Part shown: positions 1-64,000 of the stretch, piece after piece | Numbering within the stretch: the first letter of the stretch is position 1 | How the letters are laid out: every line of letters begins with the position of its first letter | Position numbers and translations under genes: made by a program | The notes under the pieces: generated by a model | The model's database searches: none | Told to the model about the DNA's origin: nothing | What the model saw: only the letters and a program-made list of their open reading frames with translations | Origin: Labedella gwakjiensis | Lineage (GTDB): Bacteria; Actinomycetota; Actinomycetes; Actinomycetales; Microbacteriaceae | Reading direction: 5' to 3' | Assembly: GCF_003014675.1 (NCBI RefSeq) | Contig: NZ_PYAU01000001.1 | Span: forward strand, 2,852,001 to 2,916,000 | Length of the DNA: 64,000 nucleotides

Positions 1-92
1 AATCACTGACGTTCGACCGGCTCCCGAGACCTCGTCGCGCAAGCGACAGGAAACACAGCAGCAGTACAACGAAGAAGAGGGATATCCAACAT

Positions 93-968
93 ATGATGCG
101 CAAAAAGCTCTCCCTGGTCGCCATCGCGGCCGCCGGTGCGCTCGCGCTCGCCGCCTGTGGCGGATCGAGCAGCGACACCGACAACCCCGGCGCCGCCGTC
201 GAGGAGTCGCCCGAGTTCGAGGCCGGCACCACGATGGCCGAGCTCGCTGAGGCCGGCTCCATCACCATCGGAACGAAGTTCGACCAGCCGCTCTTCGGTC
301 TCGTCGGACCGGACGGTACGCCCGTCGGCTTCGACGTCGAGATCGGCAAGATCATCGCCGCGAAGCTCGGCATCTCCGCCGAGAACATCGAGTGGGAGGA
401 GACGGTCTCCGCGAACCGCGAGCCGTTCATCGAGAACGGTCAGGTCGACATCGTCATCGCGACGTACACGATCAACGACGAGCGCAAGGAAGTCATCTCC
501 TTCGCCGGTCCGTACTACGAGGCCGGTCAGTCGATCCTGACGCTCGCGGACAACGAGGACATCGAGAGCGAGGACGACCTCGTCGGCCAGCCGGTGTGCT
601 CGGTCTCCGGTTCCACGCCGGCCGACAACCTCACCGAGCTCGGTGCCGAGGTCGTGCTGACCGACACCTACGCCAACTGCCTCGAGCCGCTGCGCACGGG
701 TCAGGTCGTCGCCGTGAGCACCGACAACGTCATCCTGGCCGGCCTCGCCGCCCAGAACGAGGGCGAGTTCAAGGTCGTCGGCGAGCCCTTCACGCAGGAG
801 CCCTACGGCATCGGCCTCGCGAAGGACGACGTCGAGTTCCGCGACTGGATCAACGACGTGATCGAGGAGTCCTACGAGGACGGCTCGTACGAGCAGGCCT
901 GGGAGGACACCGCCGGAACGGTGCTTCCGTACGTCGACCCGCCCGCGGTCGACCGTTACGAGGACTGA
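93..968 (+). CDS. ABC transporter substrate-binding lipoprotein, polar amino acid type
   Basis: Extracellular binding protein of a family-3 (glutamate/glutamine-type) amino-acid ABC importer; it would capture the substrate outside the membrane and hand it to the two permeases encoded downstream. The first 21 residues are a lipoprotein signal peptide (MRKK, hydrophobic stretch, lipobox LAAC), so Cys22 is the lipidated residue. The mature part has the family patterns FDQPLFG and GFDVEIGK in the first lobe. Met codons at 93 and 96 are both possible starts; a purine-rich GAAGAAGAGG (71-80) is the ribosome site. The length (291 aa) is usual for the family. No ATP-binding subunit follows, so its gene may lie left of the window. 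The exact substrate is not determined by the sequence. Confidence 0.9.
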   Translation: MMRKKLSLVAIAAAGALALAACGGSSSDTDNPGAAVEESPEFEAGTTMAELAEAGSITIGTKFDQPLFGLVGPDGTPVGFDVEIGKIIAAKLGISAENIEWEETVSANREPFIENGQVDIVIATYTINDERKEVISFAGPYYEAGQSILTLADNEDIESEDDLVGQPVCSVSGSTPADNLTELGAEVVLTDTYANCLEPLRTGQVVAVSTDNVILAGLAAQNEGEFKVVGEPFTQEPYGIGLAKDDVEFRDWINDVIEESYEDGSYEQAWEDTAGTVLPYVDPPAVDRYED

Positions 969-977
969 CCCGATGAC

Positions 978-1015
978 GAGCGTTCCCCCGCGGCATGGTC
1001 CGCGGGGGAACGCTC
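978..1015 (+). terminator. Intra-operon stem-loop after the binding-protein gene
   Basis: A perfect 16-bp inverted repeat (978-993 with 1000-1015, 6-base loop) sits between the binding-protein gene and the first permease gene. In ABC importer operons such stems commonly act as partial terminators or mRNA-stabilising ends that give more binding protein than permease; that role is inferred here. There is no T-run after it. Confidence 0.6.
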
Positions 1016-1049
1016 GCTCCCTTCCGCTTCACCCAGAGAGGCCTCGCCC

Positions 1050-1693
1050 GTGCAGGTGATCTTCGACAACCTCCCCGTCTACTGGACGGGGTTCCTCGTG
1101 ACGCTCCAACTGACCGTCGTCGGCGGTGTCTTCGCGACCCTGATCGGGATCGTCATCGCGATCTTCCGGATCTCACCGGTCGCGTCCCTCCGGGGCTTCG
1201 CGACCGTCTACACCGAGATCGTCCGCTGCACCCCTCTCACACTCGTGTTCTTCTTCTGCGCCATCGTGCTTCCGATCCTGGGAGTCGACTTCCCGTACCT
1301 CGCCTTCGCCTTCATCGCGCTGAGCGTCTACACCTCGCCGTTCGTCGCCGAAGCGCTTCGCTCGGGCATCAACGGGGTGGCCCTCGGACAGGCAGAAGCT
1401 GCGCGGAGCCTCGGCCTCGGATTCGGACAGACCGTCGGCTTCGTGGTCTTCCCACAGGCGATCCGCATGACCATTCCGCCCCTCATCAACGTCTTCATCG
1501 CACTCACGAAGAACACGTCCATCGCGGGGGCCTTCTACGTCACCGAACTCTTCGGAGTGGGACGCGCGCTCGTGAACGCCAACGGCAACGCGGTCATCGC
1601 GATCCTGCTCGGCGTCGCATTCTTCTACCTCGTCATCACGGTGCCGCTCGGCCAGATCGCCGCGCACCTCGAGCGAAAGGTCGCGGTGACCCG

Positions 1694-1697
<4 letters not shown>
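1050..1697 (+). CDS. Amino acid ABC transporter permease (first subunit)
   Basis: Inner-membrane permease of the His/Glu/Gln/Arg class, 215 aa. It opens with the family pattern NLPVYWTGFLVTLQ and has about five hydrophobic segments. The cytoplasmic EAA loop that contacts the ATPase reads EAARSLGLGFGQT in the middle of the protein. A GTG start at 1050 fits the family N-terminus. Its stop overlaps the next permease start by four bases (ATGA), so the two are translationally coupled and probably form the heterodimeric channel for the upstream binding protein. Confidence 0.9.
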
Positions 1698-3701
<2,004 letters not shown>

Positions 3702-3703
3702 CG

Positions 3704-6232
3704 ATGCGGGTTCCGCTCAGTTGGCTCGCGGAGTTCGTCGAGCTCACCCCGGGGACGACCCCGGAGGACGTGCACGCCGCGCTCGTGCGCGTCGGACTCG
3801 AGGAGGAGGAGATCCACCGGGTCGAGCTCTCCGGTCCTATCGTCGTCGGCGAGGTCCTCGAGTTCGTCGAGGAGCCGCAGAAGAACGGCAAGACCATCCG
3901 TTGGTGCCAGGTGCGCGTCGCGCCCGAGGGTGAGACGGCTGCCGATGGCGGCGAGAGCGTGCACGGCATCGTGTGCGGTGCGTCGAACTTCTTCGTGGGC
4001 GACAAGGTCCCCGTGACTCTGCCCGGTGCGGTCCTTCCCGGACCGTTCCCGATCGCCGCTCGGAAGACCTACGGTCACGTGTCCGACGGCATGATCGCGT
4101 CGTCCCGCGAACTCGGGCTCGGCGACGAGCACGACGGCATCCTCCGTCTAGCCGAGCTCGGGCTCGGCGATGCACCCGTCGGCTCCGACGTGATCGCACT
4201 GCTCGGGCTCGACGACTCGGCGGTGGAGATCAACGTCACTCCCGACCGGGGTTACGCCTTCTCCATCCGGGGCGTCGCTCGCGAGTACTCGCACGCCACC
4301 GGTGCCGCCTTCACCGATCCCGCCGAGGCGTTCGACCGCCCGGCTGCCCGCGAAGGCGGCTATCCCGTCTCGATCACCGACCAGGCGCCCATCCGCGGTC
4401 GCGTCGGCGCGTCCGTGTTCGTCGCGCGCACCGTGCGCGGTGTCGACGTGAGCCGGCCGACACCCACGTGGATGTCGTCTCGTCTGCGCCTCGCGGGGAT
4501 CCGCTCGATCTCGCTGCCCGTCGACATCACGAACTACGTGATGCTCGAGCTCGGCCAGCCGATCCACGGCTACGACCTCGACCGGTTGAGCGGCGGCATC
4601 GTCGTCCGCCGTGCCGAGGCGGGGGAGCGTCTGACGACCCTCGACGGCCAGGACCGCGCGCTCCACACGGAGGACCTCCTCATCACCGATGAGTCTGGCC
4701 CCATCGGCCTGGCCGGGGTGATGGGTGGCGCCACCACCGAGATCACGGATGACACGCGGAACATCCTCGTGGAGGCCGCGCGCTTCGACACCGTCTCGAT
4801 CGCGCGCACGGCCCGTCGTCACAAGCTTCCGAGCGAAGCGTCCAAGCGGTTCGAGCGCGGCGTCGACCCCAACGTGGCGTCGAACGCCGCCGACCGGGTG
4901 GCGCAGCTGCTCGTCGAGCTCGCGGGTGGAACGGTCGACGAAGAGACGACGGTGATCGACGAGGCGGAGACGCCTGCCGTCATCGCACTCCCCGACGGCT
5001 ACGTGTCGCGGCTCGTCGGTTTCGAGGCGGGACGCGACGAGACGATCGCGGCCCTCCGCGAGGTAGGGTGCGTCGTCGACGACTCCGAGTCGGATCTCGC
5101 GGTGACGCCGCCCTCATGGAGACCCGACATCACCGAGCGGGCCGATCTCGTGGAAGAGGTCGCGCGCATCCTGGGGTACGACCGTATTCCGGCCGTACTG
5201 CCCGTCGCTCCTCCCGGTCGTGGGCTCACGCCGGCACAGATCCAGCGCCGCCGGGTGGCCGACGCGCTCGCCGCCTGGGGTGCGACCGAGGTGCTCGCGT
5301 ACCCGTTCGTCGCCGCCGAGCAGAATGCGCTCTTCGGGGCCCCCGACGGCGATACGCCGGAGGCCGTCCGCGTCGCCAACCCGCTCGACGCGACGGTGCC
5401 GTTCCTCCGAACCTCGCTCCTGCCCGGGCTCCTCGCCGTGGCGGGGCGCAACCTCTCGCGCGGGCTCACGGATCTCACGCTCTTCGAGTCGGGAACGGTG
5501 TTCCGTCCTGCTCGTGGTCGTTCGTACGGCCAGCGCGAGCTGCCGTCGGCGGCGCAGCGTCCCACGGCCGAGCACCTCGCCAAGCTGGAGGACGGCATCC
5601 CGCCGCAGCCGCGTCACGTGGGCGTGATCTCACTCGGGAACCGCCTACCCAAGCGCGTGGGGGAGTCGGCGGTGCCCGCCGGGCTCGCCGATGTCCTCGC
5701 CGCCGTCGAGGTCGTCTCGCTCGCGACGGGTGTGCAGATCGACGTCGCACAGGGGCGCCATCACGCGTTCCACCCCGGCCGCACCGCCGCGCTGAGCGTG
5801 GCGGGTGCGCCGATCGGATACGCCGGTGAGCTGCTGCCGTCCGTCGCGCGTGACCTCGATCTGCCGCGCACGGTCGCGGCGCTCGAGCTCGATCTCGATG
5901 CGGTGATCGCGGCGTCCCGCGAGACCGTCGACGCCACGCCGATCCGCGTGATGCCGGCCGCGACGCAGGACCTGTCGCTCGTCGTGACCGACCGGGTGCC
6001 GGCGTCCGCCGTGCTGTCGGCCGTGCGCGAGGGTGCGGGGGAGCTGCTCGAGGACGTCCGACTCGTAGACGACTACCGCGGACAGGGGCTCGAGGAGGGC
6101 ACGAAGAGCCTCACCTTCGCGCTGCGGTTCCGCTCTGACGATCACACGCTGACCGCGGCGGAGGCGAGCGACGCGAAGGTCGCCGGAGCGGCCCTCGCCG
6201 GGAGTCGTTTCGGAGCGGCGATCCGCGAGTAG
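3704..6232 (+). CDS. pheT: Phenylalanine--tRNA ligase beta subunit
   Basis: Beta subunit of phenylalanyl-tRNA synthetase, 842 aa, normal bacterial length. Domain order visible: N-terminal segment MRVPLSWLAEFV, an OB-fold tRNA-binding domain (about 40-165, with VCGASNFFVGDKVPV), the B3/4 editing domain, the B5 domain (around PSWRPDITERADLVEEVARI), the catalytic-like core, and a C-terminal FDX-ACB anticodon-binding domain (from about PIRVMPAATQDLSLVV). ATG 3704 lies two bases after the pheS stop, so the pair is translationally coupled. It is followed by a terminator-like hairpin and a dispersed repeat. Confidence 0.96.
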   Translation: MRVPLSWLAEFVELTPGTTPEDVHAALVRVGLEEEEIHRVELSGPIVVGEVLEFVEEPQKNGKTIRWCQVRVAPEGETAADGGESVHGIVCGASNFFVGDKVPVTLPGAVLPGPFPIAARKTYGHVSDGMIASSRELGLGDEHDGILRLAELGLGDAPVGSDVIALLGLDDSAVEINVTPDRGYAFSIRGVAREYSHATGAAFTDPAEAFDRPAAREGGYPVSITDQAPIRGRVGASVFVARTVRGVDVSRPTPTWMSSRLRLAGIRSISLPVDITNYVMLELGQPIHGYDLDRLSGGIVVRRAEAGERLTTLDGQDRALHTEDLLITDESGPIGLAGVMGGATTEITDDTRNILVEAARFDTVSIARTARRHKLPSEASKRFERGVDPNVASNAADRVAQLLVELAGGTVDEETTVIDEAETPAVIALPDGYVSRLVGFEAGRDETIAALREVGCVVDDSESDLAVTPPSWRPDITERADLVEEVARILGYDRIPAVLPVAPPGRGLTPAQIQRRRVADALAAWGATEVLAYPFVAAEQNALFGAPDGDTPEAVRVANPLDATVPFLRTSLLPGLLAVAGRNLSRGLTDLTLFESGTVFRPARGRSYGQRELPSAAQRPTAEHLAKLEDGIPPQPRHVGVISLGNRLPKRVGESAVPAGLADVLAAVEVVSLATGVQIDVAQGRHHAFHPGRTAALSVAGAPIGYAGELLPSVARDLDLPRTVAALELDLDAVIAASRETVDATPIRVMPAATQDLSLVVTDRVPASAVLSAVREGAGELLEDVRLVDDYRGQGLEEGTKSLTFALRFRSDDHTLTAAEASDAKVAGAALAGSRFGAAIRE

Positions 6233-6253
6233 CGCCGACCGCGACGACGACGA

Positions 6254-6283
6254 GAGGACGCGGCCCCGTGGGGTCGTGTCCTC
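6254..6283 (+). terminator. Hairpin terminator after pheT
   Basis: GAGGAC...GGCCCC pairs with GGGGTC...GTCCTC across a short GT loop, with two weak positions in the stem. It begins about 20 bases after the pheT stop and is followed by TTCGTGTTC. Placement at the end of the pheST operon fits a rho-independent-like terminator. Confidence 0.5.
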
Positions 6284-6310
6284 TTCGTGTTCGGGCGCGG
6301 CCACGTGGTG

Positions 6311-6375
6311 CGAGGGCGCCAGATATGAGTCGAGGGCGCCAGGTGTACCTGGCGCCCTCGCTCGGGAGTAGCCCT
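6311..6375. repeat. Modular intergenic repeat, copy 1
   Basis: Built as unit CGAGGGCGCCAG (6311-6322), 8-base spacer, the same unit again (6331-6342), 8-base spacer, then GGCGCCCTCG (6351-6360) followed by a 15-base tail CTCGGGAGTAGCCCT. The second unit, spacer and reverse unit form a perfect 30-base palindrome (6331-6360, 14-bp stem). The same architecture and an identical 25-base end occur at 25089-25153. Both copies lie between convergent genes, so a bidirectional terminator role is plausible. Confidence 0.75.
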
Positions 6376-6380
6376 TTGGG

Positions 6381-7943
6381 TTAGTCGCGGAAGGACTCGA
6401 TGGAGGCGCCCAGGGAGATCAGGCGCTCCTGGAGCTGCTCGTAGCCGCGCGCGATGATGTCCACGTTGCGCAGGACGCTCGTGCCCTTCGCCGCGAGCAT
6501 CGCGAGCAGGATCACGACGGCGGGCCGCAGGGCCGGGGGGCAGCTGACCTCTGCACCCGACCAGTGCGTCGGGCCCGAGATGTCGAGGCGGTGCGGGTCG
6601 CGCAGTCGCACGTTCGCCCCGAGGCGCGTGAGGTCCGTGAGGTGGATGGCGCGCCCCTCGTACACCCAGTCGTGGATCAGCGTGTCGCCCGTTGCGCATG
6701 CCGCGATGACCGCGAAGAACGGCAGGTTGTCGATGTTGAGGCCGGGGAACGGCATCGGGTGGATCTTGTCGATCGGCGCGCGCAGCTCCGACGGGTGCAC
6801 CGTGACGTCGACGAGACGCGTGCGCTCGTTCTTCGCGAGGTACTCCGGCGTGATCGTGTACTTCAGGCCCATCTCGCTGAGCGTGGCGAGCTCGATCTCC
6901 ATGAACTCGATCGGGACACGCATGACGGTGATCTCCGAGTTCGTGACGATGCCGGCGGTGAGGAGGCTCATGGCCTCCACCGGGTCCTCTCCTGGCCAGT
7001 AGTCGACGTCCGCGTCGATGTGCGTCTTGCCCGTGATGCGGAGCGTCGTGGAGCCGATGCCCTCCACCTCGATGCCGAGGAGCTGCAGGTAGAAGCAGAG
7101 GTCCTGCACCATGTAGTTGGGGCTCGCGTTGCGGATGACGGTGACGCCGTCGCGCACGGCTGCGGCCATGATCGCGTTCTCGGTGACGGTGTCGCCGCGC
7201 TCCGTGAGGATGACGGTGATCTGCTCGTCCGACTTCGGCGTCACGGTGGCGTGGTACCAGCCGGCGCCGGCCTCGACCTCGAGCCCGAAGGGGCGGAGCG
7301 CGATGAGGTGAGGCTCGACCGTGCGGGTGCCGAGGTCGCAGCCGCCGGCGTACGGGAGCTCGAACTGGGTGAAGCGTCCGAGCAGCGGACCGAGGAACAT
7401 GAGGACGCTGCGCGTGCGGCGGCCGGCCTCCTCGTCGATCGCGTCGAGCTTGACCTTCTCGGGGACCTTGATCTCGACGTCGTTGCCGTCGGCCGACCAC
7501 GTGACCTGCACGCCGAGGCTGCGCAGGACGTCGATGATGCGATCGACCTCGACGATGCGTGCGACGCGGTGGAGGCGCGTGGTGCCGCGGTTCATGAGCG
7601 CGGCGCACAGCAGCGCGACGGCGCCGTTCTTGCTCGACTTGACCTCGATGCTTCCGTGGAGCTTCGCGCCGCCCTGGACGCGAAGGTGGGAGCCCTTGCG
7701 GGTGTCGCCGAAGGTGACGATCTCGCTGTCGAGCGCTGCGCTGATCCGGCTGAGGAGGTCGAGGCTCATGTTCTGCCCGCCCTGCTCGATGCGGTTGATC
7801 GCGCTCTGGCTCGTGCCGACGCGTTCCGCGAGCTGGGACTGGGTGAGTCCCTTGCCCTGGCGGGCGCCGCGGATGAGGGCTCCGACTTCGCGGAGCGGGG
7901 CTGTGGTCGTGGGTAGCGTGGTTACGTCTGTCACGTGGTTCAT
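6381..7943 (-). CDS. murA: UDP-N-acetylglucosamine 1-carboxyvinyltransferase with N-terminal HTH domain
   Basis: MurA transfers enolpyruvate from PEP to UDP-GlcNAc, the first committed step of peptidoglycan synthesis, in the cytoplasm. The 520-aa protein is about 90 residues longer than ordinary MurA: residues 20-75 form an Xre-type helix-turn-helix (GLTQSQLAERVGTSQSAINRIE) fused ahead of the enzyme. The enzyme part keeps the Lys-Asn pair (SSKNGA, about 105-106) and the PEP-binding Cys in GGCDLGTRTVEPH (Cys202), so it should be active and fosfomycin-sensitive in principle. A perfect inverted repeat lies three bases upstream of the start codon, suggesting that the fused domain controls its own gene. 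It converges with pheT across the repeat element. It may be a second MurA paralogue; the rest of the genome is not seen. Confidence 0.9.
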   Translation of the reverse strand: MNHVTDVTTLPTTTAPLREVGALIRGARQGKGLTQSQLAERVGTSQSAINRIEQGGQNMSLDLLSRISAALDSEIVTFGDTRKGSHLRVQGGAKLHGSIEVKSSKNGAVALLCAALMNRGTTRLHRVARIVEVDRIIDVLRSLGVQVTWSADGNDVEIKVPEKVKLDAIDEEAGRRTRSVLMFLGPLLGRFTQFELPYAGGCDLGTRTVEPHLIALRPFGLEVEAGAGWYHATVTPKSDEQITVILTERGDTVTENAIMAAAVRDGVTVIRNASPNYMVQDLCFYLQLLGIEVEGIGSTTLRITGKTHIDADVDYWPGEDPVEAMSLLTAGIVTNSEITVMRVPIEFMEIELATLSEMGLKYTITPEYLAKNERTRLVDVTVHPSELRAPIDKIHPMPFPGLNIDNLPFFAVIAACATGDTLIHDWVYEGRAIHLTDLTRLGANVRLRDPHRLDISGPTHWSGAEVSCPPALRPAVVILLAMLAAKGTSVLRNVDIIARGYEQLQERLISLGASIESFRD

Positions 7944-7946
7944 CGT

Positions 7947-7962
7947 ATCTCAGATGTGAGAT
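7947..7962 (-). promoter_or_regulatory. Inverted repeat upstream of the HTH-MurA start
   Basis: ATCTCA and TGAGAT (perfect 6-bp arms, 4-base spacer GATG on the plus strand) lie three bases upstream of the murA start codon. The position and symmetry fit an Xre-type operator; binding by the fused HTH domain is an inference. Confidence 0.4.
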
Positions 7963-8058
7963 GAAGTGACGTCGATTGTGCATTTTCCGGGCATCGGCGT
8001 GTCCGCTGGACGAGCCGGATGCCGTCCCGTGACGTACGAGGGTCCCGGCGGTCTTCAG

Positions 8059-9093
8059 TCAGGCCGTGGGATGGATGACCCGGATCCCGGTCGGGGGAGC
8101 CGAGTCGGTGAGCGGCAAGAGCGCCGCTCCCTCGTCGAGATCGACGCTCCCCGCGACGAGATCCTGGGGGCGCAGCGCCCCCGACGCGACGAGCGCGAGC
8201 ATCTCGTCGTAGTCGCGCGCGGCCATGCCGTGGCTGCCGAGGATGTCGAGCTCCCATCCGATGACCCGATCGAGCGGGAGGCTCGGCATCTCGGCGGAGG
8301 CCAGGAGACCGATCTGGACGTGACGGCCGCGACGGCGCAGGGAACTGACGGCCGACGTACTCGTCTCGGCCGACCCGACGGCGTCGACGGAGACGTGTGC
8401 TCCGCCGCCGGTGAGAGACGCGATCTCGTCCGCCGTCGTCGGCGAAGCCACGAGCGTGTGCTCGGCGCCGAGCGACCGCGCGAGCTCGAGGGCGTCGGCG
8501 CTGCGGTCCACCGCGACCACGCGGGCCCCGAGCGCGCGGGCGATCATGACGGCGCTGAGCCCGACGCCGCCGGCACCGTAGACCGCGATCCACTCGTCAG
8601 CCCGCACGTTGGCGCGCGCGTGAACGGCGCGGAACGCCGTCGCGAACCGGCAGCCGAGGCTCGCGGCCGCATCGTCGTCGAGCGCGTCCGGCACGGAGAC
8701 GAGGTTCGCGTCCGCCGCGTGGATGGCGACGAGCTCGGCGTGTGAACCCCAGTGCGTGAATCCCGGCTGCGTCTGGTTCGGGCACACCTGCGCGTTGCCG
8801 GAGCGACACCATTCGCAGGCGCCGCAGCCGCACACGAAGGGAGCGGTCACGCGCTGCCCGACGTGCCAGCCCGTGACGCCGGTGCCGACATCCTCGATGG
8901 TCCCGACGAACTCGTGGCCGGGGACGTGGGGGAGGGTGACCATGTCGTCGCCGTGCGCCCACGCGTGCCAGTCGCTGCGGCAGAGGCCAGAGGCCTGAAC
9001 GCGCACGAGGACGCCGCCGTCCGGTGCGATCGGCGCGGGGACGTCGCGCACCTCGACGGGGCCGCCGAAGGCGTCGTACACGATGGCTCTCAT
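8059..9093 (-). CDS. Zinc-dependent alcohol dehydrogenase, MDR family
   Basis: NAD(P)-dependent zinc alcohol dehydrogenase of the medium-chain family, 344 aa, cytoplasmic. Catalytic zinc ligands are Cys38 (GLCRSDWH) and the His60-Glu61 pair (GHE). The structural-zinc lobe has Cys90, Cys93, Cys96 and Cys104 in the usual spacing. The nucleotide fold starts at YGAGGVGLS. The C-terminal part continues normally to VIHPTA. ATG 9093 gives a standard family N-terminus (MRAIVYDAFGGPVEVRDVP). It lies 122 bases downstream of the PucR-type gene on the same strand, so it may be the last gene of that catabolic unit or separate; substrate unknown. Confidence 0.88.
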   Translation of the reverse strand: MRAIVYDAFGGPVEVRDVPAPIAPDGGVLVRVQASGLCRSDWHAWAHGDDMVTLPHVPGHEFVGTIEDVGTGVTGWHVGQRVTAPFVCGCGACEWCRSGNAQVCPNQTQPGFTHWGSHAELVAIHAADANLVSVPDALDDDAAASLGCRFATAFRAVHARANVRADEWIAVYGAGGVGLSAVMIARALGARVVAVDRSADALELARSLGAEHTLVASPTTADEIASLTGGGAHVSVDAVGSAETSTSAVSSLRRRGRHVQIGLLASAEMPSLPLDRVIGWELDILGSHGMAARDYDEMLALVASGALRPQDLVAGSVDLDEGAALLPLTDSAPPTGIRVIHPTA

Positions 9094-9215
9094 AGGGTCT
9101 CGTCCGTTCCGGGTCGCCCCGTGTCGTTGTGGTCGGTGTGGTGGGTCTGTGTCGTGGTGCCGGTTGTCGTGGCGTCGGTTGACGCGGCGACGGTCGTCGA
9201 GGCGATCTGAGGGGC

Positions 9216-10763
9216 TCAGCCGCGGTGTCGTCGCCCGGAGGCGCTCGTCGTGGACCTCAGGAGGGCGCGACAGGCGAGGTGGACGGCGAGCCGCACCTCG
9301 GAGTCCGAGAGGTCGAGGCTGAGGAGCTCGCTCGCCCTCGCGATGCGTGTCGAGACGGTGTTGCGATGAAGTCGGAGGGCGTCGGCCGTCGCGGCGATGC
9401 CCGACTCGTGGTCGAGGTAGGAGGTCAGCGTCTCGAGCAGCTCGGGAGCGCGGTCGAGCAGGGGCCCGAGGAGTGAGCGTGCGGCGGGGACGAAGGTGTC
9501 GTTCTCGGTCCACGAGAGGAGGAGCTGCTCGAGTCCGAGCGTGTCGATCCGGACGAACCAGCCGGCGGCGGAGCGCGATGCCGCGATGCGTGCGGCGTCG
9601 GTCGCTTCGTCGATGGTCGCGACGAGTCCGGCCGAGCCGCTCTGCAGAGACCCGACACCGGTCGCGACGTTGAACGCTCGGCGCACCGAGACATGGAGCT
9701 CCCGGATGACGACCGCGAGCTCCTCGACCTGTTCCGGCGACGGAGGCGCTGGAAAGCTCGCCCATGCGGTGATCCCGCGTCCGCTCGTCGCGGCGTGGAA
9801 CGTGCCAGGACGCGAGGCCAGCTCGCGTGTGACGAGGCGCAGCAATTGGAAGGTGTCGACGCGGGTGCGGCCGATGACACGGAAGGCCACGTGGAAGCCT
9901 GTGGTGCGCCAGCCGCGATCGAACATGCGTTGCTCGAGCTCTGGGTCCCGACCGTCGCGCTGCTCCACGAAATCCCGCAGGAGACCCGACGCGACGGCGG
10001 CGTCGTTGACGTCGGCGACCTCGTCGATGAGGATGCGCGCGGCCACGGCGGGCATGGCGACCTCGGCGGCCACAGCGAGGGCGCTCAGCTGGGCCGCGCT
10101 CAGGCCCACGTCGAAGAACGCGAGCCGCAGCCCGGCACGGCTCGGGCTGTCGATACTCACCGAGGCCGCGGCCCCGTCGGGGGTCGCTACGGTGTCGAGC
10201 CACGGGCCGAAATCGATGGCGGCATGCACCGACGCGGCGAGTGATCCGCCGGCCTCGAGCACGACCCCGGTCGAGTCGACGAGCGCGATGCCATGGCCGA
10301 CACTCGCGGAGAGGTGACGCAGGAGGTCGAGGAGGCCGGACGCGTGGTACTCGATCGACTGGGCGACGTGCCTCACGTAGCCGAGCGTGAGAGCGTCGCG
10401 TCCCTCGACGAGTTTCCAACACGCCTTCGCGAGCGCGAGTGGTTCTTCGGTGTCGAAGACGACCAGGCCGAGTCTGTCGGCGAGGGTTCGGGTCCCTTGC
10501 CCGAGCACGTCGGCGCGGGGGAGGGCCAGTGCTCGGTAGCCGCGGTCGCGCACGCGGCGCACGAGGGCATCCTGTTGCCAACTCGTCGCCGGCGGCGGTG
10601 TGGTGAGGATGGCGAGAGCCGACGTATCCGTCGCGGGGAGGTCGTCGGCACCTGTGGCGACCTCGACCCCCGTCCACTCGTCGGCGGTCGATCCCGCGAC
10701 GATGCGTAGGCCGCCGTTCCGTGGATGGGCGAGGAGCGCCGCGGCGTCGAGGACGGCGCTCAT
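9216..10763 (-). CDS. PucR/CdaR-type transcriptional regulator
   Basis: Cytoplasmic regulator of 515 aa. The N-terminal half resembles the purine-catabolism regulator (PucR) sensory region, the middle a GGDEF-like fold seen in CdaR/PucR proteins, and the C-terminus holds the diagnostic PucR helix-turn-helix: ESGIAATADALRLHRNTVST followed by R[IL]..A. The start at 10763 overlaps the upstream DUF917 stop by four bases, so it is co-transcribed with the putative catabolic operon and is the likely local regulator. The two palindromes ahead of the permease gene (17021-17069) are its best candidate operators in this window. The effector is probably the operon's substrate or a product. Confidence 0.85.
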   Translation of the reverse strand: MSAVLDAAALLAHPRNGGLRIVAGSTADEWTGVEVATGADDLPATDTSALAILTTPPPATSWQQDALVRRVRDRGYRALALPRADVLGQGTRTLADRLGLVVFDTEEPLALAKACWKLVEGRDALTLGYVRHVAQSIEYHASGLLDLLRHLSASVGHGIALVDSTGVVLEAGGSLAASVHAAIDFGPWLDTVATPDGAAASVSIDSPSRAGLRLAFFDVGLSAAQLSALAVAAEVAMPAVAARILIDEVADVNDAAVASGLLRDFVEQRDGRDPELEQRMFDRGWRTTGFHVAFRVIGRTRVDTFQLLRLVTRELASRPGTFHAATSGRGITAWASFPAPPSPEQVEELAVVIRELHVSVRRAFNVATGVGSLQSGSAGLVATIDEATDAARIAASRSAAGWFVRIDTLGLEQLLLSWTENDTFVPAARSLLGPLLDRAPELLETLTSYLDHESGIAATADALRLHRNTVSTRIARASELLSLDLSDSEVRLAVHLACRALLRSTTSASGRRHRG

Positions 10764-11797
10764 CTCGCCTCCTCCAGGTCGGGCACACCGTAGGCGGCGG
10801 GCGCGACGTGTGCGAGCCGCTCAGGAGTCCGCGTCCACCATGAGGGCGGTCCGAGACTGAAGACAGCGACATGCCGACCGTAGACGATGTCTTCCACCTG
10901 GAGGATCTCGCGCGAGATGGAGTCCACGGTGAGGAGGATCTCGGGGGTCGCGGCCTCCACCCGGCCGTCGCGCAGGACCGCGAGCGATTCGGAGCGGGCG
11001 ACGACACGGAGGATGCTGCCGTCGTCGCCACGGATCTCGATGGTCGAGGCGAACGGATCCGTCGGAGAGGCCTCGACACCTGCGACCCGGCCGCGCCCGA
11101 GCAATCGACCGTCGAGGCGCTCGCCGAGGTCCGCGATCGACTGGGCGGCCTCCCGGTCGTCGAACGCGCTGCCGACGGCGGCCGCTCGACGCAGCCCGCC
11201 GAGCACCGCGTGCTCGCGCAGGTCGCCCACCGTGAAACCGGCCACGAGCACGGCCGTCATGCCACCGGCCTCGACGATCGCGCTTCGGACGACGCTCTCG
11301 ACGTCGGCCGCTCGGCGCGAGTCGACGATGGCCACTCCCGCGCCCGTGCTGCAGACCACGACGACTCCGGGAACCCGGTCGACGAGCAGGGTCAGCTGAT
11401 CGAGTCGGGGGAGGGCCCGTCCCATGAGGTCGGCGTCCACGACGGTCAGGGCCGGCGCGAGGGAGAACGGCGCGAGGCCGTTGAGGCCGGCCCCCTCGAT
11501 GGCGCACACGGCCGTCGCGCGGACGCCCGTCCATCGTTCGGCAGCGTCGACGAGCTCGGCGAAGGGCGCATCTCCGACGATGCGTTCCTCGAGGAGGAGC
11601 GTCGACCCGCCGTGGGCGACGGCGACACACGGGGTGTCGGCCGGGACCTCGTCGACATCCGCGACCTCGATGGGCCAGATCGCCGCTCGGGCGAGGACGA
11701 GCTCCCACATGGTCGTCCGTCCGCCGCCGCCCGAGCCGAGGGCGCAGAAGCCGCGACCGAGGGTGCGGAGGTCCTGCTGCGCGACGATCGTCACCAT
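10760..11797 (-). CDS. DUF917 family protein (diverged paralogue, third in operon)
   Basis: 345 aa, cytoplasmic. A DUF917 protein by overall pattern (GSGGGGRTT near the N-terminus, VVDADLMGRALPRL in the middle, and the C-terminal section ending in VVARSESLAVLRDGR). DUF917 is the module that Pfam now associates with S-methyl-thiohydantoin desulfurase, as I recall. Compared with its two neighbours it lost the GTGGGGDPYIG sequence (here GSGGGGRTTMWEL) and much of the C-terminal similarity, so it may be a non-catalytic or altered-specificity subunit. Nine bases separate it from the preceding paralogue, and it overlaps the PucR gene by four. Confidence 0.75.
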   Translation of the reverse strand: MVTIVAQQDLRTLGRGFCALGSGGGGRTTMWELVLARAAIWPIEVADVDEVPADTPCVAVAHGGSTLLLEERIVGDAPFAELVDAAERWTGVRATAVCAIEGAGLNGLAPFSLAPALTVVDADLMGRALPRLDQLTLLVDRVPGVVVVCSTGAGVAIVDSRRAADVESVVRSAIVEAGGMTAVLVAGFTVGDLREHAVLGGLRRAAAVGSAFDDREAAQSIADLGERLDGRLLGRGRVAGVEASPTDPFASTIEIRGDDGSILRVVARSESLAVLRDGRVEAATPEILLTVDSISREILQVEDIVYGRHVAVFSLGPPSWWTRTPERLAHVAPAAYGVPDLEEAR

Positions 11798-11806
11798 GGG
11801 TCCAGG

Positions 11807-12904
11807 CTAATCGCGAGCCTCCACCGGGACGAACGCTTCCGTGAGTCCGAATGCGCTCGGGCCGAACGTCGCGAGAGCGTCCGGCGTACGCATCATCTCC
11901 GGTGTCGAGATGCCGAGGACGCGGACCCTCTGCCCGTAGCGCAGCCCCTCCGTCGTGATGGGCTCGCAGGATTCGGCGTCCACGACGCAGATGAGATCGG
12001 GGACGATCGCGACGACCGTCTCACCGCGGCGGGCGATGAGGTTCTCGTTCTGGAACGTGAGCTCGATCGTGTCCTTCGACGCGGGATCGACCGACGCTAT
12101 CGTCGCTCGGCCCTTCGCGAAGCCCTCCGTCGTGCGGCGTTCGACATCGCTGACCTTCCCGACGAAGAGTTCGCGGACGTGGGGGTAGAGCGTCGTCGAG
12201 AGAGTGTCGGCGATCGCCGACACGGGCGATTCGTGCCGTTCCCGCGCGATCCGGATGGCGCGTCCGAGCGCGAGAGCCATCGAGATCGTGCGTGGCACGG
12301 CGGTCCGTCTCACGTCGGCGCCTGTCATCGCGTACTCCGCGATGTGCGCGACGCCGCCGAGACGGATGGTGATACCGCGGGCGAGCCACTCCATCTGCCT
12401 GTCGTCGTCACCGGTGTCGATGATGACGCGTTCGCCGCGCTCACCCGCGAGGGCGAGGGGCGAACCGTGTACGCCGTAGACGGCGAACGTCTCCATCGAG
12501 AGTTCGGGGAACGCCCGCCCCATGCCGTCGGCATCAACGACGGGAAGTCCCGTCTCCGCCGCGACGAGGAGGGGGATCATCGAGTTGATGCCGCCGCATT
12601 CGATGGGCATCGTCGCATCCGCCGTGCGGCCGAGGTGCTCCTCGAGGGTGCGCAGCGCGAGCGTCGGCTCCGTCCCGGCGGGGATCTTCTCGATCATCAC
12701 CGTCGGCGCACCCATCTGGGCCGTCGGAATCACGAAGAGGTCGTCTGCGATCTCGTCGGGGTCGAGGATCTCGATGAAACCCTCCCCGAGGACCTGTTCG
12801 ACGAGCTGCGTCCCGATGTAGGGATCCCCGCCGCCCCCGGTCCCGAGGAGCGTGGCACCCCGTGCGAGGTCTGGGAGATCGGCCGCGGTGAGTCTCCAGC
12901 TCAT
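11807..12904 (-). CDS. DUF917 family protein (second in operon)
   Basis: 365 aa, cytoplasmic. It has the DUF917 signatures: LGTGGGGDPYIG at about residues 20-31, MGAPTVMIEK near 65, ECGGINSMIPL near 102, DADGMGRAFPEL near 123, and VPDLICVVDAESCEPITTEG in the C-terminal domain. Its gene overlaps the next upstream paralogue by four bases and shares roughly the same length and motif order with it, so the two come from a tandem duplication or form a heteromer. In other genomes such proteins sit beside hydantoinase/oxoprolinase subunits, as here. The substrate is not known from sequence. Confidence 0.82.
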   Translation of the reverse strand: MSWRLTAADLPDLARGATLLGTGGGGDPYIGTQLVEQVLGEGFIEILDPDEIADDLFVIPTAQMGAPTVMIEKIPAGTEPTLALRTLEEHLGRTADATMPIECGGINSMIPLLVAAETGLPVVDADGMGRAFPELSMETFAVYGVHGSPLALAGERGERVIIDTGDDDRQMEWLARGITIRLGGVAHIAEYAMTGADVRRTAVPRTISMALALGRAIRIARERHESPVSAIADTLSTTLYPHVRELFVGKVSDVERRTTEGFAKGRATIASVDPASKDTIELTFQNENLIARRGETVVAIVPDLICVVDAESCEPITTEGLRYGQRVRVLGISTPEMMRTPDALATFGPSAFGLTEAFVPVEARD

Positions 12905-13992
12905 GCTGCGGCCTCCGCACCGGTCGACACTGTGCCGTCGAAGCGGTGCGCGTCGACGTCGTAGCCGAAGTATCCGGGGCCGACCATCGCGAGAGCGGCG
13001 GCGCCGTGCCAGCGCGGGTCGCTCGGTGCGGCGATCACGCGCACACGCTGCCCGTAGCGGAGGCCCTCCGTCGTGATGGGCTCTCCCGACTCGTGATCGA
13101 GAACGATGATGAGGTCGGGCGTCGTGACGACGACGGTCCCGTCGATGCGTGCGATGAGGTGCTCGTTCTGAAACGACAGTTCGAGGGACGACCCGGTGCC
13201 GTCGACACGCGCGCGACCTCGAGCGAATCCCGTCGTCGTCGCGCGTTCCACATCGGCGACCTTCCCGGCGAAGAGCTCACGCCCACCGAGGACGCCGACG
13301 GTACGAGCGACCGGGTCGGTCTTCGACGTCCTGGCCTCCTCGATGCCCACACCGATCTCGACGCTGTGACGGAGCGTTCCGCCCACGAGGGCAGCTCGTG
13401 CGGTCGCCCCGTCCATTGGGAAACCCGCGATCATGATCGAGCAGCCCATCTCGACGCAGGCCACGCGGGCGATGCGTTCCGTCCAGTGGTTGTCGACCGT
13501 GTTGAGGACCCCGACGTTGCCCTTCTCGTCGCTGAACGCGAGGGGCGACGCGGTGACGTCGTAGAGCGTCGGCAGCACCATCTGCAGTTCCGGGAACGCC
13601 CGTCCCATGCCGTCCCCGTCGATGAGGGGCAGCCCGAGGGCGGCGGCGGCCGCCACGGGGATCGTGGAGTTCACTCCGCCGACCTCGGCACACGCGATGT
13701 GCGTGACGGGCCGGCCGAGGGATGCGCCGAGGGCGAGAACGGGTGCCACGACCTCGTCGAGGCTCGGCAGCTTCTCCACCATGACCGTCGGCGCGCCCAT
13801 CATCGCCACGGTCAGGACGAGTGCGTCGTCGGGTACGTCGTCGAGGTCGACGACGGTGACGGGACCGTGCTGGTTCAGCGCCTGTCGCGCGAGGAGGGAT
13901 CCGATGTAGGGGTCGCCTCCTCCTCCGGTCCCGAGCACGGCGGCTCCACGGGCGAGTCCGGCGATGTCATCGGGGCCGAGCGTCCAGCTCAC
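12901..13992 (-). CDS. DUF917 family protein (first in operon)
   Basis: 363 aa from GTG 13992 (VSWTLGPDDIAGLARGA). That start is chosen because it overlaps the hydantoinase stop (GTGA) and aligns with MSWRLTAADLPDLARGA of the neighbouring paralogue. DUF917 signatures are complete: LGTGGGGDPYIG, MMGAPTVMVEK, EVGGVNSTIPV, DGDGMGRAFPEL, and TPDLIIVLDHESGEPITTEG. Translational coupling on both sides puts it in the same complex or pathway as the hydantoinase-like protein. The frame remains open far upstream, but that part is the antisense shadow of the hydantoinase gene. Confidence 0.85.
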   Translation of the reverse strand: MSWTLGPDDIAGLARGAAVLGTGGGGDPYIGSLLARQALNQHGPVTVVDLDDVPDDALVLTVAMMGAPTVMVEKLPSLDEVVAPVLALGASLGRPVTHIACAEVGGVNSTIPVAAAAALGLPLIDGDGMGRAFPELQMVLPTLYDVTASPLAFSDEKGNVGVLNTVDNHWTERIARVACVEMGCSIMIAGFPMDGATARAALVGGTLRHSVEIGVGIEEARTSKTDPVARTVGVLGGRELFAGKVADVERATTTGFARGRARVDGTGSSLELSFQNEHLIARIDGTVVVTTPDLIIVLDHESGEPITTEGLRYGQRVRVIAAPSDPRWHGAAALAMVGPGYFGYDVDAHRFDGTVSTGAEAAA

Positions 13993-15542
13993 GAGCCCAC
14001 CGCCATGTCGAGGTCGCCGACGGCCTTCACGCGGATGCGTGTCGCATTGCCCGGCAGGTAGGGGATCGGGACCTCGTCGAAGTCGACGATCGACACCGAG
14101 CCGGGTGTCGCGCCCGCGGCGATCGCCTTGTCGACGGCTTCGGCCCTGACCTCCGCGACGGTCTGCTCGCGCGCGCCGGGGCTGACGGCGTAGACCTTGT
14201 CGATCTCGCCTCCGACCTGCGCGATCGACGCACCGATCGCGTTGGCGACCGCGTAGTTCTCCGGACGGTGGACCGTGCCGAAGAGGGGGAGCTCGTCCGG
14301 CAGCAGGATGGAGCCGCCGCCGACGGCGACGACCGGAATGGGCTCGGGGGACGTGCGCATACGGTCCACGGCCTCGGCGATGCGTTCGGCGATGCGATCG
14401 AGGACCCGGGTGACGAAAGCCCGATCGAGGTGCGCGACGCGCGACGCGTCTCCGACAGAGGCCCGCCCGGCGGCGACGGCGATGTCGGTCGCCGTGAGGA
14501 CGGTGCCGCCGAAGACGAGGGCGTCCGTCGTGAGCCTGTAACCGACCGATTCGGGTCCGACCTCCCCGGTCTCCTCGTCGACGACGCTGCCGCCGCCGAT
14601 GCCGATGGAGAGGACGTCCGGCATCCGGAAGTTGGTGCGGATGCCCGCCACCTTGACCTCGTTCGCGGTCTCCCGAGGGAATCCGTTCACGAGGAGACCG
14701 ATGTCGGCCGTGGTCCCGCCGATGTCGACGACGGCGCACGTCTCCAGGCCACTCGTGAGGGCGGCGCCGCGCATCGAGTTCGTCGGACCCGACGCGAACG
14801 TGGCCACGGGGTAGAGGCGGACGTAGTCCTCGTCCATGAGGGTCCCGTCGTTCTGGCTGAGGAAGATGGGCGCGGTGATGCCCTGTGCCCGCACCGCCGA
14901 CGTGAGCCCATCGACGATCTCGCTCGCGAGTTCGCGGAGCGCCGCATTGATGATGGTCGCGTTCTCCCTCTCGAGCAGTCCGATCCGTCCGATCTCGTGG
15001 GAGAGGGAGATCGCGACGTCGTCGCCGAGCACCTCGGAGAGGATGCCCGCCGCGGTCACCTCGAGATCGTGATTGACGGGGCTGAAGACCGACGAGACGG
15101 CCACCGAGCGCACGCCGTGCGACGCCATGTCGCGCGCGATCCCGCGGAGCTCGTCGGGATCGAGCGGCGAGATCGGGCGGCCGTCGAACTCGTACCCGCC
15201 GTGGGCGAGGTAGCCGCGAGCGTCGATCGCCTCGATGAGCGCCTCCGGCCAGTCGACGAGCGGAGGCAACGCCTTGGTCGCCGGGAGCCCGAGTCGGACG
15301 GCCGCGGTGGGAGCGAGCCCCTTCGCCTGCACGAGGGCGTTGATGAAGTGGGTCGTGCCGATCATGACGGCGCTGATGTCGTCGCCGTCGAAGTGGTGCG
15401 CCTCGCGGAGGCTCGCGATCGCCTCGACGATGCCCGTCGTGACGTCGGGACTCGTCGAGTTCTTCACGCCGGCGACGGTGCGCCGCCCGTCCATGAGGAC
15501 TGCGTCGGTGTTGGTTCCGCCGACGTCGATTCCGATGTGCAC
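13989..15542 (-). CDS. Hydantoinase/oxoprolinase family protein
   Basis: 517 aa with an actin-like ATPase fold: N-terminal phosphate-1 motif HIGIDVGGTNTDAVL, the region IGTTHFINAL, the second nucleotide loop VVDIGGTTADIGLL, and a C-terminal glycine-rich GGGSILLP. These are the hallmarks of the HyuA/N-methylhydantoinase A and 5-oxoprolinase group, which open five-membered cyclic amides with ATP. No HyuB partner gene is present; three DUF917 genes follow instead. GTG 15542 is the family start. The gene is second in the operon, 50 bases after the permease gene. A hydantoin-, thiohydantoin- or lactam-like substrate is likely but unproven. Confidence 0.88.
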   Translation of the reverse strand: MHIGIDVGGTNTDAVLMDGRRTVAGVKNSTSPDVTTGIVEAIASLREAHHFDGDDISAVMIGTTHFINALVQAKGLAPTAAVRLGLPATKALPPLVDWPEALIEAIDARGYLAHGGYEFDGRPISPLDPDELRGIARDMASHGVRSVAVSSVFSPVNHDLEVTAAGILSEVLGDDVAISLSHEIGRIGLLERENATIINAALRELASEIVDGLTSAVRAQGITAPIFLSQNDGTLMDEDYVRLYPVATFASGPTNSMRGAALTSGLETCAVVDIGGTTADIGLLVNGFPRETANEVKVAGIRTNFRMPDVLSIGIGGGSVVDEETGEVGPESVGYRLTTDALVFGGTVLTATDIAVAAGRASVGDASRVAHLDRAFVTRVLDRIAERIAEAVDRMRTSPEPIPVVAVGGGSILLPDELPLFGTVHRPENYAVANAIGASIAQVGGEIDKVYAVSPGAREQTVAEVRAEAVDKAIAAGATPGSVSIVDFDEVPIPYLPGNATRIRVKAVGDLDMAVGS

Positions 15543-15592
15543 TGTGTCTCGCTTTCGGGGTGGTGCTGCTGGAGGGTGGAGCGGAGAGGCGG

Positions 15593-16939
15593 TCAGGGGA
15601 CCGTGGCCGTCTCCGGTGCGACCAGATCGGCCGACTGCGCAGTCGTCGCCCGCCCGACCCCTGTGACGAGTCCGAGCTTGCCGGCAACGATGTAGAGGAC
15701 CATCGAGAGCACGAGCGACAGGACGGCCGGGATGCCCCAGGTCACGAGATAGCCCGTGACCGCCGAGACCACCCAGATGACGATCGTCGCGGGGACGATG
15801 CGCGGGGCCGTCTCGGGGAGGCGGCCGACGGCGCGGGAGCTGTCGAGCTCCCCGCGCCAGCGCTTCACGACGAAGTACTCGGCGACGATGATGCCGGCGA
15901 TGGGTGGGAAGGCGACACCGAGGATGGTGAGGAAGCCCGTGAACTGCGACAGGATTCCCGCCGCCGCGAGGATCGAGCCGACGACGCCGAGAACGATCGT
16001 CGTGGTGACGCGGTTGAGCTTCTTGGCGAAGGCGGTCGAGATGAAGTTCACGAGGCCGAGTGTCGACGAGTAGAGGTTCCAGTCGTTGATCTTGAGTGTG
16101 CCCGTGATGACGATGATGAGACCGACGAACCCGATCGAGGACGTGACGATCGCGACGATGTCGCCAGACGCTGCCGCGTGAGCGAGCAGCACGCCGGCGA
16201 GTCCGATGACGAACTCGCCGAGTGTCACTCCCACGACGGTCTGCTTGACGACGTCGGCCTTCGACCGGTTGAAGCGGGTCATGTCGGCGGTGATGATCGC
16301 GCCGACGATGAGACCGCCCGCGACGATGCCGGTGCCGGCCCACACGCTCATGGCCGGACCGGGGGCCGGTCCCGTGAGGAGCTCACCGAGGTCGTGGCGG
16401 GAGAGTTCGCTGACGACCGACCATCCGACGAGGATGAGGAAGAGGGGAACGGTGACGTTCGCGAGCCACTGCATACCGACGAAGCCGAAGCTGACGATGG
16501 CGGTCACGGCGAGACCGAAGATGAGGCTCCAGGCCCAGATGGGCATGACGCCCGGCATGAGGACGTCGAGGGACTGCGCGGAGATCGCCGACTGGATGCC
16601 GAACCACCCGATGAGGCTGATGCCGATGGCGAGCCCGACGAGACTGGCGCCGATCTCGCCGAATCCGGTCCAACGCGCGAGGAGGGCTGTGTTCAGGCCC
16701 TCTTTCTGACCGATGATGCCGACGATGCACATGATGATCTCGAGGATGATCGAACCGAGGAGCAGCGCGAGCGCGGCGTCGGCGAACGACATGCTGTAGC
16801 CGAGCGTGGCTCCGAGGAGGAACTGGGACAGCGCCGACACCTGACCGAAGCGTTGGACGGCGATGCCGAACCAGGGCTTCTGGGCCGAGGGGTCGACGCG
16901 GCTCAGGGCGAAGTCGTCTGCAGGGGCTGTACGGGCCAT
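15593..16939 (-). CDS. Purine-cytosine permease family transporter (NCS1/CodB type)
   Basis: 448 aa integral membrane protein of the nucleobase:cation symporter-1 family with about twelve hydrophobic segments. The family pattern WFGIAVQRFGQVSALSQFLLG stands at the N-terminus and helix 1 includes GATLGYSMSF. ATG 16939 is chosen for its upstream AAGGAC ribosome site; the longer frame would add about 40 residues without family similarity. It is the first gene of the hydantoinase-DUF917-PucR operon and probably imports the cyclic amide or nucleobase-like compound degraded by the rest. Two palindromes lie 80-130 bases upstream. Confidence 0.86.
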   Translation of the reverse strand: MARTAPADDFALSRVDPSAQKPWFGIAVQRFGQVSALSQFLLGATLGYSMSFADAALALLLGSIILEIIMCIVGIIGQKEGLNTALLARWTGFGEIGASLVGLAIGISLIGWFGIQSAISAQSLDVLMPGVMPIWAWSLIFGLAVTAIVSFGFVGMQWLANVTVPLFLILVGWSVVSELSRHDLGELLTGPAPGPAMSVWAGTGIVAGGLIVGAIITADMTRFNRSKADVVKQTVVGVTLGEFVIGLAGVLLAHAAASGDIVAIVTSSIGFVGLIIVITGTLKINDWNLYSSTLGLVNFISTAFAKKLNRVTTTIVLGVVGSILAAAGILSQFTGFLTILGVAFPPIAGIIVAEYFVVKRWRGELDSSRAVGRLPETAPRIVPATIVIWVVSAVTGYLVTWGIPAVLSLVLSMVLYIVAGKLGLVTGVGRATTAQSADLVAPETATVP

Positions 16940-17020
16940 GGGGCTGTCCTTCGAAACGGGAGGTGGGACGCGACGGGGGAGAGGAACGCTGCCACGGTAC
17001 GACGACCCGCGTATCGACAC

Positions 17021-17042
17021 GATGTGCTGTGTGCACCACATC
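17021..17042 (-). promoter_or_regulatory. Operator-like inverted repeat, distal to 17051-17069
   Basis: GATGTG (17021-17026) and CACATC (17037-17042) bracket CTGTGTGCAC. It shares the GATGTG/CACATC ends and GTGCAC core with the perfect palindrome nine bases away, suggesting two sites for one dimeric regulator, perhaps the operon's PucR-type protein. Confidence 0.45.
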
Positions 17043-17050
17043 ACGGGTTC

Positions 17051-17069
17051 GATGTGCACAGTGCACATC
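17051..17069 (-). promoter_or_regulatory. Perfect 9-1-9 palindrome upstream of the permease operon
   Basis: GATGTGCAC (17051-17059), one base, GTGCACATC (17061-17069). It is a perfect inverted repeat in the divergent region between the permease operon and the arginine operon leader. By position it is an operator for the catabolic operon; the binding protein is not identified. Confidence 0.55.
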
Positions 17070-17108
17070 TTCGCGAGGTCTCGCTGTCGTCGACCGATCC
17101 CCGGTGGA

Positions 17109-17139
17109 TTCGCGCTCGGATCGGGCCGGGTAGTACGCT
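17109..17139 (+). promoter_or_regulatory. Candidate promoter of the arginine operon leader
   Basis: TTCGCG (17109-17114) and TAGTAC (17131-17136) are spaced 16 bases. Transcription would start a few bases before or at ATG 17147, giving a leaderless or near-leaderless small reading frame. The boxes match consensus weakly. Confidence 0.3.
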
Positions 17140-17146
17140 GTCCCCC

Positions 17147-17227
17147 ATGGCTTTCCTCGCACGCAGCTTCTCCGCACTGGGCTCCGCCCGTGCGCTGCGT
17201 CGACGCCTTGTTGACGAGCGACGATAG
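17147..17227 (+). CDS. Arginine-rich putative leader peptide of the arg operon
   Basis: A 26-codon frame (MAFLARSFSALGSARALRRR then LVDERR and stop TAG) ends 80 bases before argC. Seven of 26 residues are arginine, including three in a row (codons CGT CGA CGC, 17198-17206) and two just before the stop (CGA CGA). A stem-loop starts directly after the stop codon. Arginine-rich coding, position ahead of the arginine genes, and the hairpin together suggest ribosome-mediated transcription attenuation by charged tRNA-Arg supply. No argR gene is seen in the cluster, which would fit. Translation of this frame is not proven; ribosome site is absent, so a leaderless start is assumed. Confidence 0.5.
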   Translation: MAFLARSFSALGSARALRRRLVDERR

Positions 17228-17267
17228 GCGACGCCGGGAGACCCAGCAGGGGTCCGAGACGCGTCGC
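17228..17267 (+). terminator. Attenuator-like stem-loop between the leader peptide and argC
   Basis: GCGACGC (17228-17234) pairs with GCGTCGC (17261-17267), and inside it GACCC (17240-17244) pairs with GGGTC (17250-17254). GCGTCG at 17197-17202, overlapping the triple-Arg codons, can instead pair with CGACGC (17229-17234), offering a competing structure. No T-run follows, as is frequent for GC-rich terminators. Confidence 0.45.
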
Positions 17268-17307
17268 CCGACCTCCGACCGTTCGTCTCACTCAATAAGG
17301 TAGAACC

Positions 17308-18354
17308 ATGTCATTCTCCGTGGCCGTCGCCGGTGCTTCCGGCTATGCCGGGGGCGAGTTGCTCCGGCTCCTCGATGCCCATCCCGATCTCGACATCCGC
17401 ACCGTGACGGCGCATTCCAACGCCGGTCAGCGCCTCGGCTCCGTGCAGCCGCACCTGCGTTCGCTCGCCGATCGCGTTCTGGTCGACACGACGCCCGAGA
17501 CGCTCGCAGGTCACGACGTCGTCTTCCTCGCGCTGCCGCACGGCAAGTCGGGTGAGGTCACCGCGCACCTCGACGCCTCGACCCTCGTCGTCGACTGCGG
17601 AGCCGACCACCGCCTCGTGAACGACGAGGACTGGGCGGCCTTCTACGGCGGCGAGTACTACGGCGCCTGGGACTACGGCGTGCCGGAGCTGCCGATCGAG
17701 GCCGGTCGGAAGCAGCGCGAGCGCCTCGTCGGAGCGACGCGCATCGCCGCTCCCGGCTGCAACGCCTCGACCGTGGCCCTGTCGCTCGCGCCGGGCGTCG
17801 CCGCCGGAGTGATCGAGCCGACCGACATCGTGTCCGTCCTCGCCGTCGGCCCCTCCGGTGCCGGCAAGAGCCTCAAGCTCAACCTCCTCGCGAGCGAGAT
17901 CCTCGGCAGCGCGAACCCGTACGCCGTAGGCGGTACCCACCGCCACATCCCCGAGATCGCGCAGAGCCTGAAGGCTGCGGGCGCCGGCGACGTGTCCATC
18001 TCCTTCACGCCCGTGCTCGTGCCGATGTCGCGGGGCATCCTCGCCACGTCGACGGCACGCATCGTGCCGGGTACGAGCGCGAGCGACGTCCGGCAGGCCT
18101 GGGAGTCGGCATATGCCGGCGAACGCTTCGTCGAGCTGCTGCCGGAGGGCGAGTTCCCCCGCACGGCCGACGTCATCGGCGCGAACGTGGCCCTCATGGG
18201 ACTCGCGATCGACGAGGCCGCCGGCCGCGCCGTCGTCGTGACCGCGGTCGACAACCTCACCAAGGGAACGGCGGGAGCCGCCATCCAGTCGTCGAACATC
18301 GCCCTCGGCATCGACGAATCCACCGGACTGAGTGTGAACGGAGTGGCACCGTGA
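17308..18354 (+). CDS. argC: N-acetyl-gamma-glutamyl-phosphate reductase
   Basis: Third step of arginine biosynthesis: NADPH-dependent reduction of N-acetylglutamyl phosphate to the semialdehyde, cytoplasmic. The 348-aa protein begins with the Rossmann motif [18 protein letters not shown] and carries the catalytic cysteine in AAPGCNAST. It opens the operon argC-J-B-D-F-H. ATG 17308 is preceded by AAGG at a suitable distance. The stop overlaps the argJ start (GTGA), coupling translation. Confidence 0.96.
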
Positions 18355-19502
18355 GCGTGACCGCAGCAGCAGGTTTCGATGCGGCCGGAGTGGCCGCCGG
18401 ACTGAAGTCGTCGGGCAACCCCGACCTCGCGCTCGTCGTGAACCGTGGGCCGCAGCACGACGCAGCGGCCGTCTTCACGAGCAACCGGGCGAAGGCGAAC
18501 CCGATCATCTGGTCGCAGCAGGTCATCGCCGACGGCACCGTGAGCGCGATCGTGCTCAACTCCGGGGGAGCGAACTGCTTCACGGGAGCGCAGGGCTTCC
18601 AGACCACGCACGCGACGGCCGAGGCCGTCGCCGAGGCCCTCTCGGTCTCGGCCGGCGACGTTCTCGTGTGCTCGACCGGCCTCATCGGCGACCAGCTCGA
18701 TCGCGGCAAGCTCCTCGCCGGTGTGACGGCCGCGAACGCCGCGCTCTCTCCGGAGGGAGGCGCCGACGCCGCGCTCGCGATCATCACGACGGACTCGAAG
18801 CCGAAGCAGGCGACGCGCACGGGTGACGGCTGGACGATCGGCGGCATGGCGAAGGGTGCCGGGATGCTCGCCCCCGGGCTCGCGACGATGCTCGTCGTGA
18901 TCACGACCGACGCCGCCGTGCCGTCGGCCGAACTCGACGCTCACCTGCGCGCCGCGACCCGCGTGAGCTTCGACCGTCTCGACTCCGACGGCTGCATGTC
19001 GACGAACGACCAGGTGACGCTCATGGCTTCCGGCGCCTCGGGCGTGACCCCCGACTCCGACGCGTTCCGGGCCGCCCTCACGGAGCTGTGCCTCGACCTC
19101 GCGGCCCAGCTGCAGGGCGACGCGGAGGGCGCGAGCCACGACATCGCCATCCGCGTGGTCGGCGCCGAGAACGAGGACGACGCCGTCGAGGTGGGCCGCT
19201 CCGTCGCCCGCAACAACCTCTTCAAGGCCGCCGTCTTCGGCAACGACCCCAACTGGGGTCGAGTGCTCGCGGCCATCGGGACCACGGCCGCCGCCTTCGA
19301 CCCCTACGCCGTCGACGTCTCGATGAACGGCGTCATGGTGTGCTCGAACGGCGGACCGGACCAGCCGCGCGATCTCGTGGACCTCACCGGCCGCGCCGTC
19401 GACGTGCTCATCGACCTCAAGGCCGGCGACGCGAGCGCCACGATCCTGACCAACGACCTCACGCACGACTACGTGCACGAGAACAGCGCGTACTCCAGCT
19501 GA
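18351..19502 (+). CDS. argJ: Bifunctional ornithine acetyltransferase / N-acetylglutamate synthase
   Basis: Transfers the acetyl group from N-acetylornithine to glutamate, giving the cyclic pathway; may also make N-acetylglutamate from acetyl-CoA. The 383-aa precursor is expected to cleave itself before the threonine in the motif [10 protein letters not shown], giving alpha and beta chains. The substrate loop KGAGM precedes it. Presence of argJ explains why argE is not needed in this operon. GTG 18351 overlaps the argC stop, and the gene's own stop overlaps argB by one base. Confidence 0.96.
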
Positions 19503-20409
19503 TGTCGACGATCGATCACGCCCCCATCAGCCAGGCCGAGGCCATCAAGAAGGCCGAGGTCCTCGTCGACGCGCTCCCGTGGCTCGTCCACTACTCCGGC
19601 GCCACCGTCGTCGTGAAGTTCGGCGGAAACGCCATGGTGACGGAAGAGCTCAAGGCGAGCTTCGCCGAGGACATGGTCTTCCTGCGCCTCGCCGGGCTCC
19701 GCCCCGTCGTCGTGCACGGCGGCGGACCGCAGATCTCCGCCCGCCTCAAGGAGCTCGGCATCGAGAGCGAGTTCAAGGGCGGATACCGCGTCACCACGAC
19801 CGAGGCGATCTCCGTCGTCCGCGACGTGCTGCGCGACGAGGTGAACCGCGACCTCGTGGACCTCATCAACAGCCACGGCGACCTCGCCGTGGGACTGTCC
19901 GGGCAGGACAGCGAACTGTTCGGAGGCCGCCGCCGCGGTGCGATGGTCGACGGCGCGATGGTGGACCTTGGTCACGTCGGCGACGTCGTGACCGTGAACA
20001 CGGCAGCCGTCGTCGCGGCGCTCGACGACGGCAAGATCCCCGTCATCTCCTCGATCGCTCCGGACGAGGACCGTCCGGGCAACGTCCTCAACGTGAACGC
20101 CGACGCGGCCGCCTCGGCCCTCGCCGTGGCCCTCGGGGCACGGAAGCTCCTCGTGCTCACCGACGTGGCCGGCCTCTACAGCGATTGGCCGAACCGCGAC
20201 TCGCTCGTCTCCCGGATCGACTCGGAGGAGTTGCGAGCCCTCCTGCCCCGACTCGAGTCGGGCATGATCCCCAAGATGACGGCGTGCCTCGAGGCCGTCG
20301 ACGGGGGAGTGGAGAACGCCGCGATCATCGACGGCCGCCTCCCGCATTCGACACTCCTCGAGGTGTTCACCAACAAAGGCATCGGAACCGAAGTCGTGAA
20401 GGGCGTGAA

Positions 20410-20413
<4 letters not shown>
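19502..20413 (+). CDS. argB: Acetylglutamate kinase
   Basis: Phosphorylates N-acetylglutamate, usually the arginine-feedback-controlled step. The 303-aa protein has the amino-acid kinase motifs [20 protein letters not shown], and NVNADAAAS with a late VLTDVAGLY. An N-terminal extension of about 30 residues before [10 protein letters not shown] is typical of hexameric, arginine-inhibited enzymes, which favours feedback control here (inference). Starts one base into the argJ stop codon. Confidence 0.96.
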
Positions 20414-24031
<3,618 letters not shown>

Positions 24032-24033
24032 CC

Positions 24034-24054
24034 TGTCTCTTCGGATGAGAGACA
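24034..24054 (+). terminator. Small hairpin after argH
   Basis: TGTCTCT and AGAGACA (7-bp perfect stem, 7-base loop) lie in the 30-base gap between argH and the glycosylase gene. Modest stability; may partly end arg operon transcription. Confidence 0.35.
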
Positions 24055-24061
24055 TGGTGCG

Positions 24062-24664
24062 ATGACCGACCTGGAGCGGGTCCTCGCTCGCCCGGCGGTC
24101 GAGGCTGCCCCGCTCCTGCTCGGTGCTGTCCTGCGGCGATCGAGCGCGGACGGGACCGTCGCGGTGCGCATCACCGAGGTGGAGGCGTACCTCGGTGTGG
24201 GCGAGGACCCCGGTTCGCATGCGTTCCGGCGGCAGTCGCCGCGGAATTCGACGATGTTCGGTCCACCCGGGCGGCTGTACGCCTACTTCACGTACGGCAT
24301 GCACGTGTGCGCGAACGTCGTGTGCTCTCCGGAGGGGACGGCATCGGCCGTGCTCCTGCGCGCCGGGGAGGTCGTGGAGGGCGTCGAACTCGCGCGGGTG
24401 CGCCGACCGGCCGCCCGCCTGGACCGTGAGCTCGCGCGCGGACCGGCCCGGCTCGCCTCGGCGTTGGGCATCCCGCTCGCTGAGGATGGCGCGGCACTCG
24501 ATCAGGAACCGTACGAGTTGGTGCTCGGGGGGCCGGCGCCCGACGTCGCGAGCGGCCCGCGCACGGGCGTGAGCGGACCGGGCGGCGGCGAGTCCTTCCC
24601 GTGGCGGTTCTGGTTGCGGGACGAGCCCTCCGTCTCGCCGTACCGTCGGCACCCGAAGGCTTGA
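24062..24664 (+). CDS. DNA-3-methyladenine glycosylase (Mpg/AAG type)
   Basis: Base-excision-repair enzyme that flips out and removes alkylated purines such as 3-methyladenine and hypoxanthine; cytoplasm/nucleoid. The 200-aa protein has the AAG-fold motifs ITEVEAYLG (catalytic Glu) and [20 protein letters not shown] (intercalating tyrosine and binding pocket), then ANVVC. Size is normal for the bacterial family. It follows argH by 30 bases on the same strand and could be weakly co-transcribed, but its function is unrelated to arginine. Confidence 0.92.
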
Positions 24665-24695
24665 CCACCGGCGGCGGGATCGGTTGACTGTGGCG

Positions 24696-25046
24696 ATGGC
24701 ACACGTCGAACATTTCGAGATCCCCGCGGACGACGTCGTCCGCGCCACCGCGTTCTACGAGTCGGTCTTCGGGTGGAAGACCGAGAAGTGGGACGAGGAC
24801 AACGTGATGATCTCTCCGACCGATGAGGGAATCGGCGGAGACATCCACAAGCGCGAGGCCCTCGCGCACCCCACCGTCGTCGTCACCGTCGACCGGATCG
24901 AAGACACGATCGCCGCGATCGAGGCGAACGGTGGCCGCGTCGTCGGCGAGATCCAGCCGCTCGGTGAGACGAGTCGCTGGGTGTACGTGGAGGACTGCGA
25001 GGGGAACACCATCGGTCTCTACGACGACTCGGCTCCTGCTTCCTGA
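24696..25046 (+). CDS. VOC (glyoxalase/bleomycin-resistance fold) family protein
   Basis: A 116-aa single vicinal-oxygen-chelate domain protein. It begins HVEHFEIPADDVVRATAFYE with metal-ligand-type residues and closes with WVYVEDCEGNTIGLYD; the pattern matches the small actinobacterial glyoxalase-like proteins often annotated as lactoylglutathione-lyase-like. ATG 24696 is preferred; a TTG at 24684 in the same frame is a possible earlier start. The substrate cannot be inferred. It converges with the next minus-strand genes across the second repeat element. Confidence 0.85.
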   Translation: MAHVEHFEIPADDVVRATAFYESVFGWKTEKWDEDNVMISPTDEGIGGDIHKREALAHPTVVVTVDRIEDTIAAIEANGGRVVGEIQPLGETSRWVYVEDCEGNTIGLYDDSAPAS

Positions 25047-25088
25047 CGCGACCGCCCAGGAGGCCGCCCACACGTCCGCTCTGAGATT

Positions 25089-25153
25089 CGAGGGCGGCAG
25101 TTCGCTATCGAGGGCGGTAGTTGTAGGTGGCGCCCTCGCTCGGGAGTAGCCCT
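25089..25153. repeat. Modular intergenic repeat, copy 2
   Basis: Unit CGAGGGCGGCAG (25089-25100), 8-base spacer, unit CGAGGGCGGTAG (25109-25120), 8-base spacer, then GGCGCCCTCG and the tail CTCGGGAGTAGCCCT (25129-25153). The last 25 bases are identical to copy 1 at 6351-6375 and all spacings are the same, while the spacers differ. Here the palindrome is imperfect because the forward unit has GG for GC. Also between convergent genes. Confidence 0.75.
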
Positions 25154-25192
25154 GTGGATGGGGCGGGCGGCGGGGTGGGGCGGCGGGGTGGG

Positions 25193-25786
25193 TCAGCGGA
25201 GGGCGAAGACGAAGAGGCCGGCGGATGCCGCGGCCCACACGATGCTCGCGAGCGTGCCGATCATGAAGCGCTCGCGCGTCTCCGCCTCGGCCAGCTCGGT
25301 GAAGCGCCCGACACCCTTGATCGCCACGACGATCGCGATCGCCTCCGGGAAGCCCGCGATGAGGGCTCCGGCGATCGCCGCGCGCTCGAGGTAGCCGATC
25401 GCGAGACCTCCCCTCAGCACCTCGCGCGGGGCGCTCGCCGTGGGCGAGTCGCGGTCCACCATGATGCCGCCGTGGGCGCCGGGGTGCACGCTGCCGTGCG
25501 TCGCGAGGTCGAGGGCGAACGAGGCCGCGGGCGACCCGCCGAGGACCGCGAGGGCGAAGGACGCGATGCCGAGCAGCAGCGAGACGATGAGCGGCGGCTC
25601 GGGCGAGGGCAGGGCCACCGTGATGAGTCCCACCGCAAGCAGCACCGCGGCCACCGAGATGAACGCGTTCCGCTTGAGCACGATCGTGAGGACGGTGGCG
25701 CCGAGCGCCGTGGCGGCGAAGCCCACCGTCGACACCCAGTAGAGGACGCTCGCGAGCGTGCTGTCGAAGATGTCCATCGGGCTCAT
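25193..25786 (-). CDS. Membrane protein of unknown function, partner of a SatD-like protein
   Basis: 197 aa with about five hydrophobic segments (N-terminal VLYWVSTVGFAATALGATVL, then three closely spaced, and one at the C-terminus). A polar middle holds GGIMVDRDSPTASAPREVLRGG. Not recognised by motif. Its start overlaps the stop of the preceding SatD-like gene by four bases, so the two are coupled. In Streptococcus the acid-tolerance satC-D-E cluster also pairs a SatD protein with a membrane protein, which makes a stress-related role a reasonable guess only. Confidence 0.7.
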   Translation of the reverse strand: MSPMDIFDSTLASVLYWVSTVGFAATALGATVLTIVLKRNAFISVAAVLLAVGLITVALPSPEPPLIVSLLLGIASFALAVLGGSPAASFALDLATHGSVHPGAHGGIMVDRDSPTASAPREVLRGGLAIGYLERAAIAGALIAGFPEAIAIVVAIKGVGRFTELAEAETRERFMIGTLASIVWAAASAGLFVFALR

Positions 25787-26415
25787 CCCTTCGCCGTCGT
25801 GTCGTCGAGCATCCCGAGCAGCCTAACGAGAGCCTCCGACGCCGCGAGCTCCTCGCGGCTCGACCCTGTGCGCGCCCGCATGCTCACGGCCCCCTGCGTG
25901 ATGCCGAGGGCGCTCGCCGCCCGCGACTGCGTCGCGCCCGTGGCCAGGAGGTCGTGGACCTCCCAGCCCTTGTCCGTCCGCTTCTCGCGGAGGGCCAGGA
26001 CGACGGCGACGAGCGCCTCGACGTCCGTCGCGCGGATGCCGGACTCGGTGGGCTCCTCGTCCGTGGCGGGCTCCTGCCGGAGGGCGAAGCGGGACGGCGT
26101 GCGCTTGGCCGCATCGATCGCGGCCCGGGCGGCGAAGAACGCCTCGCCCGTGGACGAGCGCGTGGAGTCGCCGAGGGGGAGGCGGACCGGGCCGACGCCG
26201 AGGCCCACGCTCCACCGGCCGTCGCGCGTGAGCTCGAGCACGAGCCGGTATGCCGTGTCGGCGCGATCGGTGAGGGCCTGGATCTCGTCGCCGGCCGTGC
26301 GCTCGGCGGGGAGGAGCAGCTCGCCGTGCGCAGTCTTCTCGATGCGCGCGAGCGCCTCGGCGACGGCGTCGTCGCGCGATCGGCTGTCGACCTGGTCTGC
26401 GGTGATGACGAACAC
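25783..26415 (-). CDS. SatD-like DNA-binding protein
   Basis: 210 aa, cytoplasmic. It begins FVITADQVDSRSRDDAV, resembling the SatD family start, and has LPAERTAGDEIQALTDRADT in the N-terminal domain; a helix-turn-helix lies near the C-terminus (TQSRAASALGITQGAVSMRA). The combination of a SatD-type domain with a DNA-binding C-terminus suggests a regulator. A perfect 8-bp inverted repeat 17 bases upstream of its start is a plausible self-operator. Translationally coupled to the membrane protein downstream. Family name is from memory of SatD proteins and is moderately sure. Confidence 0.65.
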   Translation of the reverse strand: MFVITADQVDSRSRDDAVAEALARIEKTAHGELLLPAERTAGDEIQALTDRADTAYRLVLELTRDGRWSVGLGVGPVRLPLGDSTRSSTGEAFFAARAAIDAAKRTPSRFALRQEPATDEEPTESGIRATDVEALVAVVLALREKRTDKGWEVHDLLATGATQSRAASALGITQGAVSMRARTGSSREELAASEALVRLLGMLDDTTAKG

Positions 26416-26431
26416 GGTACATCAGCCTCCT

Positions 26432-26456
26432 GACTAATACTGAGTAGATATTAGTC
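26432..26456. promoter_or_regulatory. Inverted repeat between satD-like gene and tyrS
   Basis: GACTAATA (26432-26439) and TATTAGTC (26449-26456) with a 9-base spacer form a perfect 8-bp inverted repeat, AT-rich against the local background. It lies in the divergent promoter region; an operator for the SatD-like HTH protein is the simplest reading. A weaker repeat CCTGAT/ATCAGG follows at 26462-26484. Confidence 0.5.
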
Positions 26457-26511
26457 CTGAACCTGATTCCTGTCGAGTATCAGGGTAGGACCCCGCTGAT
26501 ATCGTGAGGCG

Positions 26512-27807
26512 GTGATCAATCCCGTTCTCTCCACCCAGCAGAATGACGCCTCGTTCGAGGACATCTGGGACGAACTCGTCTGGCGCGGCCTCGTGCACGT
26601 CTCCACCGACGAATCGGCCCTCAAAGAACTCCTCTCGGGAGACCGGATCACCTATTACTGCGGTTTCGACCCCACCGCTCCGAGCCTCCACCTGGGCAAC
26701 CTCGTGCAGCTGCTCGTCATGCGGCGGCTCCAGCTGGCCGGGCACCGTCCGCTCGGTCTCGTCGGCGGGTCCACCGGACTCATCGGCGACCCGCGTCCCA
26801 CGGCCGAGCGCACGCTCAACTCCCGCGAGACCGTGGGGGAGTGGGTGGCGAACCTGCGCGCCCAGGTGGAGAACTACCTGAGCTTCGAGGGCGACAACGC
26901 GGCCCTCATGGTGAACAACCTCGACTGGACGGCGCCCCTGTCGGCCATCGACTTCCTCCGCGAGATCGGCAAGCACTTCCGTGTGGGCACGATGCTCAAG
27001 AAGGACGCCGTGAGCGCGCGCCTCAACTCCGACGAGGGCATCAGCTACACCGAGTTCAGCTACCAGATCCTGCAGGGCATGGACTACCTCGAGCTGTACC
27101 GGGCGCACGGCTGCGTTCTGCAGACCGGCGGAAGCGACCAGTGGGGCAACCTCACGAGCGGCATCGACCTGATCCGTCGCGTGGAGCGCGCCGAGGCGCA
27201 CGCCATCGGCACGCCGCTCATCACGAACTCCGACGGAACGAAGTTCGGAAAGAGCGAGGGCAACGCCGTGTGGCTGAACCCCGAGATGACCTCGCCCTAC
27301 GCGTTCTACCAGTTCTGGGTGAACACGGACGACGCCGACGTGATCGCGCGCCTCAAGGTGTTCACGTTCCTCGGTCGCGACGAGATCGAGCGCCTCGAGA
27401 AGGCCGTGGCCGACGAGCCGTTCCGTCGCGAGGCGCAGAAGCGACTGGCGCTCGAGGTGACGTCGCTCGTGCACGGCGAGGCGGCGGCGCAGGCCGCGAT
27501 CGACGCCTCCGCCGCGCTCTTCGGCAACGGCGACCTCGGCTCGCTCGACGAGGCGACGCTGCGTTCCGCTCTCGACGAGGTGCCGAACACCACGGCCGAG
27601 CCGGGGACGCCGATCCTGCAGCTGCTCGTGCAGACGAGCCTCGTGCAGAGCCTCAGCGAGGCGCGGCGTGCCCTCGGCCAGGGCGGCGTGTACGTGGACA
27701 ACGTGAAGGTCGCCGACGAGAACGCGGTGTTCGCACCCGTCCTCCCAGGCGGCGTCGCGGTGCTCCGCCGGGGCAAGCGCTCCCTCGCCGGCGTCTTCTC
27801 CGCCTGA
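26512..27807 (+). CDS. tyrS: Tyrosine--tRNA ligase
   Basis: Class I aminoacyl-tRNA synthetase charging tRNA-Tyr, homodimeric, cytoplasmic. The 431-aa protein has the HIGH-equivalent PTAPSLHLGNLVQL, the tyrosine-binding YTEFSYQILQGMDYL and GGSDQWGN, the KMSKS-equivalent KFGKSEGN, and a C-terminal S4-type RNA-binding domain (SLSEARRALGQGGVYVDNVK). GTG 26512 is used because no ATG stands near the expected N-terminus (DIWDELVWRGLVHVSTDE). No T-box or other leader structure was recognised upstream. Confidence 0.96.
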   Translation: MINPVLSTQQNDASFEDIWDELVWRGLVHVSTDESALKELLSGDRITYYCGFDPTAPSLHLGNLVQLLVMRRLQLAGHRPLGLVGGSTGLIGDPRPTAERTLNSRETVGEWVANLRAQVENYLSFEGDNAALMVNNLDWTAPLSAIDFLREIGKHFRVGTMLKKDAVSARLNSDEGISYTEFSYQILQGMDYLELYRAHGCVLQTGGSDQWGNLTSGIDLIRRVERAEAHAIGTPLITNSDGTKFGKSEGNAVWLNPEMTSPYAFYQFWVNTDDADVIARLKVFTFLGRDEIERLEKAVADEPFRREAQKRLALEVTSLVHGEAAAQAAIDASAALFGNGDLGSLDEATLRSALDEVPNTTAEPGTPILQLLVQTSLVQSLSEARRALGQGGVYVDNVKVADENAVFAPVLPGGVAVLRRGKRSLAGVFSA

Positions 27808-27826
27808 CCCGCAGGGTCCGCTCCTC

Positions 27827-29479
27827 CTAGGTGAGGCGCTTGTCGCCCGGGCGGACGACGCGCAGCCAGCGGTGGCCGTAGCCGTCGAGCGGCACGTCGA
27901 GGCGACCCTTCTCGTCGGGCAGCAGGATGTGGTCGTGGAACAGGTCGACCACGCGGGTGCCGGGCACCACGTCCTCGATCGTCACGGGGACGGTGTGCGG
28001 CTCCGGACCCAGGTTGTGCACGGCGAACAGGTGGCCCGTCTCCGTGCGCACCGTGTGCGCGAGTACCTCGTCGAACGGCTGATCGACGATCGCGAAGTCA
28101 CCCCAGCCGATCTCTGGCGAGTTCCGGTACGTCTGCACGAGCCCGCGGACGAACGTGAACAGCGAGGAGTCCACGTGCCGCTGCTGCGCGACGTTCACGT
28201 ATTCGGGTGAGAACCCGCCCTCCGGCACGGTCGTGACGAGCTTCCGCTTCGGGGCCGACGAGAAGCCGCCGTTCTCCTCGTCCGACCACTGCATGGGGGA
28301 GCGCACGGCCTCGCGACCGGCGAGGTCGAGGTTCTCACCCATCCCGATCTCCTCGCCGTAGTACAGCACCGGGGCGCCGGGGAGCGAGAAGATCAGGCTG
28401 TAGACCATCTCGAGTCGGCGCGGATCCCCGTCGATGAGCGGTGGGAGGCGCCGCCGGATGCCGCGGCCGTGGAGCCGCATCGACTCGTCGGGCGCGAACC
28501 GCTCGAAGACGAACTGCCGGTCCTCCTCGCTCAGCTGGTTGAGGTTCAGCTCGTCGTGGTTGCGCACGAAGTTGCCCCACTGGTTGCTCGACTCGAGCTG
28601 CGGACGCGACCGGAGTGAGTCGCGCAGCGGTCGCGCGTCCTCGCGGGCGAGCGCGAGGTAGAGCGCCTGGTTCGTCACGAAGTCGAACTGCATCGTGAGT
28701 CCGTCGCCGTCGGCCTCGCCGAAGAACTCGTACTGCTCGTCGTGCGGCAGGTTCACCTCGCCGAGCAGCATGCCCGTGCCGCTGCGCCGGCCGACGTACC
28801 GGCGCAGGGTGCGCAGGAAGTCGTACGGGTCGTCGGGGGTGTCGTCGTCGAGCAGATACGGGACGGCGTCCACGCGGAAGCCGTCGACACCCAGCTGGAA
28901 CCAGAAGCCGATGATCTTCGCGATCTCGTCGCGCACCTGAGGGTTGGCGGTGTTGAGGTCGGGCTGGTGCCGGTAGAAGGAGTGGCGGTAGTACTGGCCC
29001 GACTTCTCGTCGAGGAACCACGTGCCGTCCTCCGTGTCGGGGAACGCGTTCTCCGCCTGGTTCTTCGGGGGCTCGTCGCGCCAGCGGTAGTAGTCGCGGA
29101 ACGGGTTGTCCTTGCCCTTCAGCGCCTCCTTGAACCACGGGTGCTGGTCGGACGTGTGGTTGACCACGAGGTCGACGATCACGCGGATGCCGCGGTCCTT
29201 CGCGGTGCGGAACACCTCCACGACGTCGCCGAGGTGCCCGTAGCGGGGGTCGACGCCGTAGTAGTCGGTGATGTCGTAGCCGTTGTCCTTCTGCGGCGAC
29301 GGGTAGAACGGGGCGAGCCACAGGCACGTGACGCCGAGCTCCGCGAGGTAGTCGATACGGTGGGCGAGGCCCTGGAAGTCGCCGACGCCGTCGTCGTTCC
29401 AGTCGAGGTACGTCTCGACGTCGAGGTTGTAGACGACAGCGGTCTTCCACCACAGGTCGCTCGTGTCGGTCACCTTCAT
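27827..29479 (-). CDS. GH13 alpha-amylase family protein, trehalose-synthase-like
   Basis: 550-aa cytoplasmic glycoside hydrolase family 13 enzyme; no signal peptide. Family motifs: NDDGVGDFQGL, IVDLVVNHTSDQHPWF, nucleophile Asp204 in GVDGFRVDAVPY, acid/base Glu241 in LLGEVNLPHDEQY, and the third carboxylate in FVRNHDEL (Asp309). The start region WWKTAVVYNLDVETYLDWND resembles maltose-trehalose isomerases (TreS) and relatives, which interconvert maltose and trehalose or act on alpha-1,1/1,4 glucosides. ATG 29479 overlaps the upstream oxidoreductase stop by four bases. TreS versus another alpha-glucosyltransferase cannot be settled by eye. Confidence 0.85.
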   Translation of the reverse strand: MKVTDTSDLWWKTAVVYNLDVETYLDWNDDGVGDFQGLAHRIDYLAELGVTCLWLAPFYPSPQKDNGYDITDYYGVDPRYGHLGDVVEVFRTAKDRGIRVIVDLVVNHTSDQHPWFKEALKGKDNPFRDYYRWRDEPPKNQAENAFPDTEDGTWFLDEKSGQYYRHSFYRHQPDLNTANPQVRDEIAKIIGFWFQLGVDGFRVDAVPYLLDDDTPDDPYDFLRTLRRYVGRRSGTGMLLGEVNLPHDEQYEFFGEADGDGLTMQFDFVTNQALYLALAREDARPLRDSLRSRPQLESSNQWGNFVRNHDELNLNQLSEEDRQFVFERFAPDESMRLHGRGIRRRLPPLIDGDPRRLEMVYSLIFSLPGAPVLYYGEEIGMGENLDLAGREAVRSPMQWSDEENGGFSSAPKRKLVTTVPEGGFSPEYVNVAQQRHVDSSLFTFVRGLVQTYRNSPEIGWGDFAIVDQPFDEVLAHTVRTETGHLFAVHNLGPEPHTVPVTIEDVVPGTRVVDLFHDHILLPDEKGRLDVPLDGYGHRWLRVVRPGDKRLT

Positions 29480-30447
29480 GCGTGCACCTCCGTGTTCAGC
29501 TGCGGGAAGACCTCGTTCGCCATGAGGCCGAGGAAGTAGTCGTGTTCGGTGCCGACGTTGTGCAGGTAGACGCGGTCGGCGCCGCAACGCTCGAGCATCG
29601 CGACGTGGTCGAGCAGCGGCGGGGCCTCGGCCGTGACGAACACGGAGCCCTCCACGTCCTTCGGCTCCACGTAGCGGGACGCCTCGTCGAACGCCTCGGG
29701 TGTCTCGAGGTCCCAGCAGAGGGGCGGGCTGAAGATGTTGGACGCCCACTGGTCGAAGGCCTCGGCGAGGGCAGCCTCGCGCGTCGATGCGACGCTGAGG
29801 TGCGTCTGCACGGTGACCTCTCCGGTGCCGCCCGCATCGCGGTACGCACCGATCACCTCGCGCAGCTTCTCCTCCGGCTGGGCGATGGTGGCGAGGCCGT
29901 CGGCCCACGACGCGACCCAGCCGGCGGTCTCCTTCGTGACGGCGGCACCGATGAGGAGCGGCTGGACCTCGGGAAGCGAGTAGACGCGCGCCCGGTCGAC
30001 GGTGACGTGACCGCGGTGCGAGACCTCCTCGCCGTTCAGGAGCGCGCGGATGATCGTGACGCACTCGAGCAGCCGCTCGTTGCGTTCCGGCTTCGACGGC
30101 CAACGTTCGCCCGTGATGTGCTCGTTCATCGCCTCGCCGCTGCCGAGCGCCGCCCAGAATCGGCCGGGGTAGAGCTGGCCGAGGGTGGCGATCGCCTGCG
30201 CGATGATCACCGGGTGGTAGCGCTGGCCCGGCGCGTTGACCACGCCGAAGGACATGTCGGTGCCTTCGAGGGCGGAGCCGAGCCACGACCAGGCGAAGCC
30301 CGATTCCCCCTGCCGGTGGCTCCAGGGGGCGAGGTGGTCGGAGCACATCGCGGCGGTGAACCCCGCCTGCTCCGCCTTCTTGGCCCAGTCGAGGAGGGCG
30401 CGCGGCCCGATCTCCTCATGCGAACAGTGGAATCCGTACGTCGTCAT
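29476..30447 (-). CDS. LLM-class flavin-dependent oxidoreductase (TIGR03885-like)
   Basis: 323-aa luciferase-like (TIM-barrel) monooxygenase, cytoplasmic. Patterns: TTYGFHCSHEEIGPRALLDW at the start, AMCSDHLAPWSHRQGESGFAW, and GRFWAALGSGEAMNEHITGE. This is the subgroup I know as TIGR03885, thought to use a flavin other than F420. It is translationally coupled to the trehalose-synthase-like gene, an association I recall from other actinobacteria, but the shared pathway is unknown. Confidence 0.85.
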   Translation of the reverse strand: MTTYGFHCSHEEIGPRALLDWAKKAEQAGFTAAMCSDHLAPWSHRQGESGFAWSWLGSALEGTDMSFGVVNAPGQRYHPVIIAQAIATLGQLYPGRFWAALGSGEAMNEHITGERWPSKPERNERLLECVTIIRALLNGEEVSHRGHVTVDRARVYSLPEVQPLLIGAAVTKETAGWVASWADGLATIAQPEEKLREVIGAYRDAGGTGEVTVQTHLSVASTREAALAEAFDQWASNIFSPPLCWDLETPEAFDEASRYVEPKDVEGSVFVTAEAPPLLDHVAMLERCGADRVYLHNVGTEHDYFLGLMANEVFPQLNTEVHA

Positions 30448-30608
30448 GCTCGGCTCTCCAGGGGGTCGGGGACGGCGGTTGCTCCAGCCTCCCCGATCGG
30501 CGCTGCGATTGTGAGGGGTTGCGGGAGCCCCGTCCGGCCTGGGAGGTGACCGTCACAGCGCGACATCCGTCATGCGGTGCGGGCGTATCCATGAAAAGCT
30601 GAGGGACG

Positions 30609-31511
30609 ATGAATTCCGGTCCTGCAGACACTCCGCCGCGGCGCGGTTCCCCCGACAGCGGCGACGGCTGGGTGGAGGGTCCCGACGGTCGACGGTTCTG
30701 GGGCCTCTTCGGTGCGGCCGGCCTGCTCGCCTTCGATCCGAACCGCGGCATCCTCCTGCAGCACCGCGCCGTGTGGTCGCACTTCGGCGGTACCTGGGGT
30801 CTCCCGGGCGGCGCCCGCCACAAGGGCGAGTCGGCGCTGCAGGGCGCACTCCGCGAGGCGACCGAGGAGGCCGGCGTGCCGCACGCCTCCGTGCGTGCCC
30901 GCCTGTCGAGTGTGCTCGACCTCGGGTTCTGGTCGTACACGACCGTTCTCGTCGACGTGCTCGAGCAGTTCGACGCCGAGGCGACCGACCCGGAGAGCAT
31001 CGAGCTGCGCTGGGTGCCCGTCGCCGAGGTCGACACGCTGCCCCTCCACCCCGGTTTCGACGAGGCGTGGCCCTCGCTGCGCGATTCGCTCAAACGCCGC
31101 GCCGTGGTGATCGTCGACGCTGCCAACGTGGTGGGCTCGCGTCCCGACGGCTGGTGGAAGGACCGCGCCGGAGCGGCCGAGCGTCTGCTGGCGTCTGTGT
31201 CGACGCTCGCGCGCGAGGGTGTTCCCGCTCCCGCCTTCGACCTGCCCGAGTCGTGGTGGTGGCCGGAGTTCGTCGTCGTGCTCGAGGGCGATGCGCGGCA
31301 GGCGGCCGTCGAGGAGGCGGAGCGCGTCACCGTCGTGTCGGCTCCCGGCAGCGGTGACGACGAGATCCTCGAGCAGGTGCAGCGTTCGTTCGACGGGGGA
31401 GCGGAGCACGTGATCGTGGTCACGGCCGACCACGAGTTGCAGCGCCGCGTGGAGCGGATGGGCGCCGGTTTCGCGGGCCCGCGTGTGCTGCTGGAGCTCA
31501 GCGGGTACTGA
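30609..31511 (+). CDS. Nudix hydrolase fused to a NYN/PIN-like domain
   Basis: 300 aa. The N-terminal half is a Nudix pyrophosphatase: the full Nudix box runs from Gly68 to Val90 (GARHKGESALQGALREATEE then AGV), preceded by LLQHRAVWSHFGGTWGLPG. After about residue 160 a second domain begins with VVIVDAANVVGSRPDGWW (Asp170, Asn173), followed by FVVVLEGDAR, GSGDDEIL (Asp250/251), and VIVVTADHELQRRV (Asp274). This acidic-residue pattern is that of NYN/PIN-fold nucleases. A nucleotide- or RNA-cap-cleaving enzyme with an RNase domain is suggested, not shown. Divergent from the oxidoreductase gene with 161 bases between. Confidence 0.75.
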   Translation: MNSGPADTPPRRGSPDSGDGWVEGPDGRRFWGLFGAAGLLAFDPNRGILLQHRAVWSHFGGTWGLPGGARHKGESALQGALREATEEAGVPHASVRARLSSVLDLGFWSYTTVLVDVLEQFDAEATDPESIELRWVPVAEVDTLPLHPGFDEAWPSLRDSLKRRAVVIVDAANVVGSRPDGWWKDRAGAAERLLASVSTLAREGVPAPAFDLPESWWWPEFVVVLEGDARQAAVEEAERVTVVSAPGSGDDEILEQVQRSFDGGAEHVIVVTADHELQRRVERMGAGFAGPRVLLELSGY

Positions 31512-31648
31512 CGCTGCGGGGTCCGCGCCGTAGCGCGCGCTGTGCCCTGACGCAAGGAGAGAGGGACCCATCGGGAGTCCTATCGGGGAGCGCGTCGTCG
31601 TGCCTACGCTGTCGGCTACGGAAACTCGATCGAAGGAGCTGGATCATC

Positions 31649-31906
31649 ATGACGTCAACGCCTCGAAAGACCCTGGCCGGATTCGCAGCCGCCATCGCCC
31701 TCACCGCCGGCGGCCTCGTCGCCACCGCAGCGCCCGCTCAGGCTGCGGGCTACTCGTACCTGTACCCGACGAACTTCGCCACGCAGGAGGAGTGCGACGC
31801 GAAGCGCGTGACGATGAACTCCTCCTGGACGCGGGCGAGCCAGTGCTTCATCATGACCGACCGTGGCGTGGTCGACTGGAAGTTCTCCGTCTCCGTCAAG
31901 GGCTAG
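31649..31906 (+). CDS. Small secreted protein of unknown function
   Basis: 85 aa with a Sec signal peptide (TPRK, hydrophobic core, cleavage after APAQA near residue 32), leaving a mature peptide of about 53 residues. It holds two cysteines (EECDAK and SQCFIM) that could form one disulfide, and several aromatic residues (YSYLYP). A good GAAGGAG ribosome site supports ATG 31649. No family recognised; similar short secreted proteins are common in actinobacteria. It stands alone between a Nudix gene and a TetR gene. Confidence 0.7.
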   Translation: MTSTPRKTLAGFAAAIALTAGGLVATAAPAQAAGYSYLYPTNFATQEECDAKRVTMNSSWTRASQCFIMTDRGVVDWKFSVSVKG

Positions 31907-31933
31907 GCCATATCGCGTAGCAGCGCGCGATTG

Positions 31934-31965
31934 CGCCGTGGTGGGCCGAGAGGCTCACCACGGCG
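31934..31965. terminator. Bidirectional hairpin terminator
   Basis: CGCCGTGGTG (31934-31943) pairs perfectly with CACCACGGCG (31956-31965), followed by TCGTCGTTTC. It lies between the convergent small-secreted-protein and TetR genes and can end transcription from both. Confidence 0.65.
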
Positions 31966-31973
31966 TCGTCGTT

Positions 31974-32555
31974 TCAGCTGAGCGGCCACCATGCCGGGAG
32001 GACCGAGGCGTAGAGGTGGCGGAACGTCTGCACGTCGCGCGGTGGCGGGGTGGCCAGCCACGCGTCGATGGCGCCGACGGTGCCGTCGGCGATGAAGCGC
32101 GCCGTGGTCTCGTCCTGCAGGTTCGCGTCGATCCCGTCGATGCGCGGCGGCACGATCGCGCCGCTCTGGAACAGGCGCAGGACGGACTCGCGGAAGTGCG
32201 CGCTCAGCATGCCGTGGAGCGCAGTGGACTCCGCGCTTCCGAGTTCCCGCGAGTAGATCGCGGCGTGGGAGTCGACGTGGTGCAGGACGTCGTCCGTCGT
32301 CTGCCGCACGGCGGTGCGGATGTCGGGGTGCGCCCCGGCGGTGAGGTGCCGATCCCGGATGGTGTCGAGCTCGGTGCGCAGCACCAGGCGGAGCAGCTCG
32401 AGCGGCGAGGCCGCGTGCTCGTACACCGTGGAGCGGTTGACCCCGGCGGCCTCGGCGATGGAGACCATTGAGACCGCCTCGATCCCGTCGCGTTCGGCGA
32501 GGTCGAGGACGGCGGCGGAGAGTTTGGTGCGGCTGCGTCGAGCGCGTGCGTCCAT
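31974..32555 (-). CDS. TetR family transcriptional regulator
   Basis: 193-aa repressor-type regulator. The N-terminal DNA-binding domain covers about residues 10-55 (SMVSIAEAAGVNRSTVYEHA), and the rest is a helical ligand and dimerisation domain that could match a TetR C-terminal type with the pattern TAVRQTTDDVL. It is divergent from the SDR gene with a palindrome between, so it most likely represses that gene and itself. The ligand is unknown. Confidence 0.9.
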   Translation of the reverse strand: MDARARRSRTKLSAAVLDLAERDGIEAVSMVSIAEAAGVNRSTVYEHAASPLELLRLVLRTELDTIRDRHLTAGAHPDIRTAVRQTTDDVLHHVDSHAAIYSRELGSAESTALHGMLSAHFRESVLRLFQSGAIVPPRIDGIDANLQDETTARFIADGTVGAIDAWLATPPPRDVQTFRHLYASVLPAWWPLS

Positions 32556-32580
32556 CCGCTGAGTCTATGATGGATGCAAA

Positions 32581-32594
32581 CCGACATTTGTCGG
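32581..32594. promoter_or_regulatory. TetR-type operator candidate
   Basis: CCGACATTTGTCGG is a perfect palindrome (6-bp arms, TT centre) in the 113-base region between the divergent tetR and SDR genes, 26 bases from the regulator start. Position fits autoregulation and control of the SDR gene. Confidence 0.55.
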
Positions 32595-32668
32595 ATAAGA
32601 GCTCCGACGGCCCAGCCGAATCGATTCCTGCAGAGCCGCCGGACGGAGACAGTAAGGATGTACGCACC

Positions 32669-33409
32669 ATGAACCGCTTCGAGAACAAGGTCGCACTGGT
32701 CACCGGGGGAGCGAGCGGCATCGGCCGCTCCACGGCGCTGCGCCTCGCGAGCGAGGGAGCCGCCGTCGCGATCGCCGACGTGCAGGACGACAAGGCCGCA
32801 GCGGTGGTCGCGGAGATCACGGCGGCCGGCGGTCGCGGCCTGGCCATCCACCTCGACGTGACCGTCGAGTCCGAGTGGGAGTCCGCCGTGGCCGCGGCGC
32901 TCGAGGCGTTCGGCCGCCTCGACGTGCTCGTGAACAACGCCGGCATCGGCGACCTTCTGCCGATCGAGGAGACCACCCTCGAGGGCTACGAGAAGGTCAT
33001 CGCGATCACGTCGACGAGCGTGTTCCTCGGCCAGAAGGCTGCGAGTGCCGCGCTCCACGCCGACGGCGGTGGATCCGTCGTCAACGTCTCCTCGATGTTC
33101 GGCATCGTCGGAGGTTTCGGCGGTGGCCCCGGTTACGCGGCCGCGAAGGGCGCCGTACGCACCCTCACGAAGAACACCGCCCTCGGCTGGGCGACCACCG
33201 GCGTGCGCGTGAACTCCGTGCACCCGGGCTTCATCGACACCCCGATCCTCGGCGAGACGGACCGCTCGATGCTCGTCGACACCACGCCCATGGGCCGCAT
33301 CGGCCAGCCCGAGGAGATCGCCTCCGCGATCGCGTTCCTCGCGAGCGACGACGCGTCCTTCGTGACAGGCGCCGAACTCGTGGTCGACGGCGGGTACGTC
33401 GCGCGCTGA
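32669..33409 (+). CDS. Short-chain dehydrogenase/reductase
   Basis: Classical SDR, 246 aa, cytoplasmic NAD(P)-dependent oxidoreductase. Coenzyme loop TGGASGIGRST, NNAGIGD, catalytic Ser in VNVSSMFG, and the Tyr-Lys pair in GYAAAKGAV; C-terminus FVTGAELVVDGGY is typical of cyclic or steroid-alcohol dehydrogenases. ATG 32669 is the family start (MNRFENKVALVTGG). Likely regulated by the divergent TetR protein. Substrate unknown. Confidence 0.9.
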   Translation: MNRFENKVALVTGGASGIGRSTALRLASEGAAVAIADVQDDKAAAVVAEITAAGGRGLAIHLDVTVESEWESAVAAALEAFGRLDVLVNNAGIGDLLPIEETTLEGYEKVIAITSTSVFLGQKAASAALHADGGGSVVNVSSMFGIVGGFGGGPGYAAAKGAVRTLTKNTALGWATTGVRVNSVHPGFIDTPILGETDRSMLVDTTPMGRIGQPEEIASAIAFLASDDASFVTGAELVVDGGYVAR

Positions 33410-33461
33410 CGGGTGCCCGTCCGGATCGGGCCGCTTGCGCGCTTCCGCGCCCGGTCCGCCG

Positions 33462-33525
33462 ACCGCTACAGCAACAGCCGACCGCGCCACGAACTCGTGG
33501 CGCGGTCGGCTGTTGCTGTAGCGGT
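33462..33525. terminator. 64-base near-perfect palindrome, strong bidirectional terminator
   Basis: Bases 33462-33492 pair without mismatch with 33495-33525: a 31-bp stem with a two-base loop. It lies between the convergent SDR and PQ-rich membrane protein genes. No T-run; in GC-rich genomes such long stems act as bidirectional terminators. Its length and perfection are unusual for this window. Confidence 0.7.
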
Positions 33526-33550
33526 GCTCGGCGCGCTCGGCCGCGGCGAC

Positions 33551-34159
33551 TCAGTAGGAGCCGGCGGCGAGGGCGATCGAGATGATCGCCAGGCCGATCG
33601 ATCCGACGATCACGGCGCCGAGGAAGCAGAGGACGCCGATCGTGAGCCCCTTACCTTTCGACGTGGTGGTGCCCGGGGCGCCGATGTCGCCGGCGACCCA
33701 GGCGTTCGACGGCACGGTGTACTCGAGGTGGGGATTCTGGTTCGGCTGCAGGGTCGTGGCCGCCTTGCCGTACTCCCACAGGTACGCGACGTGGCACTGC
33801 ACGTACACCGGGCGGTCTGCCGGCACCTGATACTGCATTCGCGACCAGCCGGCGGAGTAGCGGAAACCGTCGATCGTGACCGTGGGCTGCAGGAACGTCC
33901 AGCCGTACCACGGGGCGTTCTTCAGATCGAGCGTGAGTGTTCGGAACGACGTGGGTTGACCCGGCTGCGGCTGCTGCTGGGCGTAGCCGGGCTGCGCCGG
34001 CGGCTGCGGGGTCGCGAACTGTGGCTGCTGCGTCGGGTACTGCGGCTGCTGCGGTGCGTATGGCTGCTGGGGGTTGGGGTACTGCTGGCTCGGGTACTGC
34101 TGCGGCGGATACGGCTGCTGGGGGTTCGGTTGCTGGCCGAACGGTCCGGGGGAAGTCAT
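33551..34159 (-). CDS. Pro/Gln-rich membrane-anchored protein of unknown function
   Basis: 202 aa. Residues 1-70 are a low-complexity P-Q-Y-rich region with repeats such as QQPYPPQQYPSQQYPN; a folded middle (about 70-165) contains the stretch LDLKNAPWYGWTFLQPTVTI and a cysteine in YVQCHVAYLWEY; one hydrophobic helix follows near the C-terminus (IGVLCFLGAVIVGSIGLAII). The long disordered head before a single transmembrane segment is common in actinobacterial envelope proteins, but no family is recognised. Orientation in the membrane is not determined. Confidence 0.75.
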   Translation of the reverse strand: MTSPGPFGQQPNPQQPYPPQQYPSQQYPNPQQPYAPQQPQYPTQQPQFATPQPPAQPGYAQQQPQPGQPTSFRTLTLDLKNAPWYGWTFLQPTVTIDGFRYSAGWSRMQYQVPADRPVYVQCHVAYLWEYGKAATTLQPNQNPHLEYTVPSNAWVAGDIGAPGTTTSKGKGLTIGVLCFLGAVIVGSIGLAIISIALAAGSY

Positions 34160-34293
34160 GACCGACAGCCTAGGGATCGTGCGCGCGCCAAGGCAGGGGA
34201 AGCGCTCCCCATCTTCGGGGGCGATCCGGGACCCGGACGTGTCCGCGGGACGCCGCCGCGTCCGCTACGATGGACGAGTTGTCTTCGCGACAA

Positions 34294-34367
<74 letters not shown>

Positions 34368-35212
34368 CAATGAGGCTCGATGAGACTGGTGTCTTATCGG
34401 GCCTTCGTCGTCTGCGAGTTGTGGTCGCCGGCCGGTCCACGCGAAGCGGCAGGGGAGGATAGCGCGGCATGCTATCGCCGCTCTCGATGCCTTGAGCCTC
34501 CCTGACGAGAGAGTCCCATGGTTCTGCTGCCGCTGCCTAGTGCTTCATCCCCGGCGTGCAGTCTTGTAAGAATGCGTGGTCATCCAGCGATGCCACCCGC
34601 GGGAACACGCGGGGCAACCGCGGTCGCGACAGCAAGGCCGAGCTGGCCATACGCCGTCTCGGGTGACGAGTTGCGCTACCAAGTGAAGGCTCGCCCGGAG
34701 CCGGACCGCCGCAGGCCAGCGGATCCGCTCTGCATACGAGCGCAAGCCGCCGTACACTTCGACGGCTACTACCGGCACGGCTACCCCGAGCACCTCACCA
34801 TGCCGCCACCAATCTGAACGCCTGGAGCACGAGTTCCGAAGGAGAAGCGCACAGGCCCGGGAGACTGCGACGCTTCTCCGGGAGGCGGCTGGCTCGCATT
34901 GTGTTTCTGGGCGTCCGGCGACGGTTGCGGCGAGCATGGTGGAGCAATTGCAGGATCGTTACGCATTGGTCACCGTATGATCCCATCCCAGTCGTCGGTT
35001 GTCGGCTGGAGCCGGGCTTACGTAGGGGACGCGACGTCACGAGAGCAGGCTCGACGGCGCGTGGCAGCCGTAATGTCGGCCCGTCCTTCTATTGTTGTAA
35101 TGAACTCACGCTGACTAGCGTGAAGCATGCCTCGCTGCTTTGCGGTTTGAAGCCACTTGGCTGGACGCAGAACCAAGTTGGACCTAGGAATCTGAAGGAG
35201 AAAACCCCCATA
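34368..35212. other. Long gene-poor stretch at the left edge of the island
   Basis: About 845 bases with no convincing gene. Short overlapping frames on both strands (for example 34518-34817 and 34545-34937) lack recognisable domains and ribosome sites. Base composition is visibly less GC-rich than the flanks. It ends with an inverted repeat and a GAAGGAG ribosome site ahead of the methyltransferase. It could hold decayed integrase sequence, but none is recognised. Confidence 0.5.
35106..35123 (+). promoter_or_regulatory. Inverted repeat upstream of the methyltransferase gene
   Basis: TCACGCT (35106-35112) and AGCGTGA (35117-35123) form a perfect 7-bp repeat with a 4-base spacer, about 90 bases before the methyltransferase start. 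TGTAAT (35095-35100) just before it could be a -10 box. Could be an operator for delayed restriction expression; no C-protein gene is seen. Confidence 0.3.
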
Positions 35213-36619
35213 ATGGCAGGTCAGCCTCTCAATTTCCGATTCGTCGACCTATTCGCGGGACTTGGTGGTTTTCATGTAGCCCTCCGGGGGCTCGGCGGCG
35301 AGGGCGTATTCGCCGCGGAATGGGAGTCGGGGCTAAACGCTCTCTACGCGACTAACTTCGGTATTTCACCGTGGTCCGACGTGAACGAACTCGACACGGA
35401 CGGGGCGATCGCCGAGCACGTTCCCGACCATGAAGTTCTCACCGCGGGTTTCCCCTGCCAGCCGTTCTCCAAGTCAGGTAAGCAGCAGGGGTTCGAGCAC
35501 ACTCTGCAAGGTCATTTGTTCTTCAAGGTGCACGACATTCTGCGCGTGAAGAGGCCCGGCCGTTTCATTCTGGAGAACGTCCCGAACATCCTCAGCCACG
35601 ACGGCGGTGAGACCAAGGCGACCATCATCAAGATGCTCGATGATCTTGGTTACGAAGTGGACATCCGGCGGTTGTCGCCACATCAGTTCGGCATCCCGCA
35701 GGTGCGCGAGCGGGCTTACTTTGTCGGCGCGCTCATCTCCGAGGGCGGGCTAGTCGGGTTCAAATGGCCAGAGGAGAGCAAGGAAGAGACCACCATCGCC
35801 ACCGCCCTTGACCCCGAGGCGCCACCCGTTCGCGACGTGCCCCAGAGGACGGAAGACGCGATCGACATGTGGCGGGACTTCCTGCGTCGTGCGCCGAAGG
35901 ACATCAAGCTCCCATCCTTTCCAATCTGGTCGATGGAGTTCCGCGCGAGTTACCCCTACGAGGGATTGACTCCGCCGAGGGCGTGGTCCGAGCGCCGCCC
36001 GGAGAAGCTCGATGAGTTCACGGGATCATTCGGCTCGCCGCTCGACGGACTGAGTATTGCTGACCAGAAGCTGCTGATTCCAAGCCACTCCCGGCGTGAC
36101 GGGGACATTGAGTTCCCTGCTTGGAAGCGTGCCTTCATTCGGCAGAACCGCGCACTCTACTGCGACAACCGCAAATGGATCGACCCGTGGCTTGATGAGT
36201 GGCGGCCATGGGAGTTCCCGTCCAGCTTCCAGAAGTTTGAATGGAACGCGCAGGGTGGCGTGCGGGACATCGACGAGTACGTCATACAGGTCCGAGCCTC
36301 GGGGGTCCGTGTGAAGCGGCCCACGACCGCGCCGGCTTTGATCGCGATGACACAGACACAAGTGCCGATTCTAGGAGCGAGGATCTCCGGCACCGGCGCC
36401 CGGCGCTACATGACCCCCGCAGAGTGCGCGAAGTTGCAGAGCCTCGGTGGGATCACCCTGCCTGCGCGTGACGTAGCTGCGTACAAGGCGCTCGGTAACG
36501 CCGTCAATGCGAAGGTAGTCCGCAAAATCGCAGAGCCCCTCCTCGAGGCGTTGGCCTCAAGTGAGACGCCGTCTGACATCACAAGTCCAAGAATCATGGA
36601 AGCTCGGGGTGCTGCCTAG
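35213..36619 (+). CDS. DNA (cytosine-5) methyltransferase
   Basis: Transfers methyl from SAM to C5 of cytosine in a specific DNA sequence; probably protects the host from the nuclease encoded downstream. The 468-aa protein has motif I DLFAGLGGF, motif IV with the catalytic Cys82 (GFPCQPFSKSGKQQG), motif VI ENVPN (about 121-125), motif VIII QFGIPQVRERAYFVG, a large variable target-recognition region, and motif X (YKALGNAVN) near the end. ATG 35213 is preceded by GAAGGAG; the open frame further upstream is not typical. First gene of a four-gene locus with less GC-rich codons than the flanks, which suggests horizontal transfer. The recognition sequence is not predictable. Confidence 0.94.
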   Translation: MAGQPLNFRFVDLFAGLGGFHVALRGLGGEGVFAAEWESGLNALYATNFGISPWSDVNELDTDGAIAEHVPDHEVLTAGFPCQPFSKSGKQQGFEHTLQGHLFFKVHDILRVKRPGRFILENVPNILSHDGGETKATIIKMLDDLGYEVDIRRLSPHQFGIPQVRERAYFVGALISEGGLVGFKWPEESKEETTIATALDPEAPPVRDVPQRTEDAIDMWRDFLRRAPKDIKLPSFPIWSMEFRASYPYEGLTPPRAWSERRPEKLDEFTGSFGSPLDGLSIADQKLLIPSHSRRDGDIEFPAWKRAFIRQNRALYCDNRKWIDPWLDEWRPWEFPSSFQKFEWNAQGGVRDIDEYVIQVRASGVRVKRPTTAPALIAMTQTQVPILGARISGTGARRYMTPAECAKLQSLGGITLPARDVAAYKALGNAVNAKVVRKIAEPLLEALASSETPSDITSPRIMEARGAA

Positions 36620-36657
36620 CGGCAGTTCCAGACAACATCGAGAAGAAAGCGCCACTA

Positions 36658-38538
36658 ATGAGTCTTAATGTCGTAGAGGCCGCAGAGGAGAGCCCGCGCC
36701 CGCAGGCGCAGGATCGCATCGCGGAAGCGCTTTCGGAACTGTCGGACGTGACTGACACCCCCGAGGGAGTGCCGGCTTGCGCCAGTTTCTCACCTACCGA
36801 CGTGGACTTCGAATCTGATGCCTGGATATCGCGGCTGACCGACGTGCAAGGCTGGCTGCACTTTGATGACGATCTTTCAGATGCCGATCTCACGGCGTTC
36901 GCCCTCAGCCTCGCAGCGAACCTCAGCTTTGCCCCGGCAGCCCAAGGGATTGAGGAGACCGGCGGGGCCATTCGGTTGACTACCGAGGCCCTAGAGCGCC
37001 TCGCTGCGCGAGCCGAGGCAGCTAGCCGGCTCAAGGACGAGTTCATAGCAGAGCTCAACTCCGACGGTGGTACCCAATCGTCCGCGACGGCTTCGTGGGC
37101 GGATCGCTGGGAAGCTGAAGGGGGTGACGAGGAAGCTATCTCCCCGGAGCCCGTTACGGCTAAGGCTGACGTGTGGCACATCTTTCAGCTGACGAAGAAA
37201 AAGCTGAACCTCACACCTTCGTACCAGCGAGGGGACGTGTGGCGCACGGGGGATCGACAGAAGCTGATCGAGTCAATTCTTCGTGGCATTCCCCTGCCCT
37301 CGATCATCTTGCTTCGGAAAGGCGGCGCTGCCCCCGACGACGTCGTGGACGGCAAGCAGCGCCTGACCGCGATTCTGCGTTATGTGGGCAAGCACCCTGA
37401 AGCGCTAGTGAGGGTGGCTGAGGCCGACAAGGCGAAGCCTGAGGCTGGGTTTCGCGAAAAGTTCGAGAACGACTACCCCAAGTTCCGCTTGGCTTGGAAG
37501 ACGTATATGGGCGAACCGCTCACTGCAAAACTCGAAGATGACTACTACTTCCCGTTCCGGCTGCGCAACGACAAGAACGGTGTCCTAGTCGGTAAAGACC
37601 TAGAGCCTCTACGTGGTAAGTACTACACCCAGATCAAGGGACACACCATCCACGTCGCCGACCAGGAAGTGACGGTCGAGGAACTCTTCGAAGGCGCCCC
37701 TGATTACAAGGTGCCCGTCATCGAATACACGAAGGCGAGTCAGCGGCAGATCCACGAGGTCTTCAACTTGTACAACAAACAAGGCATGCACCTGAACGCC
37801 GAGGAAATTCGCAACGCAGTATTCCACGATGTCGAGCTCACGCGCGCGATCCTCGTTGCGGCTGGAGACGCAAGTAATCGAGCCAACATCGCAGACATCG
37901 CCCCGTCGCTCCTCGACGTTGCCGGGGCGAGCGAACTCGGCAAAACGCTGGCCGACTACGGATTTGGCGAGGCTCGCTACCGCCGAACGAAGGTTCTCGG
38001 ATGGATCATCGCGGTGCTTGTCAATGACTCGGGAGGAAAGCTGCTCCCCTCTACGTCACGCCACACCGACGACCTCCTCAAGCGGGTGCAGGACGACGGC
38101 TCACATGCACTGCGCACCTCCTCTCGTCTCTCCGACCTATTCAGACTCGTAGTTACGGCTGCCAGCCTTCACGCGGCTTATGACGAGCTCTGGCCGGACA
38201 AGTTTCGTGGCGACGGGAAGAGCAGTCGGTGGCAAGATTTGCAGCTAGTCGGGTCGCTTGTTGGCGTCGCGATCGCCGCCGTCGACGCGCCGGAAGATAT
38301 CGAGGAGCGTCTTGAGGCCAACGCCGCGACGATCCGCCAAGCGGCGCTGAACGAGTGGACGCGTCCCGAGAAGACCCAGACCCGCACGCAGTGGGACTTC
38401 ATCGCTCGCATCGCAGCCGGCATTGTCGAGAAGCTCGGGCTCGACATCGAGTCAGCCTCCGAAGCGATCCGAACCAGGTTCGGCTCATCCGGCGTTGAGT
38501 CATTGCTGGCCTCGCGTATACCAACGAAGGGTGCGTGA
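36658..38538 (+). CDS. DUF262 domain protein (GmrSD-N/ParB-like)
   Basis: 626 aa, cytoplasmic. The DUF262 core begins near residue 180 with NLTPSYQRGDVWRTGDRQKL, then the diagnostic DGKQR (231-235; DGQQR in most relatives), and later LYNKQGMHLNAEEIRNAV. DUF262 is the nucleotide-binding N-terminal domain of type IV enzyme GmrS/GmrD. The HNH (DUF1524) nuclease domain that often follows is not visible here, so nuclease activity likely comes from the partner gene. Residues 1-170 are an acidic region of unknown fold. Starts 38 bases after the methyltransferase stop. Confidence 0.85.
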   Translation: MSLNVVEAAEESPRPQAQDRIAEALSELSDVTDTPEGVPACASFSPTDVDFESDAWISRLTDVQGWLHFDDDLSDADLTAFALSLAANLSFAPAAQGIEETGGAIRLTTEALERLAARAEAASRLKDEFIAELNSDGGTQSSATASWADRWEAEGGDEEAISPEPVTAKADVWHIFQLTKKKLNLTPSYQRGDVWRTGDRQKLIESILRGIPLPSIILLRKGGAAPDDVVDGKQRLTAILRYVGKHPEALVRVAEADKAKPEAGFREKFENDYPKFRLAWKTYMGEPLTAKLEDDYYFPFRLRNDKNGVLVGKDLEPLRGKYYTQIKGHTIHVADQEVTVEELFEGAPDYKVPVIEYTKASQRQIHEVFNLYNKQGMHLNAEEIRNAVFHDVELTRAILVAAGDASNRANIADIAPSLLDVAGASELGKTLADYGFGEARYRRTKVLGWIIAVLVNDSGGKLLPSTSRHTDDLLKRVQDDGSHALRTSSRLSDLFRLVVTAASLHAAYDELWPDKFRGDGKSSRWQDLQLVGSLVGVAIAAVDAPEDIEERLEANAATIRQAALNEWTRPEKTQTRTQWDFIARIAAGIVEKLGLDIESASEAIRTRFGSSGVESLLASRIPTKGA

Positions 38539-38547
38539 TCGATCATC

Positions 38548-41346
38548 GTGGAACGGGTGCACTTCGATGCGCCGTCTGACGCAGACGAGACATGGTGGAG
38601 CCGGTACGCTCGCGAACTCGGGCAGATGACCTCGACCGCCCGAGGAGTGCTCCAGACCGATTGCCGCTACATCATCGAGAGAGGGATGCTCGGTGCGGGG
38701 CCGCCGAATGCCGCAACGTGGCCCGAGAGCCGGACACGTACGGGGCTGGTCATGGGCTCAGTGCAGTCAGGCAAGACAGCCTCAATGTTCGGCGTGACCG
38801 CGCTGGCGCTCGACCGAGGCATCGACATCGTGGTGCTCCTCGCGGGGACACGCCTGTCGCTGTGGCGCCAGACCTACGAGCGCATGGTTGAGCAACTCGA
38901 TGCGGGGGAGGACGGGGTCGCGAAAGTGCGGCGGCGGCTGCTCTGTCCAACTCCGGACGTCGTGCTGTCTGGGGTGCCAACGACATTGGACAGCACGTAT
39001 CGGCTCCCTTCCGCGCAGGTGAGACGCAAGCTGTCGCAGAGACAGCCGCTGATCGTCGTTGCAATGAAGCAGACCGATCATCTCTACGCGCTCGGGCGCG
39101 AATTGCGTCAGAGCGTGTTTAGCGAGGTCGCGCGACTCGATCGTGCCGTGCACATGCTCGTCCTTGATGATGAAGCGGATGACGGCTCTGTGCTCGATGC
39201 CGTCGTCGAGCAATCTCGGGGCCCCCTTTCGCCTACCCTCAAACAAGTTCCCCGCGCGATCGCCGATCTATGGGAACCGCGATCGAGTGGAGCGCCGGAC
39301 AACCTTTTCGCTACCTATGTCGGGTACACCGCAACCCCGCAGGCGAACCTGCTGCAAGAGGACCACAATCCACTCGCTCCACGGGACTTCGTGATCTCGC
39401 TTCGGACGCCGCTCGATGTCGGCCAGCCCGCAGACCCCAGCAACCTGGATGCCCTGCGCTCGTCGACATTCCCAGAACCGAACGGAATTGACAGCTACTA
39501 CACGGGCGGCGAGGTCTACTACGACCGCGGCACTGGCGCCGGCCTCTGCCGCGAGCTATCGGGACAAGCCGACAACGATCTCGCAGATTCCATCCGCGCC
39601 TTCCTTGTTGCCGGTGCGATCAGGTTGCACTGGGCCTCGGCAACTGACCCCACCGTGATGGGACCACGCTCGATCAGGGGCGTGGACTTCCTCCTGCGAG
39701 ACGATGTGAGAGCGGCTTCGCCGCCCACCCACTCGATGCTGCTCCACCCCTCCGCAGACATTGGCGCTCACTTCGCAGCCGCGGAGGACGTACTCGTTTG
39801 GGCTGGCGTGCCAGACCGCTCCACGGCACGCAACCTGATCGAATCTGGCAATGCGCTCCTCCCGCACAGCCTCGTCGCGAAGATGCGCGGTGAGGAGCCC
39901 CTCTGGGAGGCATGGATCGACCACTACCGGTCATCATCAAGCGCGATCGCTACCGAGTTCAACGTGATGAACCCTCGACCCATCCCCGACTGGCCGACCG
40001 TGCTCCACATCCTGGAGACCGAGGTCATTCCGGGCACGCGCGTGTCCGTAGTGAACAGCGACCCCGGCGCGGAAGACCGGCCCGAGTACAAGCCGGTCTT
40101 CGACGAGACCACTCGGCGTTGGCGCGCGGCCACGGACCTCTCGACGATCTTCGTCTCCGGCAATGTAATGGCGCGCGGGCTAACACTGGAGGGGATGACG
40201 ACGGCACTCTTCCGACGCAACTCGGCTAACCCTGTGGCCGACACCCAGATGCAGATGCAGCGATGGTTCGGCTACCGCGGAGAATACATCGAGCTCTGCC
40301 GCATGTTCGCCACCCGACAGCAGATCGACTTGTTCGGCGCCTATCACGATGTCGACGAGGCGCTCCGTGAAGGCATCGCGGCGAAGATGGCTGGCGCCGC
40401 GCCTTCTCCGGCGGTCCTGCATGGCATGGGTTTTCTGGCCACCGGAAAGATCGCCAGTATCGGCCGCGTGCCACTGTGTCCGAGCGCAAAACCGTTCGTC
40501 ACGATCATCAACGACGGACAGCAGCCCGACCCGAATGCTCAGCTTGTCGCTGAGGTTTTCTCCGGCCCCTCCTCCGACGTGACGGTGGGGCGCACCGTGC
40601 GCGGACGTGCGCTCGACCGCACACTGTCGTTGTCAGAGGCTGCCGACCTGCTCGGCATTCTCTCGTTTGACTCGTATGCCCCTGGCGACGAAAGCCGCCT
40701 GGCAGAGCTGTGGCAGCAAGTCCAGGCCCGCGTGGACGCAACCCTGCCGCTTCCCGCGGGAACACAGTTCTATCAAGCCCCAAGCCCCGTCGACGGGACA
40801 CCCTCGGAGCCCCGCTTCGAGTGCCCGTATGCTATCGCCGCATACCTCCGCTTGTGGGAAGCGTGCCTCACCCGTGCCGTTAGAGGCCTTTTCGTCACGG
40901 GAGTCCCGTCCGGCCGATGGGCGATGGCCGACCTGCGCGCCAAGGTGCTGCATCAGCCCCGATTCTCCGTCGGTATCCGATACGGCGACGGAGACAGGAT
41001 CACCGGCGGACCCCTCGCCGGTCTCGGCTTTGATATCCGGGCCACCCAGAAAGGCCTGAACGCTCAGGGGAACCTTGACACGACCTGGGGCACGAATGAC
41101 CCGAACGCGGGCCCCCTCGACTACCGCGGCGACGAGTTCTTCGACTACTACCATCGCGGCGAAGCCCTCCCTGCCACGGCTGGGACGACCTCCTGGCGCC
41201 CGCAAGGGGCGCACGGGCAGATCCTCTTCTACATCAACAAACGGCCGGGGCAACCGCATCCTGTAGTTGCTGTCGGAGTGTGCATCCCCGCTGGCGGCCC
41301 GGAGCAGTTCGCCGCGACGCGAGCCGGCTCGCTGATCGCAGCGTGA
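38548..41346 (+). CDS. Z1 domain superfamily-2 ATPase/helicase-like protein
   Basis: 932 aa. Walker A GSVQSGKT (70-77), Walker B-like LVLDDEAD (206-211), a TATPQA motif III at 261-266, and a late arginine-finger region QMQMQRWFGYRGEYIEL are those of the Z1-associated SF2 motor proteins described by Iyer and Aravind in restriction-modification operons with MutL-like ATPases. It should move on or remodel DNA with ATP hydrolysis. GTG 38548 is nine bases after the DUF262 stop, so it is co-transcribed. In the classical set a MORC/MutL-type ATPase is present; here that position is held by the DUF262 protein. Confidence 0.87.
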   Translation: MERVHFDAPSDADETWWSRYARELGQMTSTARGVLQTDCRYIIERGMLGAGPPNAATWPESRTRTGLVMGSVQSGKTASMFGVTALALDRGIDIVVLLAGTRLSLWRQTYERMVEQLDAGEDGVAKVRRRLLCPTPDVVLSGVPTTLDSTYRLPSAQVRRKLSQRQPLIVVAMKQTDHLYALGRELRQSVFSEVARLDRAVHMLVLDDEADDGSVLDAVVEQSRGPLSPTLKQVPRAIADLWEPRSSGAPDNLFATYVGYTATPQANLLQEDHNPLAPRDFVISLRTPLDVGQPADPSNLDALRSSTFPEPNGIDSYYTGGEVYYDRGTGAGLCRELSGQADNDLADSIRAFLVAGAIRLHWASATDPTVMGPRSIRGVDFLLRDDVRAASPPTHSMLLHPSADIGAHFAAAEDVLVWAGVPDRSTARNLIESGNALLPHSLVAKMRGEEPLWEAWIDHYRSSSSAIATEFNVMNPRPIPDWPTVLHILETEVIPGTRVSVVNSDPGAEDRPEYKPVFDETTRRWRAATDLSTIFVSGNVMARGLTLEGMTTALFRRNSANPVADTQMQMQRWFGYRGEYIELCRMFATRQQIDLFGAYHDVDEALREGIAAKMAGAAPSPAVLHGMGFLATGKIASIGRVPLCPSAKPFVTIINDGQQPDPNAQLVAEVFSGPSSDVTVGRTVRGRALDRTLSLSEAADLLGILSFDSYAPGDESRLAELWQQVQARVDATLPLPAGTQFYQAPSPVDGTPSEPRFECPYAIAAYLRLWEACLTRAVRGLFVTGVPSGRWAMADLRAKVLHQPRFSVGIRYGDGDRITGGPLAGLGFDIRATQKGLNAQGNLDTTWGTNDPNAGPLDYRGDEFFDYYHRGEALPATAGTTSWRPQGAHGQILFYINKRPGQPHPVVAVGVCIPAGGPEQFAATRAGSLIAA

Positions 41347-41356
41347 GGAAAATCCG

Positions 41357-42412
41357 ATGACCAATTACGAAGACGCTCGGCAGCGGATCGAACGCATTCC
41401 GGTCTCCGCGGAAGCCGGGTCGCGGAACGTCGAATGGATCACTCCCGCCGAAGTCATCGGCGTGGCTCGTGACACCGAGGGCAAGGTGGAACTCCTCCTG
41501 CGTGGGGACGAGCTCGTGCCGGTCTCCAGAACCGTGAAGGATGCATCCGAACATCGACCTATTTACAAGGACGACGGGACGACGTTCGAAGCCACGCGCC
41601 TCGTCTTCCCCGCACTCACACACTTCGATCAGGTAGCGGCGTTCATCTGCGTCGAGCTCCTGCGAAACGGAGCAGATAGCGATCTCCCGCGCGCATTCTC
41701 CCTCACCGAACCGATCATCGAACTCGCCATCAAGAACCTCACGATGTCAAACCAGGCGTTCCTCGGACTTGCAGGCGAGTTGCTCCTCTTGGAGGCACTA
41801 TGCCGCCGAGCCGACGACTCTCGCGTCATAGAGATCATCGCCGGTTGGCGCGGCTGGCAGCGATCCTCACGCGACATCGTCCTTGGCGGCACGGGGATTG
41901 AGGTCAAGACCACGACAGGCAACGCTTCATCACACTTCGTTGAGGGCGTACATCAGGTCGAACGCGACGAGGAAGGCGACGAGCACCGGCTGCTCCTACT
42001 AAGCATCGGTCTCCAGCGAGCCGAGAGCGACGCCAGCAACAGCTTCACAGTCCCCAGCCTCGTCGAGCGCATCACCATGCGTATGGCCGATACCGGAGCA
42101 TCGCCTCAGGTCATCGAGCGTTTCGTCGCCCACGTTGCCGAGTATGGCGCGATCTCGTGGATCGGTTACGACCACACCACGCAAGCAGCCGATCCGACTT
42201 ACTCGATCCCGTTTCTTACGACCTTCTTCCGCGCCTACGACATGGATGACGCCGCCATCGGTGTCCTACGTCGTCACGACGTTGCCGCGTTTCGGCACGT
42301 CGCCGACGATTCGGTGAGATTTCGGGTGAACCTCTCCACCAATGGGCCGATCAGCGCCGGGAACCCCGTCGAAGGGGCAAATCAGGTAGCCCAGATGATA
42401 CTTGGGCTCTGA
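41357..42412 (+). CDS. PD-(D/E)XK motif protein (DUF4420-like), putative restriction nuclease
   Basis: 351 aa, cytoplasmic. The nuclease core is visible as GLAGELLLLEAL (Glu141), SRDIVLGGTGIEVKTTTG (Asp173, then Glu182 and Lys184 of the E-x-K part), the standard PD-(D/E)XK layout. The family (PF14390, formerly DUF4420, from memory) typically stands directly after a Z1 gene, as here (10 bases). It is the likely cutting subunit that attacks DNA lacking the methylation added by the first gene. Whether cleavage is ATP-dependent and needs the DUF262 protein is open. Confidence 0.85.
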   Translation: MTNYEDARQRIERIPVSAEAGSRNVEWITPAEVIGVARDTEGKVELLLRGDELVPVSRTVKDASEHRPIYKDDGTTFEATRLVFPALTHFDQVAAFICVELLRNGADSDLPRAFSLTEPIIELAIKNLTMSNQAFLGLAGELLLLEALCRRADDSRVIEIIAGWRGWQRSSRDIVLGGTGIEVKTTTGNASSHFVEGVHQVERDEEGDEHRLLLLSIGLQRAESDASNSFTVPSLVERITMRMADTGASPQVIERFVAHVAEYGAISWIGYDHTTQAADPTYSIPFLTTFFRAYDMDDAAIGVLRRHDVAAFRHVADDSVRFRVNLSTNGPISAGNPVEGANQVAQMILGL

Positions 42413-42417
42413 CACGC

Positions 42418-42639
42418 ATGCCTGCGACGAGATACCAGCGCCCCTCTATGTGCTCCGAAGGTGCCCCTTCCCGAGTTCTCCTCACCCCCACAGGTGGCCT
42501 TGGTCGCGCCGCTACGGCGTGGGATCTCGGGCTCGCCGAATACCTGGCATTGCCGAGACTGCGGGCCGATGTGCTGGTAGCCGGTGACGAGCGCGTCGCA
42601 TCGGCCGCTTCCGAGATGGTCGAGCTCGATGGCACCTGA
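42418..42639 (+). pseudogene. Possible C-terminal remnant of a PIN-domain (VapC-like) toxin
   Basis: A 73-codon frame ends AEYLALPRLRADVLVAGDER then VASAASEMVELDG, which resembles the last third of PIN-domain RNases (a late acidic residue in the AGDER region). The preceding part has no PIN similarity and no antitoxin gene is nearby, so this looks like a leftover from recombination at the right edge of the island. The resemblance is weak and rests on one short stretch. Confidence 0.35.
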
Positions 42640-42681
42640 CGGCGCGCGTCCGAAGATGAAAGATGGCGCGATACCTCACCC

Positions 42682-43743
42682 TCAAGACCCGGACGGACCG
42701 CGGTCAACACTCCACGCCTCCCACAGCCGCGCGTACGCCCCGTCGGCCGCGACGAGCTCGGCGTGGGTGCCGCGCTCGACGATGCGGCCGCGGTCCATCA
42801 GCACGATCCAGTCGGCTGTCGCGGCCTGGGTGAGGCGGTGCGCCACGACGAGGGCGGTGCGGCCCCGGGTCGCCGCCTCCGCTGCGCCTTCCAGGCGGCC
42901 GGCGTCGCTGGAGCCTGCCTCGGCGGTCGCCTCGTCGAGTATGACGATCGTGGGGTCGGCCAGCAGCACGCGCGCGAGGGCGATCTGTTGGGCTTCGGCG
43001 GGTGTCAGAGCCGCCGCCGCCGCGCCGACGGGTTCGTCGAGCCCGCCCGGCAGGCGCGCGATGAGGCCCTGCGCACCCACCCGGGCCAGCGCATCGAGGA
43101 GAGTGGCATCGTCGGTGCCTGGACGGACGAGCGTGAGGTTGTCGCGCAGCGTGCCGTCGAACACGTGCACCTCCTGCGTCGCGAGCATGACGGAGCCGGC
43201 CGCCTCGACGCGTCCCCTCTCGGCGGTGTGCACTCCCGCCACCAGGGCGGCGAGGGTGCTCTTGCCCGCGCCCGAGGCGCCGACGATCGCGACGCGCTCG
43301 CCGGGGACCAGCGTGAGATCGATGCCGGTGAGCACGGGATGGCCGGCGACGTAGGAGTGATCCACCCGCGAGATGCGCACTCCGCCGGAGGCGAGCGGGT
43401 CGGGGGACGATGTCTCGCCGTCGGACGAGAGGGCAGACTCGTGCGTCTCACCAGCCGTGAGCACCCCCACGATCCGCCCGAGCGACGCGAGAGCCGACTG
43501 CATCTCGTCGACGACGAACAGCAGCTGATTGATCGGACCGAACAGCCGGAGGAACAGCAGCATCGCGGCCGTCGTGCCTCCGATCGTGCCGTGTCCGCCG
43601 GCCACGAGGACGAATCCCACGACGAGGAGCCCGCCCACCCCCAGGAACTCGGCGATGTTCAACCGACCGACGAAGACGTTCTGGATCGTTCGAGCGCGCA
43701 TGCTCCACCGCGCGACCGCTGGTATGGCGCCAGCGCGACGCCG
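42682..43743 (-). pseudogene. ABC exporter, N-terminally truncated
   Basis: Only the last membrane part and the ATPase domain of an ABC half-transporter remain (about 350 of the usual 580 residues). The frame has exporter-like sequence from about AIPAVARWSMRARTIQNVFV to the end, with Walker A GASGAGKSTL, a degenerate signature LTPAEAQ in place of LSGGQ, and Walker B TIVILDEAT. The first four or five membrane helices are missing, and the frame breaks at about 43740 with no complete start. The damaged end faces the frameshifted gene to the right, so a deletion or insertion event occurred between them. Confidence 0.7.
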
Positions 43744-43799
43744 TGATGTCGGAGGTGTTCGTCAGGCTGTGGTCTCAGGAAGCCACGTAAGGAGACGAC

Positions 43800-44368
43800 A
43801 TGGAGTGGTTGGCAACCTTGGGAGCTGCGGCGATTCCGGGCTTGATCGCGCTTGCGGGAGCCGCGCTGCAGCAGGCGGTTCCCGAGAACTGAGGCAAGCC
43901 CGACAACTGTCGGCTGAGCTCGTGGGGATGGAGGCGGACTCGCCAGCGGCGCGTCTGGTCGCGGCCGCTCGAGACGACTTGGTCACCGCTTCCGTCATCA
44001 GGACCACCGTCACACCGTGGTCCGTGTCGCGGGGCATCACCTTCGCCTTGATCGGAGCCGCGCTCATGCTGGCCGTCGTCGCACTGGTACCAATGGTCTA
44101 CGGGATTCTTGCTACGGCGAGCGGGGCGCCGGACGATGCGGCGACACTTCTCACGCTCGCGCTCACGGGCAGCTCTGCGGCGCTCCTCTTCATCGCACTG
44201 ATCCCGGCCACCTACTCGGACAGGCGGCTCAAGGCCCTGAGGAGAGACGTCCGCGCAGCGTGGGGACTGCCCGACGAGTTGAAGATGAACAAGTTCTCTG
44301 ACAGGGTGCCGACTCCTCGCGGGCGACCGACGGAGCACGGCAGACGCCGCCGTCGGAGGAACCGGTGA
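43800..44368 (+). pseudogene. Small membrane protein gene, apparently frameshifted
   Basis: Starting at ATG 43800 with a good AAGGAG site, the frame encodes MEWLATLGAAAIPGLIALAG and continues AALQQAVPEN before a stop at 43892. In the +1 frame across the same point the sequence continues as RELRQARQLSAELVGMEADS, two membrane segments (ITFALIGAALMLAVVALVP and LTGSSAALLFIALI), and a basic tail to 44368. Joining the frames gives a plausible single protein of about 190 residues with three membrane helices. If not a frameshift, the second part could start at ATG 43928 (146 aa). Function unknown. Confidence 0.5.
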
Positions 44369-44399
44369 CCCTGGATGCCGGATCAATGCCGCCGAGGAG

Positions 44400-45974
44400 T
44401 TAGTCGTGGCCGGGGTGGTCCATCCCCATCCCCATCCCGTCCATCCCCATGTCGGTCCCTGCGTCGGCCCCGTCGTCGCCCCCATCCGTCGTGAGCACGT
44501 ATTGCGCCATCATCCCCTGGTCCTCGTGCCACAGCAGGTGGCAGTGGTACATGTACGGCGTCGCGGGGTCGACGTAGGAGCTGAACGGGACGATCAGCTC
44601 CATGGCGTCGTCGCGGGCGAGGAAGACGGTGTCCTTCCACCCGCGGTTCTGCGCGGCGGGCTTCTCGCCGTTCACCCTGTGCACGGCGAACTGGGCTCCG
44701 TGGATGTGGAAGTTGTGGGCGCGGTCGGACGTGTTCATGATCGTCCACCGTTCGGTGGCGCCGGCGACGATCGTCGTGTCGATGCGGTCCATGTCCATGA
44801 CCCGGCCGTTGATCGTCGTGTTGCCGAGCATGAACCGCCGCTCCGTCATCGCATCGGCCAGAGCGGGGAGCACGGCTGACGGCAGCGTCGTGGGAACCTC
44901 CCGCGCCGTCGTGTCCGACGGAGTGGTGATGCGCAGGATGTCGAGGGTGTTGTCCGCCCCGGACGCGGTGTCGTCGCCGCTGCTCATGCCCAGGTCGTGC
45001 GGAACGGACCGGAGCACGAGGTCCGATCCCGGCGGCAGCTGCACGAGCACCTCGGCGCGCTCGGCGGGGGAGAGGAACACCCTCTGAACGGACTGCGGAG
45101 ACGGCAGCAGCCCGCCGTCGGTGCCCACGAGGAGGAGCGGCTCGCCGGTCGACAGCTCGAGGTTGTAGCAGCGGGCGGCGGAGGCGTTGAGGATGCGCAG
45201 TCGCACGAGCCCGCTGCTCGCCCGGAGGTGCGGCCGGTAGGTGCCGTTGACGATCGGGGTGTTGCCGATCCGGCCGATGGGGGACGCTGTGGGCGTTCCC
45301 GCCGATTCGCCGCCCGGACGCACCGCGATGTCCTGGATGATCAGCGGGATGTCGTCCACGCCGTACTCGGACGGCAGGTCCGGCGACTCGTCGTCGTCGT
45401 CGACGAGGAACAGCCCGGCCATGCCCCGGCCTACCTGCAGCTCGGTCTGCCCATGTGGGTGCGGGTGGTACCAGAGCGTCGCCGCCGGCTGGTCGATCTG
45501 CCACGCGGCCGTCCACGTGGCGGCGGGCGCGATGCTCTGGTGGGGAGTGCCGTCCTCCGTGGCCGGGAGGATCATGCCGTGCCAGTGCGCGGTGGTCGGC
45601 ACGTCGAGCTCGTTGGTCACGTGCATCCGCACGCGCTCGCCGCGCGCGGCCCGGATCGTGGGTCCGAGGTGGACGCCGTTGAACCCCATCGTGGCGAATT
45701 GGACGCCGGGAACGAGCTCGGTCTCGCCGGCCCGCGCGGCGAGGCGGAACACGCGCTCGCCGTCGACGACCTCGGATTCGGCGAGGGGAGGGATGCGGAG
45801 CGGCGTTGTGAACGAGGTGCCGCCGCCGGACGAGCGGCCCTCGGTGAGCCAGTAGCCGCCGACGCCGATGACGGCGAGCCCGCCGGCGCCGAGGAGGAGG
45901 GTACGGCGGCTGATGCGGATCGGCGGCGGACCCTCGCGCCGCGCCGGCGGGACCGGTGCGCTGCCCGAGCTCAT
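44400..45974 (-). CDS. Multicopper oxidase, Tat-exported
   Basis: 524-aa extracytoplasmic copper oxidase of the CueO/laccase class. A Tat signal (SRRTLLLGAGG, Arg23-Arg24) exports it folded. Copper motifs are complete: AHWHGM, WYHPHPHG, HNFHIHGAQF, and YHCHLLWHEDQGMM with the type-1 Met ligand. The tail DMGMDGMGMGMDHPGHD is rich in Met, Asp and His and could bind copper. Likely oxidises Cu(I) or phenolic compounds. ATG 45974 overlaps the upstream SulP stop by four bases, so it is third in an ArsR-SulP-oxidase operon. Confidence 0.93.
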   Translation of the reverse strand: MSSGSAPVPPARREGPPPIRISRRTLLLGAGGLAVIGVGGYWLTEGRSSGGGTSFTTPLRIPPLAESEVVDGERVFRLAARAGETELVPGVQFATMGFNGVHLGPTIRAARGERVRMHVTNELDVPTTAHWHGMILPATEDGTPHQSIAPAATWTAAWQIDQPAATLWYHPHPHGQTELQVGRGMAGLFLVDDDDESPDLPSEYGVDDIPLIIQDIAVRPGGESAGTPTASPIGRIGNTPIVNGTYRPHLRASSGLVRLRILNASAARCYNLELSTGEPLLLVGTDGGLLPSPQSVQRVFLSPAERAEVLVQLPPGSDLVLRSVPHDLGMSSGDDTASGADNTLDILRITTPSDTTAREVPTTLPSAVLPALADAMTERRFMLGNTTINGRVMDMDRIDTTIVAGATERWTIMNTSDRAHNFHIHGAQFAVHRVNGEKPAAQNRGWKDTVFLARDDAMELIVPFSSYVDPATPYMYHCHLLWHEDQGMMAQYVLTTDGGDDGADAGTDMGMDGMGMGMDHPGHD

Positions 45975-47620
45975 CCGGCGGCCGCCGCGGTTCGGCCGAC
46001 GTGGGATCGGGCGTGCGCGATCGCGGGTTCGAGGTCGACGAAGAGGTGGTTCGGGTGCCGGAGAGAGTCGATGACGCCGAGCCGCTCGAGCAGCGTCCGG
46101 TGCTCGGGCCGGATGCCCTTGATGAGCACCGTGACGCCCCGACGCTCCAGAGCGGTCACGAGTTCAGTGAGGGTGTGGGCGCCGGTGGCGTCGATGAGCT
46201 GCAGGTGCGAGAGGCGCAGCACCACGACCTCGACGCCGTCGTGCGCTCCGATGCGGTCGAGGATCCGCTCGGCGGCGCCGAAGAACAGCGAGCCGTCGAT
46301 GCGGAACACGGCGATCCGCTCGTCGCCGGGCTCGGGGGCGCCGGCCAACTCCTCACGGTGCACGCCGCTCGCGGTGCTGAGCGAACGCAACGCGAAGAAC
46401 GCGGCCACCGCGACACCGATCCCGACGGCGACGATGAGGTCGAAGCTCACTGTGATGATCGCCGTGACCACGAAGACGACAGCATCGGACCGGGTGGATC
46501 GCATCACCTGGCCGATCACGGTCGGGGAGACCATGCGCGCCGCCGTCACCATGAGCACCCCGGAGAGCGCGGCCAGCGGGATGACGGAGACGACGTTCGC
46601 CGCGAGGTACACCACAGCGAGAAGTGCCAGCGAGTGCACGATCGCGGACACACGGGTGCGAGCGCCCGATCGCACGTTCACGGCGGTGCGGGCGATGGCG
46701 CCGGTGGCGGGCATGCCGCCGAAGAAGCCCGAGGCGATCGAGGCGAGTCCCTGGCCGACGAGCTCGCGGTCGGCGTCGACCGGTCCCGTGTCCGACATGG
46801 ACGCGGCGACGCGAGCAGAGAGCAGCGACTCGATCGCGGCCAGCGCCGCGACGGCGAACGCAGGGCCGATCAGGCCGGACAGGGTCCCCAGATCGATGGA
46901 GGGGAAGGTGGGGAGAGGCAGCGAGTGAGGCAGCTCGCCGATCGTCGCGAGCGGCACGCCGAGGAGCGCGGCGCCGATCGTCACGACCACGATCGCGATG
47001 AACGACGCGGGCAGCCGGCCGCTGACCCGGCCGAGCAGCAGCATGATCACCGTGACGACGGCGACGGTCGCGAGGGGCAGGAGAGCCTCTGGCCAGTCCG
47101 CGCCCATCACGGATTCCACGGCGGCGGCCACGGCGTTGGTGCTGTGGCCCGCGCCGCTGACGCCCACGGCGGAGGGGACCTGCTGCAGGAAGATGATCAC
47201 GCCGATCCCCACCGTGAAGCCCTCGATCACGGGCCAGGGGATGGTGCTCACCGTCCGACCGAGGCGGAGCGCACCCGCGGCGAGGACGATGACGCCCGCG
47301 AGGACGCTGACGATGACGACGGAGCCGACGCCGTGGCTCACCACGATCGGCGCGAGCACCACGACCATGGCGCCGGTGGGCCCGGAGACCTGCACGTCGG
47401 AGCCGCCGAACACGGCCGCGACGAGCCCCGCGATGATCGCCGTGATGAGCCCGGCCTCGGCGCCGACACCGGAGCTCACGCCGAACGCGAGGGCCAGGGG
47501 AAGGGCGACGATGCCGACGGTGATGCCGGCGACGACGTCACCACGCCAGCTGCGGCGGAGTCCTCGATAATCGTCGCGGCTCGGGAGCAGGGCACGCGGA
47601 GACCAGGAGGACGCGCTCAT
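45971..47620 (-). CDS. SulP family anion transporter with STAS domain
   Basis: 549-aa inner-membrane anion carrier (sulfate, bicarbonate or related). About ten to eleven hydrophobic segments fill residues 25-430 (YRGLRRSWRGDVVAGITVGI opening pattern of SulP, IPLAALSGVLMVTAARMVSP), followed by a cytoplasmic STAS domain (VAVFRIDGSLFFGAAERILD region to the end). ATG 47620 overlaps the ArsR stop (ATGA). Both neighbours deal with regulation and copper chemistry, so the anion it carries is uncertain. Confidence 0.92.
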   Translation of the reverse strand: MSASSWSPRALLPSRDDYRGLRRSWRGDVVAGITVGIVALPLALAFGVSSGVGAEAGLITAIIAGLVAAVFGGSDVQVSGPTGAMVVVLAPIVVSHGVGSVVIVSVLAGVIVLAAGALRLGRTVSTIPWPVIEGFTVGIGVIIFLQQVPSAVGVSGAGHSTNAVAAAVESVMGADWPEALLPLATVAVVTVIMLLLGRVSGRLPASFIAIVVVTIGAALLGVPLATIGELPHSLPLPTFPSIDLGTLSGLIGPAFAVAALAAIESLLSARVAASMSDTGPVDADRELVGQGLASIASGFFGGMPATGAIARTAVNVRSGARTRVSAIVHSLALLAVVYLAANVVSVIPLAALSGVLMVTAARMVSPTVIGQVMRSTRSDAVVFVVTAIITVSFDLIVAVGIGVAVAAFFALRSLSTASGVHREELAGAPEPGDERIAVFRIDGSLFFGAAERILDRIGAHDGVEVVVLRLSHLQLIDATGAHTLTELVTALERRGVTVLIKGIRPEHRTLLERLGVIDSLRHPNHLFVDLEPAIAHARSHVGRTAAAAG

Positions 47621-47982
47621 GGCGCGGGCGAGATCGCGGGGAGGGCCAGCGCCGAGGCGTGCTGCCGCTGCGAATCCTGCAGCAGTTCGCCGAGGAGCTG
47701 TCGCGCCACGCGGAGGAGGTCGGCGACCTGCGGGAACGCCAGTCGGTAGTAGACGACACTCGCACGCCGCTCGGAGAGCACGAGGCCGTAGCGGCGCAAC
47801 ACCGAGAGGTGCTGCGAGAGATGGGAGGCCTCGAGCCCGGTCTCGGAGATGAGCTCGGACACCGGCGCCTCGTCGACGCCCGCGAGGATCTCGAGAACGC
47901 GGATGCGGTACGGATGGGCGAGCCCTTTGAACAGGTTCGCCTTGATCTCGTACAGGGGTCGTTGCTCGTCGCCCAGGCTCAT
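47617..47982 (-). CDS. ArsR family transcriptional regulator
   Basis: 121-aa winged-helix repressor with the DNA-recognition segment SHLSQHLSVLRRYGLVLS. It lacks cysteines altogether, so it is not a classical ELCVC metal sensor; similar Cys-less ArsR proteins next to SulP genes are seen in actinobacteria and sense something else. First gene of the ArsR-SulP-multicopper oxidase operon and the likely repressor of it. Start at 47982 is supported by GGAG upstream. Confidence 0.9.
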   Translation of the reverse strand: MSLGDEQRPLYEIKANLFKGLAHPYRIRVLEILAGVDEAPVSELISETGLEASHLSQHLSVLRRYGLVLSERRASVVYYRLAFPQVADLLRVARQLLGELLQDSQRQHASALALPAISPAP

Positions 47983-48026
47983 CGGGGCTCCCTACATCAC
48001 GCGAGTGGGTCACCGAGATAGTGACT

Positions 48027-48040
48027 TGATGAATCCATCA
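48027..48040. promoter_or_regulatory. Weak inverted repeat ahead of arsR-type gene
   Basis: TGATG (48027-48031) and CATCA (48036-48040) in the 148-base divergent region between the ArsR and MFS genes. ArsR proteins bind imperfect repeats of this kind, so this is a candidate operator, but the repeat is short. Confidence 0.25.
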
Positions 48041-48130
48041 TACTGCTCGAATCGTGACGCCCGGACGAACGGTCGGACGTCCCGGACGCTCGGTCGGGTG
48101 CGGACCGGCCGCGCGGACGATTCTCGAAGA

Positions 48131-49351
48131 ATGACGAACACCGCAAACCTGCCAGCGATCGAACCCGAGACGGCCGAACGACCGCCGCGCCTGCCCTACG
48201 GGGCGCTCGTGACGATGATGCTCATGAGCTTCCTGCTCGTGACGGCCGAGTTCCTGCCCAACGGAATGCTCATCGAGATGGCCGCCGACCTGGGCATCAC
48301 GCCGGGCCAGGCGGGGCAGACGGTGACCGTCACGGCCTTCGTCGGCCTCATCGTCGCACCGACGGTCGGCCTCGTGTTCCCGCGGCTTGATCGCCGTCGC
48401 CTGCTCGTGTGGACGGCGGCCGCCGCCGGGGTGTCGAGCGTGCTCGTGGCGATCGCGCCGAGCCTCATCCTCATCCTGCTCGCCCGCGTGCTCCTCGGGG
48501 CGGCGATCAGCACGTTCTGGACCATGTCGATCACGGTCGCGTCCCGGCTGGCGGGGCCGGAGCGGCTCGGTCGTGCCGTGATGTTCACGACCGCGGGCAT
48601 GTCGCTCGCCACGGTCGCGGGTGTTCCCCTCGGGGTGATGCTCGGCGAGCTCGTGGACTGGCGCTGGGTGTTCCTGCTCGTCGGCGTCGTCTCCGCCCTC
48701 CTCGCCCTCCCGCTCCGACTGCTGCTGCCGACCGTTCCCGCCGCGCAGACGTCGAGCCCGCGGTTCCTCGCCGAGACGCTGCGCCTGCCGGGTGTCGGGT
48801 CGGGTCTCGCGGGGCACGTGCTCGTGGTGCTCGGGCACTTCCTCGCCTACACGTACATCCGTGTGGCTCTCGAGCGGATCGAGGGGGCCGACGCGGGAAC
48901 CGTCGTGCTGCTCCTCGCGCTGTTCGGAGCCGGCGGCTTCCTCGGGAACGTCGTGATCGGCGCGGTGATCGACCGCACGTTCGTCGTCTTCGGCGTGGTC
49001 GCACCGCTGACGATCGCCGTCATGTCCGCCGCGGTCATCGCGTTCCCCGGTGCCCTGCTCGGTGTCGCCGCCGCGGTGTTCGTGTGGGGCTTCTTCTTCG
49101 CCTCGTGGCTCATCATCGTGAACACGTGGGTCGGCCACCGCATGCCCGACCGCCTCGAGGCCGGCGGCGGACTTGTGGTGGTGGGATTCCAGCTCGGCAT
49201 CGTGATCGCGGCCGGCTTCGGCGGGCTGATCATCGACGCCGTCGGCGTGACCCTCGACTACGCGCTCGCCGCGGTGCTCCTCGTGCTCGGCGCGGTGCTG
49301 TTCGGGCTTGCGAACCGGCGGTCGGCCGGCGACCGGAACGTGATGCGCTGA
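48131..49351 (+). CDS. Major facilitator superfamily exporter
   Basis: 406-aa membrane protein with twelve predicted helices. Helix 1-2 region MSFLLVTAEFLPNGMLIEMA and the following AADLGITPGQAGQTVTVTA are characteristic of the DHA1 drug/sugar efflux type (NepI/AraJ/CmlA-like). A short loop FPRLDRRRLL carries the MFS A-motif equivalent. ATG 48131 lacks a strong ribosome site; the transcript may be leaderless. Substrate unknown; the convergent AraC-type gene is probably unrelated in regulation because it faces the MFS gene's end. Confidence 0.88.
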   Translation: MTNTANLPAIEPETAERPPRLPYGALVTMMLMSFLLVTAEFLPNGMLIEMAADLGITPGQAGQTVTVTAFVGLIVAPTVGLVFPRLDRRRLLVWTAAAAGVSSVLVAIAPSLILILLARVLLGAAISTFWTMSITVASRLAGPERLGRAVMFTTAGMSLATVAGVPLGVMLGELVDWRWVFLLVGVVSALLALPLRLLLPTVPAAQTSSPRFLAETLRLPGVGSGLAGHVLVVLGHFLAYTYIRVALERIEGADAGTVVLLLALFGAGGFLGNVVIGAVIDRTFVVFGVVAPLTIAVMSAAVIAFPGALLGVAAAVFVWGFFFASWLIIVNTWVGHRMPDRLEAGGGLVVVGFQLGIVIAAGFGGLIIDAVGVTLDYALAAVLLVLGAVLFGLANRRSAGDRNVMR

Positions 49352-49352
49352 G

Positions 49353-50249
49353 TCAGCTCGCGATCTCGTCGCGCTGGTGCGTGCGCCAGAGCGACGGCGC
49401 CGTCCCGGTGTGGCGGCGGAACGCGCGGCTGAAGCCCTCATCGGAGCTGTAGCCGAGTTCGCGGGAGGTCTCCGACACCGAATGGCCCGCGCTGAGCATC
49501 GTCTTGGCGCGGGCCATCCGCACCTCGGTCACGAAGCTGGCGGGCGACTGCCCGAAGGCCGAGCGGAAGCGTTCGGCGAAGATCGTCCGCGACATCGCTC
49601 CCATGCTCGCGAGCGCGTCGACCGTCCACTCGTGTCCTGGCTCGTCCATCACGGCCGCCACGACGCGTTCGAGGAACGGGTCCTGCGCGCGGCGTGGCCA
49701 GCCGTGCGGAGCGCACGTGGAGTGGGCCCACGCGCGGATGACGGCGAGCAGCACCGCGGTGACCATCGTGCGGCAGATGACGGAGTCGCCGAGGCGGACC
49801 CCGTCCTGACCGTCGAGGCACGGGCCGAGCTCCGCGGCCAGAGCAGCGGCCGCCGGTTCGAGAGCGGCGAACCCGCCCACGAGAACGAGCGAGGGGAGGG
49901 GGAGGGCGGCCCGCGGCCAGTCGAGGTCCATCTCCACGGTCACGATGCGAGCGCCGGACTCCGAGTGCAGAACGGACGGCCCGTGACCGGCGCTCAGGAT
50001 GGCGTCACCCGCGAGGAGCGTGCGGGAGCCGTCGAGTCGAGAGACGGTGCCGGCCTCGACGTCGAGGTCGCAGGCCAGCGTGTCCCTCGGATCGACGCTG
50101 ATCTCGCCCTCGACGACGTACACGAGCGTGACGTGACCGGGAACGACCGGATGCAGCCCACCCGCGCCGAGCGTGGAGCGCCGAGCGGGCCCGGTGCGGA
50201 CCACGAGCGACGACAGGACTTCCTCGAGCGCAGCGGGATCGAACGTCAT
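49353..50249 (-). CDS. AraC family transcriptional regulator (AraC_binding_2/Cupin type)
   Basis: 298-aa regulator. The N-terminal half is a cupin-like sensing domain (AraC_binding_2 style), and the C-terminal ~100 residues contain the two AraC helix-turn-helices, including FAERFRSAFGQSPASFVTEV and the family end ETSRELGYSSDEGFSRAFRR followed by HTGTAPS. The start is ATG 50249. It is close to the next SDR gene (45 bases, same strand) and could regulate that reductase gene. The effector is not known. Confidence 0.88.
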   Translation of the reverse strand: MTFDPAALEEVLSSLVVRTGPARRSTLGAGGLHPVVPGHVTLVYVVEGEISVDPRDTLACDLDVEAGTVSRLDGSRTLLAGDAILSAGHGPSVLHSESGARIVTVEMDLDWPRAALPLPSLVLVGGFAALEPAAAALAAELGPCLDGQDGVRLGDSVICRTMVTAVLLAVIRAWAHSTCAPHGWPRRAQDPFLERVVAAVMDEPGHEWTVDALASMGAMSRTIFAERFRSAFGQSPASFVTEVRMARAKTMLSAGHSVSETSRELGYSSDEGFSRAFRRHTGTAPSLWRTHQRDEIAS

Positions 50250-50294
50250 GTCCGCTGCAACGGCGGCCCGTCGGCGGCTATTCCGACGCGACGC

Positions 50295-51281
50295 TCAGGC
50301 GTTGCCGAACGGGTCGAGTCCCGTGGCCGTGACGGACAGATCCCACAACCGATCGGCCGCATCGGTGTCGATCGCCCACTCCTTCACTCCGCCCGTGTTG
50401 GTGTCGGCATGGTCGGCGGGCACGACACCCTTGAGGGAGGAGTCCTCGGCGTAGACGCCGCCCCGCGTGCTCAGCTCGGGGGCGGTGGCCGCCCACAGCC
50501 CCGTCGCCGCGCCCTGCTCCGGCGTCTTGAAGAGCGGGTTCGGTGTGCCGTCGGCGTCGACCCAGCCGCGCTGCACGAGTTCCTCACGGGGCATGTGGCG
50601 CTGCAGATCGGTCATGATGCCGCCCGGGTGCACCGAGTAGGCGTGGATGCCCCGGCCGGCCGCGCGCGCATCGAGGCCCACGGCGAAGAGCGCGTTCGCC
50701 GTCTTCGCCTGGCCGTAGGAGACCCACGGGTCGTAGGGCTCCGACTCGAAGTTGATGTCGTCGAAGCGGACGGGGGAGCGGTAGTGCCCCACCGACGAGT
50801 AGGACACGACTCGCGCGCCCTCTGAGAGGAGCGGCGCGACACCGCCGATGAGGGCGAAGTGGCCGAGATGGTTGGTGCCGAACTGCGACTCCCACCCCTG
50901 GCGCGTTCGGCCTTCGGGGGTCGCCATGATGCCCGCCACGTTGATCACGAGATCGATCGAGGCTTCGGCGTCGCGGACTCCGGCCGTGAACGTGGTGACG
51001 GAGTCGAGGTCGCCGAGGTCCATCGCCGCGACCTCCACCCCGGTGACGCCGTCGAGCGCGGTGCGGGCGACGTCGACGCGGCGGGCCGGCACGATCACGC
51101 GGACGCCGGCGCCGCTGAGCGCTTTCACCGTCTCGAGACCGAGCCCCGAGTATCCGCCGGTCACAATCGCGGTCTTGCCGTGCAGGTCGTGTCCGGCGAT
51201 GACCTCCGCCGCCGTCGAGCGGTACCCGAAGGCGGTGGTGAGGGGCTGCTGCCGGGCGATCATGTCCGATGTCGAGGTCAT
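50295..51281 (-). CDS. SDR family oxidoreductase (retinol dehydrogenase-like)
   Basis: 328-aa NAD(P)-dependent short-chain dehydrogenase of the extended RDH/WW-domain oxidoreductase-like group. TGGYSGLGLET coenzyme loop, INVAGIMATP, catalytic Ser in VSYSSVGH, and Tyr-Lys in SYGQAKTAN. The C-terminal extension (about residue 230 onward) is typical of this subgroup. Likely acts on a lipophilic aldehyde or ketone. The downstream AraC gene on the same strand may regulate it. Divergent from the M1 peptidase gene. Confidence 0.88.
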   Translation of the reverse strand: MTSTSDMIARQQPLTTAFGYRSTAAEVIAGHDLHGKTAIVTGGYSGLGLETVKALSGAGVRVIVPARRVDVARTALDGVTGVEVAAMDLGDLDSVTTFTAGVRDAEASIDLVINVAGIMATPEGRTRQGWESQFGTNHLGHFALIGGVAPLLSEGARVVSYSSVGHYRSPVRFDDINFESEPYDPWVSYGQAKTANALFAVGLDARAAGRGIHAYSVHPGGIMTDLQRHMPREELVQRGWVDADGTPNPLFKTPEQGAATGLWAATAPELSTRGGVYAEDSSLKGVVPADHADTNTGGVKEWAIDTDAADRLWDLSVTATGLDPFGNA

Positions 51282-51430
51282 ACGACGACGCTACGCCTCC
51301 GACATCGACCCGCGTGACGTTTCGCCTCCTGATCGAAATCTCACGGAAACGCCCGCCCCGTAGTGTCGGGCCGACCGGGCGGTTCGCCGCGCGGATCAGG
51401 ATCCTTCTCACCGTCGCACGAAGGGGCGCC

Positions 51431-53818
51431 ATGCCGCCGATCAGTTCCGCCGTCCGTTCCTCCCGCCCGCGTCTCTCCCGCTGCGCTGCGGGGGTCCTCG
51501 CCCTGAGCATCGTGGGAGCCGGAGCGTTCGTCGCTGCGCCCGCTCACGCCGCAGAACCGGGAGGACAGACCACGGGGGATTCGCTCTTCCCGAACGTCGG
51601 CAACACCGGATACGACGTGCAGCACTACGACATCGCCGTCGACTACGACCACGACACCGGGTCCATCGACGCGACCACCGAGATCACGGCCACGGCCTCC
51701 GTGGAACTGTCGTCCTTCAGCCTCGATCTCGAGGGGCTCACCGTCGATTCGGTGCTCGTGAATGGCGCCCCAGCCGGTTTCACGCGGATCATCGACGCGG
51801 ACACGACCACCTACAAGCTCGTCATCACCCCCGCGACACCCGTGACCGGAGAGTTCACCACGACCGTCGAGTACTCGGGCGTGCCCACCGAGCACATCGA
51901 CCCCGACGGAAGCTCCGAGGGCTGGGTCGCCACCCCCGACGGCGCGACCGCCGTGAGCGAACCCGTCGGCGCGATGACGTGGTTCCCGAACAACAACACC
52001 CCGCTCGACAAGGCCACGTTCGACATCGACCTCACCATCCCCACCACGATCGGCGGCGGCACCGCCGCGGCGGTCAGCAACGGCGAACTCGTCGGACGGG
52101 TCGACGACGCGGTCGCGGGGACGACCACCTGGTCGTGGGAGCAGACCGAGCAGATGACCACCTACCTCTCCCTCGTCTCCATCGGCCGCTACGACATCTA
52201 CGAGTCGACGGTCACGCTCCCGAGCGGGCGGACGATCCCCGAGTGGAGCTTCATCGACTCGGACCTGAGCACCCAGCGCAAGACCACCTCCCTCGCCTCG
52301 CGCGATCAGATCGAGACGGTTCTCGGCTACCTCGAGACCGCCTACGGACCGTACCCCGGCAACAGCACGGGCATCGTCGTGGACAACGTGGGGGTCGGCT
52401 ACGCCCTGGAGACGCAGGACCGGTCGTTCTTCGACCGATCGGCCAGCCGTGGAACGCTCATCCACGAACTCGTGCACCAGTGGTTCGGCGACGCCGTGAC
52501 CCTCTCCGACTGGAGCGACATCTGGCTCAACGAGGGACCGGCGGAGCACATCACCTCGGCCGCGACCGCGGCCCTCTACGGCGGCGACGACACCGAGGCC
52601 GTCTGGTACTCGGAGTGGGAGGGCGTGCCCGACACGGACTCCGCATGGACGGTACCCGTGGCCGGTTTCGACGACCCCGCTGACCTGTTCGGTTTCCAGT
52701 CCTACTCGCGCTCCGGCATGGCGCTGGAGGCGCTGCGCCTCTCGATCGGCGACGAGGCTTTCCAGGAGATCTTCCGCGAGTGGTACGAGCGGCTCAACGG
52801 CAGCGACGGCTCCACCGCCGACTTCATCGCTCTCGCTGAGGAGATCTCGGGCGCGGACCTCGACGCGTTCTTCCAGGACTGGCTGTTCGACACCAACAAG
52901 CCGGCGTGGCCGAACGTGTGGGGCCTCGACCTCGCGTCGAGCGCCCCGACAGACGCTCCGCTGTCGCGCGGCGACACCGTCGACTACACGCTGACGGCCG
53001 CGAACACGGGCCTCGGCGGCCTCACGGGAGCGACGGTCGTCGCCGACCTCTCCGAGGTGCTGCCGTGGGCGAGCATCGACCCGGCGAGCCTGCCGGCCGG
53101 GCTCGCGATCGACGGCGACACCCTGACGTGGGCGGTCCCGGACGTGGCCGCGGGCGACGGGCCGGCCACCGTGTCGTTCACGGTGACCGTGTCCGACGAG
53201 GCGTCGACCGGTCCGCTGACCCTGTCGGTCGCACCCGAGGGGCTCGGAGCGACGTGCGGCACGTGCGAGATCTCGACCCCGATCGAGGCCTACGCGATCG
53301 ACCCGGTGGGCGTCGCGACGATCGGCGGCACGCCGGCGGTCGGCGAGACGCTCACCGCCGATCCGGGAGAGTGGGCCGAGGGCACGACGTTCGCCTTCCA
53401 GTGGTTCCGGGTCGCCGAGGAGGACCTCGCGGCTTCCCCGGAGGATGACACGGCGCGTCTCGCCATCGCCGCCGTCGATGAGGCGGACCTGGTCGCCATC
53501 GACGGGGCGACCGGCGCGACGTACGAGGTGCGGTCGGGCGACGTCGGCTATGCCTTCGTGGTCGCCGTCACCGGAACGCTGCCGGGCTACGTGTCGCCGG
53601 CGCCGTCCGTCAGCGAGCCGACGGCCGTCGTGCTCGCGCCCCAGGCGGTTCCCTCCCCGACGGATCCGCCGACCGACACTCCGACCGACGATCCCGACGG
53701 GCTCGCCGTGACCGGCACGGACGGCGCGCCGCTCCTGACGGCGGCTCTGCTGCTCTTCGTGGTCGGCGCCGCGTCGACGATCTGGGCGGTGCGACGCCGC
53801 CGCGACGCGGAGGTCTGA
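51431..53818 (+). CDS. Cell-wall-anchored M1 family metallopeptidase
   Basis: 795-aa secreted zinc aminopeptidase-like protein. A Sec signal peptide ends near APAHA (residue 40). The zinc motif is HELVH (His345, Glu346, His349) with third ligand Glu368 in LNEGPAEH, giving the classical HExxH-18-E spacing. The GAMEN-like exopeptidase loop reads GVGYALETQ in its place. After the catalytic part come beta-rich repeats, then a P-T-D-rich spacer and the sortase signal LAVTG (758-762) with a hydrophobic segment and RRRR tail. This is the class-E-type actinobacterial signal, so the protein should be linked to the cell wall. Start ATG 51431 chosen for the signal peptide. Confidence 0.9.
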   Translation: MPPISSAVRSSRPRLSRCAAGVLALSIVGAGAFVAAPAHAAEPGGQTTGDSLFPNVGNTGYDVQHYDIAVDYDHDTGSIDATTEITATASVELSSFSLDLEGLTVDSVLVNGAPAGFTRIIDADTTTYKLVITPATPVTGEFTTTVEYSGVPTEHIDPDGSSEGWVATPDGATAVSEPVGAMTWFPNNNTPLDKATFDIDLTIPTTIGGGTAAAVSNGELVGRVDDAVAGTTTWSWEQTEQMTTYLSLVSIGRYDIYESTVTLPSGRTIPEWSFIDSDLSTQRKTTSLASRDQIETVLGYLETAYGPYPGNSTGIVVDNVGVGYALETQDRSFFDRSASRGTLIHELVHQWFGDAVTLSDWSDIWLNEGPAEHITSAATAALYGGDDTEAVWYSEWEGVPDTDSAWTVPVAGFDDPADLFGFQSYSRSGMALEALRLSIGDEAFQEIFREWYERLNGSDGSTADFIALAEEISGADLDAFFQDWLFDTNKPAWPNVWGLDLASSAPTDAPLSRGDTVDYTLTAANTGLGGLTGATVVADLSEVLPWASIDPASLPAGLAIDGDTLTWAVPDVAAGDGPATVSFTVTVSDEASTGPLTLSVAPEGLGATCGTCEISTPIEAYAIDPVGVATIGGTPAVGETLTADPGEWAEGTTFAFQWFRVAEEDLAASPEDDTARLAIAAVDEADLVAIDGATGATYEVRSGDVGYAFVVAVTGTLPGYVSPAPSVSEPTAVVLAPQAVPSPTDPPTDTPTDDPDGLAVTGTDGAPLLTAALLLFVVGAASTIWAVRRRRDAEV

Positions 53819-53851
53819 GCGGTCGACGCCGGTGGTGTCTACGATCGAGGG

Positions 53852-54889
53852 ATGACCGATTCCCTCGTCCTCGTGGCCAACGCCGGCGACGACAGCATCA
53901 GCACCTTCCGTCTCGTCGGCGACTCGTTGGAGCGTCTCGCGGTGACCGGTGACCTCGCCGGAACCTCGACGTTCGTCGTCGACACCGAGCGGGACCTCGT
54001 CTACGCGGGGGTGAAGGAGGGCGGCGGGCACGCCTCGGCGGGCATCGTGACCCTGCGTCTCGACCGGGCGAGCGGCGCTCTCTCGGCCATCGCGCGGCAC
54101 GACCTCCCCGACGGCAGCCTGAGCTACCTCGCGCTGGCGCGCGGCGGTACGGTGCTGCTCGGTGTCTCGTACGGAGGCGGCTACGGCTTCAGCGCCCTCG
54201 TCGAGGACGGGGTGGTGGGGGAGCCCGTGTCCCGCTTCGAGTACCCCAACCTCCACGCCGTGCTGCCGAGCAACGACGGACGCTTCGTCTACGCGGTCTC
54301 GCTCGGCGCCGATCTGATTGCGCAGTACGCGCTCGGAGATGACGCCGCGCTCACTCCTCTCGACCCGCCCACCGTCGACGCCCCGGCCGGAAGCGGTCCG
54401 CGCCACCTCGTGCTGAACGCGGCAGGCGACGCGGTCTACGTGCTCACCGAGTTCACCGCGCAGGTGCTGCACTATGCGCGCGATGTGGAGACGGGCGTGC
54501 TCGAGCTCCGGGAGGGCGCCGACGTCTTCGACCCCTCAGAGGGACTGTCCGTGAGTCGCTTCGGCGCCGACCCGCGTGACGAGCACCTCATCTGGGGCGC
54601 CGACCTGCACCTGGCCGACGGCGGACGCCGCATCTGGGCGTCCGAGCGCACCGTGAGCACGTTGAGCTCGGTCGCCGTCGCGACGGACGGCTCGGTCACG
54701 GCGTCGGGGTCGTTCGTTCCGACCGAACCGCAGCCCCGCGGCTTCGCGGTGAGCCCGGACGGACGCCACGTGGTCGTCGCGGGTGAGCTCTCGACGACCG
54801 TGTCGCTCTACGCCGCCGACGGAGATCAGCTGCGACTTCTGCAGCAGGTCGAGACCGGTCGCAAGGCGAACTGGGTGCGCTTCGTCTGA
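53852..54889 (+). CDS. Lactonase family beta-propeller protein (6-phosphogluconolactonase-like)
   Basis: 345-aa seven-bladed beta-propeller of the Pgl/YbhE type, cytoplasmic (no signal peptide). Repeated blade patterns such as LVVANAGDDSISTFRL, GPRHLVLNAAGDAVYVLTEF, and PRGFAVSPDGRHVVVAGE are seen. The family opens 6-phosphogluconolactone in the pentose phosphate pathway or other lactones; the exact substrate is not certain. ATG 53852 lies 33 bases after the peptidase stop and could be co-transcribed by read-through. Confidence 0.85.
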   Translation: MTDSLVLVANAGDDSISTFRLVGDSLERLAVTGDLAGTSTFVVDTERDLVYAGVKEGGGHASAGIVTLRLDRASGALSAIARHDLPDGSLSYLALARGGTVLLGVSYGGGYGFSALVEDGVVGEPVSRFEYPNLHAVLPSNDGRFVYAVSLGADLIAQYALGDDAALTPLDPPTVDAPAGSGPRHLVLNAAGDAVYVLTEFTAQVLHYARDVETGVLELREGADVFDPSEGLSVSRFGADPRDEHLIWGADLHLADGGRRIWASERTVSTLSSVAVATDGSVTASGSFVPTEPQPRGFAVSPDGRHVVVAGELSTTVSLYAADGDQLRLLQQVETGRKANWVRFV

Positions 54890-54951
54890 CGCGTTTCGTC
54901 TGACCGATCTGGCCGGACCGCGCCCGAAGGCGTGCGTGCGAGGATGACCGA

Positions 54952-56223
54952 GTGCCACACACCTCGACCGACCTGCTGAGCCCCGCCGACCAGGAGCGCC
55001 GCCGGGGGCTGCGAGTGATGAAGGGGGTCGCTCTCGGCGCGCTGCTCCTCATGGCGGTGCTGTTCGTGGTCGCGTTCACGCTGCAGGAGCGGTACCCCGC
55101 GCTCGGCTACGTGCGTGCGTTCGCCGAGGGCGGCATGGTCGGCGCCCTCGCCGACTGGTTCGCGGTGACCGCGCTGTTCCGGCACCCGCTCGGCATCCCG
55201 ATCCCGCACACCGCGATCATCCCGAACCGGAAGGACGAGATCGGCCGCAACCTCGGCGAGTTCGTGGAGACCCAGTTCCTGCAGGGGGACGTCGTGCGGA
55301 CCAAGCTCGAGAGCGCCGGGGTCGCCGGTCGGATCGGGGAGTGGCTGAGCGTCCCCAAGCACGCCGAGAGGGTCGGCGCCGAGGGAGCGCTCCTGGCGGC
55401 GAGCGTCCTGCGCGCCCTGAGCGACGACGACGTGAACGACGTCATCGAAGACCTCGCGCGCCGGCACCTGATCGCGCCGGAGTCGGGTCCACCGCTGGGT
55501 CGCTCGCTCGGCACCGTCGTGGAGTCCGGTGCCCATCACGGCGCCGTCGACCTCGCCTTCGACAGCATCGGCGCCTGGCTCGACGCCAACCACGCCGCGT
55601 TCACGGGCCTGCTGTCGCGGCGACTCCCGTCCTGGGTGCCCTCGATCGCCTCCCGCCTGGTCGACGACACCGCCTACAACGAGGCCGTGAAGTTCGTCGC
55701 CGCAGCCCAGGCCGACCCGCAGCATCCGGCCCGCCTCGCGATCGACGGGTACCTGAGCCGACTGGCCGACGACCTGCAGCACGACCCGGCGACGATGGCC
55801 CGGCTGGACGGCGCCAAGGAACGGTTGTTCGACAGCCCCCGGGTGCGCGGGCTCGCCTCCGACGCCTGGAACACCGCCAAGGCCGGGCTGCTCGACTCGC
55901 TCGCCGACCCGCAGAGCGGCCTGCGGCGGCGGGCCGTGCAGGTGCTCACCGACATCGGCGGGCGGCTCAGCACGGATGACGCGCTGCAGCGCCGCGTCGA
56001 CGGCCGGGTCGTCGACGCCGCCGTCTTCCTCGTCGACCGGTACCGGCACGACATCGCGTCTATCATCACCGACACGGTCGAGCGCTGGGACGCGGAGGAG
56101 ACCACCGAGAAGATCGAGCTCATGGTGGGGCGCGACCTGCAGTACATCCGACTGAACGGCACGGTGGTCGGGGCACTCGCCGGGCTGCTGATCTTCACGA
56201 TCGCGCACGCCGTTCTGGGCTGA
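54952..56223 (+). CDS. DUF445 domain protein (YjiN-like)
   Basis: 423-aa membrane-associated protein. One membrane helix near residue 25-45 (ALGALLLMAVLFVVAFT) and another at the extreme C-terminus (GALAGLLIFTIAHAVLG) bracket a long helical region. The DUF445 start pattern is LRAFAEGGMVGALADWFAVTALFRHPLG with PHTAIIPNRKDEIGRNLG following (given here in part). Function of the family is unknown. GTG 54952 start is by family alignment. It follows the lactonase by 62 bases on the same strand. Confidence 0.88.
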   Translation: MPHTSTDLLSPADQERRRGLRVMKGVALGALLLMAVLFVVAFTLQERYPALGYVRAFAEGGMVGALADWFAVTALFRHPLGIPIPHTAIIPNRKDEIGRNLGEFVETQFLQGDVVRTKLESAGVAGRIGEWLSVPKHAERVGAEGALLAASVLRALSDDDVNDVIEDLARRHLIAPESGPPLGRSLGTVVESGAHHGAVDLAFDSIGAWLDANHAAFTGLLSRRLPSWVPSIASRLVDDTAYNEAVKFVAAAQADPQHPARLAIDGYLSRLADDLQHDPATMARLDGAKERLFDSPRVRGLASDAWNTAKAGLLDSLADPQSGLRRRAVQVLTDIGGRLSTDDALQRRVDGRVVDAAVFLVDRYRHDIASIITDTVERWDAEETTEKIELMVGRDLQYIRLNGTVVGALAGLLIFTIAHAVLG

Positions 56224-56267
56224 ACCGCAGACCCCAGCGCCATGCATGCCGAAGAGGAGATCCGCAG

Positions 56268-57395
56268 ATGATGTCTCGCTACCCGAACCGATTCGAGACG
56301 TACCGCCTCGAGCCGATCGGCGAGCCGGCGTACCTCGACCTCGACGACGCGCGTGGGCGTTACGAGAGAGGTGCGGGATTGAGCGTGGTCGAGGACACCG
56401 ATCCGCCCGGGTGGTACCTCGAGGTCTCGCCGCGGGGGCATCGCTTCACGGTCACCTTCTACACGTCGACGAAGACGCCGCTGCGGGTGGTCACGTGGGA
56501 GAGGGACGAGGACGAGCTGCGGTGCCGGCGCATCCTCGATATCTACTACCCGGACGGCGACCCCGGACACCGCGTTCCCTACGTCCAGCTGACGACCGTC
56601 ACCCAGCAGATCTTCTCCGACGGGGTGGTCGTCATCACTCTCTCGTCATCGTCCGCGCCTGACGAGCTCCGCGAGGTGACGAACGCCCCGCTGACGCTCT
56701 TCCGCACCGACGTGCCGGCCTTCGGGGAGTGGGCGCCGCTGTTGCTGTCCGCCGTCACCGACACGCGCCGGCGATTCGGCCCCGACGCGTTCGCGACCGC
56801 CGCATCGGACCTGCAGGACGTGGTCCCCTTCGGGCTCCCGAGTACCGATCGGGAGGCCCTGGTCGCGGGTTCCCGGGGGATGTCGATCCTCACCGCACTG
56901 GCCGACCCGGCCGGACGGGCCGCACGGACGTGGGCGGACATCGGTTCGCCGGTGGTCGACCGGGGTGCGTCTGCGATCTTCCCCTTAGCGTCGGCCCAGG
57001 CTGAGGCGCGGGGAGCGATGGAGCGGCTGCACGCGGTCCGCGATCGGCTGCAGATGGACGCCATCCACTTTTACGGCGGCGACCACTTCCACGCCGAGAC
57101 CGACCTCCGAGGGGAGGACGGGTACGCGCGGAACATCGCACGGTCCGGGATCGAGACGGTCGGCCCGGTGTACGCGTGGCGGGTCGGCGGTCACGCCGCC
57201 GTCCTCGTCCACGGACGCGATTCAGCTGAAGGCACGGAGACGCTCGCGCTCCATGTCGTTCCCGCCGACTGGGTCTGGGAGCCCCCGGGTGCCGGGAACA
57301 CCAAGCGCGGGCAATCCCGTCGGCGCCGCGCGGCGGCAGAACGCGATGCCGCCGACGCGAGCTGGACCTGGCCGGAACGACGCGACCACGCCTGA
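56268..57395 (+). CDS. Hypothetical protein
   Basis: 375 aa, no signal peptide or membrane helix, Arg/Glu-rich at the C-terminus (KRGQSRRRRAAAERD). A short, beta-rich N-terminal region (YLEVSPRGHRFTVTFYTST) is followed by a segment with RILDIYYPDGDPGH and a C-terminal part rich in aromatic and His residues (DAIHFYGGDHFHAETD). No family is recognised. A clear AGGAG site precedes ATG 56268 by about eight bases (ATG 56271 also possible). It is separated by 44 bases from the DUF445 gene, so may belong to that transcript. Confidence 0.7.
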   Translation: MMSRYPNRFETYRLEPIGEPAYLDLDDARGRYERGAGLSVVEDTDPPGWYLEVSPRGHRFTVTFYTSTKTPLRVVTWERDEDELRCRRILDIYYPDGDPGHRVPYVQLTTVTQQIFSDGVVVITLSSSSAPDELREVTNAPLTLFRTDVPAFGEWAPLLLSAVTDTRRRFGPDAFATAASDLQDVVPFGLPSTDREALVAGSRGMSILTALADPAGRAARTWADIGSPVVDRGASAIFPLASAQAEARGAMERLHAVRDRLQMDAIHFYGGDHFHAETDLRGEDGYARNIARSGIETVGPVYAWRVGGHAAVLVHGRDSAEGTETLALHVVPADWVWEPPGAGNTKRGQSRRRRAAAERDAADASWTWPERRDHA

Positions 57396-57419
57396 GCGGC
57401 TGTCGGTGACCTCGTGTCG

Positions 57420-57692
57420 TCAGCGCGCGGTGATCGTCACGTCGACAGGATCGCCGATGTCCTTGTTCAGGGCCTTCCGCACCTTCGCGCTGAGAGACAC
57501 CATGTGGCCGCCGGTGCCCGTCACCATCGCGCCGACGTTCTCGAGCATGACGTCGTCGACGCGCGCGTCCACCCGCACCGTCTTGCCGGTTCCGAAGAAT
57601 GCTCGCGAGTCGGGGATCTCGACGCAGCTCCAGGTGTCGCCCTTGACCTCGACGCCGATGGTGGCCTGAAATGACAACTGTTCCGCACCCAT
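57420..57692 (-). CDS. DUF1905 domain protein
   Basis: 90-aa small beta-barrel protein. The patterns FQATIGVEVKGDTWSCVEIP, FFGTGKTVRVDARVDDV and the closing MVSLSAKVRKALNKDIGDPV match the DUF1905 fold, often found alone or ahead of a YdeI-type bacteriocin-protection domain, which is absent here. Function unknown. It converges with the gene to its left and lies 67 bases from the hydrolase gene on the same strand. Confidence 0.85.
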   Translation of the reverse strand: MGAEQLSFQATIGVEVKGDTWSCVEIPDSRAFFGTGKTVRVDARVDDVMLENVGAMVTGTGGHMVSLSAKVRKALNKDIGDPVDVTITAR

Positions 57693-57759
57693 ACGATCAG
57701 CGTACGTGGACGGGTCGAGGTCGTCAGGCCGAGGTCCTCGGAGCGTTGGAATGGCAGCT

Positions 57760-58653
57760 TCATCCTGCCGTCGCGTCGACCGGTCCGACGAAATCGAGGA
57801 TCACGCTCGCGAGCTCGTCGGGTGCCTCCTGCGCCACCAGATGGCCGACGTTCTCGATCCTCCTGCTCAGCGGCTCCCCGGCACTGACCTGGCTGAGGCT
57901 GTTCGCCGTGAACGGGAAGTTCGGGCCGTCGACGGCGAGCACCGGCATCCGAAGCGGCCTCGACTCGGCGAGTGCCTTCGTCCGTCCGGCGTCGGTGAAG
58001 AGGGAACGGTACAGTCCTGAGCTGCCGTGCCAGGCATCTGGGCCTGTATATGCAGCGACGAATTCATCCAGATCCGCTGGCGTCACGCGCCCGGACGTCG
58101 CGCCCATCGCCGTGTACGCCCATTCCACCAGGTCGCGTTCGTGACCGCCGATCATCAGCTGCGGAATGCCAGGGGTGCCGAGGAAGCCGAGGTGCCAGGA
58201 GCCGCCGTTGTTGACGTCGGCGAGCCTCTCGAGACCGAACCCGGCGAAGGTCGTCTCGACACCGATGAAGCTCCGGACCGCGTCGGGATGCGTCGCTGCG
58301 AAGGTGAAAGCCAGTCCGCCGCTGATGTCCTGGGCGAGCAGGTGGACCGGCCCGACGTCGAGGTGGTCGGTGAGCGCGCGGAGGTCCTCGACGAACGCCT
58401 GCTCTCTGTAGTCGTGTCGCGCGTCGTGGCTCGAGTCTCCGAAGCCCCGCAGGTCGACCGCGTATACGCGATGCGTCCGGGCGAGAAGGGGGATCACACG
58501 ACGGAAGGCCCACCAGGTCTCCGGCCAGCCGTGGATGAGCAGAATCGGAGATCCGACGCTCCCGGCCGAGACGTAATGGAGGTCGACTCCGTCGACATCG
58601 AGGCGGTGATGGGTCACTCCGGGCAGCGTGGCGGCGGGTGACTGTGCAGGCAT
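57760..58653 (-). CDS. Alpha/beta hydrolase, epoxide hydrolase-like
   Basis: 297-aa cytoplasmic alpha/beta-fold hydrolase. HGWPETWWAF (41-50) is the oxyanion region of epoxide hydrolases, the nucleophile elbow is LLAQDISGG with Asp109 as nucleophile (Asp instead of Ser), and the catalytic His stands in GHLVAQEAPDEL near the end. These features fit epoxide hydrolase or dehalogenase rather than esterase. ATG 58653 has a GAAGGAT site just upstream and is preferred over the longer frame to 58731. Divergent from a MarR gene, with a palindrome between. Confidence 0.85.
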   Translation of the reverse strand: MPAQSPAATLPGVTHHRLDVDGVDLHYVSAGSVGSPILLIHGWPETWWAFRRVIPLLARTHRVYAVDLRGFGDSSHDARHDYREQAFVEDLRALTDHLDVGPVHLLAQDISGGLAFTFAATHPDAVRSFIGVETTFAGFGLERLADVNNGGSWHLGFLGTPGIPQLMIGGHERDLVEWAYTAMGATSGRVTPADLDEFVAAYTGPDAWHGSSGLYRSLFTDAGRTKALAESRPLRMPVLAVDGPNFPFTANSLSQVSAGEPLSRRIENVGHLVAQEAPDELASVILDFVGPVDATAG

Positions 58654-58680
58654 GGGAACATCCTTCGGTGATTGACAACG

Positions 58681-58706
58681 TGGTTGCCTTTCAAGATAGG
58701 CAACCA
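58681..58706. promoter_or_regulatory. MarR-type operator palindrome
   Basis: TGGTTGCCT (58681-58689), 8-base spacer, AGGCAACCA (58698-58706): perfect 9-bp inverted repeat in the 90-base divergent region between the hydrolase and MarR genes. It would let the MarR protein control both genes. Confidence 0.65.
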
Positions 58707-58742
58707 GGATGTCAAAGTCAACGAGGATCATATGATGGGCTC

Positions 58743-59216
58743 ATGACACGTGCCGGAGCCGACCTCGCGCTGCTTCTGCTCGCCGGGTTCCGGACCTTCG
58801 CCGACCGCGGCTCGGAGGCGCTCGCTCGACGTGGTTTCGACGACGTCCGTCCCGCGCACGACTTCGCCCTGCGCGCGATCGCCGCCGGCGCGGACACCCC
58901 CTCCGAGCTCGCCCGTCGGCTCACGGTCACGCGCCAGGCGGCCGCGAAGACCATCGCCGTGCTGGAAGAACGGCGATACATCGAACGACGTCCGGACCCG
59001 AGGGACGGACGCCGCCTTCGACTGACCATCACCACGAGGGGGGATGAACTCATGGAGGCAGGGGATGCCGTCTTCGCCGAACTCCGGGCGGACTGGGAGA
59101 CCCAGGTCGGGAGTGAGCGCATCGCTGAGGCCGAGGACGCGTTGAGAGTCCTCGTCGGAGACGGCGTGATCTCGGTGGACTCGACGGACTGGTCGACCAG
59201 GGACCTCGATTCCTGA
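58743..59216 (+). CDS. MarR family transcriptional regulator
   Basis: 157-aa dimeric winged-helix regulator. Recognition region DTPSELARRLTVTRQAAAKT and wing IERRPDPRDGRRLRLTIT are typical MarR. It is divergent from the alpha/beta hydrolase gene across a perfect palindrome, so it probably represses that gene and itself until a hydrolase substrate or phenolic ligand binds. ATG 58743 is the family start; the frame upstream is not MarR-like. Confidence 0.9.
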   Translation: MTRAGADLALLLLAGFRTFADRGSEALARRGFDDVRPAHDFALRAIAAGADTPSELARRLTVTRQAAAKTIAVLEERRYIERRPDPRDGRRLRLTITTRGDELMEAGDAVFAELRADWETQVGSERIAEAEDALRVLVGDGVISVDSTDWSTRDLDS

Positions 59217-59265
59217 CGGCGTCTCGCCACATCCGGGCGCTCCGCATCCCGGCGTAGAATCTCGT

Positions 59266-60732
59266 GTGCCCTCCGACCTCCCCGACCCCAGCGGTATCTC
59301 CCCGGACGACCTCGCCGTCACGTTGCGGGTCCTCGAGCAGCTGCCGGAGATCGACGAGTCGCACCCGGACTTCGTCGCGGTGCGGCAGGCGACGGCGAAG
59401 ATGTTCAAGGCCGTGAAGCGCGCACACCGGCTCGAGAAGCGGGCGGTGATCGCCGAGGCGGATCGTCAGGTGATCGCCGCGACGGCGACGGGCGCGGCCG
59501 ACCGCATCGACGACGAGACCCGCGGCATCCCGATCGGCGCCTCGACGACGGCCCCCACCGCCGGCACGCTGTTGAAGTCGCGTCCCTGTTACATGTGCAA
59601 GCAGCACTACACGGTGGTCGACGCGTTCTACCACCAGCTGTGCCCGGCGTGCGCGGCGATGAGCCACGCCAAGCGCGACGCCCGCACCGACCTCACCGGG
59701 AAGCGCGCGCTCCTCACTGGGGGCCGCGCGAAGATCGGCATGTACATCGCGCTGCGGCTGCTGCGCGACGGTGCCCACACCACCATCACCACGCGCTTCC
59801 CGCGCGACGCGGTGCGGCGGTTCACGAGCCTGCCCGACTCGGCCGACTGGATCGGCCGGCTCAAGGTCGTGGGCATCGACCTGCGCGACCCCGCCCAGGT
59901 GATCGGCCTCGCTGAGGACGTGGCCGCGGCCGGCCCCCTCGACATCCTCATCAACAACGCCACGCAGACCGTTCGCCGTTCGCCCGGCGCGTACCAGCCG
60001 CTCGTCGACGCCGAGCTCGCCCCGCTCCCCGACGGACCGTTGCCCGAGCTCGTCACCTTCGGCCACACGAACGACGAGCACCCGCAGGCGCTCGCGAGGT
60101 CCGTGACGGCGCACCCCATCCTCGCGGCAGCCGCCGCTCGCGCCGACGAGCTCACGGAGCAGGCGATGGCCGCCGGGTCGAGCTCCATCGAACGCCACGC
60201 AGCCGGTACGGCGATCGATGCCGGCGGCCTCCTGCCCGACCTCCACGACGTCAACTCGTGGACGCAGCATGTGAACGAGGTCGACCCGCTCGAGATGCTC
60301 GAGGTGCAGCTCGCGAACACGACGGCGCCGTTCATCCTCATCTCCAAGCTCCGGCCGTCGATGGCGGCGAGCGAGGCGCGACGCACCTACGTGGTGAACG
60401 TGAGCGCGATGGAGGGCGTCTTCGGCCGCGCGTACAAGGGGCCGGGGCACCCGCACACGAACATGGCGAAGGCCGCCGTCAACATGCTCACGCGCACGAG
60501 CGCGCAGGAGATGTTCGAAACGGACGGCATCCTCATGACGAGCGTCGACACCGGCTGGATCACCGACGAGCGCCCGCACCCCACGAAGATCCGGCTCGCG
60601 GAGGAGGGCTTCCACGCGCCGCTCGACCTCGTCGATGGCGCCGCCCGCGTCTACGACCCTGTCGTGCGCGGCGAGGCGGGCGAGGACGTCTTCGGCGTCT
60701 TCCTCAAGGACTACAAGCCGAGCGCATGGTGA
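59266..60732 (+). CDS. Zinc-ribbon SDR family oxidoreductase
   Basis: 488-aa protein with an unusual layout: residues 1-100 are a helical acidic region; 108-129 a zinc ribbon (Cys108, Cys111, Cys126, Cys129 in CYMC and CPAC); 140-488 an SDR Rossmann domain with TGGRAKIGMY and INNATQTVRRSP and VVNVSAMEGVFG. The usual YxxxK catalytic site is not clear: the Lys stands in HTNMAKAAV but the Tyr position reads Thr. Related zinc-finger SDRs exist in plants and bacteria with unknown substrate. GTG 59266. It overlaps the next small gene by seven bases. Confidence 0.82.
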   Translation: MPSDLPDPSGISPDDLAVTLRVLEQLPEIDESHPDFVAVRQATAKMFKAVKRAHRLEKRAVIAEADRQVIAATATGAADRIDDETRGIPIGASTTAPTAGTLLKSRPCYMCKQHYTVVDAFYHQLCPACAAMSHAKRDARTDLTGKRALLTGGRAKIGMYIALRLLRDGAHTTITTRFPRDAVRRFTSLPDSADWIGRLKVVGIDLRDPAQVIGLAEDVAAAGPLDILINNATQTVRRSPGAYQPLVDAELAPLPDGPLPELVTFGHTNDEHPQALARSVTAHPILAAAAARADELTEQAMAAGSSSIERHAAGTAIDAGGLLPDLHDVNSWTQHVNEVDPLEMLEVQLANTTAPFILISKLRPSMAASEARRTYVVNVSAMEGVFGRAYKGPGHPHTNMAKAAVNMLTRTSAQEMFETDGILMTSVDTGWITDERPHPTKIRLAEEGFHAPLDLVDGAARVYDPVVRGEAGEDVFGVFLKDYKPSAW

Positions 60733-60938
60733 TCATCCCGACGCCGGGAACCCGCGTCGTCGTGCGCTACCTGCTGCCGAGCGGTCAGGCGACGGACGCT
60801 CTCGGCGTGCTCGTGAGTGCTGACGAGACGACGCTCGTCGTCGACGGGAAGCGCGGCCTCGAGACCATCGCCGTGGACACGGTGATCGCCGCGAAGCCGG
60901 TGCCGCCGCCGCCCGCGCCGCGACCACGTCGGTTCTGA
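60726..60938 (+). CDS. Small protein of unknown function overlapping the SDR gene
   Basis: 70 aa starting at ATG 60726 within the SDR end (7-base overlap; GTG 60729 is also possible). It is beta-rich: GTRVVVRYLLPSGQATDALG, ADETTLVVDGKRG, and a tail PVPPPPAPRPRRF. The first part resembles N-terminal regions that precede GNAT acetyltransferases in some actinobacteria, but no acetyltransferase domain follows here. Function not recognised; confidence in coding is moderate because the overlap and composition are consistent with translation coupling. Confidence 0.6.
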   Translation: MVIIPTPGTRVVVRYLLPSGQATDALGVLVSADETTLVVDGKRGLETIAVDTVIAAKPVPPPPAPRPRRF

Positions 60939-60954
60939 GCTCGCGCCGGAGGAG

Positions 60955-61824
60955 TCAGTCGGCCGTCGGAGTGTCGGCGGGTTCCTGCAGTGCGCTGTAG
61001 AGAGCGGGCCGACGATCCGACAGCACGTCGTTGTAGGGACCGATGCGCGTGCGGGTGGGGGAGATCGAGAGGGTCGCGTCGACGCGGCCCCGGTCGTCCT
61101 TCGATCCGGCGGGCCAGCCGTCGCTCGGGATCACCGAGGTGCCCTCCGTCCACACGTGGCCGCGTTCCTCTCCCGAGCGGTCGCAGCACACGATCGCGAC
61201 CGCGGAAGCGCGTGCCGCCGCCATGGCCTGCACGACCTCGGGTGCCCGCTCGCCGTCCGGCCGCGGGACGAGCGGCCAGTTCGTCGGGACGGCGATGATC
61301 TCGGCGCCGGAGACGGCGAGCCCGCGGGGCATCTCGGGGAACTCCAGGTCGTAGCAGATCACGGTACCGAGGCGCCCGACGGGCGTCTCCACCACGCGGG
61401 GCGGCTCGTCGCCGGGGGTGAAGATCTCGGCCTCCGCGTCCCACAGGTGCGTCTTCCGATAAACGGCGAGGAGGCCCGTCGCGGCGAGCATGGCTGCACT
61501 GTTGAAGATCCGGTCTCCGTCCGACTCGGAGAAGCCGACGACGACCACCGACCCGGCGGGGAGCAGCGCCGCCCAGCGCTCGAAGACCGCATCGTCGGCG
61601 TCGATCGACACTCGACGGGCCTCGTCGCGATCCTCGAGGTAGTAACCGCTCGTCGCGAGCTCGGGCAGCACGAGCAGCTCGATCCCGTCGTCGACCGCCG
61701 AGCGGATCGCCGCATCGATGAGGCCGACGTTGTGGGCGAGGTCGCCCACGCGCGGCGCGAGCTCGTGAGCGCGGACGCGGACGTCGCGCCCGTCCTGCGG
61801 GGCGATCGTGCCGGAGTCGGTCAT
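60955..61824 (-). CDS. Carbon-nitrogen hydrolase (nitrilase superfamily)
   Basis: 289-aa cytoplasmic amidase/nitrilase fold enzyme with the catalytic triad visible: Glu55 in LLVLPELATSGYY, Lys124 in VYRKTHLWDAEAEIF, and Cys157 in VICYDLEFPEM. This subgroup hydrolyses small amides or N-carbamoyl compounds rather than nitriles in most cases; the particular substrate is open. ATG 61824. It is 22 bases downstream of the HisD-like gene on the same strand, so the two are probably co-transcribed and may act on the same compound. Confidence 0.9.
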   Translation of the reverse strand: MTDSGTIAPQDGRDVRVRAHELAPRVGDLAHNVGLIDAAIRSAVDDGIELLVLPELATSGYYLEDRDEARRVSIDADDAVFERWAALLPAGSVVVVGFSESDGDRIFNSAAMLAATGLLAVYRKTHLWDAEAEIFTPGDEPPRVVETPVGRLGTVICYDLEFPEMPRGLAVSGAEIIAVPTNWPLVPRPDGERAPEVVQAMAAARASAVAIVCCDRSGEERGHVWTEGTSVIPSDGWPAGSKDDRGRVDATLSISPTRTRIGPYNDVLSDRRPALYSALQEPADTPTAD

Positions 61825-61846
61825 GGCCAGAGCTTATCCGCGAGTC

Positions 61847-63166
61847 CTACTGAACCCAGGTGTCGAGGCGCATGGTGGCGGTGGCGCTGTGCGCCGCCAT
61901 CCCCTCGGAGTCGGAGATGACCTGCACGGCCGGGGCGAGCGACGGTGTCGCTTCGCGCGAGATGCGCTGGTACGTGAGCGGCTTGAGGAAGCGGGACACG
62001 GACAGGCCGGCACTGTGCTTCGCTCCGCCGGCGGTCGGCAGCACGTGGTTCGTGCCGGCCATTCCCTTGTCGGAGTAGGCGACGGTGCTCCACGGGCCGA
62101 TGAAGATCGAGCCGTAGTTGCGGAGCTCGCGGTGGTAGAACTCGTCGTCGGCGGTCTGGATCTCGAGGTGCTCCGGGGCGAGGTCGTCCATGAGGGTGAC
62201 CGCCGTGGCCTTATCGGCCGCGACGGTGATCGAGCCGTAGTCGCGCCAGGCCGGCCCGGCGATGGGCTCCGTGGCGAGCGTCTCGAGCTGGCGGTCGACG
62301 GCGGCGGCGACCGCCCGGCCGAACGCGTCGGAGGTCGTGACGAGGGCGGCGGGGGAGTTGGGGCCATGCTCGGCCTGGCCGAGAAGGTCGGCCGCCACGA
62401 TCTCGGGATCGGCGGTCTCGTCGGCGATCACGGCCACCTCGGACGGGCCCGCGAGCAGGTCGATCGCGGCGACGCCGAAGAGCTGCCGCTTCGCCTCGGC
62501 GACGTAGGCGTTGCCGGCTCCGACGAGCATGTCGACGGGGAGCTCGCCGAGCAGACCGAACGCCATCGCGGCGAGCGCCTGCACCCCGCCGAGCACGAAC
62601 ACGCGATCGACGCCGGACAGGTGTGCGGCGTAGACGACGGCGTCGTTCGCGCCGCCGCCGGGCTGCGGGGGAGTGCACGCGATCACGGTGGGCACGCCCG
62701 CGGCCTTCGCGACGCCGACGGTCATGAAGGCGCTGGCCGTGAGCGGGAAGCGGCCGGCGGGGAGGTACGCGCCGACCCGCCCGACGGGGATGTAGCGCGC
62801 CCCGGTGACAAGCCCGGGGACGAGCTCGACCTCGAAGTCGTTCAGGTGCGCGCGCTGCTCGGCGGCGAATGCGAGAGTGCGCTCGGAGCCGAGCTCGATG
62901 GCCTCGCGCAGGGCCGGGTCGAGGCGGTCGCCGCTCGACGCGATCTCCGCGGCGGTGAGCTCGAATCGGCCGCCGTCCGAACCGTCGAGGGTGCGAGCGT
63001 ACTCGGCCACGGCATCCATTCCGCGGGTCTCGATAGCGCGCAGCATCGTCGACACCGTCTCGATGACCGCGGGATCGCGTTGCGCGGCCGGAGCGGTGAC
63101 GCCCGGCTCCTTGAGGTGGTGAAAGGAGCCGTCGAGGGATGCGAGAACGGAGGGCGTGAAGATCAT
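61847..63166 (-). CDS. HisD-family dehydrogenase, sulfopropanediol-dehydrogenase-like
   Basis: 439-aa NAD-linked zinc alcohol dehydrogenase of the histidinol dehydrogenase family. Conserved residues of the family are present: QAEHG (zinc ligands), APEHLEI (catalytic Glu-His), GTNHVLPT, and the late LGMAAH-type His in GMAAHSATATMRL. The start MLRAIETRGMDAVAEYARTL and RNYGSIFIGPW then KHSAGLSVSRFLKPLTYQR are closer to HpsN (3-dehydrogenase of 2,3-dihydroxypropanesulfonate) and similar paralogues than to true HisD. No other histidine genes are near; instead a nitrilase gene and a divergent LysR gene flank it, so a catabolic role is more likely than histidine synthesis. True hisD cannot be ruled out. 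Confidence 0.75.
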   Translation of the reverse strand: MIFTPSVLASLDGSFHHLKEPGVTAPAAQRDPAVIETVSTMLRAIETRGMDAVAEYARTLDGSDGGRFELTAAEIASSGDRLDPALREAIELGSERTLAFAAEQRAHLNDFEVELVPGLVTGARYIPVGRVGAYLPAGRFPLTASAFMTVGVAKAAGVPTVIACTPPQPGGGANDAVVYAAHLSGVDRVFVLGGVQALAAMAFGLLGELPVDMLVGAGNAYVAEAKRQLFGVAAIDLLAGPSEVAVIADETADPEIVAADLLGQAEHGPNSPAALVTTSDAFGRAVAAAVDRQLETLATEPIAGPAWRDYGSITVAADKATAVTLMDDLAPEHLEIQTADDEFYHRELRNYGSIFIGPWSTVAYSDKGMAGTNHVLPTAGGAKHSAGLSVSRFLKPLTYQRISREATPSLAPAVQVISDSEGMAAHSATATMRLDTWVQ

Positions 63167-63206
63167 GGGGCGAGCCTACGGAGGACACTCGTGGGCGACA
63201 AGGCCG

Positions 63207-63226
63207 ATGCTTCCGATCGCAACCAT
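63207..63226. promoter_or_regulatory. LysR-type operator candidate
   Basis: A 20-base imperfect palindrome, ATGCTTCCGATCGCAACCAT (16 of 20 positions symmetric), lies between the divergent HisD-like and LysR genes, 12 bases before the LysR start. LysR regulators bind such sites in divergent promoters. Confidence 0.4.
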
Positions 63227-63237
63227 AGGATGAGGCT

Positions 63238-64000
63238 ATGACGATCACGCAGCTCCGGGCGTTCCTCCTCGCCGCGACGCTCGGCACGTTCACCGCAGCA
63301 GCGACGGCGCTCGGCACCACTCAGCCGACCGTCTCGGAGCTCGTGCGCAAGCTCGAACTCGAGGCGGGGCTCGACCTCTTCGTGAGGACGGGCCGTCGGC
63401 TCGTGCTCACCGCCGCCGGCCGAGAGCTGCTCGCTTGGGCGCAACGCGTCGTCGACGGCGTGGACGGGGCGGCCCAATCGCTCGGCGCGCTCAAGGGCCT
63501 CACCGGCGGCGTCGCGTCGTTCGGCGTTCTGCGGAACGCGTCCTACTACTTCCTCTCGGACCTGGCCGAGCGGTTCCACCACGAGCACCCGGGTGTGCGA
63601 CTCCGCCTCGTCGGCCAGAACTCGTTCGAGGTCGCCGAGGGTGTGCGATCCGGCGAGCTCGAGGCCGGTCTCGCCATGCTCCCCATCCCGGACGAGGGGT
63701 TGGCGGTGACCCCGCTGCTCCGCGACGAGGTCCTCTGGGTGAGCGCCGACCCGGCACGGACATCGGAGCCGATGCAGATCGAGGCGATCCCGGCGGCCCC
63801 GCTCATCCTCTACGACGCCCACTACGGGTCCCACGACCCCACGAGGCGCCAGCTGGCCGACCGCGCCCAACTGCAGGGGGTGCGCCTCGATCCGCTCATC
63901 GAGGTGGAGAACGTGGACGCGGCGCTCGCGCTCGTCGCCCGCGGCATCGGGGACACCCTGGTCTCGCGGTCGATCGTGTCGAGCGACGCGTTCCCGGACG
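63238..64000 (+). CDS. LysR family transcriptional regulator (cut by window end)
   Basis: Visible 254 residues of a LysR regulator. The N-terminal winged HTH is typical (MTITQLRAFLLAATLGTFTA, then TALGTTQPTVSELVRKLE); a PBP-like effector-binding domain follows (RLRLVGQNSFEVAEGVRSG) and continues beyond the window, which ends in LVSRSIVSSDAFPD. ATG 63238 is the family start. It is divergent from the HisD-like gene and probably regulates it and the nitrilase gene. The C-terminus is not seen. Confidence 0.9.
   Translation, partial: MTITQLRAFLLAATLGTFTAAATALGTTQPTVSELVRKLELEAGLDLFVRTGRRLVLTAAGRELLAWAQRVVDGVDGAAQSLGALKGLTGGVASFGVLRNASYYFLSDLAERFHHEHPGVRLRLVGQNSFEVAEGVRSGELEAGLAMLPIPDEGLAVTPLLRDEVLWVSADPARTSEPMQIEAIPAAPLILYDAHYGSHDPTRRQLADRAQLQGVRLDPLIEVENVDAALALVARGIGDTLVSRSIVSSDAFPD

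What the first reader, a model, noticed from the sequence alone, without database searches (positions are those of the whole stretch)
35213..42412. Dcm-DUF262-Z1-PD-(D/E)XK locus: variant of the MORC/Z1 restriction systems
Four adjacent same-strand genes (gaps 38, 9, 10 bases) encode a cytosine-5 methyltransferase, a DUF262 protein, a Z1-type SF2 ATPase and a PD-(D/E)XK nuclease. The set described by Iyer, Abhiman and Aravind (MutL/MORC-associated restriction systems) has a MORC-like ATPase with Z1 and nuclease; here a DUF262 protein stands in its place. All catalytic motifs are intact, the codon usage looks foreign and the genes follow a tRNA. The full system is probably a working phage or plasmid defence whose DUF262 part may replace the MORC switch. 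I know of no description of this exact set.
Basis: partly seen in the sequence, partly recalled or inferred. Interest (0 to 1): 0.82.

Follow-up and report, generated by a model that had tools for sequence, protein, structure and literature searches.

The report
DUF262-type Z1 restriction-modification operon
A four-gene bacterial operon, probably a DNA-defence system, in which a DUF262 switch protein sits where related systems carry a MORC-type ATPase; the same gene set recurs in bacteria assigned to five phyla, and some MORC-type systems carry a closely similar DNA-marking enzyme, but its activity has not been tested.

Summary
Four intact, adjacent, same-strand genes (gaps 38, 9, 10 bases) encode a C5-cytosine methyltransferase, a DUF262 protein without the usual DUF1524 nuclease, a DEAD-Z1 motor and a DUF4420 PD-(D/E)XK nuclease, on a lower-GC island behind tRNA-Pro. 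A decayed Vsr gene beside them was missed. The set is not local: among 79 loci found with its Z1 protein (capped list; titles point to five phyla), DUF262 lies directly 5' of Z1 in all 75 loci where it was found, and the nuclease directly 3' in all 77. GHKL (MORC-type) genes occur in 2 of 79, outside the operon. These Z1 proteins form one branch (SH-aLRT 100). In an evenly drawn sample, 25 of 36 other Z1 places have a GHKL gene in the cluster and none this DUF262 family. Two GHKL-type operons share the gene order and have methyltransferases 72% identical to DUF262-type ones, while Z1 (27-33%) and nuclease (23-29%) are distant: the switches look interchangeable behind similar marks. I read it as a new variant of Z1 restriction-modification: DUF262 as NTP-driven licensing switch, Z1 as motor, DUF4420 as nuclease. 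Function is inferred. My searches of the held open-access papers found no description.

The parts
34294..34368 (+). tRNA-Pro (anticodon ggg), likely integration site; its last 43 bases (34326-34368) recur as a lone copy in L003 15685-15727
   Evidence: ARAGORN; blastn; one copy in own genome; the island also follows tRNA-Pro(ggg) in L004
34553..34976 (+). decayed Vsr (very short patch repair endonuclease) gene: similarity lies in two reading frames and the second stretch runs across an in-frame stop at 34815-34817
   Evidence: tblastn with the 26-member family (best, L003, 1e-22; 16 of 26 members hit at 1e-3); the L003 member is Pfam Vsr 1e-15; sequence
35213..36619 (+). C5-cytosine DNA methyltransferase (468 aa): PCQ 81-83, ENV 121-123, QxRxR 163-167
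   Evidence: Pfam PF00145 2.1e-57; TIGR00675; residues
36658..38538 (+). DUF262/GmrSD_N protein (626 aa): helical N-terminal region about 1-157, ParB/Srx-type domain about 165-390 with QR (190-191), DGKQR (231-235), FxxxN (369-373), helical C-terminal region; no DUF1524/HNH found
   Evidence: PF03235 3.5e-23; AlphaFold2 pLDDT 88; SspE Z 8.3, BrxU Z 8.1; invariants
38548..41346 (+). DEAD-Z1 SF2 motor (932 aa): Walker A 70-77, DDE 207-209, Z1 motif DTQMQMQRWFG 565-575
   Evidence: PF10593 1.6e-26; residues
41357..42412 (+). DUF4420 PD-(D/E)XK nuclease (351 aa): E141, D173, E182-x-K184
   Evidence: PF14390 1.1e-15; AlphaFold2 pLDDT 92.7; invariants

Best explanation
It is an ATP/NTP-dependent restriction-modification system, a DUF262-type branch of the DEAD-Z1 family. 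The Dcm-type methylase marks the host's target cytosines. A complex of DUF262 protein, Z1 motor and DUF4420 nuclease inspects incoming DNA. At unmarked targets the DUF262 protein (ParB/Srx-fold NTPase) binds or hydrolyses nucleotide and licenses the Z1 motor, which moves on or remodels DNA, and the PD-(D/E)XK protein cuts. DUF262 takes the place that a GHKL (MORC/paraMORC) ATPase has in sister systems; its usual nuclease half (DUF1524) is missing, presumably because cutting is done by the separate DUF4420 protein. Shown: gene content, intact motifs, conserved order, co-inheritance of the three effector genes, looser linkage of the methylase, and closely similar methylases behind both switch types. 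Inferred: complex formation, nucleotide hydrolysis, translocation, cleavage of unmarked DNA, and phage or plasmid defence.
For: Pfam domains and invariant catalytic residues. DUF262-Z1 gap -17 to 89 bases in 73 of 73 loci with both genes whole, Z1-nuclease gap -14 to 168 in 74 of 74; a Dcm-family gene (at least 100 bits, 70% coverage) in 72 of 79. Pairwise-identity correlations NUC-Z1 0.96, DUF262-Z1 0.92, DUF262-NUC 0.89, Dcm with the others 0.74-0.81: the effector genes travel together and the methylase is exchanged. GHKL-type L130 and L132 have the same order, and their Dcm nest inside the DUF262-linked Dcm tree: Dcm 72% identical to those of L073 and L080 (middle region 71% and 69%), while against the DUF262-type loci compared (window left out) Z1 is 27-33% and nuclease 23-29%. 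CglI/NgoAVII: C5 methylase + DEAD-Z1 ATPase + separate nuclease, ATPase on DNA with non-methylated sites (passages of PMC4267653). DUF262 as NTP-dependent sensor that licenses a nuclease: SspE (abstract PMC13251355), GmrSD/BrxU and GrwAB (passages). Purifying selection.
Against: No activity has been measured. No specificity module was found: the window scan was inconclusive, and closely related effectors (L080 v L059: DUF262 81%, Z1 82%, NUC 73%) show no low-identity block although their Dcm are 52% identical, so either these methylases share a target or the effector does not read the sequence that Dcm reads. Given Z1 and NUC, DUF262 identity has no partial correlation with Dcm identity (-0.02; Z1 0.30, NUC 0.01). 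The DUF262 enzymes in the passages read mostly sense modified, not unmodified, DNA. L032 has no Dcm hit on its 15-kb contig. Foldseek gave no significant match for either model, and the BrxU match of the DUF262 model has rmsd 13.4. The third GHKL-type operon with this Dcm family (L107) has a distant Dcm that does not nest.
Confidence: 0.62

Rival explanations
1. Modification-activated (Ssp-like) logic: the Dcm's own 5-methylcytosine is the positive signal that DUF262 senses; sensing drives NTP hydrolysis and directs Z1/nuclease to invading DNA or stops its replication.
For: DUF262 proteins GmrSD, BrxU, SspE and GrwAB are described as modification sensors (passages; abstract), and BrxU acts on 5mC DNA (passages). 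Effectors stay alike when the Dcm is exchanged, as expected if only the mark, not its sequence, is read.
Against: The sister slot holds GHKL ATPases, for which I recall no known DNA mark sensed, with closely similar Dcm. In CglI, the characterised Z1 relative, ATPase works on non-methylated sites.
Confidence: 0.2
2. DUF262 is the sequence-recognition subunit itself (like the B3-carrying R subunit of CglI), rather than a regulatory switch in the place of MORC.
For: Its domain is ParB-like, and ParB proteins bind DNA (recalled); Pfam shows no other DNA-recognition domain in the trio. In the CglI type (L133) the slot between Dcm and Z1 holds the PLD-B3 protein.
Against: No DUF262 segment covaries with the Dcm target region clearly beyond other windows (highest 0.24, spread 0.13), and DUF262 stays 81% identical across a Dcm exchange.
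Confidence: 0.12
3. A chance or transient neighbourhood, or a decayed island remnant, without joint function.
For: A neighbouring Vsr gene is broken in the window; Z1 is truncated and DUF262 absent in L068, and genes are fragmented in L063 and L081.
Against: The order is kept in all 75 loci that have DUF262, assigned to five phyla; dN/dS 0.07-0.19; catalytic residues kept.
Confidence: 0.02

Closest known systems
MORC/paraMORC-Z1 restriction systems (Iyer, Abhiman and Aravind 2008, third operon type)
   Same: Z1-type SF2 motor, E-D-ExK nuclease, Dcm methylase and Vsr association (parts 1-2 of the text); the same gene order, GHKL in place of DUF262, in L085, L130, L132
   Different: GHKL-S5 ATPase replaced by a DUF262 protein, a domain not named in that paper's text; separate Z1 lineage
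MZA (MzaABCDE, Gao et al. 2020; original paper not read, seen as cited in PMC9523054 and as NCBIfam/PADLOC models)
   Same: Z1 protein and DUF4420 nuclease nearest to MzaC and MzaD
   Different: far below the equivalog cut-offs; no GHKL and no AIPR in the operon
Putative Z1 + PD-(D/E)XK + cytosine-methylase system of PMC9523054 (section 11 read)
   Same: same three core genes
   Different: text gives MORC/AIPR or three unnamed further genes; DUF262 does not occur in the main text; its figure and supplement were not seen
Corynebacterium diphtheriae BH8 island (PMC5379612, passages)
   Same: Z1 helicase, Dcm-like methylase and DUF4420 in one island
   Different: EcoRII-like endonuclease and three unclassified proteins; DUF262 does not occur in the text
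CglI / NgoAVII / BceSIV (C5 methylase, PLD-B3 nuclease, DEAD-Z1 ATPase)
   Same: C5 methylase and DEAD-Z1 motor with a separate nuclease polypeptide
   Different: PLD-B3 subunit absent; DUF262 and PD-(D/E)XK instead
GmrSD / BrxU / SspE / GrwAB (DUF262 defence proteins), Menshen, Dazbog, PD-T4-2
   Same: DUF262 with QR, DG(Q)QR, FxxxN motifs; SspE and BrxU are the top structural rows
   Different: no DUF1524 nuclease found; partners are a Z1 motor and a DUF4420 nuclease

Membership tests
MORC/paraMORC-Z1 restriction systems | GHKL-S5 (MORC or paraMORC) ATPase in the operon | tested here: not met
   None among the window's four genes; in 79 related loci none in the operon, 2 of 79 nearby on the other strand
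MORC/paraMORC-Z1 restriction systems | SF2 helicase with Z1 domain and DThhQXuRhFG-like motif | tested here: met
   PF10593 1.6e-26; window 565-575 DTQMQMQRWFG, two positions off the published pattern
MORC/paraMORC-Z1 restriction systems | RE-fold protein with E-D-ExK | tested here: met
   DUF4420; E141, D173, E182, K184 in 69 of 69
MORC/paraMORC-Z1 restriction systems | frequent Dcm methylase and Vsr | tested here: met
   Dcm in 72 of 79 loci; a BLAST family holding a Pfam Vsr in 26 of 79, decayed in the window
MZA system | MzaC and MzaD equivalog scores over the curated cut-off | tested here: not met
   118.7 v 1500 and 24.3 v 420 bits
MZA system | MutL/MORC-like protein and AIPR protein in the operon | tested here: not met
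   not among the window's four genes; in the ORFs of the 79 loci no AIPR hit and 2 GHKL hits outside the operon
CglI-type restriction-modification | C5 methylase | tested here: met
CglI-type restriction-modification | DEAD-Z1 ATPase | tested here: met
   Z1 domain and Walker motifs; no PDB chain matched by sequence
CglI-type restriction-modification | PLD nuclease with B3-like DNA-binding domain | tested here: not met
   Pfam finds none in the four proteins; the same scan finds both in the CglI-type locus L133
GmrSD Type IV restriction | DUF262 domain with NTP-pocket motif | tested here: met
   PF03235; DGKQR, invariant D, G, Q, R
GmrSD Type IV restriction | DUF1524 / His-Me nuclease | tested here: not met
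   no Pfam match in the window protein or in L040 and L036; conserved polar C-terminal residues do not form an HNH set
GmrSD Type IV restriction | cleaves only modified DNA | not testable with these tools
   needs biochemistry

The most novel reading that the evidence does not exclude
A distinct, old class of motor-driven restriction in which a ParB/Srx-fold NTPase (DUF262) and the unrelated GHKL (MORC) ATPase are evolutionarily interchangeable licensing switches for DEAD-Z1 motors, combined with freely exchanged methylase cassettes; the effector reads the methylation state rather than the sequence that the methylase reads, so one effector serves methylases of different specificity.
Probability: 0.3. 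Interest if true: 0.8.

Novelty: new variant of a known kind. Interest (0 to 1): 0.62.

Why it matters
MORC-type ATPases act in bacterial restriction and in eukaryotic chromatin, and the biochemistry of the bacterial ones is called poorly understood in print (passage of PMC8011034). Here that ATPase is exchanged for an unrelated NTPase whose logic (recognise, hydrolyse, license a nuclease) is better understood from SspE, behind closely similar methyltransferases and with the same motor and nuclease families. Operon pairs such as L130/L073 and L132/L080 (methylase alike, switch different) and L080/L059 (effector alike, methylase different) are natural swap experiments that make two open questions testable: what the switch subunit does, and which subunit of Z1 systems reads the mark. 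It also adds an unnamed candidate defence type whose genes the PADLOC-DB 2.0.0 and NCBIfam 20.0 protein models assign only to scattered other systems.

Tried and rejected
Local substitution of MORC in one genome: rejected, because the DUF262-linked Z1 proteins form one branch. Search for a specificity module by partial correlation of 40-residue windows with the Dcm target region and by low-identity blocks across a Dcm exchange: inconclusive; the highest window was nuclease 101-140 at 0.33 against a spread of 0.13 over windows, and no permutation test was run. Solved relatives of Z1 by sequence: none found. Foldseek against PDB gave no match at E <= 0.001 for either model; only the VIA second look gave SspE, BrxU and ParB rows for DUF262 and a weak EcoRV row for the nuclease (Z 4.8, rmsd 5.3, 133 aligned). 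Right attachment repeat: no second copy in the window or in its genome. Empty site in relatives: the flank query gave many short, low-identity matches in 35 of 40 genomes, not pursued. Plasmids: one record with near-full Z1, DUF262 and nuclease, Neorhizobium L081, with split Z1 and Dcm frames. Phage records: 5 with distant Z1 matches, none covering 80% of the query.

Limits of the counts. The Pfam Z1 sample is the less biased one; its control search rang only in Corynebacterium glutamicum, host of CglI. In the sample DUF262 was sought with this family's own profile; of the loci without GHKL only chosen neighbours were scanned with Pfam, so a divergent DUF262 there is not excluded. L103 has a GHKL piece on the other strand at its contig end and is not counted as GHKL. 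Trees are 'quick' trees without bootstrap on subsets: Z1, 33 of the 79 loci plus L081 and the window, with 33 other loci (long branches and odd composition warned for L075, L107, L108, L133 and others); Dcm, 36 loci plus the window, with 17 others. L031 (split Z1) and L063 (fragmented) fell out of the four-gene set by the coverage rule. The loci outside Actinomycetota and Pseudomonadota (L061, L066, L075, L077) are metagenome bins.
Full report
WHAT IS THERE. The window lies at 2,852,001-2,916,000 of a 3.84-Mb single-contig genome; the closest loci, L002 and L003, are titled Actinomycetales and Microbacteriaceae. Four same-strand ORFs follow one another: Dcm 35213-36619, DUF262 36658-38538, Z1 38548-41346, nuclease 41357-42412, gaps 38, 9 and 10 bases. 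Pfam identifies them as DNA_methylase (2.1e-57), GmrSD_N/DUF262 (3.5e-23, residues 177-389 only), Z1 (1.6e-26) and DUF4420 PD-(D/E)XK (1.1e-15). G+C is 60-65% over the island against about 70% around it.

MORE THAN WAS REPORTED. Between tRNA-Pro(ggg) (34294-34368) and Dcm lies a broken Vsr gene: members of a 26-member Vsr family match at 34553-34976 in two frames, the second running over a stop (16 of 26 members hit at E 1e-3); the L003 member is an intact Pfam Vsr. Window 34429-42534 is 88.6% identical to L003 5835-13988. In L003 a lone copy of the last 43 bases of tRNA-Pro stands at 15685-15727 (no tRNA gene called there), a probable attachment site. In L004 the island also follows a tRNA-Pro(ggg). 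The window's genome has one copy only. So tRNA-Pro is a likely integration point; the excision machinery was not traced.

IT IS A CONSERVED SYSTEM. By record titles (phylum names recalled) most are Actinomycetota and Pseudomonadota, plus four metagenome bins: Polyangia/Myxococcota (L061, L066), Dehalococcoidia (L075) and Phycisphaera (L077). DUF262 lies directly 5' of Z1 in 75 of 79: 73 with both genes whole (gap -17 to 89 bases) plus L031 (split Z1) and L063 (fragmented) by ORF positions. The other four are L012, L058 and L069, cut by the contig end, and L068, with a truncated Z1. The nuclease lies directly 3' in 77 of 79 (74 measured, gap -14 to 168; L031, L063 and L068 by position); L011 and L026 are cut by the contig end. 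Dcm is found in 72 of 79. Of the 71 of these whose distance was measured, 53 have it 5' on the same strand, 6 5' on the other strand and 12 3'. L047 and L061 have a dissimilar Dcm-like ORF nearby, and L032 none. A Vsr-family gene is within the flank of 26 of 79. Checked catalytic residues are invariant in 69 of 69 four-gene sets, except methylase Q163 (66 of 69). dN/dS to L002 and L003 is 0.07-0.19.

NO MORC IN THE OPERON. GHKL profiles built from plasmid MORC-type loci (Pfam HATPase_c_3), as three-seed and iterated versions, find a GHKL ORF in 2 of 79 loci, L033 and L064, both on the other strand and outside the trio (Pfam). The iterated profile finds GHKL in 26 of the 36 sample loci below (some of them its own training rows), so it can see these proteins. 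The AIPR profile finds none in the 79 loci.

SAMPLE OF Z1 LOCI AT LARGE. To lessen the bias of searching with the window's own protein, I searched Pfam Z1 in 396 evenly drawn genomes of the window's phylum (12 places in 10 genomes, the window's among them) and in 398 genomes of the phylum of L014's genome (26 places, the centre's among them). I fetched the surroundings of the other 11 and 25 places. A GHKL gene is in the cluster in 6 of 11 and 19 of 25 (L112 only as a piece; in L102 and L105 a Dcm ORF lies between; L103, with a GHKL piece on the other strand at the contig end, is not counted); this DUF262 family in 0 of 36. One (L133) is a CglI-type Dcm - PLD/B3 - Z1 set. The rest are other types (several with a protein of about 600 aa without Pfam match after the nuclease), cut by contig ends, or without a Z1 ORF of 100 aa (L135). 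The DUF262 type is thus a minority branch of Z1 systems.

HISTORY. In a 68-row Z1 tree the 35 DUF262-linked proteins are one side of one branch (SH-aLRT 100, stem 2.1 changes per column) against rows with GHKL, PLD-B3 or other partners (quick tree; root not inferred). Pairwise identities of Z1, DUF262 and nuclease correlate at 0.89-0.96, with Dcm at 0.74-0.81. The association of DUF262 with this Z1 branch is therefore probably old and single, and the trio is inherited together.

THE METHYLASE IS A SHARED CASSETTE. Two GHKL-type operons, L130 and L132, read Dcm-GHKL-Z1-nuclease in the same tight order, and their Dcm fall inside the DUF262-linked Dcm tree (sets supported at 100 and at 97-98; the exact sister pairs only at 85-89). 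A third, L107, has the same order but a distant Dcm that does not nest. L130's Dcm is 72% identical to L073's and L132's is 72% identical to L080's, target-recognition region included (71% and 69%), while Z1 (27-33%) and nuclease (23-29%) are far apart in the DUF262-type loci compared. Conversely L080 and L059 share effectors (DUF262 81%, Z1 82%, nuclease 73%) but have Dcm 52% identical. So similar methylases stand beside either switch type, and alike effectors beside different methylases. That is what one expects of restriction-modification modules that answer to the same kind of mark, and it is the best argument that DUF262 and GHKL ATPases are functional alternatives. It does not show which subunit reads the mark: the scan for a specificity module was inconclusive.

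STRUCTURES. The DUF262 protein is predicted at pLDDT 88, the nuclease at 92.7. For DUF262 the VIA second look gives SspE (Z 8.3, rmsd 4.1, 174 aligned), BrxU (Z 8.1, rmsd 13.4, 286 aligned), a chain of the DndBCDE-DndI entry (Z 5.8) and ParB proteins (about 5.5); Foldseek itself gave nothing significant, so the fold assignment rests mainly on the Pfam match. The motifs QR, DGQQR and FxxxN, named for this family in PMC12137116 (passage), are present as QR 190-191, DGKQR 231-235 and FxxxN 369-373, invariant at Q190, R191, D231, G232, Q234, R235, F369 and N373. No DUF1524 is found. The nuclease has invariant E141, D173, E182 and K184; its best structural row, EcoRV, is weak (Z 4.8).

MECHANISM. 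Read with CglI (C5 methylase, DEAD-Z1 ATPase active on DNA with non-methylated sites, separate nuclease; passages of PMC4267653) and SspE (recognise, hydrolyse, activate nuclease; abstract of PMC13251355), the most likely scheme is methylase protection plus a DUF262-Z1-nuclease restriction complex in which DUF262 is the nucleotide-driven licensing switch. Shown: gene content, motifs, conservation, cassette exchange. Inferred: complex, hydrolysis, movement, cleavage, defence. The main rival is that DUF262 senses the Dcm's own mark (Ssp-like).

WHAT IS KNOWN. Iyer et al. 2008 (PMC2292703; parts 1 and 2 of 4 read) describe MORC and paraMORC operons with the Z1-type helicase, RE-fold protein, Dcm and Vsr; looking for replacements of MORC they report other GHKL families; DUF262 and ParB do not occur in the text. 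PMC9523054 (section 11 read) predicts a Z1 + PD-(D/E)XK + cytosine-methylase core with MORC/AIPR or three unnamed genes; figure and supplement not seen. PMC5379612 (passages) notes a Corynebacterium island with Z1, Dcm, DUF4420 and an EcoRII-like enzyme. PMC10952713 (passages) lists DUF262 in GmrSD, BrxU, SspE, Menshen, Dazbog and PD-T4-2. PMC4619093 (passages) reports type I RM, helicase and other domains around GmrSD; Z1 is not in the passages shown, and its full list (a supplement) was not seen. Searches for papers holding two of DUF262, DUF4420, MzaC, MZA system, Z1 domain-containing, DEAD-Z1 (none) or of Z1 domain, DUF262 and their Pfam numbers (seven, none pairing Z1 with DUF262 by the listed counts) found no description of this set in the held open-access library. 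Subscription papers, REBASE and DefenseFinder were not searched.

VERDICT.

Noticed in passing
window 34553-34976: Decayed Vsr gene at the 5' end of the island; an intact Vsr stands at the same place in L003.
   Followed up: yes
L003 15685-15727: Lone 43-base copy of the tRNA-Pro 3' end about 1.7 kb beyond the island homology: probable attachment site; a relaxase-like ORF lies at 3-3494 of the same locus (named from its sequence by recall, not scanned).
   Followed up: partly
window v L003, four genes: dS is about twice as high for Dcm and DUF262 (0.43, 0.50) as for Z1 and nuclease (0.21, 0.21), which suggests recombination within the operon.
   Followed up: no
L126 9472-11310, L127 3405-5255, L101 9472-11457, L103 7791-9584: Another Z1 variant: Z1-nuclease followed by a protein of about 600-660 aa without Pfam match, with a Dcm in the stretch; perhaps the 'type I' of PMC9523054 (guess).
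   Followed up: partly
L040 7624-8070 and similar (L036, L041, L045, L050): In one branch the DUF262 ORF has an N-terminal extension of roughly 110-160 aa; no Pfam match in the L040 extension.
   Followed up: partly
L136 4226-6094 and 6294-8135: A Z1-containing ORF beside a HerA-type ATPase (Pfam) in the genome that also holds the DUF262-type L053.
   Followed up: no
L081 2742-8687 (Neorhizobium conjugative plasmid NZ_CP147997.1): Plasmid-borne DUF262-type operon whose Dcm and Z1 frames are each split in two.
   Followed up: no
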